DNA of 64,000 bases from Tenacibaculum sp. 190524A02b (GTDB lineage: Bacteria; Bacteroidota; Bacteroidia; Flavobacteriales; Flavobacteriaceae). Of the stretch, positions 1 to 64,000 are shown in pieces; position 1 is the stretch's first letter; each line of letters begins with the position of its first letter. The stretch covers positions 4,282,001 through 4,346,000 of the forward strand of contig NZ_OZ038525.1 in assembly GCF_964036645.1 (NCBI RefSeq), written 5' to 3'. The position numbers were made by a program, and so were the translations under genes. The notes under the pieces are model-generated. The model searched no databases and was not told where the DNA came from. It worked only from the letters and a program-made list of their open reading frames with translations.

Positions 1-72
1 TACCCAAACAATACCTAAAAAAAGCAGTAGAGCAATTATGAATAAATGGACGTTACTTTCTTTTGAGTACAT
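1..72 (-). CDS. 5' fragment of a membrane or secreted protein, cut by the window edge
   Basis: A minus-strand ATG at 72 opens a frame that stays open for all 24 codons to the window edge. It begins MYSKESNV and continues with a hydrophobic stretch (about residues 9-24), so it is probably a transmembrane helix or signal anchor. It lies 38 bases downstream of the acetyltransferase gene on the same strand and could be co-transcribed with it. Too little is visible to name a family. Confidence 0.45.
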   Translation of the reverse strand, partial: MYSKESNVHLFIIALLLFLGIVWV

Positions 73-110
73 GATAAGTTTAAAGCGATGGGTTTGAGTT
101 TTTGTAATTG

Positions 111-614
111 TTAAAAACGATATTCAAATACACTGTCTTCTTCTCCTTCATGAATTTCTTGCAAGCCAATATAGGAGAATCCTAAAGTGGTTAGTACTTT
201 TTGAGAAGCCTTGTTTTCTGGCATAGTAAAAGCAATGATTTTATTTTGTTTTAAGGTTTTTTTAGCATATTCCATTATGCATTGAGTAGCTTCTACAGCA
301 TATCCTTTTCCTCTTCCTTTAGGTAAAAAGGCATAGCCTACATCAAAAAAGTCAGTCTTATCTCGTTTTAAAATACTGGAAGTACCAATAGCTTCCTTAG
401 TTTCTTTTTCAATAACAGTAAAAAAACCTAAGCCATCCTTACATAATTTAGGAATCATGGTGTTTTGTAGAAACTCTTTGGTTTCTTCTTCTGATTTTAA
501 GTTTTTATCGTTTATGTATTTAATAAAGTCGGGATCACTGAACAAAGCAAAATAAAAAGCAGCGTCCTCGGCTTGTACTTCTTTTAAAATCAATCTTTTT
601 GTGTGTAAAATCAT
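111..614 (-). CDS. GNAT-family N-acetyltransferase (RimJ/RimL-like)
   Basis: A 167-residue cytoplasmic protein of the usual length for single-domain GNAT enzymes, which move an acetyl group from acetyl-CoA to an amine on a protein N-terminus or small molecule. The N-terminus (LHTKRLILKEVQAEDAAFYF) is the typical RimJ/RimL opening. The acetyl-CoA pyrophosphate loop is visible as LPKGRGKGYA (about residues 98-107). The C-terminal part with ENKASQKVLTTLGF is the usual alpha4-beta region where a secondary contact to CoA is made. The substrate cannot be read from the sequence. The gene is divergent from the PhnA-like gene, with about 60 bases between the starts. Confidence 0.85.
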   Translation of the reverse strand: MILHTKRLILKEVQAEDAAFYFALFSDPDFIKYINDKNLKSEEETKEFLQNTMIPKLCKDGLGFFTVIEKETKEAIGTSSILKRDKTDFFDVGYAFLPKGRGKGYAVEATQCIMEYAKKTLKQNKIIAFTMPENKASQKVLTTLGFSYIGLQEIHEGEEDSVFEYRF

Positions 615-646
615 GCCTTAAAAATAGATAAATTCAAATAAAAACG

Positions 647-654
647 TACATTTG
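647..654 (+). promoter_or_regulatory. -7 element TACATTTG of the PhnA-like gene
   Basis: TACATTTG matches the Bacteroidota housekeeping -7 consensus TAnnTTTG and ends 21 bases before the ATG at 676. A short untranslated leader is expected. Confidence 0.6.
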
Positions 655-675
655 CCACTTTAAAATTATCATAAA

Positions 676-1266
676 ATGGGGTTGTTATTGGAGTTACAAG
701 AAAGGAGTGGTAAACAATGCGAGCTATGCGCAGCAAAATCTGATTTAGAAATTTATGAAGTACCGCCTATATCTACAGGAGGTGTAGATGGTAGTTTGCT
801 AGCCTGTACTACTTGTATAGAGCAAATAAACAATCCTGAAACTATGGATGCAAACCATTGGCGTTGTTTAAACGACAGTATGTGGAGCGAGTTTAGGGCT
901 GTAAAAGTGGTAGCTTGGCGTATGTTACACCGTTTAAAAAAGGAAGGTTGGCCGCAAGACTTGTTAGATATGCTGTATTTAGATGATGAAGAAGTACGTT
1001 TTGCTGAAGCTACTGGAGAACATTTAGACGAAAGTGAAAAGGTAATTCATAGAGATGTAAACGGTACAGTATTACAAGCAGGAGATAATGTAGTGTTGAT
1101 AAAAGATTTAAAAGTAAAAGGATCTAGTATGGTAGCCAAGCAAGGAACGGCTGTACGTAGAATATCTTTAGACCCTGAAAATGCTAGGTATATTGAAGGG
1201 AAAGTAAACGGTATACAAATAGTAATTGTGACCGAGTATGTTAAGAAAATGGCAGATAAAGAGTAA
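676..1266 (+). CDS. PhnA-like zinc-ribbon protein (YjdM family)
   Basis: A 196-residue protein that begins with the PhnA zinc-ribbon. Two CxxC pairs (C15/C18 and C44/C47) should bind one zinc ion. The C-terminal third (residues about 125-195, with VIHRDVNGTVLQAGDNVVLIKDLKVKG split by strands) matches the PhnA/YjdM domain. Family members are often labelled 'alkylphosphonate utilisation', but true phosphonate metabolism is not established for this family and no phn genes are nearby. A helical middle segment (about 60-120) makes it longer than the minimal ~110-residue YjdM. The ATG at 676 is supported by the TACATTTG promoter just upstream. Function should be treated as unknown. Confidence 0.8.
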   Translation: MGLLLELQERSGKQCELCAAKSDLEIYEVPPISTGGVDGSLLACTTCIEQINNPETMDANHWRCLNDSMWSEFRAVKVVAWRMLHRLKKEGWPQDLLDMLYLDDEEVRFAEATGEHLDESEKVIHRDVNGTVLQAGDNVVLIKDLKVKGSSMVAKQGTAVRRISLDPENARYIEGKVNGIQIVIVTEYVKKMADKE

Positions 1267-1385
1267 AATAACAAAGAAAAGAACGAGTGTATTGCTTAAA
1301 AGAACTACTTCAGTGAAAATTATTGAATTGCTAGTTTTCAACAGATAATTAATAAAAAATAGACATAAATTAAATACAAATACTC

Positions 1386-1508
1386 ATGAAAAAGTTAGTA
1401 TACACACTAGCTATGGTTGCATTAGGGATGTAGGCACAAGCACAAACAACAGTAATTACTGAAAAAGATGGAAAGGTAGAGGTAAATGATGCAAATCCTA
1501 ATGCTAAA
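1386..1508 (+). other. Signal-peptide segment of the fibre-like gene, interrupted by an in-frame TAG
   Basis: An ATG at 1386 reads MKKLVYTLAMVALGM, then TAG at 1431-1433, then AQAQTTVITEKDGKVEVND, in the same frame as the downstream 480-residue open frame. This is a standard signal peptide (Lys-Lys, hydrophobic core, AQA cleavage site) broken by one amber codon. A single change of TAG to CAG, AAG or similar would restore one continuous protein starting at 1386. Either the gene is a recent nonsense mutant, the base is a sequencing error, or the body is made from a later start without a signal peptide. Confidence 0.8.
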
Positions 1509-2951
1509 TTGGAAGTTAGAGGGAACTCTGCCGTGTATAGCGACTTTGCTGGGTACATTGGAACTACTGTAGGGAAAACTACTCCACAAGGAAAAAAAAC
1601 TACTTTAATACTAACAGAAACAGCATCGGGAGAGTATATTCCGAGTACAGGAGGGCAGGTAACTTATAGAGGAGGGCTTAGTTTTGGTGATGGAGGTCCA
1701 GGAATCTACTCCGTTAACCCAAATCCAGCAGGAAGCTCATATTATGGTGATCTTCGTTTTCATACTACGTATTGGAATGGTTCAGGGTATACCAATGCAG
1801 ATAGGATGGTGATTAAATTAAATGGTAATATAGGGGTTGGGACTGTTGATCCTAAAAAGAAGTTACACATAAATGGAACATTAGGAGTTTCTGATCATTT
1901 TACATCCTACCGCCCAGGTTCAAATACTTTTTTGCGTTTTGATAATGCTGGTTATACGGGAATTGGTAGTGGTTCTACCTTAAGTTCTGGTGCTAATGTT
2001 TTACTGTATGGAAAAAGTAGTTCGAGAGCAGATGTTATTGCTTTTAGGAATAGCACAGGTGAAAAGGTGATGATTAGCAAGGATGGAAAAGTAGGAATAG
2101 GTTTAGGTACAGGTTTACCTGCATCAAAATTGCATGTACATTATTCTAGTGCTGTAGGGGAAGTTTCTAAAAATGGTATTGCAGTGTCTAGAAATACACA
2201 AACAACAGGAAATGTAACAAGTCATGATAAAGGAATTTATTCTGGTATAGGAAATTTTTCTATTCCAGCTGGAGTAACAGATTTAGGATATAAAATAGGC
2301 TTAGATGCAAGTTCTTTTGCAAGTACTACTAATTTTAAAGGAACTTTACGTTCTAATTATGGCATTTGGGCAAGAGCAGGAGTTCATCAAGCAACATCAG
2401 GTGCTAAAATTAATTATGCAGCTGCTATACAAGCGCAAGTACTAGATAATATAGAAGGGGTGACTATTGAAAATGTATATGGAATTAAAATTTCAACGAA
2501 TGACTATAAAAAAGCTACAGTAAATAATAGGTATGATATATATGCAGGTACAGAAGCTGCTAAAAATTATTTTGCTGGTAAAGTTGGAATTGGTACTACT
2601 AAAATACCTACAGATTACAAACTAGCCGTTGATGGAAAAATAGGGGCAAGAGAAATAAAAGTAGAGTCAAGAGCTTGGCCAGATTATGTATTTACTAAAG
2701 ATTATAATTTACTAACCTTAAAAGAAGTAGAAAATCATATTAAAGAAAAAGGGCATTTAAAAGACATTCCTAGCGCAGAAGAAGTAAAAAAGAATGGGTT
2801 CTTTTTAGGAGAAATGGATGCTAATTTATTACAAAAAATAGAAGAATTAACCTTGTACACTATTCAACAAGAAAAACAATTAAAAAAGCAATCGGAAGAG
2901 CTTAATGAATTAAAAAAACTAGTACAAGAATTAGTGAAAACTAAAAAATAA
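1509..2951 (+). CDS. Fibre-like surface protein with shared C-terminal module (5' end broken by an amber codon)
   Basis: The open frame from a TTG at 1509 gives 480 residues, but the natural start is almost certainly the ATG at 1386, cut off by the TAG at 1431. The body is rich in Gly/Ser/Thr/Asn and in repeated GxIGVGT-type blocks (GNIGVGT, GKVGIGL, GKVGIGT), as in phage-tail-like fibre proteins that Bacteroidota export. The last ~110 residues (DYKLAVDGKIGAREIKVES, WPDYVF, LKEVENHIKEKGHL, LGEMDANLLQKIEELTLY, then a Lys/Glu/Leu coiled coil) are nearly the same as those of the intact paralogue at 9656-10984, so this looks like a conserved trimerising or anchoring end. No phage genes are nearby. 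As it stands the protein should not be exported, so it may be a recent pseudogene. Confidence 0.65.
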   Translation: MEVRGNSAVYSDFAGYIGTTVGKTTPQGKKTTLILTETASGEYIPSTGGQVTYRGGLSFGDGGPGIYSVNPNPAGSSYYGDLRFHTTYWNGSGYTNADRMVIKLNGNIGVGTVDPKKKLHINGTLGVSDHFTSYRPGSNTFLRFDNAGYTGIGSGSTLSSGANVLLYGKSSSRADVIAFRNSTGEKVMISKDGKVGIGLGTGLPASKLHVHYSSAVGEVSKNGIAVSRNTQTTGNVTSHDKGIYSGIGNFSIPAGVTDLGYKIGLDASSFASTTNFKGTLRSNYGIWARAGVHQATSGAKINYAAAIQAQVLDNIEGVTIENVYGIKISTNDYKKATVNNRYDIYAGTEAAKNYFAGKVGIGTTKIPTDYKLAVDGKIGAREIKVESRAWPDYVFTKDYNLLTLKEVENHIKEKGHLKDIPSAEEVKKNGFFLGEMDANLLQKIEELTLYTIQQEKQLKKQSEELNELKKLVQELVKTKK

Positions 2952-2975
2952 CTAAAATTAGTTTAGTTGTAAAAC

Positions 2976-3009
2976 AAAAGGAGTAAAATTCATCATTTTA
3001 CTCCTTTTA
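2976..3009. terminator. Bidirectional rho-independent terminator
   Basis: A perfect 14-bp inverted repeat (AAAAGGAGTAAAAT / ATTTTACTCCTTTT) with a 5-base loop. It lies between the convergent fibre-like gene and nucleoid-associated protein gene, with A- and T-rich flanks that suit both directions. Confidence 0.85.
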
Positions 3010-3045
3010 TATTTATGCTACAAAATTAGAATCACAGCCAAATAG

Positions 3046-4095
3046 CTATTTTTCTGCATTGTAATATACTTTGTAAAACTTCATTTTTTTATCATCATCA
3101 TATCCACGTTCTAAATATTCAGAAGGAGCATCTGGAGCATCTACATCAATCTTTATTTGGATGTTAGTATCTAATTTAATTTCGGTTTTAAACTTGCTTT
3201 TTTCCTTTTTTAACACTGCGTCAGATACCTCAAAATTATTACGGATTAACACATCGTTTAATTTTTCAAAATGCTTTTTATAGTCCTCAAACATATCTTT
3301 GTGTTTGTCTTCTTCAAAAACATCATCTTTAAAATTATGATAATCTACACTTTCATGTTCTTTAAAATAATCTACTGTGTTGGCTAAAAAAGTACTTTGC
3401 TCTTGTTTACCAAATTCCGGTTTTATAATTTCTTCAGAAAACTCTTTACAAAGCTCAAGGTAGTTTTGTGTGTGTAAATTACGATCGTCAGCATACTTAA
3501 CACTTAAAAAATTTTTAATCCAGTATTGTGCATCGTAATTATTATTGTCTACTGAAAGTACTACGGTTCCTTCAGTATCTGAAGAATTTAATATTAAGCA
3601 GCCTTTATCTAGCTTTTTGGTAGAAATTCCTTTTTGTACCACCACATCAAAACTATCTTCATCTAAATACGTTTGAAAAAAATCTACCTTACTTTCAATT
3701 TTAAAAACCCCAACCGCTTCGGTAAGAACATCTTTATATTCAATACCTTCAAAATAGGCAACAATAACATCTCCCGTTTTTATATTGGCAGAATTAGATT
3801 GTTCGTACAAATGGTTGACAATATTTTTAGAGTGTTCAATAAAACTTTCTTCATTTTCAAAAATATCAGAAGTGTACTTGTTGATCTCATTTAACCTAAC
3901 ATCGGCATGATGACTAAATCGATAGCTTTGCGTTACAGAACCAAAAGGTTTTAATAAAAAAGGTACCAATAATTCATAACTCTCTTCATCAAAACGAACT
4001 AAGCTCTCAGATAAGGCATTTTGGCCGCTATTATATTTGTTAGCTACTTTATGAATAATACACTTACTAATTTCAACACGTGTTCTTTTAATCAT
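3046..4095 (-). CDS. Nucleoid-associated protein, NdpA/YejK family
   Basis: This belongs to the 37-kDa nucleoid-associated protein family (PF04245). Recognisable parts are the N-terminal ISKCIIHKV opening, the GDVIVAYFEG strand (about residue 110), the middle block with VVLSVDNNNYDAQYWIKNFL, and the acidic C-terminal half. Family members bind DNA non-specifically or sit on the nucleoid; the exact role in Bacteroidota is not settled. The open frame extends to a GTG at 4116, but that codon lies inside a TAnnTTTG-type -7 element (4123-4116), so I place the start at the ATG at 4095 (MIKRTRVEIS), giving 349 residues. It is divergent from the gene at 4155. Confidence 0.8.
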   Translation of the reverse strand: MIKRTRVEISKCIIHKVANKYNSGQNALSESLVRFDEESYELLVPFLLKPFGSVTQSYRFSHHADVRLNEINKYTSDIFENEESFIEHSKNIVNHLYEQSNSANIKTGDVIVAYFEGIEYKDVLTEAVGVFKIESKVDFFQTYLDEDSFDVVVQKGISTKKLDKGCLILNSSDTEGTVVLSVDNNNYDAQYWIKNFLSVKYADDRNLHTQNYLELCKEFSEEIIKPEFGKQEQSTFLANTVDYFKEHESVDYHNFKDDVFEEDKHKDMFEDYKKHFEKLNDVLIRNNFEVSDAVLKKEKSKFKTEIKLDTNIQIKIDVDAPDAPSEYLERGYDDDKKMKFYKVYYNAEK

Positions 4096-4115
4096 TTTTC
4101 TAAAAAATTGGAACA

Positions 4116-4123
4116 CAAAAATA
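4116..4123 (-). promoter_or_regulatory. -7 element TATTTTTG of the nucleoid-associated protein gene
   Basis: Read on the minus strand this is TATTTTTG, a full match to TAnnTTTG. It lies 20 bases upstream of the ATG at 4095 and rules out the upstream GTG as a start. Confidence 0.55.
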
Positions 4124-4154
4124 CGTATTTTAGTATCTATTAAAATATTGAAAC

Positions 4155-4682
4155 ATGAAATTATTAGGAATAGGATCCAGAATTAATCACCCTGAATATG
4201 GGTTTGGCGTAGTAACCAATGTAGATAGTAAGCATTATTGGGTTACTTTTCAAGAAAAAGGATTAGAAACCATAACACTAAATGAAGATGTTGAGGTAAT
4301 AGATGCGGTACATGATGAGGTAGATACAGTGAGTTTTTATGAGGTAGAAAGTACTTTGAGAAACCTATTGAAAAAATGGAGTGATGTAAGTGAAGTAGTA
4401 CCCATTGCAGATAAATTTAAAGGAGGGAAATTAATTATTGAACCAGCTGATACGAATTTAGCGTCTAAAGAAATACCCATTGATACGTTTTTTCATAAAA
4501 TTGTAATGGTACGAGATCGTATTAGAGTAATGGAACAAAAAATAAATGCTAGTAAAACATTAGATGATCAAGATAAAATTGATTTACAGCAGTATATAAC
4601 TCGTATATATGGAAGTTTAACCACATTTAATGTATTGTTTAAATTAAAGTCAGATAATTTTGTTGGAGTAAAATCTAAGTAG
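4155..4682 (+). CDS. Conserved hypothetical protein with an SH3-like N-terminus
   Basis: A 175-residue soluble protein. The first ~45 residues (GIGSRINHPEYGFGVVTNVDSKHYWVTF) form the short beta-barrel pattern 'G..V.HP.yG.G.V' found in CarD/UvrD-tail-like SH3 domains that often contact nucleic acid or RNA polymerase. The rest is mixed, with two helices at the C-terminus (about 115-165). Similar proteins are common in Flavobacteriaceae without a known function. The start is the first ATG, ten codons into a divergent intergenic region. A strong terminator follows, so it is probably monocistronic. Confidence 0.6.
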   Translation: MKLLGIGSRINHPEYGFGVVTNVDSKHYWVTFQEKGLETITLNEDVEVIDAVHDEVDTVSFYEVESTLRNLLKKWSDVSEVVPIADKFKGGKLIIEPADTNLASKEIPIDTFFHKIVMVRDRIRVMEQKINASKTLDDQDKIDLQQYITRIYGSLTTFNVLFKLKSDNFVGVKSK

Positions 4683-4703
4683 GCTAATTAAAAATATAAA
4701 AAT

Positions 4704-4740
4704 AGAGGAGGTAATCATAGTTAATGTACCTCCTCTTTTT
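4704..4740 (+). terminator. Rho-independent terminator of the SH3-like gene
   Basis: An inverted repeat AGAGGAGGTA / TACCTCCTCT closes a 12-15 base loop and is followed by TTTTT. It starts 22 bases after the stop codon at 4682. Confidence 0.85.
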
Positions 4741-5178
4741 GGCTAACAAGTTATTAAGGTTAGTTTAGAGTTGTGTTGCAAATCTAATTTAATGTCATTA
4801 ATCTAATACTTTTTTTATGAATACCAAAATTATACGTGAAAAAGTATTGTTACTGGGTAATATCATTTTGATTTTCGTTTTATGCGCTAGTATACAAATT
4901 TTGTTGAATTGATTATTGATGTTGCATTTAATCATTGAAAAAACACTTTGTCTATAGATAAAGTTCATTCATCGATAGTGAAAATTGCATTGAACGATAA
5001 TTACTAGATGAGTGAAAGTTAAATGGTAATTTTGGAGTGTTATTAAAATTAAACCCAACTTAATTGTAATAGCAAAAACTAAAACATAAAAAGATGAGAA
5101 ATAATATAGTAACTAGCGTAATTAATGAAGGTATAACTACTATAGCAGTGTTGATGTATTTAACTGGAATGTATATGC
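4741..5178. other. Intergenic stretch with two possible tiny membrane peptides
   Basis: About 440 bases between a terminator and the rnhB stop. No recognised gene lies here. Two short ATG frames on the plus strand are visible: 4817-4912 (31 codons, hydrophobic core IILIFVLCASIQILL) and 5094-5216 (40 codons, core [15 protein letters not shown]), the second running into the 3' end of rnhB. Neither has a convincing family and both could be chance. Confidence 0.4.
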
Positions 5179-5216
5179 TTAAAGCTCAAGTTTCAACTGT
5201 TCTGGTAAAAGCTTAA
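5094..5216 (+). CDS. Possible 40-residue membrane peptide
   Basis: An ATG at 5094, preceded by an A-rich stretch (ACATAAAAAG) like many Bacteroidota translation starts, opens a 40-codon frame with one hydrophobic segment (about residues 14-30). Its end overlaps the last codons of rnhB on the other strand. I do not recognise it, and the length is short enough to arise by chance in A+T-rich DNA. Confidence 0.2.
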
Positions 5217-5778
5217 AAGATTTTCTGTGGTACTCAGTAGCACCAAAATTTCTAATGGCTTCACGGTGTTCTTTAGTTGGGTATCCTTTATTCTTTTTCC
5301 AGTTATATGCTGGAAATTTATCATGAATCTTTTCCATAAAATCATCCCTATAAGTTTTGGCTAATACAGAGGCAGCGGCTATACTCATATACTTAGCATC
5401 ACCTTTTACTATAGTAGCATAAGGTACTTCTTTATAGGGATTAAATTTATTTCCATCTACAATAATAAATTCAGGTTCCGTACTTAGTTGTTCTATAGAT
5501 CTGTGCATACCAGTAATAGAAGCTTTTAAAACATTTAAATCATCCACTTCTTCATTGTGTACAAAAGAAACAGCATAAGCTAATGCATTTTCTTCTATAT
5601 AAGGGCGTAGCTCTTTTCGTTTTTTTTCAGATAATTGTTTAGAATCGTTTAGGAATTCATGCTCAAAATTATCAGGTAAAATAACAGCAGCAGCTACTAC
5701 TGGGCCTGATAAACAACCTCTACCAGCTTCATCAGTACCTGCTTCTAAAGAAAAACCACTATAGTTTAATTTCAACAT
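5179..5778 (-). CDS. rnhB: Ribonuclease HII
   Basis: A 199-residue RNase HII, which cuts the RNA strand of RNA-DNA hybrids and starts removal of single ribonucleotides from DNA. The signature GTDEAGRG is at residues 14-21 with catalytic D16 and E17. The third acid is D108 (IIVDGN), and [21 protein letters not shown] (about 126-146) carries the fourth acid and the type-2 hallmark. Length is normal for the family. The start region overlaps the upstream region of the divergent porin gene by a few bases only, so the two promoters must interdigitate. Confidence 0.97.
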
Positions 5779-5835
5779 GCTACAAATTAACAGTTTTCAA
5801 AGAAAATATTCACATTTTTTCTCATTTTATTATTA

Positions 5836-5843
5836 TACTTTTG
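5836..5843 (+). promoter_or_regulatory. -7 element TACTTTTG of the putative-porin gene
   Basis: TACTTTTG is a full match to TAnnTTTG and ends only 5 bases before the ATG at 5849. With the usual 5-7 base distance from -7 box to transcription start, the transcript would begin at or next to the start codon, i.e. be leaderless or nearly so. Confidence 0.55.
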
Positions 5844-5848
5844 TGGCT

Positions 5849-7816
5849 ATGAAGAAAAATTTGTTAGTTTTTTTGTACTGTATGTTTATACAGTTTGCTG
5901 TGGGGCAAATTAGAGAAGTTGGCGGTGGTTTTGGAGATAGAGGAGTAGGTATAGGTAATGTTAACCAGAGTAGAGATACATTGCCTTCTAATGAGATTGA
6001 TGTGAAACTAAGTGGGAAAACTAAATACACAGATTATAAAATTATTTCTCATAAAAGAGATACTACCATTATAGATACTACCTTAACAATTCAGAAGTAT
6101 TACAAGTTTAATTTTATTAGAAAAGATGATTTTGAGCTGTTGCCATTTCATAATCAAGGGCAAACTTTTAATAGTTTAGCGTACGATTTTAATAGAATAT
6201 CTATGTTCCCAGATATAGGTTTTAGAGCTAAGCAATTTAATTTTATAGATGTAGATGAGGTAAAGTATTATCAAGTGCCTACACCAACTTCTGAGATATT
6301 ATATAGAGGAGGGCTGGAACAAGGGCAAGTATTAGATGCCTTATTTACAACTAACTTTTCAAAAAGATTTAATGTAGCATTATCATACAGAGGGCTTAGG
6401 TCTTTAGGAAAGTACAGGAGAGCTTTAGCTAGTTCTGGAAATTTTAGATTGAGTTTTCATTATAGTTCGCCTAAAGGACAATACGAAATTAGAGGACACG
6501 CAGTAAATCAAGATTTTTTAAACCAAGAAAATGGAGGTTTAACAGAAGAATCATTAACAAACTTTATAACAGATAACCCTAACTTTAGTTCTGATAGAGG
6601 TAGATTAGATGTAAATTTAAATGATGCCGAAAGTGTGTTAGAAGGTAAAAGATTGTTTATAGAACAAAGTTTTAAGATACTAGCCAATAAAGATACTTTA
6701 AATAATAAAGATTTTTCCAACCTTAAAGTAGGACATATATTTATAAGTGACGGAAAGTTTTTTAAATTCAAACAAAATTCTCCATCCGATTTGTTTGGAG
6801 AAGAAAGAGCACCTAGTGAATTAAGTAATCAAACAGATTTAACTTTATATGATAACCAGTTGTTTTTAGACTTTAATTCAAAATATGTGTTAGGGAGATT
6901 CCGAGTAAAATCAGGATATGTTAAATATAATTATGGATATCAGTACTTACAAAACAATATAGTTGGCAACACTAAGAATAAATTAAAAGGAGATGCTGTT
7001 TATGTTGGTGCAGATTGGAATGGAAAAGTGAAAGACTTTTACGTAAATGCTTCAGCCTCTTTAACGCCAGGTAGTGGAAGGTTAGCAGGTAATAATTTAC
7101 AAGCAGAAGCTTTTTATAAAAAAGATAGTTTGTTTACTATTAAGGCTAAATTTAGAATTAATAATAAACAGCCAAATTTTAATTTCTTATTACATCAAAG
7201 TGTATACAATAAGTTTAATTGGGATAATAACCTTGGAGCTATTGGAACTAGAGTATTAGGAGGTGAAATTACAAGTAAGTGGGGAAATGCTTCACTAGAT
7301 ATTACAAATATAGATAATTATACATATTTTAATAAAGAAGGACAACCAGAGCAATATTCTGGAAATATAAACTACTTAAAATTAAAAGTAGGAAGAGAGT
7401 TTAAGTTTGGGAAATTTGCGCTAGATAATACAATCATGTATCAAAAAGTAGCTAGTGGTTCAGAAGTATTGCGTGTGCCAGATTTTGTAACTAGAAATAC
7501 ATTGTACTATTCAGATAATTGGTTTAGAGGAAACCCATTATTCATACAAATAGGAGCTAGTTTAAAATATTTCACTAATTACAAAGCAAATGCTTATAAC
7601 CCTTTATTAGGAGAATTTACCTTACAAGATGATACAGAAGTAGGGTATCCTACTGTTGACTTGTTTGTTAATGGTAGAGTAAGAAGAACAAGAATTTATT
7701 TTAAAGCAGATAACATAAGTTCATTCTTCTTAAAGAAAAATTATTTTTCGGCACCTAATTACCCATATAGAGATTTTGTAATCCGTTTTGGAGTAGTTTG
7801 GAACTGGTTTATATAA
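5849..7816 (+). CDS. Putative porin (Porin_10 family) outer-membrane protein
   Basis: A 655-residue outer-membrane beta-barrel protein of the Bacteroidota 'putative porin' family. The signal peptide is MKKNLLVFLYCMFIQFAVGQ, cut before IREVGGG. After a Gly-rich linker come alternating aromatic strands (for example LFLDFNSKYVLGRFRVKSGY and YVGADWNGKVKDFYVNASAS) and a C-terminal strand ending in VVWNWFI, as expected for insertion by the Bam complex. The frame stays open to 5777, but the signal peptide and the TACTTTTG box at 5836 show that the ATG at 5849 is the real start. The cargo is unknown. It is divergent from rnhB. Confidence 0.85.
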   Translation: MKKNLLVFLYCMFIQFAVGQIREVGGGFGDRGVGIGNVNQSRDTLPSNEIDVKLSGKTKYTDYKIISHKRDTTIIDTTLTIQKYYKFNFIRKDDFELLPFHNQGQTFNSLAYDFNRISMFPDIGFRAKQFNFIDVDEVKYYQVPTPTSEILYRGGLEQGQVLDALFTTNFSKRFNVALSYRGLRSLGKYRRALASSGNFRLSFHYSSPKGQYEIRGHAVNQDFLNQENGGLTEESLTNFITDNPNFSSDRGRLDVNLNDAESVLEGKRLFIEQSFKILANKDTLNNKDFSNLKVGHIFISDGKFFKFKQNSPSDLFGEERAPSELSNQTDLTLYDNQLFLDFNSKYVLGRFRVKSGYVKYNYGYQYLQNNIVGNTKNKLKGDAVYVGADWNGKVKDFYVNASASLTPGSGRLAGNNLQAEAFYKKDSLFTIKAKFRINNKQPNFNFLLHQSVYNKFNWDNNLGAIGTRVLGGEITSKWGNASLDITNIDNYTYFNKEGQPEQYSGNINYLKLKVGREFKFGKFALDNTIMYQKVASGSEVLRVPDFVTRNTLYYSDNWFRGNPLFIQIGASLKYFTNYKANAYNPLLGEFTLQDDTEVGYPTVDLFVNGRVRRTRIYFKADNISSFFLKKNYFSAPNYPYRDFVIRFGVVWNWFI

Positions 7817-7874
7817 TAGAACTATCTGTTTAAAAGCTAATGAAGTATAAAATAGTTTAGAAAAAAATATTTAG

Positions 7875-7882
7875 TACTTTTG
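7875..7882 (+). promoter_or_regulatory. -7 element TACTTTTG of the lipoprotein gene at 7912
   Basis: A full match to TAnnTTTG, 29 bases upstream of the ATG. It probably drives 7912-8652 and perhaps the two genes after it. Confidence 0.55.
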
Positions 7883-7911
7883 CCCCTTAAATTATCATTA
7901 AAAGTTGAACA

Positions 7912-8652
7912 ATGAGTGTTAGAAAATTGCTTGGTTTCCTGTTTTTAGTAGGGATGTTAGTGTCTTGTGGGGTATTACCTCAAAAAAATACGTACCATGC
8001 TACATCAAAATCTGTAGAATTAGGTGTAGTTGGCAATAGAAAAATTTCGGTGTATAAAACCGATTTTGATGTGACTAGTATACCAGTGTATAAAAACTTA
8101 ATAAAAGTAACTACCGTAGAAAAAAGTTTTACTAAGAGTATTTATAAAAACTATTTAGATGCAACCAAAGAGAAAAAAGGCATACATAAAGTAAATTACA
8201 TAGATAGTTTAGAGGTAAAGCCAACATATATTGATCTTATTCTAGAAGATAAAGTAGCGGTAATAAAAGCACTAAATCAAGAAGAAAATGAATCGGTATT
8301 TAAATATGTGAAAAATATACCAGAAGCTAAGTTAGTTTCAGCATTACGAATGGTAAGCACACCAGAAGTTAAAAAACAATTGCAACAAGCAGATGCCATG
8401 TATGTAAAAACAAATAACCAAAAAAATCAAAAGGTATATTTGTTTAATAAAGAAAAACAAATAGGTGTGTTAGATATTTCTAAAACGACCATATTTGGAT
8501 ACCAAGTATCTTCTTTTTGTTGGGAAATAACAGAAAGAGAAAAAATTAAGTTAGCTACCTTATTAAACGAAGGAGAAAACTGTACTTCAAATACTAAAAG
8601 AAACCCTAAAAAGTTAGAAAAAGAACTAATAGATCGTAGGTTAAAGTTTTAG
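7912..8652 (+). CDS. Lipoprotein of unknown function
   Basis: A 246-residue protein with a lipoprotein signal: SVRKLLGFLFLVGMLVSCG, lipid Cys at residue 19. The mature part is Lys-rich, with no known domain I can name. The C-terminus ends in a basic helix (LEKELIDRRLKF). Two more cysteines near the C-terminus (C201, C222) could form a disulphide. It is followed 62 bases later by another lipoprotein gene and then a fibre-like gene, all in the same direction, so the three may form one transcription unit handling cell-surface material. That is inference from order only. Confidence 0.6.
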   Translation: MSVRKLLGFLFLVGMLVSCGVLPQKNTYHATSKSVELGVVGNRKISVYKTDFDVTSIPVYKNLIKVTTVEKSFTKSIYKNYLDATKEKKGIHKVNYIDSLEVKPTYIDLILEDKVAVIKALNQEENESVFKYVKNIPEAKLVSALRMVSTPEVKKQLQQADAMYVKTNNQKNQKVYLFNKEKQIGVLDISKTTIFGYQVSSFCWEITEREKIKLATLLNEGENCTSNTKRNPKKLEKELIDRRLKF

Positions 8653-8714
8653 AGTAACGTACACTTTAGTTTTATTATCATAAAAACGATATATTCAAAA
8701 TAAAAAATAATCCA

Positions 8715-9644
8715 ATGAGAAAAATTGTATTACTAGCAGTTGCTATTGTGGTGATAGTAGCTTGTGAAGCTGTTTTTGTTGAAGATATTTCTAATAGATA
8801 TATAAACATTACAGCACCAGCAGATAACGCAAGTGTAAAAGAAGGAAGTGTAACTTTTTTATGGGAAGCATTGGCTGAAGCTGATTCCTATCAATTGCAA
8901 ATAGCAACCCCAACTTTTGCGAACGCTGCACAAATTTTAACCGACACTTTAGTTGCTAAAAATACCTATAATCAAAAATTAACCTTAGGCGAATACGAAT
9001 GGCGTATAAAAGGTAAAAACAGTGAATATGAAACTAGCTATACTACACATAAACTAAGCATCACGAATACAGATATAGGAAATGCTGAAACAGAATTATT
9101 GTTACCGTTAGATAGTGAAATTAGTAATAAAACAGACCATAACTTAACTTGGACTAAAGTTACGGATGCTACTGAGTATAGAGTGCAAATTTGGCAGCCA
9201 GATGATCAAGGAACTATTGTAAAAGATGTTATTGTTAATGAGACTGCTTATACACATACTTTTGGAGAAGGAGGTTTTACATGGAAAGTACGTCCGCAAA
9301 GTGATACACAAAACGGAAAGTTTACTGCAAGAAAAATTACGGTAGATTCTAAAGCACCTAACAAACCAGTCAATACAAGTCCTGAAAACAATGCTACCCA
9401 AACAGAAACTACTATAGATTTTACATGGACTAGAACGGATGTGGCAGGAACCGAAGAAATAGATAGTATTTATGTATTTAACGATGTTAATTTAACACAA
9501 TTAAATTTTAAAGATAAAGGAACAAATAAAACGTTTAAGAAAGAAAGTTTAGAAAAAAACACCTATTACTGGTACGTACAATCTTTTGATAAAGCGAACA
9601 ATAAGAGCGAGAAAAGTAACACATTTTTAATAACAATTAATTAA
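8715..9644 (+). CDS. Lipoprotein with three fibronectin-III-like modules
   Basis: A 309-residue protein with a lipoprotein signal ending in VIVAC (Cys at 17). The rest is three similar beta-sandwich modules of about 90 residues. Each opens with a Pro/Asn turn ('APADNASVKEG', 'LPLDSEISNKTDH', 'SPENNATQTET') followed by a Trp strand (TFLWEAL, NLTWTKV, DFTWTRT) and a closing YxWxVxxxDxxGN-type strand. This is the pattern of FN3 domains in Bacteroidota surface proteins that bind glycans or proteins. The gene ends 11 bases before the fibre-like gene at 9656, so the two are probably translated from one mRNA and may act together at the surface. Confidence 0.7.
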   Translation: MRKIVLLAVAIVVIVACEAVFVEDISNRYINITAPADNASVKEGSVTFLWEALAEADSYQLQIATPTFANAAQILTDTLVAKNTYNQKLTLGEYEWRIKGKNSEYETSYTTHKLSITNTDIGNAETELLLPLDSEISNKTDHNLTWTKVTDATEYRVQIWQPDDQGTIVKDVIVNETAYTHTFGEGGFTWKVRPQSDTQNGKFTARKITVDSKAPNKPVNTSPENNATQTETTIDFTWTRTDVAGTEEIDSIYVFNDVNLTQLNFKDKGTNKTFKKESLEKNTYYWYVQSFDKANNKSEKSNTFLITIN

Positions 9645-9655
9645 ATAACAAGAGT

Positions 9656-10984
9656 ATGAAAAGGATACTTAACATTTTTACCTTACTACTTACAATAGGA
9701 GTAACCGCGCAACATTACACACCATTAAGTTATAGTTTTAACGGTACACCAAAAAATGGAATTAAAATAAAAACAAATTTACCGTATATAAGTAGCTCAC
9801 AAATGCCAACAGTTATTATTGAAGGGTATAACTATGGAAAAGGAAAGTCTATAGGAGTAATGCTTAACTGGTATATTTATCAAGGTAATTTTATAAGTTA
9901 TGGAGCATCAAGTCATGGAGCATACGCACCCCCTATTAAATTAGCAAATGAAGGAGGAAAAGTGGTTATATTTTTAGATTCTAGAGAATATTTTAACAGA
10001 TTTCAAGTAAGAGCATATGCAAAAGGAAGAGTTCAAGATGATATTGCTGCAAATTATGAAAATTGGACAACTGTAGATGAGGTTATTTCGGGTACTAATG
10101 TGGTAAGTGTACCTTATAATAATCCTAGTTTACAAGGGGATGTAAATATAGATGGGATTATTAATGTAACAACAAATAACGACGCAGTTTTAAATTTTAA
10201 TAATACAGATAACTCATGGCAGTACATGCAGTTTAAACAAAGTGGAAGCAGAAAAGCATATGTAGGACTTAATTCAAGTAACGACTTTGTTATCGCAAAA
10301 GAAAAAGGAGGAGATATTGCTTTTCTTGGGGCTAATGTAGGTGTTGGGACCAATACTCCAAGTGCTAAGTTAGAAGTTAATGGAAGTTTGTTGTTAAAAT
10401 CTACTCCTTATGTTTCATATGGAATAGAGAGAGCTAATGGGGCAAAAGCAGCATTTGCTATAACATCAAATACACATGACGCTTTTTTAAGTAGCTCAGG
10501 GAACTTAAAGTTTTTGACAGATAATTTAGATGGTAATGATACTTCAACTAAAATGCTGTTAACTAGAGATGGTAGATTAGGAATTGGAACAACTAAAATA
10601 CCAACGGAATATAAATTAGCAGTAGATGGTTCAATAGGAGCAAGAGAAATAAAAGTAGAATCTAGAACATGGCCAGACTATGTATTTACTAAAGAATACA
10701 CCTTACCAACCTTAAAAGAAGTAGAAAAACATATAAATGAAAAAGGACATTTACCTAACATTCCATCTGCTAAAGAAGTAAAGGAGAATAAAGGAATAGA
10801 ATTAGGAGAAATGAATAGAAAATTGTTAGAAAAAGTAGAGGAATTAACTTTATACACCATTCAACAAGAAAAACAATTGGTAACTCATAAAAAAGAAATA
10901 GAAAACTCAAAAACAGTTAATAAACAATTGTTAAATGTTATTGAAAAACTAGAAAAAAGAATAGAGAAATTAGAAAATAAATAG
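9656..10984 (+). CDS. Secreted fibre-like protein, intact paralogue of the 1.4-kb gene
   Basis: A 442-residue protein with a clean signal peptide (MKRILNIFTLLLTIGVTAQ). The N-terminal ~150 residues form a beta-rich domain. The middle repeats GxxGVGT/GIGTT blocks (about 230-240 and 305-315). The C-terminal ~120 residues (LAVDGSIGAREIKVES, TWPDYVFTKEY, LKEVEKHINEKGHLPNIPSAKEV, LGEMNRKLLEKVEELTLYTIQQEKQL, then a long coiled coil) are nearly the same as in the gene ending at 2951. Proteins of this kind are often labelled tail-fibre-like, but no phage genes surround it. A terminator follows 20 bases after the stop. Confidence 0.7.
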   Translation: MKRILNIFTLLLTIGVTAQHYTPLSYSFNGTPKNGIKIKTNLPYISSSQMPTVIIEGYNYGKGKSIGVMLNWYIYQGNFISYGASSHGAYAPPIKLANEGGKVVIFLDSREYFNRFQVRAYAKGRVQDDIAANYENWTTVDEVISGTNVVSVPYNNPSLQGDVNIDGIINVTTNNDAVLNFNNTDNSWQYMQFKQSGSRKAYVGLNSSNDFVIAKEKGGDIAFLGANVGVGTNTPSAKLEVNGSLLLKSTPYVSYGIERANGAKAAFAITSNTHDAFLSSSGNLKFLTDNLDGNDTSTKMLLTRDGRLGIGTTKIPTEYKLAVDGSIGAREIKVESRTWPDYVFTKEYTLPTLKEVEKHINEKGHLPNIPSAKEVKENKGIELGEMNRKLLEKVEELTLYTIQQEKQLVTHKKEIENSKTVNKQLLNVIEKLEKRIEKLENK

Positions 10985-11003
10985 TTTATATAACGTTTAA
11001 ATT

Positions 11004-11042
11004 AAAAGCCCTTTCTAAATTAATTTTAGGAAGGGCTTTTTT
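11004..11042 (+). terminator. Rho-independent terminator after the fibre-like gene
   Basis: AAAAGCCCTTTC and GAAGGGCTTTT form a stem around a ~14-base A+T-rich loop, followed by further T residues. Confidence 0.85.
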
Positions 11043-11639
11043 ATGAAGTTTTTATTTTGACTACTAAAAATAGCTGTGGGGTTATTCATCACATCAAGAG
11101 TGTTTTGTTATGATAATATAGAAAATTGTATTTCTTTTTTTGGCTTTTTAAATAATAAAACAGTAATCTTATGCGTTGGTAAATGTGTAATAAATTAACA
11201 TTTTTATTGCTGTTTTTACATTGAGAACTCTTTGTTTACTAGGTGTAACTACTACTTTTTTCTAACACTTTGTTAAAAAAATTAAAAAAAACAGTGTAAG
11301 TTTAGTTAACTTTGTGTTTTGTTAATTGTTTGCTTTATAGTGGTTTGTGAGGTTTTTAGGTGTTGTTGATGCAGGAGTTGATAAGCTCGTTTTTACAATT
11401 TCTTAATGTTTAAGAATGTATTTGACATAAAAAATCGCTATAATTGTACTATTAAAAAATGATAGTTATTTAACTCTACCTACTACACACCAAATAACTA
11501 TCTGCAATATGTGAAAGGGACTTTTGTGTTCCTAAAACTAAGTATAACTAAAAACCAAATAAATTCTCATGTGAGTGAGAGAGGCGAAGCCTTGATTATA
11601 ACCGATAACTAATACTATAAACTAAACCAAACTAAATTT
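11043..11639 (+). promoter_or_regulatory. Long non-coding leader before the NusG-like gene, with stem-loops
   Basis: About 600 bases without a gene. Near its 3' end are a perfect 11-bp inverted repeat (GATAGTTATTT at 11461-11471 with AAATAACTATC at 11492-11502), a small GGGAC/GTTCC stem-loop (11517-11532) and a GGC-GAA-GCC mini-hairpin near 11582. Long 5' leaders with RNA hairpins are known upstream of operons controlled by specialised NusG proteins (UpxY, LoaP), so this is a likely loading or attenuation region. The transcription start cannot be fixed by eye. Confidence 0.4.
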
Positions 11640-12161
11640 ATGAAATATGCTAACGGTTGGCATGTGATATATGTCAGATCACGTTGGGAAAAGAAAGTCT
11701 ATGAATCTTTAAAAGAGATAAGTTTAGAGTCATTTTTTCCACAAGTAAAAACACTAAAACAATGGAGTGATCGCAAAAAAGTGATATTAAAGCCATTGTT
11801 GCCTTCTTATGTGTTTGTTAACCTAAATTCACCTACAGAGTTGCATAAAGCTTTATCTGTAAACGGAGCCTGTTCTTATATACGTTTTGGTAAAGAATAT
11901 GCTAGAGTTACAGAAAAAGAAATAGATAAAATGAAAATGTTAGTAGGAGATGATAATATTTTAGGCGTTGAAGCTAATAATGAGCTACCTAAAGTAGGAG
12001 AGGTTAGAAAAATAACTAATGGGCCTTTAAATGGCTTTGATTGTGAGGTTTTAAAAGTAAATAATACTCGAAAAATTATTGTTAGAATAGAGTCATTAAG
12101 ACAAAATTTTACAGCAACTGTACCAGTAGATTATATGTCTGGTATTCTAGAATTTGCATAA
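11640..12161 (+). CDS. Specialised NusG-like transcription antiterminator (UpxY/LoaP type)
   Basis: A 173-residue NusG paralogue. The N-terminal NGN domain begins WHVIYVRSRWEKKVYESL and includes FFPQVKTLKQWSDRKKVILKPLLPSYVFV split over residues 30-60, the part that binds the RNA polymerase clamp. The C-terminal KOW-type segment (about 120-170) starts KVGEVRKITNGPLNGFDCEV. The core NusG is longer and is normally found beside secE/rplK, so this is an operon-specific copy of the kind that prevents premature termination in long operons for polysaccharides or natural products. It is the first gene of the metabolite block, which contains no glycosyltransferases, so a small-molecule role is more likely than capsule. 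A long hairpin-bearing leader precedes it. Confidence 0.9.
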   Translation: MKYANGWHVIYVRSRWEKKVYESLKEISLESFFPQVKTLKQWSDRKKVILKPLLPSYVFVNLNSPTELHKALSVNGACSYIRFGKEYARVTEKEIDKMKMLVGDDNILGVEANNELPKVGEVRKITNGPLNGFDCEVLKVNNTRKIIVRIESLRQNFTATVPVDYMSGILEFA

Positions 12162-12190
12162 TGATTTTTTTTAATTACATATTATAATTT

Positions 12191-12856
12191 ATGTGTAATA
12201 TAATATATGTACAGTATGTGCATAACTGTAAGCCTCTAACCAAAAAATTATGGGATAAAGGCTTACAGTTAATACCTAAAGAGTTTCATACCTCAATAAA
12301 TAAATTTAGGTTTTGGAATGATCGTCAAGCTAGCTTATTAGGTAAGCTTTTATTACAAAAAGCATTTAAAAACTTATCAATAAATAAGTCGCTTAATGAT
12401 ATTCAGTATACAAAATATAATAAACCATACATAGAGGATACGATCTCTTTTAATATTTCCCATTCAGGAGAATACGTGGTTTGTGCTTATGTTAAAGAGA
12501 AAAATGCTTTGGGTATTGATGTAGAAAAAATAAATAAAGAAATAAATATTGACGATTTTTCTACTGTTTTAAATAGTTCAGAAAAGAACAATATTGTAAA
12601 GTCGACCTCTCCATTTGATGAGTTTTATAAAATCTGGACAATTAAAGAATCGGTATGTAAGGCAGATGGAAGAGGATTGAACTTTCCGCTACAAACTATT
12701 AAAATTCATTCAGATTGTATTCATCAAGAAACTAAAAGATGGTATTATAAAAACATTGACATTCATAATGATTATAAATGTCATTTAGTTACTTCTGAAA
12801 AAGATTTTACATTGGATATAAGTATGCTTACAAACAAAGAACTGTTTGAAATGTAA
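12191..12856 (+). CDS. Sfp-type 4'-phosphopantetheinyl transferase
   Basis: A 221-residue enzyme that moves 4'-phosphopantetheine from CoA onto a serine of a carrier protein, activating NRPS, PKS or free carrier proteins. The family signature is clear: GIDVEK at 108-113 (Mg2+ ligands D110 and E112) and WTIKESVCKADGRGL at 149-163 (E153, K157). The upstream SFNISHSGEYVVCAY (86-100) is the typical first motif. It follows the NusG-like gene by 29 bases. A dedicated transferase in this block implies that a carrier protein is involved in the pathway, yet no carrier protein is visible here. Confidence 0.9.
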   Translation: MCNIIYVQYVHNCKPLTKKLWDKGLQLIPKEFHTSINKFRFWNDRQASLLGKLLLQKAFKNLSINKSLNDIQYTKYNKPYIEDTISFNISHSGEYVVCAYVKEKNALGIDVEKINKEINIDDFSTVLNSSEKNNIVKSTSPFDEFYKIWTIKESVCKADGRGLNFPLQTIKIHSDCIHQETKRWYYKNIDIHNDYKCHLVTSEKDFTLDISMLTNKELFEM

Positions 12857-13069
12857 AGTAAAAACTAACTTACTTATAAAATAGCCATAGAAAATTATTA
12901 AGTAATAAAACTTAAATTTTATTCAAGTAAGGTTACTTGGTTGATTTTGAGTGTTCAAAAATTGCTTAAAAGTCATGAATATGATGCTTGTTTTATAATA
13001 GGTTAGGGTATTGTTGCTAATTTGTAAAGCAAAGACTAAAAAACGTATCAATTAATAAAAAGAAAAAAT

Positions 13070-14449
13070 ATGGAAGTTTTGAAATTTGGAGGAACTTCAG
13101 TAAGTTCTAAAAGATCTTTAGAGAATATGCTGCAAATAATTAAAGGTTATGATTTAGAGGAATCGCCATTAATAATAGTAGTATCAGCTTTAAAAGGAAT
13201 AACAAATGAATTAGTAAACCTAATTAATTTACTAATTAAGCATGATGAAGAGTATAAACTCACCCTTGAAATAATAAAAAATAAACATTATGATTTTATT
13301 GATACTTTATTTGATAATGAGCCTGTTGATTTATTAAATGATATTGAATATACTTATAAAAACCTAATTGATGTAACGAGTGAAATATATGCTAGTAAAG
13401 AGGTGCAAAATAAAGATCATGATAGCTTACTAAGTTTTGGAGAGTTATTTTCAGCTAGAATAATAACTGCCTATTTGCAGGATAATGGGTTAGGTTTTTT
13501 ATTTAAAGACGCTAGAAGCTTAATTTTAACTGATGATACTCATAGGAGTGCAAAGGTTAATTGGGAATTAACAAAAGAAGCTGTAACTTCATTTTTTCAT
13601 AAGAATAAAGAAAGCTATGTTATAACCGGGTTTATAGCTAGTTCTATATATGGAGATACTACTACGTTAGGTAGAGGAGGATCTGATTATACAGCAACTA
13701 TATTAGGTACATTATTGAAGGCAGAAAAAGTAACTAAATGGACAGATGTGAATGGTATTATGACTGCTGATCCTAATAAGGTGTCTAAAGCAAATTCATT
13801 AAGTAATATTACCTATGATGAGCTTAAAAGCTTGTCAAAATTTGGAGCAAATGTTTTAGTGCATCCTGAGTCTATTGATGAACTTTCAAAGCACAATATA
13901 CCTTTTTTAATTAGAAATACATTTAATTGTGAGTTTACAGGAACTCAAGTTATAAACCAATATTTTTCTCCTCAAAAAGCGCTGTCATTACACCAGTCAT
14001 GCAGTCTTGTAAGTTTTGAAAAAGAATGGAGTTTGCCTAAAGAGCTAATTAAGGAAATTTTAGATAAAAACTATTTGTTTTTTAGAATGAAAACTCCTAG
14101 TAGTAATGAAAGATCCTACTATGTTGTGGCAGATGAATGTGTTAATTTTTTTGATAAAGACACGTGTAAGAACGAAAGTAGTTTACCCTTACTTTCTAGC
14201 GTAAAAAATATTGAAATTGTAAAGAGAAATATTGCATTAATTACAATTACAAGTCAAAGTATGGATAAAAAGCAAGAATTAGGAAGGATTAAAACCTTAT
14301 TAAATACTAATGGTATTAGTATTTTGGGGTCTAGATTATTCTTTAATTCCATTTCTTTGATATTTGAAAAAGGTAACTTTCAAGAAGTATTAACATTATT
14401 GCATGAAGAATTGTCTGAAGCTATTTTGGAAGACGGTTTGATACTATAA
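13070..14449 (+). CDS. Aspartokinase
   Basis: A 459-residue monofunctional aspartokinase that phosphorylates L-aspartate to give aspartyl-4-phosphate, the entry to the aspartate-semialdehyde pathway. The nucleotide-binding start KFGGTSV is at 5-11, SFGELFSARI at 122-131 and the TLGRGGSDYTA loop at 199-209. The C-terminal ~150 residues correspond to the ACT regulatory region but look divergent, so feedback control may differ from the housekeeping enzyme. It is not fused to homoserine dehydrogenase. Its place between a phosphopantetheinyl transferase and a diaminobutyrate-type aminotransferase suggests a dedicated copy that supplies a special pathway. Aspartate-semialdehyde dehydrogenase must come from elsewhere. 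Confidence 0.9.
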   Translation: MEVLKFGGTSVSSKRSLENMLQIIKGYDLEESPLIIVVSALKGITNELVNLINLLIKHDEEYKLTLEIIKNKHYDFIDTLFDNEPVDLLNDIEYTYKNLIDVTSEIYASKEVQNKDHDSLLSFGELFSARIITAYLQDNGLGFLFKDARSLILTDDTHRSAKVNWELTKEAVTSFFHKNKESYVITGFIASSIYGDTTTLGRGGSDYTATILGTLLKAEKVTKWTDVNGIMTADPNKVSKANSLSNITYDELKSLSKFGANVLVHPESIDELSKHNIPFLIRNTFNCEFTGTQVINQYFSPQKALSLHQSCSLVSFEKEWSLPKELIKEILDKNYLFFRMKTPSSNERSYYVVADECVNFFDKDTCKNESSLPLLSSVKNIEIVKRNIALITITSQSMDKKQELGRIKTLLNTNGISILGSRLFFNSISLIFEKGNFQEVLTLLHEELSEAILEDGLIL

Positions 14450-14851
14450 ATTAAAAATATTTTACTACTACCTTCAAAGAGCACAATATCCAGAAGCTTA
14501 CTTCGGAACCAAACTTGATATCTTATAAATACCTCTCGTAAGGTTGTTCTGTGGTGGATTACTTTTTAAGGAACTACTTTAATATAGAATGAATTGTAGT
14601 TGAGTAGTAGGTGTTCTTCAATCAAAAATATTGAGGTAACCTAGTCTTACAGATTTTTTGTTAAAGAAATTTTTGGTGCTGTCAAAAGGTAAAATACACA
14701 GGTAGTTAACTGTAATTGAGGGTAAGTTGAGAATAAATCTTGTTTTTGTAATAACCATTTCAGTTTAAACGTAGATTTTCTCCTTGATGTAAGATGTTTT
14801 TGAAATCTATTTTTTCAAACAAAACTATATACAAACTAATTATTTATTATT
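14450..14851 (+). other. Long spacer inside the metabolite block
   Basis: About 400 bases between aspartokinase and the aminotransferase. I find no convincing open frame on either strand and no TAnnTTTG box. A short stretch just after the aspartokinase stop (about 14460-14525) reads YYYLQRAQYPEAYFGTKLDIL without a start codon. It might be the remnant of a lost gene, but this is weak. Such a long gap is unusual within a single operon. Confidence 0.4.
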
Positions 14852-16246
14852 ATGGAATTATTAAAAAAATACCACTTGGCTGAAGGTGCGAAAATAGTGA
14901 CTTCTTCATTGCCAGGTGAAAAATCAAAACAGTTATTAGAACTTCAAAAAGATATAGAAGGAAGTATTGTATCCTATCCAAGAAGTATGCCTATCGCAAT
15001 AAAAAAGGCTAAAGGAAGTATTGTGGAAGATGTTGATGGAAATCAGTTTATTGATTTTTTTGGAGGATGTGGTGTATTAAATGTTGGTCACTGTAATGAT
15101 TTTGTATTAGAGTACGTAAAAGAACAACAAGAAGAGTTGATTCATGCTTTAGATTTTCCAACGGAAAATAAAATGTTGTTAATTCAAAAAATTGTTAAAA
15201 ACTTACCAAAAGATATAAGGGAAGAGTATAAGGTTTGTTTTGGTGGACCAACAGGGTCTGATGCTGTAGAAGCAGCAATTAAATTAGCCAAAATTAAAAC
15301 AGGAAGAGACGGGATAATTTCTTTTAAAGGAGGGTATCACGGGATGACTTCTGGAGCATTAGCGGTAACTTCTGATGTAGGGTTTAGAAATCATATTTCA
15401 TCATTAATGCCAAATGTACATTTTGCTCCGTATAACTATCCTTATAGGAGTGAATTAGATGTAGAATCAACAAATGAAATAGATGGTTTAGCTCAGTTTG
15501 AAGAAATGTTGAGTAATAGCCATTCGGGTATATTAAAGCCAGCTGCCATTATTGTGGAGCCAATTCAAGGAGAAGGAGGGAATATCGTGCCTCAAGAGGG
15601 GTATTTGGAAGGTTTAGTAGATATTGCTCATAGACATGGTGTATTGGTTATTTTTGATGAGATTCAATGCGGATTTTATAGAACAGGAAAGTTTTTAGAG
15701 TTTATGAATACAAAAGCTGTTCCAGATATTATAACTTTTTCAAAAGGATTTGGAGGGGTTGGATTTCCTATTTCAGGATTAATTTATAGAAAAGATATCG
15801 AGGCTTGGGGACCAGCTGCACATATTGGAACATTTAGAGGGAATCAAGTAAGTATTTCTGCAGCAAGAGGAGCTTTAGATTTTATTGAAACATATAATAT
15901 TGAAGAGCATACAAAGGAAATAGGAAGTTATTTACAAGGAAAGCTAGAAGCTATGAAAATAGACAACCCATTTATGGGAGAAGTTAGAGGAAGAGGTATG
16001 ATGATTGGTGTTGAATTTGTTCAAAGTAAAGAATCTAAAGAACCATTTCCTGAGTTTGTAAAAGAATTTAGAAAAGAATGTTTTCAAAGAGGTTTATTAT
16101 TTGAAGTTGGTGGTCATCATGATAATGTTTTACGTTTAGTTCCTCCATTAATTACTACACATACTATTGTTGATGCTGCAATAGAAATAATGAAAGAGGC
16201 TATAGCTGTATGTATGAATAAATACTCAAAATATACTCTTGTATAA
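14852..16246 (+). CDS. Class III aminotransferase, diaminobutyrate-2-oxoglutarate transaminase type
   Basis: A 464-residue PLP enzyme. The opening SYPRSMPIAIKKAKGSIVEDVDGN (split across 41-64) followed by FGGCGVLNVGH is typical of diaminobutyrate aminotransferases. GGPTGSDAVEAAIKLAK (131-147) binds phosphate, D269 in IFDEIQCGF contacts the PLP ring nitrogen, and K298 in TFSKGFGG is the Schiff-base lysine. The expected reaction turns aspartate 4-semialdehyde plus an amino donor into L-2,4-diaminobutyrate. With the aspartokinase upstream this makes a short supply line for diaminobutyrate. It has no EctA or EctC neighbour, so ectoine synthesis is unlikely. Confidence 0.85.
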   Translation: MELLKKYHLAEGAKIVTSSLPGEKSKQLLELQKDIEGSIVSYPRSMPIAIKKAKGSIVEDVDGNQFIDFFGGCGVLNVGHCNDFVLEYVKEQQEELIHALDFPTENKMLLIQKIVKNLPKDIREEYKVCFGGPTGSDAVEAAIKLAKIKTGRDGIISFKGGYHGMTSGALAVTSDVGFRNHISSLMPNVHFAPYNYPYRSELDVESTNEIDGLAQFEEMLSNSHSGILKPAAIIVEPIQGEGGNIVPQEGYLEGLVDIAHRHGVLVIFDEIQCGFYRTGKFLEFMNTKAVPDIITFSKGFGGVGFPISGLIYRKDIEAWGPAAHIGTFRGNQVSISAARGALDFIETYNIEEHTKEIGSYLQGKLEAMKIDNPFMGEVRGRGMMIGVEFVQSKESKEPFPEFVKEFRKECFQRGLLFEVGGHHDNVLRLVPPLITTHTIVDAAIEIMKEAIAVCMNKYSKYTLV

Positions 16247-16250
16247 GTTA

Positions 16251-16288
16251 TATAGAGATACTATAATACTACTTATAGTATCTCTATA
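16251..16288 (+). terminator. Strong hairpin between the aminotransferase and JmjC-type genes
   Basis: A perfect 16-bp stem (TATAGAGATACTATAA / TTATAGTATCTCTATA) with a 6-base loop starts 5 bases after the aminotransferase stop and is followed by ATTTTAT. The T-tract is weak, so it may be a conditional terminator or an mRNA-processing or stabilising structure. In a block led by a NusG-like factor it is a natural place for read-through control. Confidence 0.6.
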
Positions 16289-16419
16289 ATTTTATAAAGT
16301 TGCTAGAGAGCTATAAGAAAAATAGATGGAGTTTTGAGGAATAAAAATGTGATATTAAGTCTAGAGAAAGAAATAATTAGCTACACATTAAAAACAACAA
16401 CTGCAATTAAACACAAACA

Positions 16420-17331
16420 ATGAATCAAGTAGATATAAAAAAAATAAAATCTTTTGAACATATAACTATTGAAGAAGAAATTAATAGGGAAAAGTTTTAC
16501 AAAGAATATGTAAATAAAGATAAGCCAGTAGTCATAAGAGGTCTAACAAAAGATTGGCATGCGTTAGATTGGAATACAGAATATTTTAAATCTAAAGAAG
16601 AGGGCAAAGAAGTATCTATAAAAGTAGGAAAGATAAGTGAAGGTAAAAGAGAAAAAATGCAGTTAAGTACCTATGTAGAATTATTGGATGAATTTGAACA
16701 AAATTTGAAAATGGGTTTAGATGCAGAGATTCCAGGTTATTTGCATGATATTCCTCTCTTTTATATGTTTCCGGAATATTTACCTGATATATTACCTTTT
16801 CCTAAGGAGTTACTACCTAAATGGTATCGAAATAAATGGCAAAACTATATTCAGTTTTTTATGGGGTCAACAGGAAGTTTAACTCCTTTACATTTTGATA
16901 CATTGTTAACAAATAACTTGTTTTTTCAGGTTGTTGGAAGGAAGAAATTTATTTTGATTGAAGCTGCTCAGAAAAAAGATTGTTATATCAAAGGTTGGAG
17001 ATGGGCTAAATTTGATCCTCAAAATCCAGATTATGAAAAATTTCCAAAGGCAAAGAATCTAAAAATCAAAGAAGCTTTACTTGAACCAGGTGATATATTA
17101 TATATGCCAGCAGGGATGCTGCATCAAGTTCATGGATTAAGCAAATCAATATCATTTAATATAGATTGGCATACTAAGAGAAGTGCTAGAAAAGGAGTGG
17201 CTACTCTATGGAAAGGAGCTCCGCGTCAAAATGTTTTTTATAATGCATTAATATATGCTGGTTTAGCTTTAGGAGTTCCTGAAAAAATAATTTTCCCACT
17301 TTATAAATCATATCTAAATTATATTAGCTAA
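16420..17331 (+). CDS. JmjC/cupin_8-type Fe(II)/2-oxoglutarate oxygenase
   Basis: A 303-residue protein of the cupin-like (PF13621) JmjC group. The N-terminal part has the typical KPVVIRGLTKDWHAL (35-49). The metal site is readable as PLHFDT with H158 and D160, then GDILYMPAGMLHQV with H235 as the likely third ligand. SFNIDWH near 245-251 closes the barrel. Such enzymes use iron, oxygen and 2-oxoglutarate to hydroxylate amino-acid or peptide side chains. The C-terminal ~50 residues are hydrophobic and could be a membrane-touching helix pair. In this block it is a likely tailoring oxygenase; the substrate is not known. Confidence 0.8.
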   Translation: MNQVDIKKIKSFEHITIEEEINREKFYKEYVNKDKPVVIRGLTKDWHALDWNTEYFKSKEEGKEVSIKVGKISEGKREKMQLSTYVELLDEFEQNLKMGLDAEIPGYLHDIPLFYMFPEYLPDILPFPKELLPKWYRNKWQNYIQFFMGSTGSLTPLHFDTLLTNNLFFQVVGRKKFILIEAAQKKDCYIKGWRWAKFDPQNPDYEKFPKAKNLKIKEALLEPGDILYMPAGMLHQVHGLSKSISFNIDWHTKRSARKGVATLWKGAPRQNVFYNALIYAGLALGVPEKIIFPLYKSYLNYIS

Positions 17332-17645
17332 TAGTTTTAATAGTTGGCTAACATATAAGAAATTCATCTTCCCTAGTGTTTTATCTGTGAAATTATGATA
17401 AAACCAATTTACTACCTCATTAAGCTATGTGTTGAGGTGGTTTACCAGTTCTTATTTAAATTTAATCAAGAGAAAAAGTAGTGTATTTTGGCTTAAAAGA
17501 AAAAATGATACAAGTATAGTAAAGAATAGTTAAGATTCTGTTGTATTTTGAAGTGTTGAGCAAAAGAAGCGGTTTTATGGTGTGAGTTTAAGTTAGAAAT
17601 GGTATTAGTTAATAACTGTAAAATATCTTTTCTAAATAAAAAATA
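17332..17645 (+). other. Spacer with a hairpin between the JmjC-type and CmlA-like genes
   Basis: About 310 bases without a gene. It holds a hairpin at 17411-17441 (ACTACCTCA with TGAGGTGGT, one G-T pair, 13-base loop) but no T-tract. I see no TAnnTTTG promoter and no credible open frame. Confidence 0.4.
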
Positions 17646-19277
17646 ATGAATAAAAAAAAAGTTTATTTAAAACCTAATGTTGTTATAGAGCCTTTATTTG
17701 ATAAGTGGTATGCTTGGAGTCACTTAATATCTCCAGCTACTAGTGCAATGAATGTAAAAGGAAGACATATAAAGATTATGAATTCGTATATTCAAGCACC
17801 AGCTGCTCATGCAGCAGCAGTTGCAAACCCAAAAATGTTAGGAGGGCCTTTTATTGACTATGAAGGAAAAAGAGTAGAAGAAATTAAAAAATTAAAAGAA
17901 CAAACTTTAGAAAAACAAAAAGATTTGTTGGCTTTTAATGAAGCTATTAATCAGTTGGATTTACTTTTAAAAACAAAAGCAAAAGGCTATTCATTAGCTC
18001 CATTATATGATGAAATACCAGAAATATTAAAGGGGTATGTTGAGTTGGTATATGATTTAAATGGGAATCCTTCGTATAGGTTTTTTGAGTCGCTTTTATA
18101 TAATAGTAAATATTATAAGCCAGAATCTCAAAGTGTTCTTTTGTGGTTAACAAATAATGATGAACGTCCATTTGTGTTGAGTACACCTAGATTGATGGAG
18201 GAAGATAAAATTCATTTAGATATTCCTTTTAACCATTCTGGTTTAGATGTTTTAAGTAAAATGAAACGAAACCCTGGTTCATTTGAAGAAATAGCAAATA
18301 TGTTAGGTGTTCCAGAAAATCAAAAGGATCTTTTTGGTACTTTTTTCACTACAGAGGAGCCACAAGAATATAAAAAATATTCAGGAGACAAAGTACGAAT
18401 GAGGTATTTTGGTCATGCAAGTATACTTGTTGAAACAAAAGACTTATCAATTATGATAGACCCAGTAATTAGTTATTATGGGTATGATCATGAAGTAGAG
18501 CGTTTTTCAGATATGGACTTGCCAGAAACAATAGATTATGTTTTGATTACACATAATCATCAAGATCATATTTTATTTGAAACGCTAATACCTTTACGCC
18601 ACAAAATAAAAAACATTGTAGTTCCAAGATCATCTAATGGGGCTTTACAAGATCCGAGTTTAAGATTAATGTTAAATGCTGTAGGGTTTAATAATGTAAT
18701 TGAAATAGATGAGATGGATACCGTAGACTTTCATGATTGTAAGATTACCGGAGTACCTTTTATTGGTGAGCATGCTGATTTAAATATACAATCAAAAGCT
18801 TGCTATCACGTAGGGGTTGGTGATTTTACTATGCTTTTTGTTGCTGACTCTTGTAATATAGCAAAGCAACTTTATCAAAATATACAAAATGTATTGGGAG
18901 ATGTAGATGTAGTTTTTCTTGGTATGGAATGTGACGGTGCTCCATTATCTTGGTTGTATGGGCCGCTTTTAACAACTCCGATAGAAAGAGATAAGGATTT
19001 TTCTAGGAGATTAGCAGGATCAGATTATGAAAGAGGGAAGGCCTTAATAGAAGCTTTTAATGCAAAAGAAGTATATGTTTATGCTATGGGGCAAGAACCT
19101 TGGCTTGAGTTTATAAGTAGTATAAAGTATACGGATGAATCGCATCCTATTGTGCAATCTAATAAGCTAGTAGAGTATTGTTTAGATAAGGGAGTAGTGG
19201 CTGAAAGACTATATGGAGAAAAAGAGATATTATATAGCAAATATTCTGAAAAATTAGAAAAACTTGTGTTAGAATAA
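17646..19277 (+). CDS. CmlA-like diiron beta-hydroxylase with metallo-beta-lactamase fold
   Basis: A 543-residue two-domain protein. The N-terminal ~235 residues begin LKPNVVIEPLFDKWYAWSHL and ISPATSAMN, a pattern I associate with CmlA, the chloramphenicol-pathway enzyme that hydroxylates an amino acid while it is tethered to a carrier protein. The C-terminal domain is a metallo-beta-lactamase fold: GHASILVET at 256-264, then HNHQDH with H303, H305, D307 and H308, E375 in GEHAD, and D401 in FVADSC. As I recall the CmlA iron ligands (H305, H307, D309, H310, E377, D403), this set matches with a constant shift of two, including the unusual glutamate in place of histidine. A plain hydrolase is the alternative. 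The phosphopantetheinyl transferase in the same block fits a carrier-tethered substrate. A terminator follows. Confidence 0.75.
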   Translation: MNKKKVYLKPNVVIEPLFDKWYAWSHLISPATSAMNVKGRHIKIMNSYIQAPAAHAAAVANPKMLGGPFIDYEGKRVEEIKKLKEQTLEKQKDLLAFNEAINQLDLLLKTKAKGYSLAPLYDEIPEILKGYVELVYDLNGNPSYRFFESLLYNSKYYKPESQSVLLWLTNNDERPFVLSTPRLMEEDKIHLDIPFNHSGLDVLSKMKRNPGSFEEIANMLGVPENQKDLFGTFFTTEEPQEYKKYSGDKVRMRYFGHASILVETKDLSIMIDPVISYYGYDHEVERFSDMDLPETIDYVLITHNHQDHILFETLIPLRHKIKNIVVPRSSNGALQDPSLRLMLNAVGFNNVIEIDEMDTVDFHDCKITGVPFIGEHADLNIQSKACYHVGVGDFTMLFVADSCNIAKQLYQNIQNVLGDVDVVFLGMECDGAPLSWLYGPLLTTPIERDKDFSRRLAGSDYERGKALIEAFNAKEVYVYAMGQEPWLEFISSIKYTDESHPIVQSNKLVEYCLDKGVVAERLYGEKEILYSKYSEKLEKLVLE

Positions 19278-19302
19278 TGTAATACTTATTTAATAAAACA
19301 AA

Positions 19303-19338
19303 GAAACCGATATTATTTTAAAGATGTCGGTTTTTTTT
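19303..19338 (+). terminator. Rho-independent terminator closing the metabolite block
   Basis: AAACCGA and TCGGTTT form a stem around an A+T-rich loop and are followed by a run of T residues, about 25 bases after the CmlA-like stop. Confidence 0.75.
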
Positions 19339-19402
19339 ATTTCTTAAATATTTCAAGTGTTTTAAGCATAAAAAAACATCGTTAAAAAACGATGTTTTAA
19401 AG

Positions 19403-19476
19403 CTCCTCCTCTTGGGCTCGAACCAAGGACCCTCTGATTAACAGTCAGATGCTCTAACCAACTGAGCTAAGGAGGA
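19403..19476 (-). tRNA. tRNA-Asn (anticodon GTT), copy 1
   Basis: On the minus strand a 74-base cloverleaf starts TCCTCCTTAGCTCAG and ends AGGAGGA plus discriminator G. The acceptor stem TCCTCCT/AGGAGGA is perfect. The anticodon loop CTGTTAA gives GTT, and the T-arm contains GGTTCGAGCC. No CCA is encoded. It has the same sequence as the copy at 19538-19611. Confidence 0.97.
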
Positions 19477-19537
19477 ATGTTCTAAAAAGAACTATATATT
19501 AAAATTTGGAAATTATCGGCTTCCAAGTTGCCTTCTG

Positions 19538-19611
19538 CTCCTCCTCTTGGGCTCGAACCAAGGACCCTCTGATTAACAGTCAGATGCTCTAACCAACTGA
19601 GCTAAGGAGGA
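19538..19611 (-). tRNA. tRNA-Asn (anticodon GTT), copy 2
   Basis: Identical in all 74 bases to the copy at 19403-19476 and in the same direction, 61 bases upstream of it. The two are probably cut from one precursor. Both belong to the minus strand, facing the metabolite block, and are divergent from sucA. Confidence 0.97.
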
Positions 19612-19833
19612 ATTTAAAACATTGTTGTTTTAAAATGCGAGTGCAAATTTAGGCTTTTTTTTAATATCAACAAATAAAAATTAATAAAAAAAACGAAAAA
19701 AAATAATAGTAGTTGTAAATCAGTTGGTTATTCTTGAATGGTAATGCTAATTATTAAGTTTGTAGTAAAAAACAACAAATAAAATATATCTGAAAATAAA
19801 AATAAAAAAAATACTAGGTTTTGCTAAAAGTTG

Positions 19834-19841
19834 TACTTTTG
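19834..19841 (+). promoter_or_regulatory. -7 element TACTTTTG of the sucA operon
   Basis: A full match to TAnnTTTG, 39 bases upstream of the sucA ATG at 19881. Confidence 0.6.
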
Positions 19842-19880
19842 TACTCATTATTCTTATATAAAGAAAAGTATAATTAATAT

Positions 19881-22607
19881 ATGGACAAGTTTTCGTTCTT
19901 AAACGCAGTACATACAGAATTTATTGGTGATTTATATGAACAATACCAAAGAAATCCTGATGCGGTAGAACCAAGTTGGAGAAGTTTTTTTCAAGGCTAT
20001 GATTTAGCTAATGAAAATTATACATTAAGCGAAGAAGATGACTCAATAGAAATTCCAGAGGAAGTTCGTAAAGAGTTTTTAGTAATCGACTTAATTAACG
20101 GATATCGTACAAGAGGGCACCTTTTTACAAAAACAAACCCTGTAAGAGAAAGAAGAAAGTATACTCCAACGTTAGATATAGAAAACTTTGGATTAACTAA
20201 AAATGATTTAAATACTGTTTTCAATGCAGGAGAAATTTTAGGGATTGGCCCTAAAAAATTATCCCAAATTATTGAACACCTAAAAGCTATTTATTGTGAT
20301 AGTATTGGGGTAGAGTATATGTATCTAAGAAACCCAGAAGAATTAAAATGGTGGCAAAATCGTTTAAATCAAAATGATAACCACCCTAAGTATTCTGTTG
20401 ATACTAAAAAATACATACTTTCCAAGTTAAACCAAGCAGTTGGTTTTGAAAGTTTTCTACAAACAAAATATGTTGGTCAAAAACGTTTCTCAGTTGAAGG
20501 AGGAGAAACACTAATTCCTGGAATTAGTATGGCGCTTCGTGATGCTGCTGAAAAATATGGTGTTAAAGAATGTGTTCTAGGTATGGCGCATAGAGGGCGT
20601 TTAAATACATTGGTAAACATCTTTAAAAAACCAGTTAGAGATTTATTTAGTGAGTTTGAAGGGAAAGACTTTGAAGATCAGGATATTGATGGAGATGTTA
20701 AATATCATTTAGGTCTAACATTAAGCAAAACCTATCAAGAAGGTCAGGAAATAAAAATGAATTTAGTTCCTAACCCTTCACACTTAGAAACGGTAGACGC
20801 AGTTGTTGAAGGTATTGTAAGAGCTAAAATAGATAATGATTATAATGGTGATGATGCTAAAATTTTACCAATTTTAGTACACGGGGATGCGGCTGTAGCT
20901 GGACAAGGAATCGTGTATGAAGTAATTCAAATGGCTCAGCTAAACGGATATAAAACGGGAGGAACAATACATGTAGTAGTAAATAACCAAGTTGGTTTTA
21001 CTACAAACTACCTAGATGCGCGATCAAGTACGTATTGTACAGATGTAGCTAAGGTTACTTTATCTCCAGTTTTACATGTTAATGCAGATGATGCTGAAGC
21101 GGTTTGTCATGCGATGCAATTGGCAGTTGAATTTAGAATGAAATTCAAACGTGATGTATTTATTGACTTATTAGGGTATAGAAAATATGGACATAATGAA
21201 GGAGATGAACCGAAGTTTACGCAACCTAATTTATACAAAGCTATAGCGAAACATCCAAACCCTAAAGTAATATATTCAGAGCAGTTAATAGCTAATGGGA
21301 CCTTAGATGAAGCCTATGTAAAGCAAATAACTGACGACTATAAAGAAATGTTAGAGGAAGAATTTCAAGAGTCTAAGAAACAAGAAGTTTCTAAGGTAAA
21401 TGAATTCATGCCTGAAGTATGGAAAGGGTTTATACGTAAGCAATTAGAGGCTATGTTTCAGCCTATAGATACTACGTATGATCTAGAGAAATTAAAAGCA
21501 ATAGCAAAAACGATTTCTACAGTTCCAGAAGGGGTAAAGTTTTTTAGAAAAGCAGAGAAAATTTTAAAAGATAGAGCTAAAAGAGCTTTTGAAACTAATG
21601 AATTAGATTGGGGAACTGCTGAGAATTTAGCGTATGGAACTTTATTAGAGGAAGGTTATGATATTCGCATTTCTGGAGAGGATGTAGAAAGAGGAACTTT
21701 CTCACATCGTCATGCTATATTAAGAGATGAACTTTCAGAAGAAAGAATCAACTTATTAAATACGAACCCTAATAATAAAGGAGAAATGACAATCTATAAC
21801 TCTCACTTGTCTGAGTATGGAGTTTTAGGTTTTGATTATGGCTATGCAATGGCTGCGCCAAATACATTAACTATTTGGGAAGCACAGTTTGGAGATTTTG
21901 CGAATGGAGCTCAAATCATGTTTGATCAATATATATCTTCTGCTGAAGATAAGTGGAAGTTGCAAAATGGATTGGTAATGTTATTACCTCATGGATATGA
22001 AGGGCAAGGACCTGAGCACTCTTCTGCAAGGATTGAACGTTTTTTACAGTCATCAGCAATTGATAACTGGACAATAGCAAATTGTTCTACACCTGCTAAC
22101 ATTTACCATATCTTACGTCGTCAAATGAAACGTGATTTTAGAAAGCCTTTAATTGTATTTACTCCTAAAAGTTTATTACGTTTACCTAAGGCAGTAAGTT
22201 CAATGGAAGAGTTAGCTAATGGAACTTTCCAAGAAGTAATTGACGACACTATAGAGGTTTCTAAAGTTAAAAAGATGGTGTTCTGTATGGGGAAATTCTA
22301 TTATGATTTATTAGCTGAAAGAGAAGCTTTAGAAAGAGAAGATGTAGCATTAGTAAGAATAGAACAATTGTTCCCGTTAAACAATGCTAAAATCAAAGAA
22401 ATTATGAACAAATATCCAAATGTAGAACGTTATGTTTGGGCACAAGAAGAGCCTAAAAATATGGGAGCTTGGGGGTATATGTTAGAAAGATTTGAAAATG
22501 CTAGGTTAGAATGTGCTTCAAGAGGTTATCATTCTGCTCCAGCAGCTGGATCAAGTGCTCGTTATACAAGACGTCATAAGGCGGTTTTAGCACAAGTGTT
22601 TGATTAA
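19881..22607 (+). CDS. sucA: 2-oxoglutarate dehydrogenase E1 component
   Basis: A 908-residue thiamine-diphosphate enzyme that decarboxylates 2-oxoglutarate and passes the succinyl group to the lipoyl arm of E2 in the TCA cycle. The N-terminus (FLNAVHTEFIGDLYEQYQRNPDAVEPSWRSFFQGY, read across residues 5-40) is the typical E1o docking segment. GMAHRGRLNTLVNIFKKP, HLGLTLSK and VHGDAAVAGQGIVYE are the cofactor-binding blocks. The C-terminal transketolase domain has GYEGQGPEHSSARIERFLQ. Length and layout are normal. It is followed 47 bases later by the E2 gene, so the two form an operon; the E3 lipoamide dehydrogenase is not in the window. Confidence 0.97.
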   Translation: MDKFSFLNAVHTEFIGDLYEQYQRNPDAVEPSWRSFFQGYDLANENYTLSEEDDSIEIPEEVRKEFLVIDLINGYRTRGHLFTKTNPVRERRKYTPTLDIENFGLTKNDLNTVFNAGEILGIGPKKLSQIIEHLKAIYCDSIGVEYMYLRNPEELKWWQNRLNQNDNHPKYSVDTKKYILSKLNQAVGFESFLQTKYVGQKRFSVEGGETLIPGISMALRDAAEKYGVKECVLGMAHRGRLNTLVNIFKKPVRDLFSEFEGKDFEDQDIDGDVKYHLGLTLSKTYQEGQEIKMNLVPNPSHLETVDAVVEGIVRAKIDNDYNGDDAKILPILVHGDAAVAGQGIVYEVIQMAQLNGYKTGGTIHVVVNNQVGFTTNYLDARSSTYCTDVAKVTLSPVLHVNADDAEAVCHAMQLAVEFRMKFKRDVFIDLLGYRKYGHNEGDEPKFTQPNLYKAIAKHPNPKVIYSEQLIANGTLDEAYVKQITDDYKEMLEEEFQESKKQEVSKVNEFMPEVWKGFIRKQLEAMFQPIDTTYDLEKLKAIAKTISTVPEGVKFFRKAEKILKDRAKRAFETNELDWGTAENLAYGTLLEEGYDIRISGEDVERGTFSHRHAILRDELSEERINLLNTNPNNKGEMTIYNSHLSEYGVLGFDYGYAMAAPNTLTIWEAQFGDFANGAQIMFDQYISSAEDKWKLQNGLVMLLPHGYEGQGPEHSSARIERFLQSSAIDNWTIANCSTPANIYHILRRQMKRDFRKPLIVFTPKSLLRLPKAVSSMEELANGTFQEVIDDTIEVSKVKKMVFCMGKFYYDLLAEREALEREDVALVRIEQLFPLNNAKIKEIMNKYPNVERYVWAQEEPKNMGAWGYMLERFENARLECASRGYHSAPAAGSSARYTRRHKAVLAQVFD

Positions 22608-22654
22608 TTAATAAATAGAAATAAAATAATTCAGATATATAAAAATTAGAACTG

Positions 22655-23860
22655 ATGGTTTTAGAAATGAAAGTTCCTTCTCCGGGGGAATCAATTACCG
22701 AAGTAGAAATAGCAACTTGGTTAGTTGAAGACGGTGATTATGTAGAAAAAGATCAACCAATTGCTGAGGTAGATTCTGATAAAGCAACATTGGAGTTACC
22801 TGCGGAAGAAAGTGGAATTATCACTTTAAAAGCTGAAGAAGGTGATGCTGTTGAGGTTGGTGCTGTAGTGTGTCATATTGATATGAGTGCAGCTAAGCCT
22901 GAAGGAGGAGTAGAGAAGAAAGAAGCTCCTAAAGCTGAAGAAAAGAAAGAAGCTCCTAAAGCTGAACCAGCTAAAGAAACTTATGCAACAGGTGCAGCTT
23001 CTCCAGCAGCTAAAAAAATATTAGCTGAAAAAGGAATAAATGCTGGTGATGTTAAAGGAACAGGTAAAGATGGTCGTGTAACTAAAGAAGATGCTGTAAA
23101 AGCAGTTCCTTCTATGGGAACTCCAGGAATGGGGTCAAGAGGAACAGAACGTAAAAAACTTTCTATGTTACGTAGAAAAGTGGCACAACGTTTAGTTTCT
23201 GTAAAAAATGAAACAGCAATGTTAACTACTTTTAATGAGGTTAACATGCAGCCTATATTTGATTTACGTAAGGAATATAAAGAAGACTTTAAAGCAAAAC
23301 ACGGTGTTGGTTTAGGTTTTATGTCTTTCTTTACTTTAGCAGTAGTTAGAGCCTTGAAAATGTATCCTGATGTAAATTCTATGATTGACGGAGATTATAA
23401 AGTAAGTCATGATTTCCAAGATATTTCTATTGCAGTATCTGGTCCTAAGGGGTTAATGGTTCCAGTAATTAGAAATGCTGAGAACTTAACATTTAGAGGT
23501 GTTGAAAGTGAAGTAAAGCGTTTAGCTTTACGTGCTCGTGATGGGCAAATTACTGTTGATGAAATGACTGGTGGTACATTTACTATTACTAATGGAGGTG
23601 TATTTGGGTCTATGTTATCTACACCTATTATTAATCCTCCTCAGAGCGGTATTTTGGGAATGCATAACATTGTTAATCGTCCAATGGCTGTAAATGGAGA
23701 GGTAGTAATTCAACCTATTATGTACGTAGCATTATCTTATGACCATAGAATTATTGATGGAAAAGAGTCAGTAGGTTTCTTAGTAGCGGTTAAAGAAGCA
23801 TTAGAAAATCCGTTAGAGTTATTAATGGATAATAATCCTAAGAAAGCGTTAGAAATGTAA
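22655..23860 (+). CDS. odhB: Dihydrolipoamide succinyltransferase, E2 of 2-oxoglutarate dehydrogenase
   Basis: A 401-residue E2 protein (also called sucB). The lipoyl domain has its lipoylated lysine at K43 in [11 protein letters not shown] Lys/Glu/Pro/Ala linker (about 88-110, [16 protein letters not shown]) is followed by the E3-binding domain ([13 protein letters not shown] to [15 protein letters not shown], about 116-149). The catalytic domain ends with [11 protein letters not shown], giving H364 and D368 as the active-site pair. It transfers succinyl from the lipoyl arm to CoA. The ATG at 22655 gives the usual [13 protein letters not shown] opening. A terminator follows. Confidence 0.97.
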
Positions 23861-23887
23861 TTTCTATTAGTAATAATTTATAATATT

Positions 23888-23918
23888 AATCCCATACATT
23901 TTGTGTGGGATTTTTTCG
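23888..23918 (+). terminator. Rho-independent terminator of the sucA-odhB operon
   Basis: AATCCCATAC and GTGTGGGATT form a stem with a 5-base loop and end in TTTTT, 28 bases after the odhB stop. Confidence 0.9.
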
Positions 23919-24106
23919 TTTAAAGCTTTTTTATTACGATATATATATATTTACAGGGTAAAAGATTGTTAATTAAATGGCCATGAGATTTTGTAAATCT
24001 TTTTAGGTAGTTTTTGAAAAAGTTGCTAATTCATTTGCTTTTTTACTACTGTTTATTAAAACCTTTATTATAAGGGTAAAAATTAATTATAAAAACTTTA
24101 AAAATT

Positions 24107-24580
24107 ATGAAAAAAGTATTTTTAACTTTAGGATTATTTGCAGGAAGTTTAGCCTTTGCAAATACAAACACAAACTTTGATTCGCAGCCAAGTAAACTCA
24201 TTGTAAAGCATGAGTTAAAGTCACAAACGATTTCTTTAAAATTAGACCTAGGTGATATTACTAATTTATCAAAAGAAGAAATTTCGAATAGAGTTCAAGC
24301 ATTTTTATTAGAGAAAATTTCTAATGAAGATGAGCTTTTAGAGTGCGAGGTTTCTGTTACTGCTTCTTTAACTGTTGGTGTTGCTACTGGTTCTATTACT
24401 GTGAAAGTAAAAGGAGATTATAGTAAGATTAAACAAGAGGCTAAAGAAATTGTAGATAAGCTTATTGATGATTTAAGGAAGGCGTTAACTGATAAGCAAG
24501 TTGGCCCAGACGGAGATGGAAGAATTGGAGCAGAAGAGGAAGGGATAACTGAAGAAGAATTATTAAGGCATAAATCTTAA
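24107..24580 (+). CDS. Small secreted protein with an EF-hand-like C-terminus
   Basis: A 157-residue protein with a signal peptide (MKKVFLTLGLFAGSLAFA). The mature part is acidic, contains two cysteines no closer than a single C86 region, and ends with GPDGDGRIGAEEEGITEEEL. The DxDGxIxxxE spacing resembles the calcium loop of an EF-hand or dockerin half, but only one loop is seen. A hydrophobic Thr/Ser/Val stretch (VSVTASLTVGVATGSITVKV) in the middle is probably beta structure. I do not recognise a family. It is preceded by an A-rich leader without a clear TAnnTTTG box and is in the same direction as the GLPGLI gene. Confidence 0.55.
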   Translation: MKKVFLTLGLFAGSLAFANTNTNFDSQPSKLIVKHELKSQTISLKLDLGDITNLSKEEISNRVQAFLLEKISNEDELLECEVSVTASLTVGVATGSITVKVKGDYSKIKQEAKEIVDKLIDDLRKALTDKQVGPDGDGRIGAEEEGITEEELLRHKS

Positions 24581-24612
24581 ATATTATAATTGTATTTACA
24601 TTATGAAAAAAT

Positions 24613-24637
24613 ACCTCATAGATTTTATCTGTGAGGT
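24613..24637 (+). terminator. Weak stem-loop between the EF-hand-like and GLPGLI genes
   Basis: ACCTCA-AGAT pairs with ATCT-TGAGGT (one bulged base on each side). No T-tract follows directly, so it may attenuate rather than stop transcription. Confidence 0.4.
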
Positions 24638-24666
24638 GTTGTAATTAAAAAAATAAATTTTATTTA

Positions 24667-25422
24667 ATGAAAAATAGAGCATTATTAACTTTTTTGTTGA
24701 TTATAATAGGTGGTATTTGTTTACATGGGCAAGAAAAATACAATATTAAAGTGTCATATAAGATGATGCTTAATTTGGTAAATTATGAAGAAATTAATAG
24801 TACTTTATTATGCAATAATAAACAAGCTTTTTTCAAGTATAAAAAAGAATATAAGAATGACCTGGAAGAAGAGTCTACAGATGAAAGAGGTAACTTGACG
24901 TATCAGATTAATATAAAGGATGATACTGAGTATTTTATTGTTTCTAACTTATATGGAAATAGTGAAGAACTTAAAAAAGGTTTAGGAAAAAAATCGTATT
25001 ACATAGTTGAAGAGGTATTACCTGCTATAAAATGGGAAATTACTAGAGAAACAAAAAAAATAGGCGAATATATATGCTTTAAAGCATTGGCTAGATTTAG
25101 AGGAAGGAATTATACTGCTTGGTTTACACCTCAAGTTCCCGTGTTATTTGGACCGTATAAGTTTCATGGCTTAAAAGGTTTAATTCTTGAAATAGCTGAT
25201 GATACAAAAGAGGTAATGTTTAGAGCTGAAAAAATAGAGTATGTTCAATTGCCTATTCAAAAGAAAGATAAAAAAATAAAAAGAGTATCAAAGGAATTTT
25301 ATAAAAAGAAGATACACAGTTTTTTTGATGACCTTCAAAGAAAGTTAACTAGTAGAGGTGACCGCAATATAAAGATAGAAGTAAAAACAGAAATAAAAAC
25401 TATTGAAATTGAAGAGAATTAG
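24667..25422 (+). CDS. GLPGLI-family secreted protein
   Basis: A 251-residue protein with a signal peptide (KNRALLTFLLIIIGGICLHGQ). It carries the family hallmark as GPYKFHGLKGLILEI (about 161-175; GLKGLI in place of GLPGLI), preceded by the typical TAWFTPQVPV strand and followed by VMFRAEKIEYV. The family (PF09697) is restricted to Bacteroidota and its molecular function is unknown. The gene overlaps the start of the TonB-receptor-like gene by about 14-20 bases, a pairing seen often in this phylum, so the two products probably work together in the envelope. Confidence 0.85.
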   Translation: MKNRALLTFLLIIIGGICLHGQEKYNIKVSYKMMLNLVNYEEINSTLLCNNKQAFFKYKKEYKNDLEEESTDERGNLTYQINIKDDTEYFIVSNLYGNSEELKKGLGKKSYYIVEEVLPAIKWEITRETKKIGEYICFKALARFRGRNYTAWFTPQVPVLFGPYKFHGLKGLILEIADDTKEVMFRAEKIEYVQLPIQKKDKKIKRVSKEFYKKKIHSFFDDLQRKLTSRGDRNIKIEVKTEIKTIEIEEN

Positions 25423-28072
25423 TTTTCTGGTACTATTTTTTTTAGTAGGCTTTAAAATTAATGGGCAAAGTTGTAGTGTAGTAGGACAAGTTTTAGATGA
25501 AAAAACGAAAGAGCCTATAGAGCTAGCAAGTGCGCTATTAAAAAATGAAAAAGAGGAAATTGTTTCTTATACATTTTCGGATGCTAATGGAAATTATAAA
25601 ATTAAAATAGAAAATCAAGGAAACTATTTTTTAGTCTTTACATATTTAGGGTATCAAGAAAAGAAGGTGCCAGTAAATTATAGAGAAGGTAAAAACATAC
25701 ATTTAAATGTTTTACTTAAAGAAAATAATACTACACTAAAAGAGGTCGTAATTCACTCAGAAAAGCCAATAATTATAGCTAAGGATACCGTTAAGTTTAA
25801 AGTGAAATATTTTACGAAAGGAACTGAAAAAACAGTGGAAAATCTTTTAGAAAAAATACCAGGTATAGAAATAGGAAGAGGTGGAGAAATAAGAATTGGA
25901 GGAAAAGAAATTGAAAAATTGATGATTGATGGTGATGATTTCTTTGAAAAAGGCTACAAGGTCGTCTCTAAAAATATGCCAGCTTATCCAGTAGAAGAAG
26001 TTCAGGTTCTTAAAAATTATGAAAGTAATAGATTATTAAAAGAAATAAAAAAAGGAGGTAAAGTAGCTTTAAATTTAAAGATTGAAGAAAAATTTAAACA
26101 AATTTGGTTTGGTAACCTAAATGGTAGTTCTGGTGTTTTCAATGAAAATAGTCAATATGGAGTTACATTTAATGTAATGAATTTTGGGAAAAAAAGTAAA
26201 TACTATGGTTTGGGTAATTTAAATAATGTAGGAGATGATGCGGGAGATATAACTGGGTTGCTTAATACCAATAAATTAGATGAATTAACTATTGGAGAAG
26301 AAAATAAGGCTTCACAAATAATAAACTTTACGCCATATACTTCAGGATTAACAGAAGAAAGAACTAATTTTAACCAGTTGAAATTAGTGTCGTTAAGTAA
26401 TATTTATAATATAAATTCAAAAATAAAAACACGTGCTATAGGTTTCTTTAGTACTAATAATTATTCTTTTTTAAGGAATAGGCAAGATGTGTATAATTTA
26501 AATTTATTTCAATTAACGAATAATGAACATTATAGTTTAGAACAGAATGACAAAACTTTTTTTACTGAATTGGATGTTAATTACGATATAGCTAAAGATA
26601 AAATACTTACTTCAAAAACAAGATATACTAACATTAATGCAAATGATATTTCGAAAGTTACATTTAATAGAGTACCATTAAATGAAAACTTATACTCTAA
26701 AAAAAGATTTTTAGAACAAAAAATCAACTACACCAATAAATTTAATAATTCGGATGTTTTAATAATAAAAACTAGGTTTTTAAAGCAAAGTATCCCTCAA
26801 GTATATAATGCAAATCAATTTTTCTTTGAAAACTTAATTAGTGCACATCAAAATATTGATTCTGTAGAACAAAGAACAGAGAATGATATGTTGTTTATTG
26901 GTGCCCAAGCACATTTATTAAAAAAAAATAATAAAAATTTATGGGAATTTCAATTAGGAAATGAATTTAGGGAAGATAAGTTATCTACAGATATAATGCC
27001 TTATACAAATGAGGGATTAGTAATTGATTTATCAAAGGATTATCGAAATCGTGCTATTTACAATGAAAACGACCTATATTTTAAAACTAAATATAAACAT
27101 ACATTCAAAAACTTTTCAATAACGGGAAATGTTAATGTACACAAATTGATAAATAGGTTAGAAGATTATGGTAAAAGCGATGAAAAAAGTTTCTTATATA
27201 TTAACCCTAAAATAGGTTTTAACTGGAATATAAATAAGAAAAATAAGATAGGAATATCATATTCTTATGCAGTTAAGAATGCTAAAATATTGGATGTATA
27301 TAAAAACTATATATTGACAAATTATAATTCATTAACTAAAGGTACTGGTAGGTTTAATATTTTAAATGAATCTTCTTTATTTCTTAATTATCAGATAGGG
27401 AATTTTGGAGATAGCTTTTTAGTGAATACCTTTTTGTTCTACAATCATAATCACGATTTCTTTTCAACAAATACTAATATAGAGAATACATATACAACTT
27501 CGGAAAAAATTTTAATAAAAAACAGAGGTTATTTAAATGCAAGTTCTTCTATAAATTATTATATAAAAGATGTTTACACAAATTTTAAAGTCAATTTAAA
27601 TTATTCACAAGTACAGTATAAGAATATTATAAATGATTCTGAATTAAGAGAAGTAAAATCAGCATCCTATAATTATGGAATGGAATTACGTTCAGCTTTT
27701 AAAGGTTTTTTTAATTATCATTTAGGAGTTAATTGGATTACGAGTAAAATACAGGTAGTAAACTCACAATTGTTAACTAACAATACTAGTTTTTTAGACT
27801 TATCGTTCTCTTTTAAAAGTGGAATAAGCATGGATGTTAAAACAGAAAGTTATTTTTTTGACGGTTTAACATCAGAAAATAGATATAACTTCGTAGATTT
27901 CAAAACTAATTATGAACTAATAAAAGATAAATTAAATATTGGTTTAATAGGAAGGAATTTGTTGAATACAAATTCTTTTGAGAGTGTGTTAATAAATGAT
28001 TTTGTTACATCTAGAACTTCATATAGGTTGCTTCCTAGGTTAGTTCTTTTGAATCTTGAATATAGATTTTAA
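25403..28072 (+). CDS. TonB-receptor-like outer-membrane protein with carboxypeptidase-like regulatory domain
   Basis: An 889-residue outer-membrane protein. The signal peptide is KRISFLVLFFLVGFKINGQ. Next is a carboxypeptidase-regulatory-like beta-sandwich (CSVVGQVLDEKTKEPIELAS to VLLKENNTTLKEVVI, about 24-115), then a plug-like segment (VENLLEKIPGIEIGRGGEIRIGG, about 150-172) and a long barrel of aromatic strands ending in LLNLEYRF. It starts at TTG, either 25403 (MKLKRIS) or 25409 (MKRIS); the second gives the more standard signal peptide. Both lie inside the 3' end of the GLPGLI gene, so translation is coupled. No TonB box is obvious. Import cargo is unknown. Confidence 0.8.
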   Translation: MKLKRISFLVLFFLVGFKINGQSCSVVGQVLDEKTKEPIELASALLKNEKEEIVSYTFSDANGNYKIKIENQGNYFLVFTYLGYQEKKVPVNYREGKNIHLNVLLKENNTTLKEVVIHSEKPIIIAKDTVKFKVKYFTKGTEKTVENLLEKIPGIEIGRGGEIRIGGKEIEKLMIDGDDFFEKGYKVVSKNMPAYPVEEVQVLKNYESNRLLKEIKKGGKVALNLKIEEKFKQIWFGNLNGSSGVFNENSQYGVTFNVMNFGKKSKYYGLGNLNNVGDDAGDITGLLNTNKLDELTIGEENKASQIINFTPYTSGLTEERTNFNQLKLVSLSNIYNINSKIKTRAIGFFSTNNYSFLRNRQDVYNLNLFQLTNNEHYSLEQNDKTFFTELDVNYDIAKDKILTSKTRYTNINANDISKVTFNRVPLNENLYSKKRFLEQKINYTNKFNNSDVLIIKTRFLKQSIPQVYNANQFFFENLISAHQNIDSVEQRTENDMLFIGAQAHLLKKNNKNLWEFQLGNEFREDKLSTDIMPYTNEGLVIDLSKDYRNRAIYNENDLYFKTKYKHTFKNFSITGNVNVHKLINRLEDYGKSDEKSFLYINPKIGFNWNINKKNKIGISYSYAVKNAKILDVYKNYILTNYNSLTKGTGRFNILNESSLFLNYQIGNFGDSFLVNTFLFYNHNHDFFSTNTNIENTYTTSEKILIKNRGYLNASSSINYYIKDVYTNFKVNLNYSQVQYKNIINDSELREVKSASYNYGMELRSAFKGFFNYHLGVNWITSKIQVVNSQLLTNNTSFLDLSFSFKSGISMDVKTESYFFDGLTSENRYNFVDFKTNYELIKDKLNIGLIGRNLLNTNSFESVLINDFVTSRTSYRLLPRLVLLNLEYRF

Positions 28073-28091
28073 ATGTTAAAATTAAAGTTTT

Positions 28092-28718
28092 ATGAAACTA
28101 TTAATAATAAGTGGAAGTAATAGAACAAACTCTATGAGTTTTAAGACATCTGAATATGTTTTAAGAAACGTTTTTGAAAACTATAGAGATATTGATGTAA
28201 ATATATTAGATATCTCTAATTACCCTGTTTTATTACATCATTATGATGGAGAGCAATCACAAGAATTATTAGAAGCTAAAAAACAAGTGTTAGAACAGTT
28301 ATATAATAGTGATGCTTTTATTGTTGTAACTCCTGAGTGGGGAGGAATGATTCCACCTGCATTGGCTAACTTATTTTTATTATGTGCTAATGGATCCGCT
28401 AATGGAATGCCATTAGGACATAAACCAGGATTTATAATAGGAATATCTGCTTCTGGAGGAGGACATAATCCTGTTCCAATAATTAAAGGGTTCACAGCAA
28501 AAAATACACATATTACATGGATATCATTACATGCGGTAATAAATAATGTAGAAAACTTTTTAAGTGAAGAATGGAATCCTGAATCAAAAGGGAGAGTTCA
28601 ACAAGTACAATCAAGAATTAAAATAGGTATAAAGGCTTTATTAATTTATGCAAAACAATTAAAAGTTGTCCGTGAAGAATTGATAGAATTGTCTAAAATA
28701 CATCCGTTTGGACAATAG
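28092..28718 (+). CDS. NADPH-dependent FMN reductase family protein
   Basis: A 208-residue flavodoxin-fold protein. The FMN phosphate loop is GSNRTNSMSFK (about 7-17), and the isoalloxazine-contact loop is TPEWGGMIPPALANLFLLC (about 80-98). GISASGGGHNPVP (118-130) is the third flavin or subunit contact. Such enzymes reduce flavin, quinones or azo compounds with NAD(P)H. It begins 19 bases after the TonB-receptor-like gene, so it may be the last gene of that transcript, but its chemistry does not obviously fit that pair. Confidence 0.8.
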   Translation: MKLLIISGSNRTNSMSFKTSEYVLRNVFENYRDIDVNILDISNYPVLLHHYDGEQSQELLEAKKQVLEQLYNSDAFIVVTPEWGGMIPPALANLFLLCANGSANGMPLGHKPGFIIGISASGGGHNPVPIIKGFTAKNTHITWISLHAVINNVENFLSEEWNPESKGRVQQVQSRIKIGIKALLIYAKQLKVVREELIELSKIHPFGQ

Positions 28719-28767
28719 TATATTTTTGTTTCTTAAATTTATAGAGCAAATTTAAAATCACTACCAT

Positions 28768-29142
28768 ATGAAGTTAGGAGCCTTTTCAGTTAGTTTATCT
28801 GTAAAAGATTTACAGGTGTCAAAACAGTTTTATGAAACATTAGGCTTTAATGTTTTTGCAGGGGATGCTGCTAAAAATTATTTGATAATGAAAAATGATA
28901 AAACATTAATAGGATTGTTTCAAGGAATGTTTGAAGACAATATTTTAACTTTTAATCCAGGTTGGGACGAAAATGCAAATGTTTTAAATGACTTTGATGA
29001 TGTAAGGTTTATACAGCATAACTTAAAGAATAGTGATGTGAAATTAGAGAAAGAAATAGAAAAGAATAATGATTCAGGACCAGCAAGTATAGTTATAAAA
29101 GATCCAGATGGAAATGTTATTTTAATAGATCAACATATATAA
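28768..29142 (+). CDS. VOC-family (glyoxalase/bleomycin-resistance fold) protein
   Basis: A 124-residue single-domain protein with the paired beta-alpha-beta-beta-beta fold. It opens AFSVSLSVKDLQVSKQFYETLGF and closes ASIVIKDPDGNVILIDQ, both classical for this family. Members bind a metal through His/Glu and act as isomerases, dioxygenases or drug-binding proteins. The substrate cannot be predicted here. A hairpin that could stop transcription lies just after the stop. Confidence 0.8.
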   Translation: MKLGAFSVSLSVKDLQVSKQFYETLGFNVFAGDAAKNYLIMKNDKTLIGLFQGMFEDNILTFNPGWDENANVLNDFDDVRFIQHNLKNSDVKLEKEIEKNNDSGPASIVIKDPDGNVILIDQHI

Positions 29143-29150
29143 AACAAGAA

Positions 29151-29176
29151 CGAAGCATAAAAATATGCTTCGTCTG
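29151..29176. terminator. Hairpin between the VOC and DUF547 genes
   Basis: CGAAGCATA and TATGCTTCG form a 9-bp stem. A GTTTT stretch follows on the plus strand after a few bases. It lies between two convergent genes. Confidence 0.6.
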
Positions 29177-29220
29177 TGTTTTGGGGAAATTAAACAAACT
29201 TAATATATAATAAGCAAGGG

Positions 29221-29934
29221 TTATTTTTCATTTAAGTCCCAGTTATATTCTAGATACTGGACTTCAGCATTGTCATTTGCTTTAATATTTGAATATTTAT
29301 TAATATAGTCTACTAATGAGTGTTTAATAGTGAAATCTTCTTGATACCACTCAAATATTTTAGAAACTTCTACTTTGTCAAGAGCAATGTTGTTTTTTGT
29401 TTTGTCATTTATAAATACCTTCATTAATTCTTCTAACTTTTGTTCTACATTTTTTTCGGTAAAAGCAAAATTCACAAACTTAGGACCAGATTTAGAAGCA
29501 GCGTTAATTCCAACGTGAATACGTGCGTCATCATGCCATCTACGTAAAATTTTGTGTTCTATATAGTCTAAAGAATAAGTTTTCTTACCAATTACAGCAA
29601 ATGGTATTTTCCAGGCATTTTTTCCTTTACGTTTAATATCTGTAATCTTTTTTAAAGGGTAACTATCTAGAATAAGTTTTATCGTATAAGCATTATAAGC
29701 ATTCATCCAAAAAGCTTTTGCTTTATTTGAAGACCATCTTTTACCAGGGATTGTTTTTTCTAAATGATTTAAATAAATATCTAATAAAGCTTTGTTTTTT
29801 CTTAAACCTTTATAATCTACTTTTCCTTCAGCATCTACATAAGTTTTCAATAATGCATTGAATACATCAGTCTGAGCATTTGTTTGTACACTTATAAAAA
29901 ATAAGCATGTTAAAATAATAATTGTTTTTCGCAT
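29221..29934 (-). CDS. DUF547 domain secreted protein
   Basis: A 237-residue protein with a signal peptide (RKTIIILTCLFFISVQTNA). The DUF547 core is clear: AFWMNAYNAYTIKLILDSYP (about 89-108), the YIEHKILRRWHDDARIHVGINAASKSGP block (120-152) and the ending VQYLEYNWDLN. The conserved His, Asn and Asp suggest an enzyme, but no activity is known for the family. It sits on the same strand as the suf operon but after that operon's terminator, so it is probably transcribed alone. Confidence 0.85.
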   Translation of the reverse strand: MRKTIIILTCLFFISVQTNAQTDVFNALLKTYVDAEGKVDYKGLRKNKALLDIYLNHLEKTIPGKRWSSNKAKAFWMNAYNAYTIKLILDSYPLKKITDIKRKGKNAWKIPFAVIGKKTYSLDYIEHKILRRWHDDARIHVGINAASKSGPKFVNFAFTEKNVEQKLEELMKVFINDKTKNNIALDKVEVSKIFEWYQEDFTIKHSLVDYINKYSNIKANDNAEVQYLEYNWDLNEK

Positions 29935-30108
29935 AATTTTTAGGTTGATATTCTCTGCTTTTTTTGACGATAAGGGCCTAAATACCTTACACTTAGTTTT
30001 GTAAAAAAGTGTTAATACAGCTTAAAAGTTTGATTTAGAGAGGTGTTTAATGGTAAAATAATAGCAATAAAAATGTAAAAAAAGAGAACTTTATTAAAAT
30101 TGTAGTGT

Positions 30109-30149
30109 AAAAAAACAAGAGGTAGTATATTTAAATACCACCTCTTGTT
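30109..30149 (-). terminator. Rho-independent terminator of the suf operon
   Basis: On the minus strand AACAAGAGGTGGTAT and ATACTACCTCTTGTT form a long stem and are followed by a run of T residues. It lies about 45 bases after the sufD stop. Confidence 0.85.
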
Positions 30150-30195
30150 AATAAGTTTATAAATGCAATTAAAGCATTATAGTGAAATTAAATCT

Positions 30196-31509
30196 TTATA
30201 AATCAAAACCAATATTAACACCAAGTTTATTGGCAATTAACTTAGTGATTCTCTTTTTAACTTCAGGTATTTTTACACTTTCTAAAACAGTATTCGCAAA
30301 AGCGTACATTAAAAGTGCTTCAGCTTCTTTTTTAGGTATACCTCTTTGTTGCATATAGAATAAAGCTTGGTCATCTAATTGACCGATAGTACAACCGTGA
30401 GAACATTTTACATCATCAGCAAAAATTTCTAACTGAGGTTTAGCGTTAATAGTTGCTTTATCACTAATTAAAACATTATTGTTTTGTTGGTAAGCATTAG
30501 TTTTTTGAGCTTCCTTTTCTACAATGACTTTACCATTGAAAACTCCAGTAGAACGCTCATTAAAAATACCTTTGTAATCTTGATGACTTTCACAGTTAGG
30601 TTCAATATGGTGAACTAAAGTATGATGATCTACATGTTGTTTCCCTTCAATAATGGTAATACCTTTTAAAATAGAATCAATACGTTCTCCTTTTTGGAAG
30701 AAGTTTAAATTGTTTCTAGTAATATTTCCACCAAAAGAAAATGTATGTACAGAACAAACGCTTTCTCTCTGTTGTTCTATATAGGTATTGTCTACTAAAG
30801 AAGCATTGGTATTGTCATTCTGAATTTTATAATAATCAACAGTGGCATGAACATCTGTGTAGATTTCTGTAACACAATTAGTCAAAACTGGATTGTCTGT
30901 CAAACTTTGGTGACGTTCAATAATTTGAACATGGGCATTGTTTTCAGCTACAATTAAGTTTCTAGGTTGAAGCATTGTTGCATTTTCTTTACCAGTAGTA
31001 AAGTTAATGATTTGAATAGGTTTTTCAACTTCAACGCCTCTAGGGATATGAATAAATGCTCCTTCACTGGCAAAAGCAGTGTTCAAAGAAGTCATATTAT
31101 CCTGCTTGGCAATTTTATTGAAATAGTTTTCAATAATAGGCCTATATTTTGATTTAGATAATGCTGCAGACATTAAGCAAACATCCATTCCATCATGAGT
31201 AGTTTCAGATAGAAAAGAACTGTATTTTCCATCTATAAAAACTATTTTATAGCTGTCAATATCATGAATAAAGAATCTTTTTACATCTGCTAATTCTATA
31301 GCAGTATCATGATCAGGAAAAAGGCTGTAGTCTTGTTTTAAAACTGAATTTAAAGAAGTGTATTTCCAAGCTTCTAATTTTTTAGAAGGAAAACCTAATT
31401 CTTCAAAGTTTTGAAGTGCCTTGGTACGGATATCGTGAATATCAGAGTTGATATCGATTCCATTTTCAAAGGCTACATATGATGATAATAATTTTTCTTT
31501 TAACTCCAT
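30196..31509 (-). CDS. sufD: Fe-S cluster assembly protein SufD
   Basis: A 437-residue member of the SufBD family that pairs with SufB and binds SufC to build Fe-S clusters on the SufBCD scaffold. The C-terminal SufBD core contains GIFNERSTGVFNGKVIVEKEAQKTNAYQQN (read over about 305-335) and DDVKCSHGCTIGQLDDQALFYMQQRGI (382-408), with the conserved cysteine and His. The N-terminal ~150 residues are the helical domain. It is the last gene of sufA-like-sufB-sufC-sufD, 64 bases after sufC. The cysteine desulphurase SufS is not in the window. Confidence 0.95.
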   Translation of the reverse strand: MELKEKLLSSYVAFENGIDINSDIHDIRTKALQNFEELGFPSKKLEAWKYTSLNSVLKQDYSLFPDHDTAIELADVKRFFIHDIDSYKIVFIDGKYSSFLSETTHDGMDVCLMSAALSKSKYRPIIENYFNKIAKQDNMTSLNTAFASEGAFIHIPRGVEVEKPIQIINFTTGKENATMLQPRNLIVAENNAHVQIIERHQSLTDNPVLTNCVTEIYTDVHATVDYYKIQNDNTNASLVDNTYIEQQRESVCSVHTFSFGGNITRNNLNFFQKGERIDSILKGITIIEGKQHVDHHTLVHHIEPNCESHQDYKGIFNERSTGVFNGKVIVEKEAQKTNAYQQNNNVLISDKATINAKPQLEIFADDVKCSHGCTIGQLDDQALFYMQQRGIPKKEAEALLMYAFANTVLESVKIPEVKKRITKLIANKLGVNIGFDL

Positions 31510-31573
31510 TGTTAATCGTTATAAGTTTAAAATATTAAAGCATTGTTGGATTAAATACCCAATACTTTAACTT

Positions 31574-32326
31574 TTAACCATTCACTTCTTCCTTAATCCA
31601 ATCGTAACCTTTTTCTTCTAACTCTAAAGCTAAAGAAGCATCTCCTGTTTTTACAATTTTACCGTCATGTAAAACGTGTACATAATCAGGAACAATATAG
31701 TCTAATAAACGTTGGTAGTGAGTAATAACTACAATAGCATTGTCTTCAGATTTTAATTTATTTACTCCATTAGCAACAATACGTAAAGCATCAATATCTA
31801 AACCAGAATCTGTTTCATCCAAAATAGCTAATTGAGGTTCTAACATTGCCATCTGAAATATCTCATTTCTTTTTTTCTCACCACCAGAAAATCCTTCATT
31901 TAAAGAACGAGATAAAAACTTACGGTCAATTTCTAATAATTCAGACTTTTCTCGAATCTTTTTAAGCATATCTTTAGCAGGCATTTCATCTAGCCCTTGT
32001 GCTTTACGAGATTCGTTAATAGCCGTTTTTATGAAGTTTGTAACTGTTACACCAGGTATTTCAACTGGATATTGAAAAGATAAAAACACACCAGCATGTG
32101 CTCTTTCCTCAGGAGCAAGATCACTAATATCCTCTCCTTTTAATTCAATAGTTCCAGAAGTTACTTCGTACTCCTCTTTTCCTGCTATAACAGAAGATAA
32201 CGTACTTTTTCCAGCACCATTAGGTCCCATGATTGCATGAACCTCTCCTGCTTTTACTTCAAGGTTTATTCCTTTTAAAATAGCCTTGTCTTCTATCTGT
32301 GCGTGTAAGTTTTCTATTTTTAACAT
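31574..32326 (-). CDS. sufC: Fe-S cluster assembly ATPase SufC
   Basis: A 250-residue cytoplasmic ABC-type ATPase that drives conformational change in the SufBCD complex. Walker A is GPNGAGKST (34-42), the signature motif is FSGGEKKRNE (about 145-155) and Walker B is LAILDETDSGLD (about 164-175). ALRIVANGVNKL and VVITHYQRLLDYI follow as usual. It lies between sufB and sufD on the same strand with 60-65 base spacers. Confidence 0.97.
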   Translation of the reverse strand: MLKIENLHAQIEDKAILKGINLEVKAGEVHAIMGPNGAGKSTLSSVIAGKEEYEVTSGTIELKGEDISDLAPEERAHAGVFLSFQYPVEIPGVTVTNFIKTAINESRKAQGLDEMPAKDMLKKIREKSELLEIDRKFLSRSLNEGFSGGEKKRNEIFQMAMLEPQLAILDETDSGLDIDALRIVANGVNKLKSEDNAIVVITHYQRLLDYIVPDYVHVLHDGKIVKTGDASLALELEEKGYDWIKEEVNG

Positions 32327-32389
32327 TTTACTCTATGTTATTTTTAAGCAATTAGCTTAATGTAATTTTTAAATTAATGTTGTGGTTAA

Positions 32390-33838
32390 TTATCCAACGC
32401 TTCCCTCTAATGAAATCTCTAATAATTTTTGAGCTTCAACGGCAAATTCCATTGGTAGTTTATTTAAGACTTCTTTACTAAATCCGTTTACAATTAAAGC
32501 AATGGCTTTTTCAGTATCTATTCCACGTTGATTACAGTAAAATAATTGATCTTCACCAATTTTACTAGTAGTAGCTTCATGCTCTATTTGCGCCGTTTTA
32601 TTTTTAGCTTCTATATATGGGAATGTATGTGCACCACACTCATTGCCCATTAATAAACTATCACATTGAGAGAAGTTACGAGCATTTTCAGCTCTTGAGT
32701 TTATTTGTACTAAACCACGGTAACTATTTTGAGATTTTCCAGCAGAAATTCCTTTAGATATAATGGTAGACTTTGTATTCTTTCCTAAGTGAATCATTTT
32801 AGTACCAGTATCTGCTTGTTGGAAGTTATTGGTTACAGCTATAGAGTAAAATTCACCAACAGAGTTGTTTCCTTTTAAAACGCAACTAGGATATTTCCAA
32901 GTTACAGCAGAACCAGTTTCTACTTGTGTCCATGAGATTTTAGCATTTGTTTCGCATAAACCTCTTTTAGTTACAAAATTAAAAACTCCACCTTTACCAC
33001 TAGCATCACCTGGAAACCAGTTTTGTACAGTAGAATATTTTATTTCAGCATCATCCATTGCTATTAATTCTACAACAGCTGCGTGCAATTGGTTTTCATC
33101 ACGTTGAGGAGCAGTACATCCTTCTAAGTAAGAAACATAACTGCTTTCATCAGCTACGACTAAAGTACGCTCAAATTGCCCAGTACCACCTTCGTTAATT
33201 CTAAAATAGGTTGATAATTCCATCGGACAACGAACTCCTTTAGGAATATAACAAAAAGACCCATCAGAAAATACAGCCGAGTTTAAGGCTGCATAAAAAT
33301 TATCTGTAGGAGGAACAACAGAACCAATATATTTTTTTACTAATTCAGGATGTTCTTGTATAGCTTCTGAAATAGGCATAAAAATAATTCCTTTTTCAGC
33401 TAAAGTTTCTTTAAATGTTGTAGCTACAGAAACAGAATCCATAACAATATCTACTGCAACATTAGCCAGTTTCTTTTGTTCGTCTAAAGAAATTCCAAGT
33501 TTTTCAAAAGTAGCTAATAATTCAGGATCTACTTCATCTAAACTGTTTAGTTTAGGTTTCTTCTTAGGAGCAGAGTAGTAAGAAATATCTTGAAAGTTAG
33601 GTTTTTCATAAGTAACATTAGCCCATTCTGGTTCTTCCATTTCTTGCCATACTCTAAAAGCTTCCAGTCGCCATTCTGTCATCCATTCAGGCTCATTTTT
33701 CTTTTTAGAAATTGCACGTACAATATCTTCGTTTAGTCCCTTCGGAAACTTTTCACTTTCAATATCTGTATAAAAACCATATTCATATTCTTTGGTTTTT
33801 AGTTCTTCTCTTAAGTCGTCCTCAGTATATTTACTCAT
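32390..33838 (-). CDS. sufB: Fe-S cluster assembly protein SufB
   Basis: A 482-residue scaffold protein on which SufBCD assembles Fe-S clusters. Characteristic parts are [19 protein letters not shown] (about 200-218), [17 protein letters not shown] (about 234-250), and the C-terminal [24 protein letters not shown] with the conserved cysteines, then [15 protein letters not shown]. It is normal length. The gene follows the SufA-like gene by 30 bases. Confidence 0.97.
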
Positions 33839-33868
33839 CAGTTCTAAGTATTCTGTTTTAAGTAGTTT

Positions 33869-34198
33869 TTATAAAGAAAAGCTTTCGCCACATCCACAGG
33901 TTCTATTGGCGTTTGGGTTATTAAAAACAAACCCTTTTCCATTTAAACCTCCAGAGTATTCTAAAGTAGTTCCAACAAGGTATAAGAAGCTTTTTTTATC
34001 AACAATAATACGTACACCATTGTCTTCAAAAATTTTATCATTTTCTTGTTGGTCTTTATCAAATGTTAAATCATACGATAAACCTGAACAACCGCCACTT
34101 TTAACACCAACTCTAACAAAATCTTTAATAGCGTCGTAACCATCGTCAGTCATTAATTCAACAACCTTCTTTTTTGCTGTATCTGAAACTTTTATCAT
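33869..34198 (-). CDS. HesB/IscA-type Fe-S carrier (SufA-like)
   Basis: A 109-residue A-type carrier that holds Fe-S clusters made by SufBCD and hands them to target proteins. The three ligand cysteines are present: C37 in SGGCSGLSY, and C101 and C103 in the C-terminal CGCGESFSL. As first gene of the suf operon it is the likely SufA equivalent, although IscA and ErpA share the same motif and cannot be told apart by eye. Confidence 0.93.
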   Translation of the reverse strand: MIKVSDTAKKKVVELMTDDGYDAIKDFVRVGVKSGGCSGLSYDLTFDKDQQENDKIFEDNGVRIIVDKKSFLYLVGTTLEYSGGLNGKGFVFNNPNANRTCGCGESFSL

Positions 34199-34228
34199 AT
34201 CTTTAATAGATTTAATCTAAATCAACTG

Positions 34229-34236
34229 CAAAGATA
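34229..34236 (-). promoter_or_regulatory. -7 element TATCTTTG of the suf operon
   Basis: Minus-strand TATCTTTG, a full match to TAnnTTTG, 30 bases upstream of the SufA-like ATG at 34198. No iron- or Fe-S-responsive operator could be recognised by eye. Confidence 0.65.
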
Positions 34237-34312
34237 GTGACAAAATATGATTTATATCATTTTTTAGAATGAATATCATTTATAAGACAATAAGAATTGT
34301 TGATAATAACTA

Positions 34313-35371
34313 TTATTCTTGAAAAACAGGATTGTTAATAAAGTTGTTGTCTGATAAAGAGAGTAGAAAAGCTTTTAGGTCAGCTTTATCTTTATCAGTG
34401 AGTTGAACACCTCCTGTGCTCGCTTTTTTCATTAATGGGTCTATGGTTGGGGAATCTTTTAAGCCTTCAGAGTAGTGGTTGATAACTTCTTCTAAAGTAG
34501 CAAATCTTCCATCGTGCATATACGGAGCTGTATAAGCTAAATTTCTTATAGAAGGAGTCCTAAATTTACCATTATCATTAGGGTCTCCAGTAACATTTCC
34601 AAAGCCTAAGTCAGAAAACGTTTCGTCTAGCCCATTGTTATGGAACTTATTGTCGGTCCATAAAGGGTTGCTATTACTACCATGGCAATGGAAGCAATCA
34701 CCTCTATCTTCATCCATAAAAACGTTAAAACCATTTAATTCTTCAGGAGTTAATTGAGTTTTACCCAGAAGATACTGATCAAATTTTGAATTGGCAGATA
34801 TTAAAGTTCTTTCAAACTGAGCAATAGCTTTAGTAACTAGAGTGGAGTCAATTTTATCCGTTCCAAAAGCTTGTTTAAACAGTAAAGGATATTGATTATG
34901 GTTTTGCAGTTTTTTAGCTACCTCTTTCCATTTACTGTGCATTTCTACTTTGTTTCTTACAGGTTCAAAAGCTTGTCTTTCCAAACTCAGTTCTTTTCCA
35001 TCCCAAGCAAAACGTTCATCAAAATTCCATGCAAGATTAAATAATGGCATTGAATTTCTTTTGCCAAAATTTCCGTCTACACCTTTGCTGAATTTGAGGT
35101 TGTTGTCTGTAAAAGCATTTTTTGGGTTATGGCAGCTAGCGCAAGATTGAGAATTGTCTTTAGACAAGATAGGATCAAAAAATAACTGTTTACCTAAAGC
35201 TATACCCTCTTCTGTTAAAGGGTTAGTTGAAGGAATTACAGGAGCTATTAATTTTTGCTGAAAAATTTCAGGAACATTTAGCTGAGCAGGTTTAGGAACA
35301 TACATCTCTTCTTCGTTTTTCGAAGAGCAGCTTATTAAAACCAAGAAGAGAAGTATGCTTAATTTTTTCAT
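34313..35371 (-). CDS. Dihaem cytochrome c peroxidase, MauG/MbnH-like lipoprotein
   Basis: A 352-residue protein with a lipoprotein signal (lipobox VLISC, Cys 15). Two haem c sites are present, CASCH (77-81) and CFHCH (226-230), with APYMHDGRFATLEEVI near 282-297. This is the layout of bacterial dihaem peroxidases and of MauG. The gene follows an MbnP-like lipoprotein gene by 7 bases. In methanobactin-type loci an MbnH peroxidase converts a tryptophan of MbnP to kynurenine for copper binding, so a protein-modifying role on its neighbour is more likely than hydrogen peroxide removal alone. Methionine in the second haem domain would fit ordinary peroxidase too. It is the last gene of a four-gene operon. 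Confidence 0.88.
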   Translation of the reverse strand: MKKLSILLFLVLISCSSKNEEEMYVPKPAQLNVPEIFQQKLIAPVIPSTNPLTEEGIALGKQLFFDPILSKDNSQSCASCHNPKNAFTDNNLKFSKGVDGNFGKRNSMPLFNLAWNFDERFAWDGKELSLERQAFEPVRNKVEMHSKWKEVAKKLQNHNQYPLLFKQAFGTDKIDSTLVTKAIAQFERTLISANSKFDQYLLGKTQLTPEELNGFNVFMDEDRGDCFHCHGSNSNPLWTDNKFHNNGLDETFSDLGFGNVTGDPNDNGKFRTPSIRNLAYTAPYMHDGRFATLEEVINHYSEGLKDSPTIDPLMKKASTGGVQLTDKDKADLKAFLLSLSDNNFINNPVFQE

Positions 35372-35378
35372 TTATAAA

Positions 35379-36137
35379 TTACTGGTTTATACCACTAACA
35401 CTGAAAACATTTTTCTTTCCGTTTTCAGACATTTTTATTTGTGCTTCATGATCCATCATTAACTTAACACTCTTTTCATTTAAGTCCCATTCATTAGGGT
35501 CTTTAAACCATTGCGCAATATTTGTTTTGATATTCACAGTAGCGTTGTTTTTTAAAGAAATACTACCTAGATCAACAGTGAAAAAGGTATCAGTACTTTC
35601 TTTTGTACTTGTGTTATATGCTTGTATAGCATGAAAATTATAAGCACTATCTGCACCATCTTTATCTATAAATTTACCATCTAATTGCATAAAATGATAA
35701 CCGCCTCCTAACATCTCAGGAACATTCCAAGTAGCAGAATTTAAATCTTTATAGATATCTGATTTGTTATCTTCTTTATTAAAACCAAAAGTAAAAGATA
35801 AATTATAAACGCCTTCGGAAACTTTTTCAGGAAATGAAAAAATTAAGCTTCCAGAGTCATTTACATCAACAAGTTTATATCCACTAAAAGGAAATACCTT
35901 ATCATTTCCATCTTTTAAAGTCACTCTAGAAATTAAGTATCGAAGTCTTTCAATTTTTAATTTGGTTCCTTTTTGATTAGTGTAGTCAGTTTTTCCCAAA
36001 TCACTTTTATCTATAGTGCTAGAATCCCAAAAATGCGTAAAGTTTAAGCTTACAGAAACTTCTTTTATAGGTTCGTCATTGTCAGAACTACAAGAGAATA
36101 AAATAATTGATAATACTAAAAGGGTGATTTTTTTCAT
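35379..36137 (-). CDS. MbnP-like copper-binding lipoprotein
   Basis: A 252-residue protein with lipobox ILFSC (Cys 16). The body matches the MbnP family: VSVSLNFTHFWD, then KLKIERLRYLISRVTL (about 55-70), GSLIFSFPEKVSEGVYNLSFTFGFN and GGGYHFMQLDGKFID (about 143-158) and a C-terminal Trp-rich stretch (AQWFKDPNEWDLN). MbnP proteins bind copper after a partner peroxidase has oxidised a tryptophan; the actual residue here is not known. The partner gene lies 7 bases downstream. It probably sits on the outer membrane and could take part in copper handling, which I infer from family and context. Confidence 0.75.
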   Translation of the reverse strand: MKKITLLVLSIILFSCSSDNDEPIKEVSVSLNFTHFWDSSTIDKSDLGKTDYTNQKGTKLKIERLRYLISRVTLKDGNDKVFPFSGYKLVDVNDSGSLIFSFPEKVSEGVYNLSFTFGFNKEDNKSDIYKDLNSATWNVPEMLGGGYHFMQLDGKFIDKDGADSAYNFHAIQAYNTSTKESTDTFFTVDLGSISLKNNATVNIKTNIAQWFKDPNEWDLNEKSVKLMMDHEAQIKMSENGKKNVFSVSGINQ

Positions 36138-36141
36138 TGGA

Positions 36142-37494
36142 TTATTTTAGTTTAATAATAAGAATATCGGAAAAACCTTTGTTTTCCTTGATGTCATCTG
36201 TTTTGCTGGTACTTTCACCTACGGCTATAATAGTACCATCATTTAATTCAATAGCATCATGACATAAATCAATGTCACTTCCTCCAAAAGTTTTTTGCCA
36301 TAAAAGATTTCCTTGGTTAGATACTTTTAAAATCCAAGCATCATTTTGGCCTTTGTTTGTAATTTGGTTATCAGAACTTCTTGAACTTCCTGAGATTAAA
36401 AAATGTCCATCCTTCATTGTCTTTATAGAATTTCCAACATCAAAGCTTGTTCCTCCAAAAGTTTTTTCCCAAAGTAAATTCCCTTGTGTGTTAATTTTAA
36501 CAAGCCATAAGTCGGCCGCTCCGTTATTTTGACTAACGTTTTTATCAGTACTTCTAGTATTACCAACTAAAACAAAATCATTGTCATTTGTTTCAACCAT
36601 TCCAAAGCTTTCGTCAATTTGTGAGCCTCCAAAAGACTTTTCCCAAAGTAATTTCCCAGTTTTGTCAATTTTAACTACCCAGAAGTCGTAAGTGCCTTGA
36701 TTGTTTTTAATATCAACATCGCTACTATCAGAAGTACCACCAATAATAAAATCTCCATTAATAGTTTCAATAACACTTTGCGGAGTGTCGGTGAAATTTC
36801 CTCCAAAATATTTACTCCATTCTTTTTCGCCTTTGTTGTTAAGCTTTATAGCCCAAAAGTCTCCGCCAGCATGTAAAGACTTTGAAGCTTTAGAGTTTCC
36901 TAGTCCTCCAGAAGATGTTACATCTAACTCTCCAACTATTAGATAACCACTGTCTTTAGTTTGTATTAGGGCAGTACCGAAATCTACTCCAGAGTAACCA
37001 AAAGATTTTTCCCAAGTAAGGGTTCCATTACTGTCTAGTTTGGTCAACCATAAATCCGAATTTCCAGCATTATTAGAACTGTCACCATCGTTACTTTTAC
37101 TAAAGCCTAAAATAGCAAACCCATTATCTATAGTATTGATGATTTTTGTACCTCTATCATCTTTGCTTCCTCCATAAGTTTTAAACCATTCTAATACATC
37201 GTTTGCGTTGTATTTAAGTAGTATAAAATCAGAATCATCACTGGTTTTGGTGTTAAAGTCACCATCACTACTGGCTGTATATCCAGTCATAGCATAACCA
37301 CCGTCAGTTGTTTTTATGATGGAACTAACTAGGTCATTTTTACTGCCACCTAAGGTTTTAATAAAAGAAAGTTGGCCTAAAAAACCTTCTTTAATAGAAG
37401 GTTCTTGAGGAGTATTGTTTATTTCTGGATCATTGCTACAAGAAAAAAAAAGTAAGCAAGTAGAAATTACAAAAGTATATTTTCTAAAATTCAA
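36142..37494 (-). CDS. Lipoprotein with seven to eight beta-propeller-like repeats
   Basis: A 450-residue protein with lipobox LFFSC (Cys 19). From about residue 45 it is built of ~50-residue repeats of the pattern GGSxxDxxxSIxxTxDGGYxxxGxSxSxDGD followed by DxWxxKLxxxGxLxWEKxFGG. I count about seven units, enough for a closed beta-propeller. Such repeats are common in Bacteroidota secreted and surface proteins. There is 4 bases between its stop and the MbnP-like start in the operon. Binding partner unknown. Confidence 0.75.
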   Translation of the reverse strand: MNFRKYTFVISTCLLFFSCSNDPEINNTPQEPSIKEGFLGQLSFIKTLGGSKNDLVSSIIKTTDGGYAMTGYTASSDGDFNTKTSDDSDFILLKYNANDVLEWFKTYGGSKDDRGTKIINTIDNGFAILGFSKSNDGDSSNNAGNSDLWLTKLDSNGTLTWEKSFGYSGVDFGTALIQTKDSGYLIVGELDVTSSGGLGNSKASKSLHAGGDFWAIKLNNKGEKEWSKYFGGNFTDTPQSVIETINGDFIIGGTSDSSDVDIKNNQGTYDFWVVKIDKTGKLLWEKSFGGSQIDESFGMVETNDNDFVLVGNTRSTDKNVSQNNGAADLWLVKINTQGNLLWEKTFGGTSFDVGNSIKTMKDGHFLISGSSRSSDNQITNKGQNDAWILKVSNQGNLLWQKTFGGSDIDLCHDAIELNDGTIIAVGESTSKTDDIKENKGFSDILIIKLK

Positions 37495-37496
37495 TT

Positions 37497-38963
37497 TTAT
37501 CTAAGGATTAGTTTCTTGCTAATTTTATCGTTAATTTTTATGATATAAACTCCTTTAGCTTCTTTTTTCATAGGGATGGTAAATTCCTTTTGAGAAATAT
37601 TTTTTTCTAAAAAGACCCTTTTACCTAGTATATTGTATACTTCTATTGAGTTTATAGTATTATTTTGTGCTATAACACGAGGGTTGGTTGTTTTATTTGA
37701 TGGATTAGGGAAAATGGTAAACTTACTTTTAGTTAAGTCTACATTGTCAGTTGAAAGCGTTCCACTTTTCCTAACAACAAATAAACCTCTGTTAATATCA
37801 TTAAGTATAATGTTTCCACTAGCAAAATAAGGGTACACACTCCAAACTCCTTTAAAAGAAGTACTATTATTTTCAGGATACGTATCAAAATACCCAGTTT
37901 CAACCATTGAATTAGTTGAAGCACTGATATTAGAAATATCCAATACTCTTAATCCAGCGGTATAGTTTGCTATAAAAAATTCATTTCCTTTTACATATCC
38001 ATTATGATCGATTGCAGCTGTAGGTCCTAAGTATGTTGATGATAATTTAGGCGCATCTAAATCAGTTAAGTCAAAAACTACAGACTTTGTATTTGTTCCA
38101 ACTCTTTGTTCATCTAGTTCATCCCCTAAGATAAAATGACTTTGATCTTCAGTAAACCATCCTTGGTGTGTATAACGAGCATTTGGGTAAGTGATTTTAG
38201 ATATAAATTTAGGAGATGTTTTATTAGTTACATCTATCACAACAACATCATTTGTGCCTCCTACATTACCATTACTAGCTATCAATATTTCCTTTCCAGT
38301 ATAATCAGTATCAGGGCCGTTATAGGTTACTACTTGAGCATCGTGTGTGTATCCTTGTGCTGAATATCCTCCAGCTGCTTTAGGATTTTTAGGGTCAGTA
38401 ATATCTACAAAAACAGGACCTCCACTATAGAATCCACCACAACCAACTAAATAAGCATATCCTGTAGCTTCATTAATTACAATATTATGACAGCTATTTA
38501 CCCCTGTGAAAACTGTATCAGAAGTAAAATTTTGAGGTGTGGTTACTCCTCTTAATCTTGTTAAGTCAAAAACTTGCATACCATGCGCACCAACATTATC
38601 AGCAACAATAAAAGCATGGTTTTTGTATACTTTTACATCTCTCCAAAAATTAGAACCTGCATTGGTATTTAATCTTCCTAAATAAATCGGATTAACTGGA
38701 TCGGTTATATCTACAAAAGCAGTACTATTAGTCATTGAAGCAATAGCATATTCTTTATTAGTAGTAGGATCAGTCCATCCCCAAATATCAGCACCTTCAG
38801 CAGAAGCAGAACCAGATAACGTACTTGTATTAATGTTAGACATTAAGTCATATCCGTTACAAGGATAATTACCAGCTTTTCCACCAACGCAAGGAGTTTG
38901 AGAAAAGGAGAAAAAGGTAGTTAATATAGTTAATGATAGTGTGTAAAGTAGTTTTTTATTCAT
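37497..38963 (-). CDS. Choice-of-anchor-B protein with type IX sorting domain
   Basis: A 488-residue secreted protein. The signal peptide is followed by PCVGGKAGNYPCNGYDLMSNI, the typical start of the choice-of-anchor-B family, and by LVIVD-like repeats (for example AFVDITDPVNPIYLG, VFVDITDPKNPKAAGG, VVIDVTNKTSPKFIS). The last ~75 residues (FTIFPNPSNKTT, NSIEVYNILGKRV, GVYIIKINDKISKKLIL) form a type A C-terminal sorting domain for the type IX secretion system. It is the first gene of a four-gene operon with the propeller, MbnP-like and dihaem-peroxidase genes, so it may be the surface-exposed part of that system. Confidence 0.88.
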   Translation of the reverse strand: MNKKLLYTLSLTILTTFFSFSQTPCVGGKAGNYPCNGYDLMSNINTSTLSGSASAEGADIWGWTDPTTNKEYAIASMTNSTAFVDITDPVNPIYLGRLNTNAGSNFWRDVKVYKNHAFIVADNVGAHGMQVFDLTRLRGVTTPQNFTSDTVFTGVNSCHNIVINEATGYAYLVGCGGFYSGGPVFVDITDPKNPKAAGGYSAQGYTHDAQVVTYNGPDTDYTGKEILIASNGNVGGTNDVVVIDVTNKTSPKFISKITYPNARYTHQGWFTEDQSHFILGDELDEQRVGTNTKSVVFDLTDLDAPKLSSTYLGPTAAIDHNGYVKGNEFFIANYTAGLRVLDISNISASTNSMVETGYFDTYPENNSTSFKGVWSVYPYFASGNIILNDINRGLFVVRKSGTLSTDNVDLTKSKFTIFPNPSNKTTNPRVIAQNNTINSIEVYNILGKRVFLEKNISQKEFTIPMKKEAKGVYIIKINDKISKKLILR

Positions 38964-38989
38964 GACATGATTTTTTAGGGACTTTTAAA

Positions 38990-38997
38990 CAAATGTA
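38990..38997 (-). promoter_or_regulatory. -7 element TACATTTG of the anchor-B/MbnP operon
   Basis: Minus-strand TACATTTG, full match to TAnnTTTG, 26 bases upstream of the ATG at 38963. All four genes down to 34313 have spacers of 8 bases or less and probably depend on it. Confidence 0.6.
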
Positions 38998-39120
38998 TAA
39001 AATATATTAGGTTAATCTAAAAGTTTAACAGTTAACTATGGAAAAACCCTAAATTTATCTTTGAAAAAATGTGAATTTCATCTTTGTTGTGTTATGTTGC
39101 TTTTTAATGCATACTAGTGG

Positions 39121-39128
39121 TATCTTTG
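39121..39128 (+). promoter_or_regulatory. -7 element TATCTTTG of thiL
   Basis: A full match to TAnnTTTG that ends only 4 bases before the thiL ATG at 39133, so the transcript should start at or just after the A of the start codon region (leaderless or near-leaderless). Confidence 0.55.
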
Positions 39129-39132
39129 CAAA

Positions 39133-40179
39133 ATGTTAGAAGATAAAAATCAAGAAAAGACATCATTGTCTGAATTAGGAGAGTTTGGGTTGATAAATCA
39201 CTTAACTAAACATTTTTCATTAACACATAAAACTACTGTTAAAGGAGTAGGTGATGATGCTGCCGTTTTAGAGGCTTCTGAAAAACAAACAGTAATTACT
39301 ACTGATTTATTAGTTGAAGGTGTGCATTTTGATTTGAGTTACATGCCTTTAAAACATTTAGGTTATAAGGCAGTTATGGTGAATTTATCAGATGTGTATG
39401 CTATGAATGCAGATGCAGAACAAATTACGGTCTCTATAGCTGTATCTAATAGATTTCCATTGGAAGCTTTAGAAGCTCTTTATTCAGGTATACAATTAGC
39501 TTGTGAAACTTATAAGGTTGATTTGATAGGAGGAGATACGACCTCGTCTACAAAAGGTATGTTGATTTCTATTACCGCTATAGGAAAAGCAAATAAAGAA
39601 GATTTAGTTTATAGAGATGGAGCAAAGGCAACAGATTTAATTGTAGTGTCTGGTGACTTAGGAGGTGCTTATTTAGGGTTACAAGTTTTAGAAAGAGAAA
39701 AACAAGTGTTTCAAGTAAATCCACAAAGCCAACCGGATTTAGATAATTATACCTATATAATAGAAAGACAATTAAAACCTGAAGCAAGAAAGGATATACC
39801 AAAACTATTGAAAGAATTAGATGTTAAACCAACTGCTATGATTGATATATCTGATGGGCTATCTTCGGAAATTATGCACATCTGTACACAAAGTAAAGTA
39901 GGGTGTAAAATTTATGAAGAAAAATTACCATTAGATCCACAAGTAATAAGCACCTGTGAGGAGTTTGATATAGATTCTACGATGGTTGCATTGAGTGGTG
40001 GTGAAGATTATGAATTGTTATTTACTATTTCAATTGATGAATATGAAAAGATAAAAGGGAATCCTAATTTAAGTGTTATTGGGCACATAACTGAAGCATC
40101 GCAAGGTATGAACTTAATAACTAGAGCCAATCAAGAAATAGCTTTAAAAGCCCAAGGTTGGAATTCTTTTAACGCGTAA
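39133..40179 (+). CDS. thiL: Thiamine-monophosphate kinase
   Basis: A 348-residue kinase that makes thiamine diphosphate from thiamine monophosphate and ATP. GVGDDAAVL (about 36-44) is the family's Mg-ATP motif. TTDLLVEGVHFDLSYMPLKHLGYKAVMVNLSD (about 56-88), DLIGGDTTSS and MIDISDGLSSEIMH follow, with LSGGEDYELLFT near 286. It is slightly longer than E. coli ThiL. It stands alone between a divergent operon and a terminator. No other thiamine gene is near. Confidence 0.95.
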   Translation: MLEDKNQEKTSLSELGEFGLINHLTKHFSLTHKTTVKGVGDDAAVLEASEKQTVITTDLLVEGVHFDLSYMPLKHLGYKAVMVNLSDVYAMNADAEQITVSIAVSNRFPLEALEALYSGIQLACETYKVDLIGGDTTSSTKGMLISITAIGKANKEDLVYRDGAKATDLIVVSGDLGGAYLGLQVLEREKQVFQVNPQSQPDLDNYTYIIERQLKPEARKDIPKLLKELDVKPTAMIDISDGLSSEIMHICTQSKVGCKIYEEKLPLDPQVISTCEEFDIDSTMVALSGGEDYELLFTISIDEYEKIKGNPNLSVIGHITEASQGMNLITRANQEIALKAQGWNSFNA

Positions 40180-40241
40180 TAAACTAAGTAATTGATTTTA
40201 TAAAGTAATTTTCTGAATTACCAATAAGATATAGTTATTTT

Positions 40242-40276
40242 AAAAAGATGATTCTGCATAAGAATCATCTTTTTTG
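40242..40276 (+). terminator. Rho-independent terminator of thiL
   Basis: AAAAAGATGATTCT and AGAATCATCTTTTTT form a perfect stem with a 5-base loop. Confidence 0.92.
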
Positions 40277-40318
40277 GTATAAAAATTGTAGCTACACGCA
40301 AGACTAAAAACAAAAGTT

Positions 40319-41119
40319 ATGAAACAAATTATGATCTTATTTTTATTACTGTCGTGTACTGTATTTGCCCAAGGGAAATTAGAAAAAGCAAAAAAAGAAC
40401 TTTCAACAAAAACAACTATTACTAAGCCTACGGTTGAGTCAAGTTCAAATGCAAGTTCAAGTACTATTTCTAATTCAAGGGTAAATGATAATGATTCAGA
40501 ATCTTTTCAAAGCTTTGTAGCTAAAGTTGCCTATTCTGCTACTTTGGGTATTGTTGCAGGAAAAGCAGAATGGAGAGAGTTAACCCCGTACCCGTATTAT
40601 GACTATGGAGAATATACCAAAACATTGAATGAAAAAACAAAAAGAAGTAATGTTAAAATAGGAGTGAATTACTTTAATAATTTAATAAAAGGTTTTGAAG
40701 TATATGGGAGCTATAAGTTTGTGCCTTTAATAGGAATAGAAGCTTCTCATATAAGGTTTAATGAAAAAGTAAACGATAAAAAAGACTATTTAGATATTAG
40801 TTCACTTATGTTAAACTATTATAGAATAAGGGAAAAATATGTCTCACTTTGGTGGGGTTTGGGAGGAACCTATATAGGGAATGAAGTTAATAAACTTGGG
40901 TTTGCTTATAATATAGGAACAGAAATTTATCCTTTTCGTCCTGTTAGTTTTCATTTTTCTTGGAAACATAGCTTTATAAATAATAGTAGTGTTCAAAGGT
41001 TTAAAGCAAATGCAAAATATCATCTGAAAAAAATAGCTATTGTTGCAGGGTATAACAATTTTAACTTAGGAAGTGTTAATACATCAGGATTAACGATTGG
41101 TGTTGAATATATGTTTTAA
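40319..41119 (+). CDS. Outer-membrane beta-barrel-like protein
   Basis: A 266-residue protein with a signal peptide (KQIMILFLLLSCTVFAQ), a Ser/Thr/Lys-rich linker (about 20-60) and a C-terminal ~190 residues of alternating aromatic strands (KIGVNYFNNLIKGFEVYGSY, SLWWGLGGTYIG, PVSFHFSWKH, LTIGVEYMF). The final Phe after a beta strand is the usual barrel ending. No family is recognised. It is flanked by terminators or non-coding gaps and looks monocistronic. Confidence 0.6.
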   Translation: MKQIMILFLLLSCTVFAQGKLEKAKKELSTKTTITKPTVESSSNASSSTISNSRVNDNDSESFQSFVAKVAYSATLGIVAGKAEWRELTPYPYYDYGEYTKTLNEKTKRSNVKIGVNYFNNLIKGFEVYGSYKFVPLIGIEASHIRFNEKVNDKKDYLDISSLMLNYYRIREKYVSLWWGLGGTYIGNEVNKLGFAYNIGTEIYPFRPVSFHFSWKHSFINNSSVQRFKANAKYHLKKIAIVAGYNNFNLGSVNTSGLTIGVEYMF

Positions 41120-41281
41120 ATTATAACGAGACTTTTTTAAATGTTTTTTAGGTAATATGTTTGTTAATAGTTGTTTATTGTGTTGTAGAGGTGTTTTCTG
41201 TAGAAGAGTAATACAAAATGGTATAAATATTGTATATTAGTCAAACAACAAATAAATATTAATCAACAAAAAATTAAAAGA

Positions 41282-41752
41282 ATGGGAATTTTTTCATTTA
41301 TTAAAAATGCCGGAGCAAAAGTTTTCGGAATAGGAAAAACAACAGAAGAAGAAGCTGCAGAAAAAGCTGCCAAATTAGTAGATGCTGTAAATGCTTTAGA
41401 ATTATCAGTAGCCGATTTGTCAATTGATATTGATGATGATAAAGCAACTGTAAATGGAGAAGCAACAGATTTAGCTACTAAGGAAAAAGTAGTTTTAGTT
41501 GTGGGGAATACAGAAGGTATTGCTTCTGTAGAAGATAACATGACTGTTGCTGAAGTAGAGGAGATTAAAGAAGAAGAAATGGCACAGTTTCATACAGTAG
41601 TAAGTGGAGATACACTTGGTAAAATAGCAAAGTCTTTTTACGGAGATGCTATGAAATATCCGGTAATCTTTGAAGCTAATAAGCCAATGTTATCACATCC
41701 AGATAAAATTTATCCAGGACAAGTATTAAGAATTCCACCATTAGTGGACTAG
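41282..41752 (+). CDS. BON-LysM protein (Kbp/YgaU-like)
   Basis: A 156-residue protein without a signal peptide. Residues about 5-90 form a BON-like domain (LELSVADLSIDIDDDKATVNGEA), and residues about 102-153 form a LysM domain (FHTVVSGDTLGKIAKSFYGD, then YPVIFEANKPML and YPGQVLRIP). E. coli Kbp (YgaU) has the same order and binds potassium; some homologues are described as peptidoglycan-binding. The potassium role is known for the E. coli protein only. A terminator lies about 75 bases downstream. Confidence 0.88.
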   Translation: MGIFSFIKNAGAKVFGIGKTTEEEAAEKAAKLVDAVNALELSVADLSIDIDDDKATVNGEATDLATKEKVVLVVGNTEGIASVEDNMTVAEVEEIKEEEMAQFHTVVSGDTLGKIAKSFYGDAMKYPVIFEANKPMLSHPDKIYPGQVLRIPPLVD

Positions 41753-41826
41753 TCAAAATTATCTCAAAATAGCAATGTTGGAAACTAAATCTTAAGTTGT
41801 TGTTATGAGGTATAAAACTAAAATTT

Positions 41827-41857
41827 AAAAGCGTTGCAAACCTGCAATGCTTTTTTT
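41827..41857 (+). terminator. Rho-independent terminator after the BON-LysM gene
   Basis: AAAAGCGTTGCA and TGCAATGCTTTT pair (one G-T) around AACC and end in a run of seven T residues. Confidence 0.9.
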
Positions 41858-41970
41858 GTATGGTCAACTTAAAATTAATACCAAATTATATATGACATTT
41901 TATTATTTCATAAGTATGACAAAATAAAAAGATAATAATACGCATCTTTGCCTTCAAAATTTAGTGTTTT

Positions 41971-42867
41971 ATGAATCAAAGATTGTTGGCTTTAATAGCT
42001 GTTTTTATTACGGCAGTTATATATGGGGTTACTTTTACGGTAGCTAAAGAAGTAATGCCAACTTATATAAAACCTTATGGCTTTATTTTATTAAGAGTAG
42101 GCGGAGCGGCAATTGTATTTTGGTTAATAGGATTATTTGTTAAAGCAAATTCTATAGAGAAATCGGATTATAAAAAAATTCTCGCAGCAGCTTTTTTTGG
42201 AGTCGCTTTTAACATGCTTACATTTTTTAAAGGATTAAGTTATACTACTCCCATAAGTGCTTCTGTAATGATGGTTACTTCCCCCATACTAGTATTGGTA
42301 TTTGCTAGTATATATCTAAAAGAACGATTGTATGCAAAAAAAATCATTGGTGTAATTATAGGGCTTATAGGAGCTGTGGTATTAATTGTGTATGGAAATA
42401 CTAATATCACAGGTAATGAAGGAAGAGCATTAGGTAATTTTTTAGTGTTTATCAATGCAGCATCCTATGCTTTTTATTTAGTAATAGCTAAAGAGCTGAT
42501 AAAAAAATACCATCCAATAGTTTTTGTAAAGTGGCTGTATTTATTTGGTCTTGTGTTAGTTTTTCCTTTTGGAATTACTGAGTTTTCAGAAATACAATGG
42601 CAAGTAATGCCAACAACTATATATTTAAAAGCAGGTTTTGTTGTGTTGTTTACTACATGTGTAACCTACATGTGTAATTTGTATGGTTTATCAAAACTAA
42701 AACCCACTACAGTAAGTGTGTTCATATACTTACAACCTGTAATTGCATCAATATATGCTTTATGGGTGGGTAGTGATCAAATTAATTCTGTAAAAATAAT
42801 AGCAACATCATTAATCTTTATAGGTGTTTTTTTAGTAAGTCAACAAGCTAAGCCAACCAATAAATAA
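41971..42867 (+). CDS. EamA-family (DMT) transporter
   Basis: A 298-residue integral membrane protein with about ten hydrophobic helices arranged as two EamA repeats. The first begins with AVFITAVIYGVTFTVAKEVMP and has a conserved Pro in SYTTPISASVMMVTSPILV. The second begins LVFINAASYAFYLVIAKEL and ends IYLQPVIASIYALWVG. Members export amino acids, purines or other metabolites; the substrate is not predictable. A near-consensus CATCTTTG lies 20 bases upstream. The yicC promoter overlaps the end of this gene. Confidence 0.88.
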   Translation: MNQRLLALIAVFITAVIYGVTFTVAKEVMPTYIKPYGFILLRVGGAAIVFWLIGLFVKANSIEKSDYKKILAAAFFGVAFNMLTFFKGLSYTTPISASVMMVTSPILVLVFASIYLKERLYAKKIIGVIIGLIGAVVLIVYGNTNITGNEGRALGNFLVFINAASYAFYLVIAKELIKKYHPIVFVKWLYLFGLVLVFPFGITEFSEIQWQVMPTTIYLKAGFVVLFTTCVTYMCNLYGLSKLKPTTVSVFIYLQPVIASIYALWVGSDQINSVKIIATSLIFIGVFLVSQQAKPTNK

Positions 42868-42870
42868 ATG

Positions 42871-42878
42871 TATCTTTG
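42871..42878 (+). promoter_or_regulatory. -7 element TATCTTTG of the yicC-gmk-nadD operon
   Basis: A full TAnnTTTG match that begins 4 bases after the EamA stop and ends 20 bases before the yicC ATG at 42899. Confidence 0.65.
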
Positions 42879-42898
42879 CACCTCATTAAATTGAAATT

Positions 42899-43765
42899 AT
42901 GATACAGTCTATGACCGGATACGGAAAATCCGTATTACAACTCCCTACTAAAAAGGTTACAATTGAGGTAAAATCATTGAATAGTAAGAATTTAGACTTA
43001 AACACACGCATTCCGTCTTATTACAAAGAAAAAGAGTTGCATGTAAGAAAAAAATTAGCTCAAAACTTGGTGAGAGGTAAAGTAGACTTTTCAATTTATG
43101 TAGAAATAACAGGAGATGAAACCTCTACTACTGTAAACAAAGCAGTGGTAAAAGACTATATGGATCAGTTAAGAAACATAGTGCAGTCTGGAAACAGTGA
43201 AGATATTGAGCTTTTAAACATGGCTATCAAAATGCCAGATGCGTTAAAGGTAGAGAGAGAAGAATTAGATGCAGAAGAGTGGGCACAAATAGAATCACAT
43301 ATAGAGGTTGCTGTTAAAGAGATTGTAGCATATAGAGTAGACGAAGCAAAGTCATTAGAAATAGATTTTAAACAGCGTATTACTAATATAAAAGCGCTAC
43401 TGGAAGAAATTAAAACATTAGATTCAGAGCGAATAGTACATGTAAAAGAACGACTACAAAAAGCGTTAACCGAATTAAAGGTAGAAGTAGATGAAAATAG
43501 ATTTGAGCAAGAGTTAATCTATTATTTAGAGAAGTTAGATATTAATGAAGAAAAAGTTCGTTTAGCAAATCACTTAGAATATTTCTTAGAGCAATTAGCA
43601 ACTCCAGATTCTAACGGTAAAAAATTAGGTTTTATAGTACAAGAAATTGGAAGAGAAATAAACACTACGGGCTCAAAAGCTAATTTTGCGCCAATGCAAA
43701 AATTAGTCATTCAAATGAAAGACGAGTTAGAAAAAATAAAAGAACAAATTTTAAACGTATTATAA
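42899..43765 (+). CDS. YicC/YloC-family endoribonuclease
   Basis: A 288-residue protein of the YicC family, which in E. coli acts as an endoribonuclease. MIQSMTGYGKSVLQLPTKKV is the family opening. EVKSLNSKNLDLNTRIPS (about 24-41), and the C-terminal DUF1732 part with GKKLGFIVQEIGREINTTGSKA (about 240-261) are all present. It ends one base before gmk, so the two genes are translationally close, a pairing that is common across bacteria. Confidence 0.94.
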   Translation: MIQSMTGYGKSVLQLPTKKVTIEVKSLNSKNLDLNTRIPSYYKEKELHVRKKLAQNLVRGKVDFSIYVEITGDETSTTVNKAVVKDYMDQLRNIVQSGNSEDIELLNMAIKMPDALKVEREELDAEEWAQIESHIEVAVKEIVAYRVDEAKSLEIDFKQRITNIKALLEEIKTLDSERIVHVKERLQKALTELKVEVDENRFEQELIYYLEKLDINEEKVRLANHLEYFLEQLATPDSNGKKLGFIVQEIGREINTTGSKANFAPMQKLVIQMKDELEKIKEQILNVL

Positions 43766-43766
43766 A

Positions 43767-44369
43767 ATGGCGAAAGATTTTAAAGGAAAACTATTTGTAT
43801 TTTCAGCACCATCAGGTTCAGGGAAAACAACAATTGTTCGTCATTTATTAAAACAAGAACGATTTAATTTAAAATTTTCAATTTCAGCAACCTCAAGAGA
43901 TCCTAGAAGTAATGAAAAAGATGGAGAGGATTATTACTTTATTTCAGTAAAAGATTTTAAAGAAAAAATAAGAAATGAGGAGTTTTTAGAGTGGGAAGAA
44001 GTATATATGAATAACTTTTATGGAACTTTAAAAACAGAAGTTGAACGTATTTGGGCACAAGGAAAACATGTTATTTTTGATATTGATGTACGTGGAGGTT
44101 TACGAATTAAAGAAAAATTCCCAGAAGAAACTCTAGCGGTATTTGTAAAACCACCAGATATTAATGAATTGCTTAAGCGTTTAAAGAAGAGAGGTGAAGA
44201 AAGTGAAGAGAAAATAGCCGCTAGAATAGCAAAAGCTCCTATTGAGTTAGCAACTGCACCTATGTTTGATACTACGATAAAAAATTACGATTTAGAAGTA
44301 GCTTTAAAAGAAGCAGAAGAACTAGTAGATAACTTTTTAGGATTAACAAAAAGTAAAGAAGAGGAGTAA
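43767..44369 (+). CDS. gmk: Guanylate kinase
   Basis: A 200-residue kinase that turns GMP and ATP into GDP and ADP. The P-loop is APSGSGKT (14-21). SRDPRSNEKDGEDYYFIS (about 45-62) and the lid region RLKKRGEESEEKIAARIAKA are typical. IFDIDVRGGLRIKEKFP holds the DIDxxG motif, where many homologues have DIDwqGa. It lies between yicC and nadD with spacers of 1 and 5 bases. Confidence 0.96.
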   Translation: MAKDFKGKLFVFSAPSGSGKTTIVRHLLKQERFNLKFSISATSRDPRSNEKDGEDYYFISVKDFKEKIRNEEFLEWEEVYMNNFYGTLKTEVERIWAQGKHVIFDIDVRGGLRIKEKFPEETLAVFVKPPDINELLKRLKKRGEESEEKIAARIAKAPIELATAPMFDTTIKNYDLEVALKEAEELVDNFLGLTKSKEEE

Positions 44370-44374
44370 AAGTT

Positions 44375-44962
44375 ATGAATAAAAAGATAGGATTGTATTT
44401 TGGAACCTTTAATCCAATTCACATAGGTCATTTAATTATAGCCAATCATATGGTAGAAAATTCTGACTTAGATGAAATATGGATGGTTGTTACTCCGCAT
44501 AATCCTTTTAAAAAGAAAAGTACGTTGTTAGATAATCATCATAGATTAGAAATGGTGTACTTAGCAACAAAGGAGTATGAAAAAATACAACCTTCAGATA
44601 TTGAATTTAAATTGCCCCAACCTAATTATACCATTAATACTTTAGCACATATTTCTGAAAAGTACCCTAACTATTCCTTTAGTATCATCATGGGAGAAGA
44701 TAATTTAAAAGGATTTCATAAATGGAGAAACTATGAGGCTATTTTGGAAGACTATAACGTGTATGTATATCCAAGAATTTCTGAAGGAAAAATAGAGACA
44801 CAATTTACAGATCATGCAAAAATTCATAGAGTAGAAGCTCCAATTGTGCAAATTTCTTCAACTATGGTTCGAAATTCAATAAAGTCAGGAAAATCAGTAC
44901 GTCCACTATTATCTCATGAGGTTTGGAAGTACATTGACGATATGAATTTTTATAAAAAATAA
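44375..44962 (+). CDS. nadD: Nicotinate-nucleotide adenylyltransferase
   Basis: A 195-residue nucleotidyltransferase that joins nicotinate mononucleotide and ATP to nicotinate adenine dinucleotide in NAD synthesis. The (H/T)xGH motif appears as FNPIHIGHLIIAN (about 12-24). VVTPHNPFKKK (about 38-48) is the NaMN-contact loop and ISSTMVRNSIKSGKS (about 164-178) is the C-terminal ISSTxxR motif. It is the last gene of the yicC-gmk-nadD operon. The ECF-type promoter of the next gene starts 10 bases after its stop. Confidence 0.96.
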   Translation: MNKKIGLYFGTFNPIHIGHLIIANHMVENSDLDEIWMVVTPHNPFKKKSTLLDNHHRLEMVYLATKEYEKIQPSDIEFKLPQPNYTINTLAHISEKYPNYSFSIIMGEDNLKGFHKWRNYEAILEDYNVYVYPRISEGKIETQFTDHAKIHRVEAPIVQISSTMVRNSIKSGKSVRPLLSHEVWKYIDDMNFYKK

Positions 44963-44971
44963 ACTTTTTTT

Positions 44972-44999
44972 AAAACTTTTTAGAACTCTTAAGGTCAAA
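44972..44999 (+). promoter_or_regulatory. ECF-type promoter A (lipoprotein gene)
   Basis: AAAACTTTTT, then 11 bases, then GGTCAAA, ending 28 bases before the ATG at 45028. The first A and GGTC are exactly 21 bases apart, as in the two copies at 47350 and 48359. The -35-like AACTTTT and -10-like GGTC boxes are inferred from that three-way match. Confidence 0.65.
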
Positions 45000-45027
45000 G
45001 AACTAATTAACATTAAAAATTAGTATT

Positions 45028-45891
45028 ATGGCTTTAAGAATTGTACAAAAGAATTTACGTTACCTATTTGTTTTTGGATTATTATTAATAGCAGCATCTT
45101 GTCAAAATAGTGATGCAGATGTGTTACCAGAAACACTTACTGAAATCCCAGAAGACGAAGTATTAAATGTAGTTTTAGCAGATGATATTTCTGATGATAT
45201 TGATAATATTTTAGATGATGATGATGCCGATTTTAGCAAAGCATCAGCAAAGGGAGTTACACCACCTAATAGCCACCCAGGATGTGTGGTAAGATCCATT
45301 GAAGAAACTACCACGGGAAAGATTGTAACCTTAGATTTTGGAGATGGGTGCGAATCAAAAAGAGGAAGAGTGTTAACAGGAAAAATAATTATTGAATATG
45401 TGAGAACTGGTGATGGATTTTCTAAAACAGTAACTTTTGAGAATTTTACAGCAGCAGGAAATAGTGTAGAAGGAACTAAGTCAATTTCAAAAGTAAAAGA
45501 AAATGCTAGTGGGAATCCTGAAAAAACACACATGGTAGATATTACTATTACTTTAACAACAGGAGAAGTAATTACTAAAAAAGGACAGAAAGTAAAAGAA
45601 AAGATAGAAGGGGCTGATACAGATACAAGAGGAGATGATGTATATTCAATATCTGGTAACTGGGAATCTGTAAATAAAGAAGGGAAAATTAAAAAAGCGG
45701 TAATAACTACTAATTTACGTAGAGAGTATGCTTGTAAATATATTGTTAGTGGCGTTATTGAATTAACAAAAGATGCAAGTACGTATACCTTAGATTTTGG
45801 AGATGGGACATGTGATAATTTGGCAACTTTAACAGATGCAAGTGGTAACTCAAAAGAAATTACTTTAAGAGACAGAAAGCGTAAGAAATAA
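45028..45891 (+). CDS. Lipoprotein of the ECF locus
   Basis: A 287-residue protein with a lipoprotein signal (RYLFVFGLLLIAASC, Cys at 26), an Asp-rich stretch (about 50-70) and two similar cysteine-containing blocks, VTLDFGDGCESKRG (about 110) and YTLDFGDGTCDNLA (about 255), suggesting an internal duplication of a beta-rich domain. No family is recognised. Its promoter matches that of the ECF sigma operon, so it is probably a target of that sigma factor. An IS element sits 4 bases after its stop and separates it from its terminator. Confidence 0.6.
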   Translation: MALRIVQKNLRYLFVFGLLLIAASCQNSDADVLPETLTEIPEDEVLNVVLADDISDDIDNILDDDDADFSKASAKGVTPPNSHPGCVVRSIEETTTGKIVTLDFGDGCESKRGRVLTGKIIIEYVRTGDGFSKTVTFENFTAAGNSVEGTKSISKVKENASGNPEKTHMVDITITLTTGEVITKKGQKVKEKIEGADTDTRGDDVYSISGNWESVNKEGKIKKAVITTNLRREYACKYIVSGVIELTKDASTYTLDFGDGTCDNLATLTDASGNSKEITLRDRKRKK

Positions 45892-45895
45892 ATAT

Positions 45896-45922
45896 TGTGA
45901 CGTCCTGAATACTCGTTACAAT
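45896..45922. repeat. Left terminal inverted repeat of the IS3 element
   Basis: Begins TGTGACGTCCTGAA and ends CGTTACAAT. Pairs with 47241-47267, 19 of 27 bases matching. Confidence 0.85.
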
Positions 45923-45948
45923 AATTAATATATTAAAGGTAGTAATTT

Positions 45949-46890
45949 TTAAATTGCTACCTTTAGTTTTTTGTATCTTTTTCTTTTGACTTTTTTTTGT
46001 TGGTGCATTTGATTAGGAGTTAACATTGAATTTGATAAATGAGGTCTTATTTGATTGTAAATATTGATTGCATTTTTAATTAACTTCTTTTTAATTTGTA
46101 TAGAAACGTCGTATTTATCAATTGCAAATTCTTGTTTAAGAATCCCATTGATTCTTTCAGCTATAGCATTTTCATAAGGGTCATATTTTTCAGTCATGCT
46201 AGGTTTGATATTATTGATACTTAACATTTTTTGATATTCATTAGAGCAATATTGTAACCCTCTATCTGAATGATGAATAATAGGTTCTTTATTATAATTT
46301 CTATTAGAGATTGCCATATCTAGGGCTCTTAAAGAACCTGCTACATTTAAACTATTAGAGACATCATACCCCATTATTTTTTTAGAGTAAGCATCAGTAA
46401 TTAGCGCTAAATAACATGGGTTTTCTCTCTTTCCAATGTAAGTAATATCACTCACCCATACTTGTTCAGGTCTTACAAATTCTATATTTTTAAGTTGATT
46501 TACATGTTTTCTAAATCTATGATGAGAATTTGTAGTTATATGATATTTTTTTCTTGGTAGAATTAATAAATTATTAGCTTTTAATATTTTAAACAACTTA
46601 TCACGACCAACACCAATTGCTTTTAATTCAGATTTTAAAAGATAAAATAATTTCCTTGTACCTATTCTCGGCATTGATATACGGATAGTATTTACTAAAT
46701 CAATAACCTTTTTACTAAGCTTTTGTTTCTCTTTATATGAATGAATAGCTCTATAATATACCTGCCTATTCACCCCGAGTAAATCACAGGTAGCTGTTAT
46801 GCTTTCTTTGGCTTCTTGACTATATTTTTTGATAACTCGGGTACGTGCTTTTTCTGATTGGAATATTAAATTCTTCTTCAGCAATATCAA
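45949..46890 (-). CDS. IS3-family transposase OrfB (DDE integrase core)
   Basis: A 313-residue DDE transposase. An HTH_21-like segment (ITATCDLLGVNRQVYYRAI, about 31-50) is followed by the rve integrase core with catalytic residues in WVSDITYIG (first Asp), HHSDRGLQYCS (second Asp) and AIAERINGILKQE (Glu). The C-terminus NQIRPHLSNSMLTPNQMH is typical. The open frame starts at TTG 46890 inside orfA. By coordinates OrfB lies in the +1 frame relative to OrfA, whereas IS3 elements usually need a -1 shift, so either independent translation or a disrupted frame relation is possible. Confidence 0.93.
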   Translation of the reverse strand: MILLKKNLIFQSEKARTRVIKKYSQEAKESITATCDLLGVNRQVYYRAIHSYKEKQKLSKKVIDLVNTIRISMPRIGTRKLFYLLKSELKAIGVGRDKLFKILKANNLLILPRKKYHITTNSHHRFRKHVNQLKNIEFVRPEQVWVSDITYIGKRENPCYLALITDAYSKKIMGYDVSNSLNVAGSLRALDMAISNRNYNKEPIIHHSDRGLQYCSNEYQKMLSINNIKPSMTEKYDPYENAIAERINGILKQEFAIDKYDVSIQIKKKLIKNAINIYNQIRPHLSNSMLTPNQMHQQKKVKRKRYKKLKVAI

Positions 46891-47227
46891 TCATCATATC
46901 AAAAATGATGACTTTTTTATCAGCAAGCTCTGCTAAATATTCAGCACGTGCTTTTTGCTTTTCTAAAAGCTTGACTTGTTGCTCTAATTCTAAAATACGC
47001 TGTTCAGGTGTTTTTGACATGGTTTGATTTATACTAAAATCGTAATCAAATTTACCATATTTTTTTAACCAAGTACGAATCGTAGATCTTGCTTGAATAC
47101 CATATTTATCAATCGCTTGAGTTCTGGTTAATAATCCTTGCTCAATCTCTTGAACAACTTGTAGTTTAAAGGACAAACTATAATCCTTTTGGGTTCGCTT
47201 TACATAATCTGATTTCCTAGAATCCAT
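46820..47227 (-). CDS. IS3-family transposase OrfA (helix-turn-helix)
   Basis: A 135-residue DNA-binding protein. The N-terminal HTH (YSLSFKLQVVQEIEQGLLTRTQAIDKYGI and RTWLKKYG, about 16-57) recognises the IS ends. A leucine-zipper-like coiled coil (RILELEQQVKLLEKQKARAEYL, about 74-95) gives dimerisation. The C-terminal ~24 residues overlap orfB in a different frame. The gene starts about 14 bases inside the right inverted repeat. Confidence 0.92.
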   Translation of the reverse strand: MDSRKSDYVKRTQKDYSLSFKLQVVQEIEQGLLTRTQAIDKYGIQARSTIRTWLKKYGKFDYDFSINQTMSKTPEQRILELEQQVKLLEKQKARAEYLAELADKKVIIFDMMIDIAEEEFNIPIRKSTYPSYQKI

Positions 47228-47240
47228 AAAATAACTTTTA

Positions 47241-47267
47241 GTTGTAACGCTATTTTAGGACGGGACA
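47241..47267. repeat. Right terminal inverted repeat of the IS3 element
   Basis: Read on the minus strand it begins TGTCCCGTCCTAAA and ends CGTTACAAC. It lies at the transposase-promoter end of the element. Confidence 0.85.
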
Positions 47268-47275
47268 TATATGCA

Positions 47276-47309
47276 ACTAAAAAAACCGGTGTAATACTGG
47301 TTTTTTTAG
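47276..47309 (+). terminator. Terminator, displaced by the IS element from the 45028 gene
   Basis: ACTAAAAAAACC and GGTTTTTTTAGT make a 12-bp stem with a T-run. Removing the IS and one TAT copy would place it about 12 bases after the stop of the lipoprotein gene, so it is that gene's original terminator. Confidence 0.85.
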
Positions 47310-47349
47310 TTTCTATACTGTAAATTAAATGTCTGTAAAAAAAATATTT

Positions 47350-47377
47350 AAAACTTTTTTACTCTATTAAGGTCTAA
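47350..47377 (+). promoter_or_regulatory. ECF-type promoter B (sigma factor operon, probable autoregulation)
   Basis: AAAACTTTTT, 11 bases, GGTCTAA; first A to GGTC is 21 bases. It ends 26 bases before the sigma factor ATG at 47404, so the sigma factor probably activates its own gene. Confidence 0.7.
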
Positions 47378-47403
47378 CTATAAAACATCCCCAATTAGTT
47401 ATT

Positions 47404-47967
47404 ATGAACGAAGCTATTTTTATACAAGAACTAACAAGTAAAAAATATAGGGAAAAAGCTTTTGCTAAATTGTTAGAGTTGTACCAAGAACGTTTGTATT
47501 GGCATATTAGAAAAATAGTTGGGACGCATGAAAATGCAGATGATGTTTTACAGAACACGTTTATTAGAGTGTATAAAAGTTTAGTAAATTTTAAGCAAGA
47601 CAGCTCTTTACATACTTGGATGTATAAAATAGCATATAATGAATCAATTAGATTTCTAGAAAAAGAAAAAAAGAAAAGTTTTTCTTCATTACAAGAGGTA
47701 AATGATCAGTTTTTAGGGAATTTAAAAGGAGATACTTACTTTGATGGAGATGAAGCACAAATAAAATTACAAGAAGTTTTAAATATGTTGCCAGAAAATC
47801 AGAAAAGAACATTTCAAATGAAGTACTATGATAATTTAAAGTTTAGAGAAATAGCAGAATTGCTTGAAATAAGCGAAAATACCATAAAGACCCATTACTA
47901 TGCTGCTGTAAGGCATATTGAAAAAAACATAACCACCGTAGCCTATATAGAAAAAATTAAAGCATAG
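47404..47967 (+). CDS. ECF-type RNA polymerase sigma factor
   Basis: A 187-residue sigma-70 family protein with only regions 2 and 4. Region 2 runs from LLELYQERLYWHIRKIVGTHENADDVLQNTFIRVYKSL (about 21-58) with the -10-binding helix LHTWMYKIAYNESIRFLEKEK. Region 4 is LQEVLNMLPENQKRTFQMKYYDNLKFREIAELLEISENTIKTHYYAAVRHIEKN (read over about 120-173), including the -35-binding helix SENTIKTHYYAA. It is followed 6 bases later by a small one-helix protein, the usual place for an anti-sigma factor. The nearby AAAACTTTTT/GGTC promoters are its likely targets. Confidence 0.95.
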   Translation: MNEAIFIQELTSKKYREKAFAKLLELYQERLYWHIRKIVGTHENADDVLQNTFIRVYKSLVNFKQDSSLHTWMYKIAYNESIRFLEKEKKKSFSSLQEVNDQFLGNLKGDTYFDGDEAQIKLQEVLNMLPENQKRTFQMKYYDNLKFREIAELLEISENTIKTHYYAAVRHIEKNITTVAYIEKIKA

Positions 47968-47973
47968 TTTGTT

Positions 47974-48354
47974 ATGAGTAAACAAAATGATAACTTTAAC
48001 CATCGAAAAACACTAGACGTGAATTTAGAAAAAAAACATACAACAGATTTAGGGTTAAAGGTGCCAGAAGATTATTTTGCAAAGTCAAAACAATCTATAT
48101 TAGCGCAAACCATAGCAGAAGAAAAGAAAGGTAAAGTAATTAATTTATCTAAAATATTTTATATATGGTCTACTGTAGCTGTAGTAGCATTACTATTCAC
48201 TTTAGCGGTATTCAATCCGTTTGAAAAAAGTGATGCCATAGTAGAAGGAGATATTTTAATAGCCTCTTTAATAGAAGAAGATTCGGAAGCAGATGCTCTT
48301 TTAGATGCTTATGTAAATGATGAATTATTAACAGAAGAAGTTTTTTTAGAATAA
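47974..48354 (+). CDS. Putative single-pass anti-sigma factor
   Basis: A 126-residue protein with a soluble N-terminus (about 1-60), one membrane helix (IWSTVAVVALLFTLAVF, about 66-83) and a short acidic extracytoplasmic tail (VEGDILIASLIEEDSEADALLDAY). The N-terminus lacks a zinc-binding HxxxCxxC motif. Gene order (6 bases after the sigma gene) and topology suggest an anti-sigma factor that holds the sigma factor at the inner membrane, but there is no sequence proof. Confidence 0.65.
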   Translation: MSKQNDNFNHRKTLDVNLEKKHTTDLGLKVPEDYFAKSKQSILAQTIAEEKKGKVINLSKIFYIWSTVAVVALLFTLAVFNPFEKSDAIVEGDILIASLIEEDSEADALLDAYVNDELLTEEVFLE

Positions 48355-48358
48355 CAAT

Positions 48359-48386
48359 AAAACTTTTTTAAGAAAATGAGGTCTAA
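48359..48386 (+). promoter_or_regulatory. ECF-type promoter C (Spy-like gene)
   Basis: AAAACTTTTT, 11 bases, GGTCTAA; the spacing is again exactly 21 bases from first A to GGTC. It begins 5 bases after the putative anti-sigma stop and ends 30 bases before the ATG at 48417. Confidence 0.7.
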
Positions 48387-48416
48387 AAAGAAGAAGGAAG
48401 TATTAAAAGTAGAAAG

Positions 48417-48851
48417 ATGAAAACATTAAAAAACATATTAGCTATACTAACATTCTTATTAGGAGTGCAACATATAGTAGCACAAGAATCTATAGAAGCT
48501 TTAAATCTTTCTCAACAACAAAAGGAGCTTTTAAAAGCACAGAAGGAGTTGATTAAAAAGAATAGAGAAGAGTTTAAAGCTAGCCTTACGCCAGATCAAT
48601 TGGCGATATTAAAAAATAAAGCATTAACAAAAGTAGAAAGACAATCAGCGTTGAAAAAAACCTTAACGCTTTCACAAAAGAAGATTATAAAATCAAATAA
48701 AATAAGCGTTAAAACTGCAAAAGCTAATTTTAGGTCAACACTAACACCAAAGCAAAAACTCCAATTAAAAAAACGAATACGTAATAAGAATGTAAGAAGA
48801 GACATTAGAAAAAATGTAGTAAAAGATAGGAGAAAAAGATTACGTAATTAA
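48417..48851 (+). CDS. Spy/CpxP-like periplasmic protein with LTPxQ motifs
   Basis: A 144-residue basic protein with a signal peptide (KTLKNILAILTFLLGVQHIVAQ). It is nearly all helix and carries two LTPxQ-type motifs, SLTPDQLAIL (about 56-65) and TLTPKQKLQL (about 103-112), as in Spy/CpxP chaperones and envelope-stress sensors. The C-terminus is very Arg/Lys-rich. It follows the sigma/anti-sigma genes and has its own ECF-type promoter, consistent with a stress-response effector. The chaperone role is known for Spy of E. coli; here it is inferred. Confidence 0.7.
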   Translation: MKTLKNILAILTFLLGVQHIVAQESIEALNLSQQQKELLKAQKELIKKNREEFKASLTPDQLAILKNKALTKVERQSALKKTLTLSQKKIIKSNKISVKTAKANFRSTLTPKQKLQLKKRIRNKNVRRDIRKNVVKDRRKRLRN

Positions 48852-48874
48852 AATATTTTAAATTTTGAAAATAC

Positions 48875-48903
48875 TAGTGGTTGAATATTCAACCACTTTT
48901 TGT
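48875..48903 (+). terminator. Rho-independent terminator of the Spy-like gene
   Basis: AGTGGTTGAA and TTCAACCACT form a 10-bp stem with no more than a few loop bases and are followed by TTTT. It lies within the open frame upstream of 48919 and shows that the next gene does not start before it. Confidence 0.88.
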
Positions 48904-48918
48904 ATTTTAAGTACCTGT

Positions 48919-49797
48919 ATGAGAAACGTGTATTTATTAATGGTTTTTTGGTTTAGTTGTGTAACCTTATACGCTCAAGAAACTGATGAACTTGATATTT
49001 TAAATGAAGAAGATGAAATCATAGATAATTTATTGAGTGAAGGAATTATGGATGATGTATTACAAGATGTCAATTCCAAAATTCAAGTATTATACTTCTC
49101 TTTAGATTATAATAATCAAACATATTTTTCAGGGAGAGATATTGGTATAAATCAATTTACACTAACTCCGCAAATAACCTATTTACATTCCAATGGTATT
49201 TTTGCAGGTATTTCAGGGATGTATTTTAGTGAGTTTGATCCTAAGTGGGATTACGGATCACTAACGGTGGGGTATAACGGTAACTTTGATGCTAAAAAAA
49301 TATACCAATGGTCAGTATCGTATGATCGTTATTTTTTCTCAGATCCAGGTAACAATCCTTTTAAAAATGGATTTAATGTCGGTTTAGAAGCAGAAAATCA
49401 AAAAAAGACCTTTGGAACAGATGTTACCACTAGTATTTTATTTGGAGAAGATACTTCTTGGCAAGTAATCTCTTCTACTTACGGACAAATAACATTGTTT
49501 AAAAACTCAAAACACCACTTAAAATTTCGTCCACAATTACGTTTAATTATAGCACAGCAAACCATACAATTAAGTAGAACATTTACATTTAGAGGAAGGC
49601 AATTTACAAGGTATTTTGAAAGTGATGATTTTGGGCTCTTAAATACACAAGTAACCTTACCATTACAATACTCGTTTAATAATTTTGATTTTGAAGCGGG
49701 GTATATTGTAAACTTTCCATCGCCATTAGAAGGTGAATCTAACTTAAATACAACAGGGACATTTATGTTTTCCGTAGGCTACTTATTAGGACTGTAA
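48919..49797 (+). CDS. Outer-membrane beta-barrel-like protein
   Basis: A 292-residue protein; ATG at 48919 gives a standard signal peptide (RNVYLLMVFWFSCVTLYAQ). The frame is open from 48865, but that part contains the terminator hairpin of the previous gene. After an acidic N-terminal stretch (ETDELDILNEEDEII) come strands such as YFSLDYNNQTYFSG, GSLTVGYNGNFDAKKIYQWSVSYDRYFF and a final FMFSVGYLLGL, indicating a barrel of about 12-14 strands. No family is recognised. It follows the ECF locus, but its membership in that regulon is not shown. Confidence 0.6.
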   Translation: MRNVYLLMVFWFSCVTLYAQETDELDILNEEDEIIDNLLSEGIMDDVLQDVNSKIQVLYFSLDYNNQTYFSGRDIGINQFTLTPQITYLHSNGIFAGISGMYFSEFDPKWDYGSLTVGYNGNFDAKKIYQWSVSYDRYFFSDPGNNPFKNGFNVGLEAENQKKTFGTDVTTSILFGEDTSWQVISSTYGQITLFKNSKHHLKFRPQLRLIIAQQTIQLSRTFTFRGRQFTRYFESDDFGLLNTQVTLPLQYSFNNFDFEAGYIVNFPSPLEGESNLNTTGTFMFSVGYLLGL

Positions 49798-50406
49798 TTT
49801 AGTATTAATAAAAAATAATCCAGCTCTTAATATGAGCTGGACTATCTCTTTACTTGATTTGAAAAGTAAATATTGATCTCCCCCCAAAGACCTATATGAA
49901 CGGTTTGGTTAACTTATTTTGATATATAAAATTAAAAAATAACAAGTCATTTATTAATTATACATCTCGTATGCATTAAGCATAAAACATCAAGTAAAAA
50001 CTTTTGTTCTTTTATATTTAGTGAGGGACTATATGTGACAATAGGAAAAGCTAATGGCTTAATGTATTGTTCAGCACCATATGTGGTGCCATAAGTAGTT
50101 TTTATAAAAAATTAAGTTGGTAGAGAAAACTAAACTATTAAAGGAAGTAAAAAGCCTTCAATAAGGTTGTTTTCCATTGCTAAGATAAGTTTAAAAATAA
50201 AGGTTTTATAGTTAAATGTGTGTTTTGTAGTTTTTTAAGTGTTTTTGGAAAACAATTCTTTACAAGTGGTTTTTTAGTGTTGTAAAAACAGTAAAAACAA
50301 ATTTTTAGTTTAAAAAGAATGAAATAATAAGCTAAAATAAAGGCAGGAAATTAATTGCTAAAATTTCGTTGTATATTTGAATTTCAAACTTATTTTATTT
50401 ACTACT
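49798..50406. other. Intergenic stretch before the M23 peptidase gene
   Basis: About 600 bases without a gene on either strand. It contains a CCAGCTC/GAGCTGG hairpin (49819-49840, terminator-like on the minus strand) and a GCACCA/TGGTGC palindrome at 50077-50092. The -7 element TATATTTG is at 50372-50379. A small RNA cannot be excluded. Confidence 0.4.
50372..50379 (+). promoter_or_regulatory. -7 element TATATTTG of the M23 peptidase gene
   Basis: A full TAnnTTTG match 28 bases upstream of the GTG at 50407. It overlaps the TTG at 50377, so that earlier in-frame start cannot be used. Confidence 0.6.
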
Positions 50407-51267
50407 GTGGCTAAAACCAATAAGAAAAAATTAAAACAAAAGCTAACAGACAAGTATAGGCTGGTAATTTTAAATGAAGATACATTTCAAGAACGTTTTT
50501 CCTTAAAATTATCTAGGCTAAATGTGTTTGTTTATGGTGGTTTGTTTTCCATTTTACTCATAGCGTTAACAACCTTGTTAATTGCGTTTACTTCATTAAG
50601 AGAATACATACCAGGGTATTCATCAACAGCCTTAAAAAGAAAAGCAACACGTTTAACCTATAAAGCAGATTCATTAACTAATAAGTTAGCGGTATTAGAA
50701 CGTTATACCAAAGCTTTAAAACCTGTATTAACAGGAGAAATTAAACCAGAAAAAATAGATTCTATTATTAATGATGGCGTAGGATTTGTTTTGGAAGAAA
50801 ATACATTGCTAGCTACCAAGCAAGATTCGTTATTTAGAGAAAAAGTTGAAAGTAAAGACCGCTACGCTTTATCTGAAGGAGGGCTAAGTAAAGCAAAAAA
50901 TATTTTCTTTTCCCCGTTAACAGGAAACATGTCACAAGAGTTTGATATGAATAACAAGCACTTTGCAGTTGATATAGTTGCGCAAACAGGAACACCAGTT
51001 AAAGCAGCGGGAGATGGTACGGTTATTTTAGCAGAATGGACAGCAGAAACAGGGTATGTAATTATGTTACAACATACCAATCAATTTATATCTGTTTATA
51101 AACACAACGGAACACTTTTAAAAGAACAAGGAGAGTTAGTAAAGTCTGGAGAAGTAATTGCCAATGTAGGTTCTACAGGAGAATTATCTACAGGTCCTCA
51201 TTTACACTTTGAATTATGGAGTAATGGATATCCTGTAAATCCAACAGACTATATAGATTTTCAGTAA
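50407..51267 (+). CDS. M23-family peptidase (LytM domain), membrane-anchored
   Basis: A 286-residue zinc endopeptidase that should cut peptide cross-bridges of peptidoglycan or serve as its regulator. The GTG at 50407 (AKTNKKKLKQKL) fits the promoter position. One membrane helix is present (LNVFVYGGLFSILLIALTTLLIAF, about 34-57), then a helical linker with coiled-coil character. The LytM domain has HFAVDIVAQTGTPVKAAGDG with the His and Asp ligands (about 191-210), and GPHLHFELW (about 268-276) with the HxH pair, so the active site looks complete. Confidence 0.9.
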   Translation: MAKTNKKKLKQKLTDKYRLVILNEDTFQERFSLKLSRLNVFVYGGLFSILLIALTTLLIAFTSLREYIPGYSSTALKRKATRLTYKADSLTNKLAVLERYTKALKPVLTGEIKPEKIDSIINDGVGFVLEENTLLATKQDSLFREKVESKDRYALSEGGLSKAKNIFFSPLTGNMSQEFDMNNKHFAVDIVAQTGTPVKAAGDGTVILAEWTAETGYVIMLQHTNQFISVYKHNGTLLKEQGELVKSGEVIANVGSTGELSTGPHLHFELWSNGYPVNPTDYIDFQ

Positions 51268-51298
51268 CACACAAGCTTAATACTAGCATTTAATACCT

Positions 51299-52795
51299 AT
51301 GTCAATAAAATCAAAACTAGCAAAACCATTTGCCAAACAAGTTAAAAAAAGCGTGTATAAATGGGCAAATAACCCACATAAAACACAAGAAAAAGTATTT
51401 CAGTACTTAGTAACGGAAGGATGCAAAACGGCATTTGGTAAGGATCATGATTTTATTTCAATAAACAATTACGAAGATTTTAAAAAACGCGTGCCAATAC
51501 AAGATTATGAAGGCTTACGTCCGTATGTAGATAGAGTAGTGGCAGGTGAAAGTAATGTGTTATGGAAAGGTAGACCATTGTATTATGCAAAAACTTCTGG
51601 AACTACTTCAGGTGCAAAATACATTCCTATAACTAAGGAATCTATGCCTACACATATTAAGGCAGCGCGCAATGCACTATTGTTTTACATAGCGGAAACC
51701 AACAATGCAAGCTTTGTAGATGGAAAAATGATTTTTTTACAGGGAAGTCCTGTATTAGAAGATAAAAATGGAGTGAAATTAGGAAGGTTAAGTGGTATAG
51801 CAGCGCATTATGTACCTAACTATTTATTAAAAAATAGATTGCCAAGTTGGGAAACCAATTGTATTGAAGACTGGGATACTAAGGTTGATAAAATAGTAGA
51901 AGAAACGTTACCTGAAAACATGACGGTAATTAGTGGTATACCATCATGGGTACAAGTGTATTTTGAAAAACTAATAGAAAAAACAGGGAAACCAATTTCT
52001 GAACTATTTCCAAACTTTAATTTCTTTGTATATGGAGGCGTAAACTTTGAGCCTTATAAGAACAAATTTGAAAGTCTTATTGGTAAAAAAATAGATTATG
52101 TTGAGCTGTACCCAGCTTCAGAAGGTTTTATAGCTTATCAAGATTCACAAACGGAAAAAGGAATGCTGTTACAGTTAAACTCAGGAATGTTTTATGAGTT
52201 TATTCCTGCAAATGAATTTTATAATGAAAACCCTACACGTATCTCGTTAAAAGATGTACAACTAGGTGTAAATTATGTAATTATTTTAAATACAACTGCA
52301 GGTTTATGGGGCTATAATATTGGTGATACGGTAGAGTTTACTTCATTAAAACCATATAGAATAAAAGTAACAGGACGTATTAAACATTTTATTTCTGCTT
52401 TTGGAGAACATGTTATAGGAAAAGAAGTAGAAAAAGCGTTGAATGATGCTATTGTAGGTACCAATGTAAATGTAAGTGAGTTTACAGTAGCACCACAAGT
52501 TACCCCAGAAAGTGGGTTGCCGTATCACGAATGGTTTATAGAGTTTGAAAATGAACCAGAAGATTTGGAAGCATTGGCATTAAAGATAGATGCCTCTATG
52601 CAAGCTCAAAACATTTATTATAAAGATTTAATTGATGGAAACATCTTACGTACATTAATTATACGTAAAGTAGCCAAAGGCGGTTTCCATGCGTATATGA
52701 AATCTATTGGGAAGTTTGGAGGACAAAATAAAATCCCACAATTATCTGATAACCGTAAAATAGCGGATGTATTAACTAACTTTTTAAAAGACTAA
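51299..52795 (+). CDS. GH3 auxin-responsive-promoter family protein (acyl-amide synthetase fold)
   Basis: A 498-residue protein of the GH3 family. Plant members join amino acids to acids such as indole-acetate or jasmonate using ATP. Here the ATP site is SGTTSGAKYIPIT (about 97-109), followed by YPASEGFIAYQ (about 264-274), and YNIGDTVEFTS near 337-347. It has no signal peptide. The bacterial substrate is unknown; the family is regular in Flavobacteriaceae. It lies 31 bases after the M23 gene and 22 bases before the MOSC gene. Confidence 0.88.
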   Translation: MSIKSKLAKPFAKQVKKSVYKWANNPHKTQEKVFQYLVTEGCKTAFGKDHDFISINNYEDFKKRVPIQDYEGLRPYVDRVVAGESNVLWKGRPLYYAKTSGTTSGAKYIPITKESMPTHIKAARNALLFYIAETNNASFVDGKMIFLQGSPVLEDKNGVKLGRLSGIAAHYVPNYLLKNRLPSWETNCIEDWDTKVDKIVEETLPENMTVISGIPSWVQVYFEKLIEKTGKPISELFPNFNFFVYGGVNFEPYKNKFESLIGKKIDYVELYPASEGFIAYQDSQTEKGMLLQLNSGMFYEFIPANEFYNENPTRISLKDVQLGVNYVIILNTTAGLWGYNIGDTVEFTSLKPYRIKVTGRIKHFISAFGEHVIGKEVEKALNDAIVGTNVNVSEFTVAPQVTPESGLPYHEWFIEFENEPEDLEALALKIDASMQAQNIYYKDLIDGNILRTLIIRKVAKGGFHAYMKSIGKFGGQNKIPQLSDNRKIADVLTNFLKD

Positions 52796-52817
52796 AATTA
52801 ACCTTAAACCTTCTATC

Positions 52818-53375
52818 ATGAAAATAATAGCCACTAACCTTGGAGAACGTAAAGAAATCAATTGGAAAGGAAAAATGGTAACCACAGGGATCTATAAATT
52901 TCCAGTAGATCAACCTGTATTTTTAGATGAACAAGAGGTAAAAGGAGATGCTATTTGTAACCGAGAACACCATGGAGGAGAAGACCAAGCAGTATATGCC
53001 TATTCAGAAAAACATTACAAGTATTGGAAAGCTTTATATCCAGATTTAGAATGGCAATACGGAATGTTTGGAGAAAACCTAACCATGGATGATTTAGATG
53101 AATCCAAAACCCATGTGGGCGATAGGTTTAAAATAGGAGAAGTGGTAATTGAGGTAACTAAACCAAGACAACCTTGTATGAAGTTAGGAGTACGATTTAA
53201 TGATATGAAAATTGTTAAACAATTTTGGCAACAGGATTATCCTGGTGTGTATTTTAAAGTATTGCAAACAGGGTATGTGCAAACAGGTGATGTATTAGAG
53301 CAAATTAAATCCTGTTCAGAAAACCCAACCATTGCACAAGTGTACCAAGAAAAAAGAACTAAAAAAGGAATGTAG
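52818..53375 (+). CDS. MOSC-domain protein (YiiM-like)
   Basis: A 185-residue single MOSC domain. The block GDAICNREHHGGEDQAVYAYSEKHYKYW (about 44-71), MFGENLTMDDL (about 84-94) and KPRQPCMKLGVRF with the family's conserved Cys (about 115-127) are all present. MOSC proteins bind molybdenum cofactor or reduce N-hydroxylated bases, as E. coli YiiM does. It is the last core gene before the repeat-rich island. Confidence 0.9.
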   Translation: MKIIATNLGERKEINWKGKMVTTGIYKFPVDQPVFLDEQEVKGDAICNREHHGGEDQAVYAYSEKHYKYWKALYPDLEWQYGMFGENLTMDDLDESKTHVGDRFKIGEVVIEVTKPRQPCMKLGVRFNDMKIVKQFWQQDYPGVYFKVLQTGYVQTGDVLEQIKSCSENPTIAQVYQEKRTKKGM

Positions 53376-53401
53376 CCAAAAGTAAGCTGTATTAAGTTGT
53401 T

Positions 53402-53481
53402 AGTGATTAGTTTTTATTTAATAGGAAATCTAGTAGCTTTGTAAGTATACAAAGGAAATAATAGTAATTGCTATTATATTT
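53402..53481 (+). repeat. Island repeat copy 1 (promoter half only)
   Basis: Contains TTTTTA...GGAAATC, TAGCTTTG (53434-53441) and the tail GTACAAAGGAAATAATAG-type sequence that ends in the near-palindrome AATAGTAATTGCTATT. It matches the 3' halves of the copies at 54655 and 56624. The terminator-like 5' half is missing. The -7 box lies 75 bases before the lipoprotein ATG at 53516. Confidence 0.8.
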
Positions 53482-53515
53482 TTGTTGTATATAAGAAAAA
53501 AACTAATTCTTAAAA

Positions 53516-53881
53516 ATGAGAATATTTCTTTTGATAACAGTTTTGATCTTAACTTCTTGTGTTGGTACAAACAAGAAATTGAATTTTCCTGTCGAAATGG
53601 AAGATATTAGAGAAGTAGCATTAACTAGACTAGACAAAGAGTCAGAAGGTAAGTTTGCTAATATAAAGGTATTAACCCGAGAACAGACTAAAGATCTTTT
53701 AGAGGTGTTAAAAAATGCAAAACCTGTTGGGCCAATGAAATTTATACCCGACTATTACATTGTATTTACAACAAAAGAAAATGAGACAAGAAGGATTAAG
53801 ATAAATAAGAATAAAATTAAGGGTTATGAAGATGACTTTTCCTATGAAATTGAACAACTTGAATTTTTAGAAAAGTTTTAA
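53516..53881 (+). CDS. Small lipoprotein of the cassette island
   Basis: A 121-residue protein with lipoprotein signal MRIFLLITVLILTSC (Cys at 15). The mature part is a mixed alpha/beta domain with several Lys/Arg and contains FIPDYYIVFTTKENETRRIKI. No family is recognised. It lies between repeat copies 1 and 2 and seems to be one unit of the cassette-like array. Confidence 0.6.
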   Translation: MRIFLLITVLILTSCVGTNKKLNFPVEMEDIREVALTRLDKESEGKFANIKVLTREQTKDLLEVLKNAKPVGPMKFIPDYYIVFTTKENETRRIKINKNKIKGYEDDFSYEIEQLEFLEKF

Positions 53882-53911
53882 AATAAAGAAGTTAGTATAT
53901 AACACTCTTAT

Positions 53912-54035
53912 ATTATTTCCTAGTATTATTACCGCTAGTTTTAAAAACTAGTGACGTAAAATTGTTGTAAAAAAATAAGTTAAGGTATTACGCTACCAGT
54001 AAGTATTAAGCTGTAACAGTAATTATTGTTATATT
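53912..54035 (+). repeat. Island repeat copy 2 (divergent)
   Basis: Begins TACCGCTAGTTTTAAAAACT with a perfect palindrome (CTAGTTTT-A-AAAACTAG, 53935-53951) followed by GTGACG. It ends with AACAGTAATTATTGTTATATTT, a diverged form of the AATAGTAATTGCTATTAT tail in copies 1 and 4. The TAGCTTTG part is not preserved. Confidence 0.65.
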
Positions 54036-54106
54036 TATAAGCTAAAATTACAAGTAGAAGTTATCAAGTTTTACTTTGAAATTTAATTTAAATAGTGAGG
54101 GTTGTT

Positions 54107-54388
54107 ATGAAGAAAACTAAGAAAAAATCTGATTCCATATTTGATAGCTTAGATATATTATCAGAAAGTTTTGAAGGCTTACTGTTTGGTATACCATATT
54201 TTATTACGACTTCAATAGGAACTTTAATTAAGGTGCTTTTTTTAAGCTTGATTTCATTATTAACACTCAATCAATTAATAAAATTAAAAAAGCTATGGAG
54301 TAAAAAATACTTAATGTTGAATATTGCTGATCCTTGGAATTGTGTTTTAACAATTATTGTTTTTGTTATACTTTTAAGTTTAGAATGA
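54107..54388 (+). CDS. Small membrane protein of the cassette island (first of an overlapping pair)
   Basis: A 93-residue protein with a basic N-terminus (MKKTKKKSDS) and two to three hydrophobic helices (GLLFGIPYFITTSIGTLIKVLFLSLISLLTL and CVLTIIVFVILLSL). A GTG 12 bases earlier is also open but the ATG has the better context. Its stop overlaps the start of the next gene in ATGA (54385-54388), so the two are translated together. No family recognised. Confidence 0.55.
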   Translation: MKKTKKKSDSIFDSLDILSESFEGLLFGIPYFITTSIGTLIKVLFLSLISLLTLNQLIKLKKLWSKKYLMLNIADPWNCVLTIIVFVILLSLE

Positions 54389-54645
54389 ATCAGAAGAATA
54401 AAAGGATTAAAATATTTGTATTGCTATTTTTTATATTGTGTTTAGGGGTATCTATCCTTATTTACAAGGTTACTGTGGGGTTTGGAGAAGCGTTACTTCA
54501 AGGGACTAAAGCAATAATAAAAGTAAATGAGGAGTGGAAAAAAAAGAATATCAATCCTATTGATTCTATTAAGTGTGAAATTATTAAGAAAATAGATTCT
54601 TTAGGGTTAGAACATGACACTATATTTCGTAATAAATTAGATTAA
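54385..54645 (+). CDS. Small membrane protein of the cassette island (second of an overlapping pair)
   Basis: An 86-residue protein. The ATG at 54385 overlaps the stop of the previous gene. One helix (IFVLLFFILCLGVSILIYKV, about 10-29) is followed by a helical outer or cytoplasmic part ending in LGLEHDTIF. It has no recognised family. Together with its partner it could form a small membrane complex, such as a toxin-immunity or phage-defence unit, but nothing in the sequence proves it. Confidence 0.55.
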   Translation: MNQKNKRIKIFVLLFFILCLGVSILIYKVTVGFGEALLQGTKAIIKVNEEWKKKNINPIDSIKCEIIKKIDSLGLEHDTIFRNKLD

Positions 54646-54654
54646 ATTCGTCTT

Positions 54655-54793
54655 TTTCCTATAATATTGTTATCACTAGTTTTTAAAAATCAGTAACGTT
54701 TAAGTTTGGTGTAAAAAATAGTAGCTTACTCATTATGGGGATTCAAACATTTTATAGTTTTTAATTAATAGGAAATCTAGTAGCTTTGTAAGT
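54655..54793 (+). repeat. Island repeat copy 3
   Basis: Runs from TATCACTAGTTTTTAAAAAT through CAGTAACGTTTAAGTTTGG, TAGTAGCTTACTCATTATGG and ATTCAAACATTTTATAG to TAGCTTTG (54781-54788). It is nearly the same as copy 4 at 56624 over about 135 bases. The -7 box is 72 bases before the DUF1963 ATG. Confidence 0.88.
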
Positions 54794-54798
54794 GTAAT

Positions 54799-54837
54799 GG
54801 GAATAAACACACTGTGTTTATCCCTACGTTGTGTACC
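54799..54837 (+). other. Hairpin plus GTTGTGTACC boundary in front of the DUF1963 gene
   Basis: GGGAATAAACACA and TGTGTTTATCCC form a stem (54799-54824). After TAC comes GTTGTGTACC (54828-54837), which returns as its exact reverse complement GGTACACAAC at 55699-55708, just after the DUF1963 stop. This is the boundary pattern of an integron-type gene cassette. Confidence 0.55.
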
Positions 54838-54859
54838 ATATAAAAACCGAACGTAAAGA

Positions 54860-55690
54860 ATGAACTTTTGGAAAAAATTATTTAGTGGTAAAGAAAATAA
54901 ACCAAAAACTGAATCACATTTTGACAAATATCGAAAAGAACTAAATGAATTGAATTTAAAATCCATTTCTGATTTAGAAGATTTAGTTAAACCATTAATA
55001 AGACAAACAACCAAACTCGAAATTCAACCAGCTTCAAGACCTCCTGAAAATTCTCAATTAGAATCTCATTTCGGAGGAAACCCTTACTTTGAAAAAGGTG
55101 AGGAATGGCCAAAAGGTAAAAACGGAAAATATTTGGACTTCATTTTTCAAGTTTTCAACTCATCTGAATTGGAGTTGCCAAAAGGTATAGAATTAGTACA
55201 GTTCTTTTATGATTGGGAGGAATTTCCATGGGACACTAACGATAATGGCTGGTTAGTAAAAACATACAAACAAGTTGAGAAGGGAAAAGCTGAATTAATT
55301 GTTAAACCAGTAGAAATAGAAAAGTCAAAATTTTGCAAAATAGAATTTAAACCAACTCAAACATTACCTGATTGGGAAGGAATTGATTTGTTTGGAAATA
55401 ATGCATCGAAATTATCGTGTGTATTAAATGAAAATGAACCTTGGGATAGTTACGACCAAATTGTGACAAGGTTAATTGGAAAACAAGACTATCAAAGTCA
55501 ACTTGGAGGTTATCCAAAATGGGTTCAAGGAGAATCAACTCCAAGAAATAACGAAGGAAACCCAATGAAACTTCTATTTCAAATTGATTCTGAAGATAAT
55601 GCTGGAATAATGTGGGGCGATGTTGGACTAATTTATGTCTTTTATGATGAAAAATCGGAAAGAATCGAATTTAGTTTACAATGCCATTAG
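54860..55690 (+). CDS. DUF1963 (YwqG-like) protein
   Basis: A 276-residue soluble protein of the DUF1963/YwqG family. The N-terminal helix-rich part is followed by FGGNPYFEKGEEWP (about 71-84) and the hallmark LGGYPKWVQGESTP (about 214-227) and LLFQIDSEDNAGIMWGDVGLIYVF (about 239-262). No enzymatic activity is known, and members are often found among immunity genes of polymorphic-toxin systems. The gene is bounded by GTTGTGTACC and its reverse complement and follows island repeat copy 3. Confidence 0.85.
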   Translation: MNFWKKLFSGKENKPKTESHFDKYRKELNELNLKSISDLEDLVKPLIRQTTKLEIQPASRPPENSQLESHFGGNPYFEKGEEWPKGKNGKYLDFIFQVFNSSELELPKGIELVQFFYDWEEFPWDTNDNGWLVKTYKQVEKGKAELIVKPVEIEKSKFCKIEFKPTQTLPDWEGIDLFGNNASKLSCVLNENEPWDSYDQIVTRLIGKQDYQSQLGGYPKWVQGESTPRNNEGNPMKLLFQIDSEDNAGIMWGDVGLIYVFYDEKSERIEFSLQCH

Positions 55691-55698
55691 AAAAAAAC

Positions 55699-55833
55699 GG
55701 TACACAACAAGAGGGTATAGTTTATTTTTGCTAATAAGTTTATTTAGAAAAGTAGTTACTAAACTTAAAGTTTGGTTTTATTAGCTAAATGACAGTCAAA
55801 ACACCAAAACAAACCATACCCCAAGCGTTAGCG
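55699..55833. repeat. attC-like recombination site between the DUF1963 and SUKH genes
   Basis: Outer cores ACACAAC (55702-55708) and GCGTTAGCG (55825-55833; GTT at 55827) enclose a long imperfect hairpin: GGGTATAGTTTATTTTTG (55713-55730) with CCAAAACAAACCATACCC (55804-55821), 15 of 18 pairs plus two wobbles on the bottom strand; GCTAATAA (55730-55737) with TTATTAGC (55778-55785); and a central AAACTTAAAGTTT (about 55761-55773). Length is about 130 bases, in the attC range. No integrase is in the window, and the outer right core departs from GTTRRRY. Confidence 0.55.
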
Positions 55834-55852
55834 ATTATTAGAGAAAAACTAT

Positions 55853-56578
55853 ATGACAAATCTTGAAATAATTAAGAAACTCAAAGAATCCACTTTCACA
55901 GATGAAGATGGAGAAAAATATCAACTTGAATTTCAAGACGGATTGACCGATTCAGAAATTGATCAACTAAAAGGACAATTCCCAAGTAAAAATATTGACG
56001 GTGAAATAATTGAAATACTAAAAGAAACCAGAGGCTGGGACGGTTATGGCCCTGAAATGGTTTATTTCGATTCCATTGGTCAGTTCGGATTTTGGGAATT
56101 ATCTGCAAATTCTCTTACTCTTGGCCACGATGGATTTGGAAATCACTGGATTCTAGATTTGAGCGAAGACGGAAAAGCTAATAAAGTGTTTTTTGCTTGT
56201 CATGACCCAGCAGTATTTTTAGTTAATTCACAAAACCTAAATGAATATTTAAGTCATCTTTTGGAATTTTACGAAAGTCCAGACAAATGTCACTTGAATG
56301 AAATACACGATAAAACAGTGATGACTATTTGGGATGAAAACAGACTATGCTCATCCAAAAGCGAATTTGAAAGTCGAAATCCTGAATTCAAAGATTTCCT
56401 CAATAAATTTAACGGAGACGAATGGACTGTCGCTGATTTGCGAGCAGGAAGAAATAAAGATGGTTTTGCTTGGGGAAAGTTTGGTGCGAATCAATTTACG
56501 GAAAGACATCCAACCGAATTGGTTTGGGTTATAAAGAATAAGAAAAAAGGTTTTTTATCGAGGATATTCGGAAAATAA
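55853..56578 (+). CDS. SUKH (SMI1/KNR4) family protein
   Basis: A 241-residue protein. The SMI1/KNR4 core is seen in LTDSEIDQLKGQFPSKNIDGEIIEILKETRGWDG (about 31-64), then GHDGFGNHWILDL (about 92-104) and VFFACHDPAVF (about 113-123). Members are common immunity proteins that block contact-dependent or polymorphic toxins. No toxin gene is adjacent, which is usual for orphan immunity genes kept in arrays. It starts 20 bases after the attC-like site. After its stop TGCTAATAC may be the degenerate left core matching its own GTTAGC boundary. Confidence 0.85.
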   Translation: MTNLEIIKKLKESTFTDEDGEKYQLEFQDGLTDSEIDQLKGQFPSKNIDGEIIEILKETRGWDGYGPEMVYFDSIGQFGFWELSANSLTLGHDGFGNHWILDLSEDGKANKVFFACHDPAVFLVNSQNLNEYLSHLLEFYESPDKCHLNEIHDKTVMTIWDENRLCSSKSEFESRNPEFKDFLNKFNGDEWTVADLRAGRNKDGFAWGKFGANQFTERHPTELVWVIKNKKKGFLSRIFGK

Positions 56579-56623
56579 AAATAACAAACTGCTAATACTG
56601 TATATAAAATCATAGCCCCGCTA

Positions 56624-56793
56624 TTCCTTAGTATAGCTACCGCTAGTTTTAAAAATCAGTAACGTTTAAGTTTGGTGTAAAAAATAGTAGCTTACTCATT
56701 ATGGATATTCAAACATTTTATAGTTTTTGATTAGTTAAAAATCTAGTAGATTTGTAAGTGTACAAAGGAAATAATAGTAATTGCTATTATGTT
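56624..56793 (+). repeat. Island repeat copy 4 (the most complete)
   Basis: Starts TTAGTATAGCTACCGCTAG, continues with TTTTAAAAATCAGTAACG, TTTAAGTTTGGTGTAAAAAA, TTCAAACATTTTATAGTTTT, TAGATTTG (56747-56754) and ends GTACAAAGGAAATAATAG with the near-palindrome AATAGTAATTGCTATT. It contains all parts found separately in the other copies. The -7 box lies 61 bases before the ATG at 56816. Confidence 0.9.
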
Positions 56794-56815
56794 GTTATTA
56801 GGAATTATTGAATAA

Positions 56816-57418
56816 ATGATAAAATTTAAAGCGACTAAAAATAAATCGGACAAATTAAAGTGGTTGATTTATATTCTAATTGGATTAGGATTATTAATTT
56901 TTATTATAAAATATTCGGATTGGCATATTATATCAAAAATATTGATTTCAATTCCCTTAATAATTAATTTATTATTTGATGTTTTTTACTTCAAAAAAGT
57001 TGGATATATAATTAATGAAATACATTTTGGTGATTCTGAAGTTGAAGTATTTGACCTTAAAAAAAATAAAAAAAGAATTACTTACTCAAATTTGAAGTAT
57101 TCAATAAGAAAAAGAAAATTTGACAAACATAAAATTGAAATTGAACTAAAAAATAAAAGAAGCTTAAAATTCAAGACTTTTGGAAGATTACACATTAAGA
57201 ATTGGGATAATATTTTTGACATTGAAAAAGAGTTAGAACAAAGAAAAGTTGTAAGAGTTGAATGGAAACCAATGACTTTATGGGGTAAATACTGGGGGAT
57301 TTTTATCGATTTATTTTTCATAACCTCAGGTGGTGGAGATATTGGAATGACTGAATATCAAGAAAACTCTATTAAAGAGGTAACAGAAAACCCAGTAGAA
57401 GAAGAAAATAATGCCTAG
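56816..57418 (+). CDS. Membrane protein with two helices and a PH-like domain (hypothetical)
   Basis: A 200-residue protein. Two neighbouring helices (LKWLIYILIGLGLLIFII, about 14-31, and ISKILISIPLIINLLFDVFYF, about 39-59) are followed by a soluble beta-rich domain (IHFGDSEVEVFDLKKNKKRITYSNLKYSIRKRKF) like bacterial PH domains of the EbsA/YdbT type. The tail is acidic. The PH-like call is from pattern only. It is one unit of the repeat-separated island. Confidence 0.55.
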   Translation: MIKFKATKNKSDKLKWLIYILIGLGLLIFIIKYSDWHIISKILISIPLIINLLFDVFYFKKVGYIINEIHFGDSEVEVFDLKKNKKRITYSNLKYSIRKRKFDKHKIEIELKNKRSLKFKTFGRLHIKNWDNIFDIEKELEQRKVVRVEWKPMTLWGKYWGIFIDLFFITSGGGDIGMTEYQENSIKEVTENPVEEENNA

Positions 57419-57533
57419 CAAGATGTAAACGAAATATTCCTATGTGTTATGCTGGAAGTTAGTTGTGTATTTGTCAAGTCAGCGCCACAAGTTTAACTGT
57501 TTTAACTCTAAATTTTAAAAATTAAAAAAGGAA

Positions 57534-57944
57534 ATGACTTTAGAATATTGGAATGAATTAGCCAAACAAACAATTTTGATAAGTTCATTACTAAGTGGGT
57601 TTTCAATTACAGTTGTAGCAAACTTATTAGTATCTGATAAAAACAACAAGCTATTTAATCGAATTTTAAAATCAGCAACATTGTCTGCAGGATGTTTCTT
57701 AATCACAGTTTTTGCAATGATGCAGATATCAATGATAACAACACCTGGTGGGTATTTAAAAAACGTTACCGAAAATGACTTTTTAGTTCCACGAATAATT
57801 GGAGTCATAGCCTTTTTTATTGGGTTATTCTCCCTATCAACTATGATTTCTTTATCTGGATGGACTAAATCAAAAAAAGTTGGAATATATACAACAGTAA
57901 TCGGAATATTAACACTCTTATTTATTCTAATAACTCTTACTTAA
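57534..57944 (+). CDS. Four-helix membrane protein of the cassette island (hypothetical)
   Basis: A 136-residue protein with four predicted membrane helices (about 12-34, 45-68, 86-107 and 113-135), e.g. TILISSLLSGFSITVVANLLV and VGIYTTVIGILTLLFILITL. It has almost no soluble part, and no family is recognised. Its stop codon lies at the edge of repeat copy 5, which would act as its terminator. Confidence 0.55.
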   Translation: MTLEYWNELAKQTILISSLLSGFSITVVANLLVSDKNNKLFNRILKSATLSAGCFLITVFAMMQISMITTPGGYLKNVTENDFLVPRIIGVIAFFIGLFSLSTMISLSGWTKSKKVGIYTTVIGILTLLFILITLT

Positions 57945-58052
57945 AAAACTAGTGAGGTTAAAGTGTGGTCTAAAAATAGTAGTTTATTTATTATTTATAT
58001 TCAAACATTTTATAGTTTTTAAATTAAAGAGGAATCTAGTAGATTTGTGTGT
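57940..58052 (+). repeat. Island repeat copy 5
   Basis: TTAAAAAACTAGTGAGG, GTGTGGTCTAAAAATAGTAG, TATTCAAACATTTTATAG, GGAATCTAGTAGATTTGTG. The -7 box TAGATTTG is at 58040-58047, 38 bases before the ATG at 58085. It is shorter and more divergent than copies 3 and 4. Confidence 0.8.
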
Positions 58053-58084
58053 AAATTGTTGTTTTACAATATTAAAAACATGAA

Positions 58085-58636
58085 ATGAGACGATACCTAA
58101 TATTTATTTTTTTGATTAGTTTTTTTAACTGTTTTTCACAAAATTATAGATTAATAAATAAAGCAAACGCAATTTTAAATACTGAGAAACCTGATTTCAA
58201 AAAAGTTCAAAAGTTATTAAAAAGAGCTCAAAGACAAGATTATGGGTTTTGTGGCAATGCTAAACTTTCGGCATTCAGTAAAATAGCATACCTTGAAAGT
58301 AAAATGGCGTATTTAAAATCTGATTATAAAAGGTGTATTGAGATTTTAGACTCTGAAGAAGTTTGGATAAAGGCTAAATTATCAGATTCTTTAAAGGTGT
58401 TAAGTCTTATAAAAATTCATGGAAAAGAGAAAATTAAAACAATGATAGAGAAGAAGTCTAAAAAATTGATTACGAGAGATTCAGATTATCTCTACAAAAA
58501 AATATGTTTAAATCTAGCAGAAATAAAGTATAACTTTTGTTTTAATGATCAAGATGAATCTTTTGACTATAAAAAAGTAGTAACCATTAGAGAAATTATA
58601 GAAAAAACGAATTTTAATAATTTGATTTTTGATTAA
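58085..58636 (+). CDS. Small secreted helical protein of the cassette island (hypothetical)
   Basis: A 183-residue protein with a signal peptide (RRYLIFIFLISFFNCFSQ). The mature part is all helix, with TPR-like pairs (ANAILNTEKPDFKKVQKLLKRAQ, then KIAYLESKMAYLKSDYKRCIEIL). No family is recognised. It is the last gene of the repeat-rich island and uses the promoter in repeat copy 5. Confidence 0.55.
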   Translation: MRRYLIFIFLISFFNCFSQNYRLINKANAILNTEKPDFKKVQKLLKRAQRQDYGFCGNAKLSAFSKIAYLESKMAYLKSDYKRCIEILDSEEVWIKAKLSDSLKVLSLIKIHGKEKIKTMIEKKSKKLITRDSDYLYKKICLNLAEIKYNFCFNDQDESFDYKKVVTIREIIEKTNFNNLIFD

Positions 58637-58839
58637 AAAACGATAGTGCTACAAAACTACATAGTCCTCCCTTCGGATAAGAGTAAGTAGCAACAATAAT
58701 GAACCCGTTTACTTTGATTTAGCATAGTCTATTCTTTATTATTTCTTTTTAATAATTTATTTAAGACTTTGGTATGTTTTTTGATAGTATTCAAAACCAA
58801 TAACTGTTAAATTTTTAGAAGGGTTTAAAACGTTATGTC

Positions 58840-58871
58840 AAAGGGGGAGTTTTTTAAATTCCCCTTTTTTT
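58840..58871 (+). terminator. Rho-independent terminator
   Basis: AAGGGGGA and TTCCCCTT flank a T/A-rich loop and are followed by TTTTTT. It lies about 200 bases after the last island gene. Confidence 0.75.
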
Positions 58872-59035
58872 ATTCCTTATAATCAGTAGTACATTTGTTT
58901 TCAAAACCTCCTTGTTTTTTCGCAGCGTAGGTATTATAATACAGAGAAGTAGTCTAACCCAGTTTCCATTAAAACAATGTTGATATTACAAGTGTGAAAT
59001 TGATTTATGTCAAGGGAAACCAGTACTATAGCCTT

Positions 59036-59043
59036 TATCTTTG
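59036..59043 (+). promoter_or_regulatory. -7 element TATCTTTG of the membrane protein gene at 59055
   Basis: A full TAnnTTTG match that ends 11 bases before the ATG at 59055. It rules out the earlier in-frame ATG at 59007 and predicts a leader of about five bases. Confidence 0.6.
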
Positions 59044-59054
59044 TAGCTAAAAAG

Positions 59055-59666
59055 ATGAAACAACTACACTATATATCTGGTATAACAATAACCCTTTTTA
59101 TTCTACTTCATTTATCAAACCATCTATTTAGTCTTTTGGGGGTTGAAAAACATCTAGAAGTAATGACTATACTACGTGTTTTTTATAGAAATATAATAGT
59201 AGAATTTGTATTGGTTTGTGCTATTTTACTACAAATAGTTTCAGGAATAACGTTGTTTTTTAGAAAGAGAAAAGTGGCAAATTCGTTTTTAGAAAAGTTA
59301 CAACTATGGAGTGGAGGATATCTTGCAATTTTCTTTGTATTTCATCTTACAGCTGTATTTGTAGGAAGATTAGTTTTAAATTTAGATACCAATATTTATT
59401 TTGGAGTAGCGGGGTTAAATACATTTCCTTTCTTGTTATTTTTTATTCCGTATTATGTATTGGCCATCATTTCGTTTTTTGGACATATTGCTGCAATTCA
59501 TAGTATAAAAATGAAAAAGAAGGTACTAGGGGTTACCCCAAATAAGCAAGCCTATTTTATAGTGTTTATAGGAATAGTAGTTTCAATAGTAGTGATTTAC
59601 GGATTAACAAATGGGTTTAAAGGAATTGAAATTCCGAAAGATTATCATGTAATGATAGGTAAGTAA
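59055..59666 (+). CDS. Multi-helix membrane protein, possibly cytochrome-b-like
   Basis: A 203-residue integral membrane protein with about five helices. Histidines lie within or at the ends of several helices (LHYIS, ILLHLSNHLF, FVFHLTAVF, FFGHIAAIHSI), a spacing that resembles haem b-binding four-helix proteins such as succinate dehydrogenase cytochrome b or DUF4405 members. This is only a suggestion. The start at 59055 is set by the TATCTTTG box. It is flanked by non-coding gaps on both sides and has no redox partner nearby. Confidence 0.55.
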   Translation: MKQLHYISGITITLFILLHLSNHLFSLLGVEKHLEVMTILRVFYRNIIVEFVLVCAILLQIVSGITLFFRKRKVANSFLEKLQLWSGGYLAIFFVFHLTAVFVGRLVLNLDTNIYFGVAGLNTFPFLLFFIPYYVLAIISFFGHIAAIHSIKMKKKVLGVTPNKQAYFIVFIGIVVSIVVIYGLTNGFKGIEIPKDYHVMIGK

Positions 59667-60101
59667 AACCAAACGTTATATTTATCAAAATATACCATAA
59701 ACATGGTATTTATTGTAAGCTAGTTGAATTGCAATTTTGTACTTGTAAAAAGGGTGTAAAAAATAAAAATAAGAAGCATACAGTTTTTAGATTTTAGCTA
59801 CTTTTACGCAGGTATTACTAAGTATTAAAAGTGTATTACTTAGTGTTGCCTAAGGCTATATAAGAAAGAGTACCTAAAGCTTTAATTGGGTATTGAATAA
59901 GGGGTTACTACACCTTTTATAGTTGTGTAAATAAGTTAACAGATATTTTTTAGTATAAAATAGAGTAGACTTCTTTTTGTACAATCACTTTCTAGAATTT
60001 ATTTCACAAAATAATAGCACCTTACACGGATTTTAACATGATGAAATTCGAGTAACTCTAAAGAAAATAACTAACCGTCAGGTTTTAAAACTAAATAGAA
60101 T
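59667..60101. other. Intergenic stretch
   Basis: About 435 bases without a gene. An ATACCAT/ATGGTAT hairpin (59692-59709) may end the upstream transcript. I see nothing else. Confidence 0.5.
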
Positions 60102-61004
60102 ATGAAAATAAAAAAAGTAAATTATTTAATGATACTCTTATGTATACTACAAATTAGTATGAGTAAGGTAAAAGCATCTAATAGAACGGGTACTACCGTT
60201 GAGGTTTCAGAAGGTGCTATAAACATGTTTATTAATGAACAGTATAATAGAGCAGGCTTCCCTAGTAATATAAACGGAAGTTTAAGTGGGGTTACCTATG
60301 ATATTGATCTTTATTTACCCAATATTCGTTTATTAAATGACCAAGCTAAAGTAGAGTTTGGATTTAACATTGCCTCAAATGTTTTTAATGGAGAAATTAG
60401 TTTTAAAGATGATATACGTTTTTCCGTGCCAAGCATAAATGAGTTAACTGTAAAAGGTGTATCTGTAGCTTTTAAACACAAGGTAAAGGCATTAGGACTC
60501 CATCCTGTATTAAAAACCTTGATAATTAATGCTTGGGATTCTTTAGAGTTGGAAGTATACCCTATGGAATTAGCTAAAAAACTAGAGAATAGTCCTTGGT
60601 TGGTAGAAAGAAGCATCTCTATAGTGGAGCCTTATTTTTCTGTAAGTTTTGATATTGATCCTCAAAAATTAAAAATAGGATTAAATACTTATTTAGAAAG
60701 TAGAGAATATTTAGTAGCAGGTTTGTTTTCTGATAGAAATGGATTGTCTGTAAAAATAGGAGCGGGTTGCCAAGTTAATATTAAAGAATTAGGACTTTAT
60801 GACTTAAATGGAAGAAGAATTAGACACGGGGTAGATTTAGGAACTTGTCCTAAAAAAGGAGGATTAACCATACCTATAAGTGGTAGAATAGCCTATGCAA
60901 CCTATATTTTAAAAATTCTTTATACCACCAATAATACTTTTTATTTAAGAGGGTATAAAACAGTGTTTAACGGGTATACACAGCCTAAAAATGTATTAAA
61001 TTAA
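60102..61004 (+). CDS. Secreted protein, possibly TULIP-like (hypothetical)
   Basis: A 300-residue protein with a signal peptide (about 1-25, KKVNYLMILLCILQISMSKVKA). The mature part is made of amphipathic strands with SEGAINMFINEQYNRAGF near the N-terminus. The same layout is seen in the next gene (SEADLNNAMKAINDARG). Long alternating strands after a short N-terminal helix resemble lipid-binding tubular (BPI/TULIP) domains, but this is a guess from pattern. The genes are 8 bases apart and clearly in one operon. Confidence 0.55.
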   Translation: MKIKKVNYLMILLCILQISMSKVKASNRTGTTVEVSEGAINMFINEQYNRAGFPSNINGSLSGVTYDIDLYLPNIRLLNDQAKVEFGFNIASNVFNGEISFKDDIRFSVPSINELTVKGVSVAFKHKVKALGLHPVLKTLIINAWDSLELEVYPMELAKKLENSPWLVERSISIVEPYFSVSFDIDPQKLKIGLNTYLESREYLVAGLFSDRNGLSVKIGAGCQVNIKELGLYDLNGRRIRHGVDLGTCPKKGGLTIPISGRIAYATYILKILYTTNNTFYLRGYKTVFNGYTQPKNVLN

Positions 61005-61011
61005 AAATAGT

Positions 61012-62136
61012 ATGAAATTAAGAATAATTGCTTTTACTGTCCTATTGGTAGTGTCTTTTAATACGTTTTCTCAAAACGATATAAAAATAGTTTTTTCAGA
61101 AGCTGATTTGAATAATGCAATGAAAGCTATAAATGATGCTAGAGGAATAAACTTTGGAGAATACCGCAATAAACGTGGTTTAAACGCATGGTTTGTAAGT
61201 CTTAATAATGCGAGGTTTGATATAAAACCTAACAATACCATAAATATTAATAACCTAAACTTAACTGGTGGTGTTGATTTAAATTTATGGGTATTTGCAT
61301 TTAAAGCTACAGGAGTTATTACGGGTACTATTGGAGGTGAAATAAAAGTGTCAAGAGATAATGCAAATGGATTTTCTTTACATGTAATTCCAACAGTAAC
61401 AAAATTAGGATACTCAGGACCATTACAAGAAGTGGTTAAAGTAATCAAGCTTTTAGCTGGAGATTTAAAACAATACATACCTAAAATAGAACTAAATTTA
61501 GGAAACTCATTATTACCTAATTCGTTATCTAAATATTTTGAATGCGGTATTCCTGATATTGTATCAGATGAACATAAAGTAAGTATGGTTTTTAAAGTAT
61601 TGTTAGAGGATGTGAATTTAAGAAATAAGAAAATAGCATCAGGAGATACTAATGTTACCACAGCATCCAATTCAATAACACTTAGTAAAAACTTTATAGT
61701 TGAACAAGGAGCTAACTTTTCCGCATTTATAACACCAAAATGTAGTTCTTATTTAAAACCTGAAAAGTTAACTAGAGAAGAAAGTACTGTTTTAATTGAA
61801 GGAGATACCATAGTTTCAACAAAAAAACTAATGAGCTTAGAGGAGGTTGATACTATAGAAGCCATAGAAACAAATGTAGATATTGAAGAGGTAGATGAAG
61901 AAATAAAAGCAACAGGTGTTTATCCGAATCCTTTTACCAATACATTGGCTGTTAAAAGTCCTACTAAAAATACGTTTTCAATTAGAGTTACAGATATGCA
62001 AGGAAAGGTTGTGTATGAAGGAGATGATTTAAAAGGAATTGAAAAATTAAATTTATCTCATTTAAAATCTGGAGCCTATAATGTTATGTTTATTATAAAT
62101 CATAAAGTTGAGAGTAAAAAAGTAATAAAAAAATAA
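61012..62136 (+). CDS. Secreted protein with type IX sorting domain, partner of the 60102 gene
   Basis: A 374-residue protein with signal peptide KLRIIAFTVLLVVSFNTFSQ, a ~240-residue N-terminal domain similar in style to the 60102 product, an acidic linker (EEVDTIEAIETNVDIEEVDEE) and a C-terminal type A sorting domain (VYPNPFTNTLAVKSPT, IRVTDMQGKVVYEG, LKSGAYNVMFIINHKVESKKVIKK). It should be exported by the type IX system and anchored or released at the cell surface. Function is unknown. A terminator follows. Confidence 0.8.
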   Translation: MKLRIIAFTVLLVVSFNTFSQNDIKIVFSEADLNNAMKAINDARGINFGEYRNKRGLNAWFVSLNNARFDIKPNNTININNLNLTGGVDLNLWVFAFKATGVITGTIGGEIKVSRDNANGFSLHVIPTVTKLGYSGPLQEVVKVIKLLAGDLKQYIPKIELNLGNSLLPNSLSKYFECGIPDIVSDEHKVSMVFKVLLEDVNLRNKKIASGDTNVTTASNSITLSKNFIVEQGANFSAFITPKCSSYLKPEKLTREESTVLIEGDTIVSTKKLMSLEEVDTIEAIETNVDIEEVDEEIKATGVYPNPFTNTLAVKSPTKNTFSIRVTDMQGKVVYEGDDLKGIEKLNLSHLKSGAYNVMFIINHKVESKKVIKK

Positions 62137-62182
62137 AACGTATACTTTAACTATTTGATAATAAGAGAAAGTGAAATAATTG

Positions 62183-62216
62183 AAAACCACAACGTTTTAA
62201 AATGTTGTGGTTTTTG
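62183..62216. terminator. Bidirectional rho-independent terminator
   Basis: AAAACCACAAC and GTTGTGGTTTT form the stem, with T-rich sequence after it. It lies between the convergent sorting-domain and methyltransferase genes. Confidence 0.9.
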
Positions 62217-62245
62217 TTTTAAAATCTTTCAAACGGGTAGTAATA

Positions 62246-62815
62246 TTATTTCTTTTTAGCTATTAATAAAAGAGAATCGTCCGCTTCAAATTCTTGATAG
62301 CTTTCTAATAAAAGGATTTCAAAATTCGCTTCAAAAAAAGATGATAAACTATTTTTGGTATGGTAGTTTACAAACATTCCTTTAAACATTTCAGAACCTT
62401 CACCTTTCCAAAAAGAAAAACAAATAACACCATTGGTGTTAAGTAGCCCTACTTGCTGTTTGATAGAAGCAAGTAATTCATCATTGGTTAAATGGTGAAG
62501 TACTTTGTTAGCATATAAGCCATCAAACTTTTTATCAGTATCTAAAGTAATGGCATCAAGCAATAAAAACTCACCTGTTGGATTGTGGGTAGTTAAGTGC
62601 TTTAAAAAAACTTCGGAATTATCAGAACCTACCACATTGTAAGTTGTATTTAATAAGTTCCAATCTGTACCAGGACCAGAACCAATTTCAAGTAAAGAAG
62701 CAGTATCAGGTAAAAAAGGTTTTAATTTTTCAATCAAATCTTTTCCAGAAACATATTTAGCCAATTCAATATATTCAGCAACAGAAGCTTTTGTTTTGTA
62801 ATAATCAGTACGCAT
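62246..62815 (-). CDS. Class I SAM-dependent methyltransferase
   Basis: A 189-residue methyltransferase. Motif I is LLEIGSGPGTDW (about 40-51). The acidic end of strand 2 is VVGSDNSEVFL and LLLDAITL follows. KFDGLYANKVLHHLTNDELLASI (about 93-115) is typical of Methyltransf_11/25 proteins. The small size suggests a small-molecule substrate, which cannot be named. It is monocistronic and convergent with the preceding gene. Confidence 0.87.
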   Translation of the reverse strand: MRTDYYKTKASVAEYIELAKYVSGKDLIEKLKPFLPDTASLLEIGSGPGTDWNLLNTTYNVVGSDNSEVFLKHLTTHNPTGEFLLLDAITLDTDKKFDGLYANKVLHHLTNDELLASIKQQVGLLNTNGVICFSFWKGEGSEMFKGMFVNYHTKNSLSSFFEANFEILLLESYQEFEADDSLLLIAKKK

Positions 62816-62951
62816 GTTCTATGGGATTAGTAAGGCTAAATTACTAGAAGTATAAAGGAGAAACAATACCCAAAAACCCTAAAAAACGTTAAATCTAAAA
62901 AATGATAAAATTACTTATATTGGAATATTTGTAAGTTATAAACACAGTTAA

Positions 62952-63518
62952 ATGAAATTTCTAATTAATAGTGTGCTATTTCTATGGAGTTGTTTTGTAG
63001 TAGGACAAGAGTTTTATACCGATGTTACGTATGCTGATATTGTTAATAAAGGCATTAGAATTCAAAATAGTTATCCAAAAGGAGGGCAAAAATACAAAGC
63101 ACCTAATGGAAGAGAATATGTTTATTTGGTGTTTTGGACACGTATATCTAATGAAATGGAAGCAGATATAACAATAGAAATTGAAGCATTGAACCATTCA
63201 TTTGTAATTCCTAGTGCACTAAATACAGAATTTAAAGTGTACATACCAACAGAAAAAATGACGCTAGAAAAAGAAAAACAAAAAGATTATGGATTGAACT
63301 TAGCGTTGTTTTTAGATCATAATTTGAATACTTCCTCTAAATTAATAGAAAATATTCCTGCAAAAGGATCACTTCTTTTCTATTCAGTTGTAATAGCAAC
63401 TCAAGGAATTAACGGAGTTGTACGTGCTGGATTTGAATTACATGAACAAAATTTAATTTACAACCTTAATAACTATAAGGTTCCTTGTGGGAGCATCTTA
63501 GTAAAAGAGAAAAAGTAA
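62952..63518 (+). CDS. Secreted protein of unknown function
   Basis: A 188-residue protein with a signal peptide (KFLINSVLFLWSCFVVGQ). The rest is beta-rich, with an immunoglobulin-like strand order (REYVYLVFWTRISNEMEADITIEIEAL, then GSLLFYSVVIATQGINGVVRAGFEL). One cysteine near the C-terminus (VPCGSILV). No family is recognised. It is preceded by a near-consensus AATATTTG about 25 bases upstream of the ATG. Confidence 0.6.
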   Translation: MKFLINSVLFLWSCFVVGQEFYTDVTYADIVNKGIRIQNSYPKGGQKYKAPNGREYVYLVFWTRISNEMEADITIEIEALNHSFVIPSALNTEFKVYIPTEKMTLEKEKQKDYGLNLALFLDHNLNTSSKLIENIPAKGSLLFYSVVIATQGINGVVRAGFELHEQNLIYNLNNYKVPCGSILVKEKK

Positions 63519-63658
63519 TTTTATAAAGATTGTTTTAAAATTTAGCTTTACTTTGCTCACTTATGCATAGCTAAAAGTAAAAATTAGATGTTTTTAGTAT
63601 GGGGGGTATAATACCATTGCATATAGAATAAGCGGCTATAAAAGTATAACTATAAAAG

Positions 63659-64000
63659 ATGAAGTGTTTAAATTGTAATAATGATGTAGAAGAAAACTTT
63701 TGTCAAATTTGCGGGCAAAAAGTATCTACACACAGGTTTTCCTTAAAATATTTGTTTGATAAAGGAATTTTAAATGGGGTTTTTATGATTAATAAAGGCC
63801 TTTTTTATACTTTGAAAGAACTGTTAACAAGGCCAGGACATAGTATAAGAGAATACATTAATGGCAAAAGAGTAAAGCACCTTAATGCATTTAACTTGCT
63901 ATTATTACTAATAACAGTAGCTTACTTTTTAGATACTTATACAAATTTAAAGTTAGCCGATGTTATGAATGAAAGCAGTAAAGAATTTGCTACTTCTTTT
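63659..64000 (+). CDS. DUF3667 membrane protein, 5' part, cut by the window edge
   Basis: The frame from the ATG at 63659 is open for all 114 codons to the window end. It begins MKCLNCNNDVEENFCQICGQ, a zinc-ribbon (C3, C6, C15, C18), then SLKYLFDKGILNGVFMINKGLFYTLKELLTRPGHSIREYINGKR (read over about 27-71), and the first membrane helix (FNLLLLLITVAYFL). This is the standard start of DUF3667 proteins, common in Bacteroidota with no known function. The remaining helices lie beyond the window. Confidence 0.85.
   Translation, partial: MKCLNCNNDVEENFCQICGQKVSTHRFSLKYLFDKGILNGVFMINKGLFYTLKELLTRPGHSIREYINGKRVKHLNAFNLLLLLITVAYFLDTYTNLKLADVMNESSKEFATSF

What the first reader, a model, noticed from the sequence alone, without database searches (positions are those of the whole stretch)
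53402..58052. Repeat units carrying a terminator-like palindrome and a promoter separate small accessory genes
Five copies of an intergenic repeat (up to ~170 bases, two nearly identical) sit between unrelated small genes. The 5' half has the CTAGTTTT/AAAACTAG palindrome, the 3' half has TAGCTTTG or TAGATTTG, both full -7 boxes. Each copy would end one transcript and start the next, making every gene a self-contained expression cassette. I know of no described element of this form.
Basis: seen in the sequence. Interest (0 to 1): 0.75.

Follow-up and report, generated by a model that had tools for sequence, protein, structure and literature searches.

The report
Scattered docking sites for gene cassettes
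The repeats look like a promoter joined to the docking site of a little-noticed type of integron (a bacterial gene-capture system), and several of the small genes between them look like captured gene cassettes, in a genome whose only recognised enzyme of this type is broken.

Summary
The repeats are real. Their 3' half is not local: 13 such sites lie across this 5-Mb genome. The same layout (a TAnnTTTG -7 box in many, a palindrome, then G|TT) follows the stop codon of an XerA-like tyrosine recombinase in related Flavobacteriaceae. There it opens integron-like arrays of co-oriented cassettes, each start complementary to the R'' end of its own attC (15 of 16 arrays; 61 cassettes). The window's DUF1963 gene has this signature (10/10), and a homologue with an identical 12-nt start sits between canonical attC ends in another genus. 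I conclude that the repeats are orphan promoter-plus-attI platforms of a Bacteroidota integron; the one related integrase gene found here carries stop codons. This is a variant: the integrase lacks the insertion typical of IntI, and the primary site is palindromic. Three orphan sites keep a 3' scrap of an integrase gene, suggesting solo attI sites left by decayed integrons. Other window units are too decayed to assign firmly. Recombination, promoter activity, action in trans and the cause of dispersal are untested.

The parts
53408..53484 (+). Station 1 (3' half only): -7 box TAGCTTTG 53434-53441, attI-like palindrome AATAATAGTAATTGCTATTAT 53457-53477, G of G|TT at 53484
   Evidence: model R1 E 7.8e-5
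53516..53881 (+). Small gene without a Pfam family, behind station 1; a decayed R''-like end AGTATATAAC at 53894-53903 (2 differences from the expected TATATACAAC)
   Evidence: assignment as a cassette is weak
53914..53980 (+). 5' half copy with perfect palindrome CGCTAGTTTTAAAAACTAGTGACG 53933-53956; no -7 box
   Evidence: hairpin z -3.1
54107..54645 (+). Two overlapping small genes (54107-54388, 54385-54645); cassette ends not recognised
54655..54828 (+). Station 2, complete repeat: palindrome-like 54674-54698, -7 box TAGCTTTG 54781-54788, attI-like palindrome GGGAATAAACACACTGTGTTTATCCC 54799-54824, G of G|TT at 54828
   Evidence: best own-genome match of model R1, E 4.6e-9
54829..55827 (+). 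Gene cassette with DUF1963 gene 54860-55690; start TTGTGTACC; attC from R'' GGTACACAAC 55699-55708 to L' CCATACCCC and G at 55827
   Evidence: 10/10 R'' match, stem score 9, Pfam E 3.1e-25; homologues in G040 share the 12-nt start
55828..56640 (+). Probable cassette with SUKH (SMI1/KNR4) gene 55853-56578; start TTAGCGATT; decayed R'' CTGCTAAT 56589-56596
   Evidence: Pfam SMI1_KNR4 E 4.2e-6; attC no longer folds better than shuffles (z -0.08)
56622..56794 (+). Station 3, complete repeat: palindrome-like 56641-56664, -7 box TAGATTTG 56747-56754, attI-like palindrome 56770-56790, G of G|TT at 56794
   Evidence: model R1 E 0.0019
56795..57944 (+). Probable cassette with two small genes (56816-57418, 57534-57944); start TTATTAGGA; R'' TTCTAATAAC 57925-57934, which lies inside the end of the second gene
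   Evidence: 8/8 R'' match, 9/10 over ten positions
57943..58068 (+). Station 4: damaged 5' palindrome 57943-57957, -7 box TAGATTTG 58040-58047, degenerate palindrome 58050-58068; no G|TT recognised
   Evidence: not found by model R1
58085..58636 (+). Small gene behind station 4
   Evidence: no family above its cut-off

Best explanation
The repeats are orphan primary recombination platforms (promoter Pc plus attI) of a Bacteroidota integron-like system, and the small genes between them are, or were, integron gene cassettes. In the intact form, seen in relatives, an XerA-like integrase gene is followed on the same strand by a promoter -7 box, a palindrome and a G|TT crossover point; cassettes with foldable attC ends are joined at G|TT and transcribed from the promoter just upstream. 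In this genome the one related integrase gene found carries stop codons, while about a dozen promoter-attI copies remain dispersed, each with captured accessory genes behind it, so the window reads promoter-cassette-promoter-cassette. Shown by sequence: attI layout shared with integrase-adjacent sites, cassette/attC signature, dispersal, broken integrase, DUF1963 cassette related across genera. Inferred: recombination itself, use of orphan sites in trans, promoter activity, and origin of orphan sites by loss of the integrase gene (solo attI).
For: 15 own-genome matches; 13 sites at E<=0.01 with a covariance model. Same layout after the integrase stop in relatives: palindrome with 9-14-bp arms in 21 of 29 (20 of these without mismatch), box in 11 of 29 against 1.1 expected. 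In 16 chosen arrays, palindrome score >=9 at 13 of 16 attI against 1 of 453 random GTT; first-cassette signature in 15 of 16 against 26 of 325 opposite-strand starts; 61 cassettes, 20 of them in L116. Stations: exact 8/8 R'' in 17 of 30 against 5.3% of 860 mispaired controls. Window DUF1963 cassette 10/10; 2 of 3 G040 homologues (57% protein identity) have the identical 12-nt start and a 1-mismatch R'' between canonical attC ends. Integrase 3' scraps upstream of 3 stations. Only one match to the integrase piece in this genome at E<=1e-20, the broken copy itself.
Against: The integrase lacks the IntI-specific insertion and scores below the integron-integrase cut-off (6 of 6). Several window units have no recognisable attC, and the SUKH attC folds no better than shuffles (z -0.08); the window DUF1963 attC only moderately (z -1.84, 7 of 200 shuffles as good), against z -6.3 for one relative attC. 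13 of 30 stations lack an exact R''; in L032 the exact hit lies inside a gene and the plausible attC end is 8/10. The random-start control is not zero (26 of 325 and 31 of 325). One array (L124) shows no cassette. Only 7 of 58 genus genomes have a station. No experiment.
Confidence: 0.8

Rival explanations
1. The stations are themselves ORF-less promoter cassettes: mobile units bounded by G|TT on both sides that the integrase inserted between gene cassettes, rather than attI platforms left by decayed integrons.
For: In congener G219 two stations 1 kb apart each begin at a G|TT after an attC-like end and finish at the next G|TT (read by eye). In the window the 54.7 and 56.7 repeats have ACG|TTTAAG upstream and G|TT downstream. 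Promoter activity of ORF-less cassettes is a known topic (title in a reference list only).
Against: Three stations keep an integrase 3' scrap directly upstream, which fits solo attI. Own stations outside the window follow tandem repeats and chromosomal genes, without an attC end that I could see (6 upstream regions read). The station start is not clearly complementary to an R'' of its own.
Confidence: 0.15
2. Local tandem duplication of one promoter region, with unrelated genes brought in between by ordinary recombination; no site-specific system involved.
For: The two complete repeats are 89-93% identical and share a leader that is different at the stations elsewhere.
Against: Copies across the genome and family; start/R'' complementarity against controls; DUF1963 start shared across genera. 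A local duplication of a station may still have happened in addition.
Confidence: 0.03
3. The palindrome is an expression element, for example a 5' leader hairpin that stabilises the transcript, carried along with the promoter, and has no role in recombination.
For: If transcription starts about 5 nt after the box, as the -12 to -5 position in PMC9723704 implies, the palindrome lies at the 5' end of the transcript.
Against: Cassettes start at the G|TT a few nt after the palindrome in the integrase arrays, and the palindrome varies in sequence between genera while keeping its position. This does not exclude a double role.
Confidence: 0.05

Closest known systems
Sedentary chromosomal integrons (IntI, attI, Pc, attC cassettes)
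   Same: Integrase gene next to a primary site, co-oriented small-gene cassettes, start/R'' complementarity, foldable attC, G|TT junction. The Treponema integrons also have the integrase on the same strand as the cassettes (PMC3607928, passages).
   Different: Integrase is XerA-like, about 110 residues longer at the N-terminus and without the IntI insertion; palindromic primary site; -7 box at the end of the integrase gene; promoter-attI copies dispersed without an integrase. That class 1 attI is not palindromic is recalled.
CALIN (attC clusters without integrase) and delta-attI cassettes of mobile integrons
   Same: Cassettes without a working integrase nearby (PMC9024848, passages); truncated attI sites used among cassettes (PMC12901181, abstract).
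   Different: Here the repeated part is a promoter plus a complete attI-like site, spread over the chromosome.
rAID (recombinase-associated acquired interbacterial defence) of Bacteroidales
   Different: I did not compare the rAID recombinase or its intergenic motifs; cargo here is mostly without a known family and immunity function was not tested.
attG insertions (cassettes at scattered chromosomal sites)
   Same: Cassettes lie at scattered chromosomal places. attG is named in the abstract of PMC12901181; the rest is recalled.
   Different: Here each place carries the same promoter-palindrome sequence, so it is a repeated dedicated site, not a chance target.

Membership tests
Integron | Cassettes whose start is complementary to the R'' of their own attC, with an L''/L' stem | tested here: met
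   15 of 16 relatives' arrays, 61 cassettes (control 26 of 325); window DUF1963 cassette 10/10; several other window units decayed
Integron | Integrase gene adjacent to a primary site attI | tested here: met
   in relatives; in this genome only beside a broken gene
Integron | IntI integrase with the IntI-specific insertion | tested here: not met
   the integron model aligns in two stretches and stays below its cut-off in 6 of 6; 23 residues where IntI4 has 66 between the aligned parts (1 protein)
Integron | Promoter Pc upstream of the first cassette | tested here: inconclusive
   -7 box in 11 of 29 against 1.1 expected; 18 of 29 lack the full box; no expression data
Integron | Integrase-mediated attI x attC recombination | not testable with these tools
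   needs an assay
rAID system | Array of co-oriented immunity genes with repeated intergenic motifs | tested here: inconclusive
   one SUKH and one DUF1963 gene in the window; 6 other window genes without a family above its cut-off
rAID system | Homology to the rAID recombinase of Bacteroides fragilis | not tested
   the reference protein was not fetched

The most novel reading that the evidence does not exclude
A multi-platform integron: an XerA-type integrase without the IntI insertion uses a palindromic attI and serves many dispersed promoter-attI landing pads in trans, so that captured cassettes are spread over the chromosome, each at first position behind its own promoter, instead of competing for one Pc in a single array. 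The system is widespread in Flavobacteriaceae and may be what underlies the rAID arrays of gut Bacteroidales.
Probability: 0.35. Interest if true: 0.88.

Novelty: new variant of a known kind. Interest (0 to 1): 0.72.

Why it matters
[quoted passage not shown] Here 161 of 199 sampled family genomes encode a related recombinase (not all need be integron-linked) and 15 of 16 arrays that I opened show cassettes. If confirmed, a major marine and soil lineage has its own integrons run by a recombinase without the insertion described as essential for integron function (PMC8138268, passage), which makes the role of that insertion directly testable. Dispersed promoter-attI copies would show how captured genes can each be expressed from a first position.

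Tried and rejected
Rfam on 52-60 kb: no match up to E 1. Terminator reading: no site. Defence-family search of 8 window proteins: none. Other recombinases of this genome as the cassette integrase: those I read look like XerC, XerD and two element integrases (by eye); two further partial matches (at 4832916 and 511324) were not examined; the integron family model also hits all 14 control genomes, so its hits alone prove nothing. The CTAGTTTT palindrome as a genome-wide element: 2 exact matches, plus one near-match at L029 within 295 kb searched. A weak integrase match upstream of L174 (E 0.001) was discounted because it lies far from the station. Named relatives: of 80 loci I tested 43 (6 too short), and 5 of 37 had an exact R'' right behind the integrase, 3 one mismatch, 29 none; that scan required C or T before GTT and misses AGTT sites. 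A looser scan of 24 of these loci found cassette-like pairs on the integrase strand in 14; its opposite-strand counts are no clean control, because attC sites are palindromic. Of five Bacteroidales loci in it, only L184 had a pair.

Known biases: model R1 was built with the -7 box inside, so box counts at sites found with it (9 of 15 relatives' stations, 12 of 15 own sites) lean towards the box; I rely. The hairpin caller misplaced L078 and L088, and misplaced the attI of L119 and L129, corrected. In one search, 26 of 30 starts were set by script and 4 by hand (L026, L030 without GTT; L028, L033 after a 40-nt palindromic filler). The 16 arrays and 15 relatives' stations were chosen by score and contig length, not at random. 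No control for palindromes was run on the 29 loci themselves, only on the 16 arrays.
Full report
Observation. The five repeats exist at the stated place. Two are complete (54655-54828 and 56622-56794) and three partial. Four have a full TAnnTTTG box. The palindrome of the 5' half is perfect only at 53933-53956; no terminator-like site was found in 53300-58700.

Not local. The complete repeat matches 15 places in the 5.04-Mb genome. Away from the window the shared part is the 3' half: a TTTTTAATTAGT-AAAAATCTAGTAGATTTGTA stretch, TATAATGGG, a palindrome such as ATAAACACATTGTGTTTAT, then for most CCCTACG or a variant and TT. A covariance model (R1) finds 13 sites at E<=0.01: 3 in the window, 1 beside a broken recombinase, 9 elsewhere. 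The copy at 58.0 kb is too degenerate for it.

Link to an integrase. At 126.5-127.1 kb lies a recombinase gene with stop codons inside (reading frames). Its open C-terminal piece has no other match in this genome at E<=1e-20 and matches 161 of 199 sampled family genomes, this one included; that count covers any close homologue, integron-linked or not. Directly after its end lies TATAATGGGGATAAACACCATTGTGTTTATTCCTTCG|TTGGCGTGC. In 29 relatives read the region after the integrase stop has a palindrome before a G|TT: score 9 or more in 21 of 29. One relative (L081) reads AAAAATCCATTAGATTTGTAGG, a spacer, GATAAACACACTAGTGTGTTTATC, CCTACG|TTGTG. So the window's TAGATTTG/TAGCTTTG corresponds to the last codons of the integrase gene (N-P-L-D-L-stop), which also read as a -7 box. 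A DNA search with an own-genome station independently hit this place in that genome (E 3.6e-5). In 6 of 29 relatives a box lies after the stop codon, outside the coding sequence (0.77 expected), and 8 of the 11 boxes are 17-19 nt from the palindrome; 18 of 29 have no full box.

Cassettes in relatives. Behind these integrases lie integron-like arrays. In L116 20 consecutive cassettes were walked with exact 8/8 start/R'' complementarity and an L''/L' stem (23 with a looser setting). Over 16 arrays of 15 genomes: 61 cassettes, 15 arrays with at least one; one step succeeded from 26 of 325 random starts on the opposite strand and from 31 of 325 on the same strand. Palindrome score at attI was 9 or more in 13 of 16 against 1 of 453 other GTT. 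One relative attC bottom strand folds at z -6.3. 9 of the first 10 L116 cassette proteins have no Pfam family. Among named organisms, Winogradskyella ursingii and Seonamhaeicola aphaedonensis have an exact signature right behind the integrase.

The window's genes. The DUF1963 unit starts TTGTGTACC and ends in GGTACACAAC-AAGAGGGTATAG...CCATACCCC-AAGCG. DUF1963 homologues occur in 4 of 199 family genomes, this one included. In G040, at two of three homologue places (57% protein identity), the start is identical over 12 nt (GTTGTGTACCAT) and an R'' with one mismatch is followed by a canonical attC stretch; the third place and the hits in G036 and G001 gave no such pair in the same scan. The protein is 92% identical in uncultured Tenacibaculum and 89% in Flavobacterium flavipallidum, while the neighbouring MOSC gene is at most 79% identical in the sampled congeners; this suggests transfer between genera. 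That the host is a Tenacibaculum is a guess. The SUKH unit starts TTAGCGATT and has a decayed R''; the unit from 56795 has a 9/10 R''; the others are too decayed. In 7 congeners with the left flank (MOSC in 7, GH3-like gene in 6) none of the 8 island genes was found; genes to the right of the island were not found there either, so this is not a clean empty site.

Orphan stations elsewhere. I fetched 15 stations of relatives away from their recognised integrase: 11 of 15 have an exact 8/8 R''. Of 15 own-genome sites (the integrase-adjacent one and two above E 0.01 included), 6 of 15. Mispaired control: 5.3% of 860. Integrase 3' scraps lie upstream of L163 (42 aa, 88% identical to an integrase of the same genome), L164 (56 aa, 77%, same) and the own site at 181565 (44 aa, 59%); the other stations showed no scrap near the site. 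This supports loss of the integrase gene with the promoter-attI part retained, at least for these three. Congener G219 has two stations 1 kb apart with a cassette between them (by eye), so the window's layout is not unique; but only 7 of 58 sampled genus genomes, this one included, had a station at E<=0.01 (stricter filters).

How it differs from known integrons. The integrase matches the XerA model (NF040815) above its cut-off and the integron-integrase model below its cut-off in 6 of 6 tested. [quoted passage not shown] The primary site is palindromic. The integrase points towards the cassettes, as in Treponema (PMC3607928, passages).

Literature. Searches (listings; 46 and 76 were cut to the top 15 and 10) showed no paper on Flavobacteriaceae cassette arrays of this kind or on dispersed promoter-attI copies. 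Integrase genes in the Bacteroidetes/Chlorobi group (PMC2426708, passage) and integrons in Bacteroidota (PMC8618304, passage) are on record, and several sources name these proteins 'site-specific tyrosine recombinase/integron integrase', so integrons in the phylum are not new in themselves. Most subscription papers and preprints are outside the library.

Unexplained. In 5 of 6 own stations whose upstream DNA I read, long runs of 21-nt or about 42-nt repeats precede the site; the sixth (L031) has only a short stretch of them. How the module was multiplied is unknown. Nothing was measured at the bench.

Noticed in passing
L032:9204-9365, L033:8628-9212; upstream of stations in L026, L027, L029, L030: Tandem repeat arrays (units of about 21 or 42 nt) directly upstream of own-genome stations, often with an AAACGAATATTATTCGAATAATATTCGTTT-like dyad between array and promoter.
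   Followed up: partly
L025:7504-8100 (genome 126.5-127.1 kb): Broken integron-type integrase gene with an attI-like site and a cassette behind it.
   Followed up: yes
L028 near 7908-7950 and L033 near its station: A 40-nt palindromic filler between two CG|TT-like junctions in front of the cassette gene; looks like a minimal cassette without a gene.
   Followed up: no
L315 (congener G219): Two promoter-attI stations 1 kb apart with a cassette between them, and the same leader sequence at both.
   Followed up: partly
L187, L193, L195, L198, L208, L214, L215, L216, L184: Cassette-like start/R'' pairs near related recombinases in Rufibacter, Flavobacterium aciduliphilum, Algibacter onchidii, Algoriphagus, Zunongwangia and several Bacteroidota assemblies.
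   Followed up: partly
L029:8963-8979 and L029:6606: Palindrome like the window's 5' half (CTAGTTTT..AAAACTAG) at two places around another station.
   Followed up: partly
window 54385-54645: Weak match to the type VI secretion family TssO, below its cut-off (E 0.0034).
   Followed up: no
L064:3063-6621: Two tyrosine recombinases next to a gene that by eye resembles a conjugation-type ATPase, probably an integrated mobile element.
   Followed up: no
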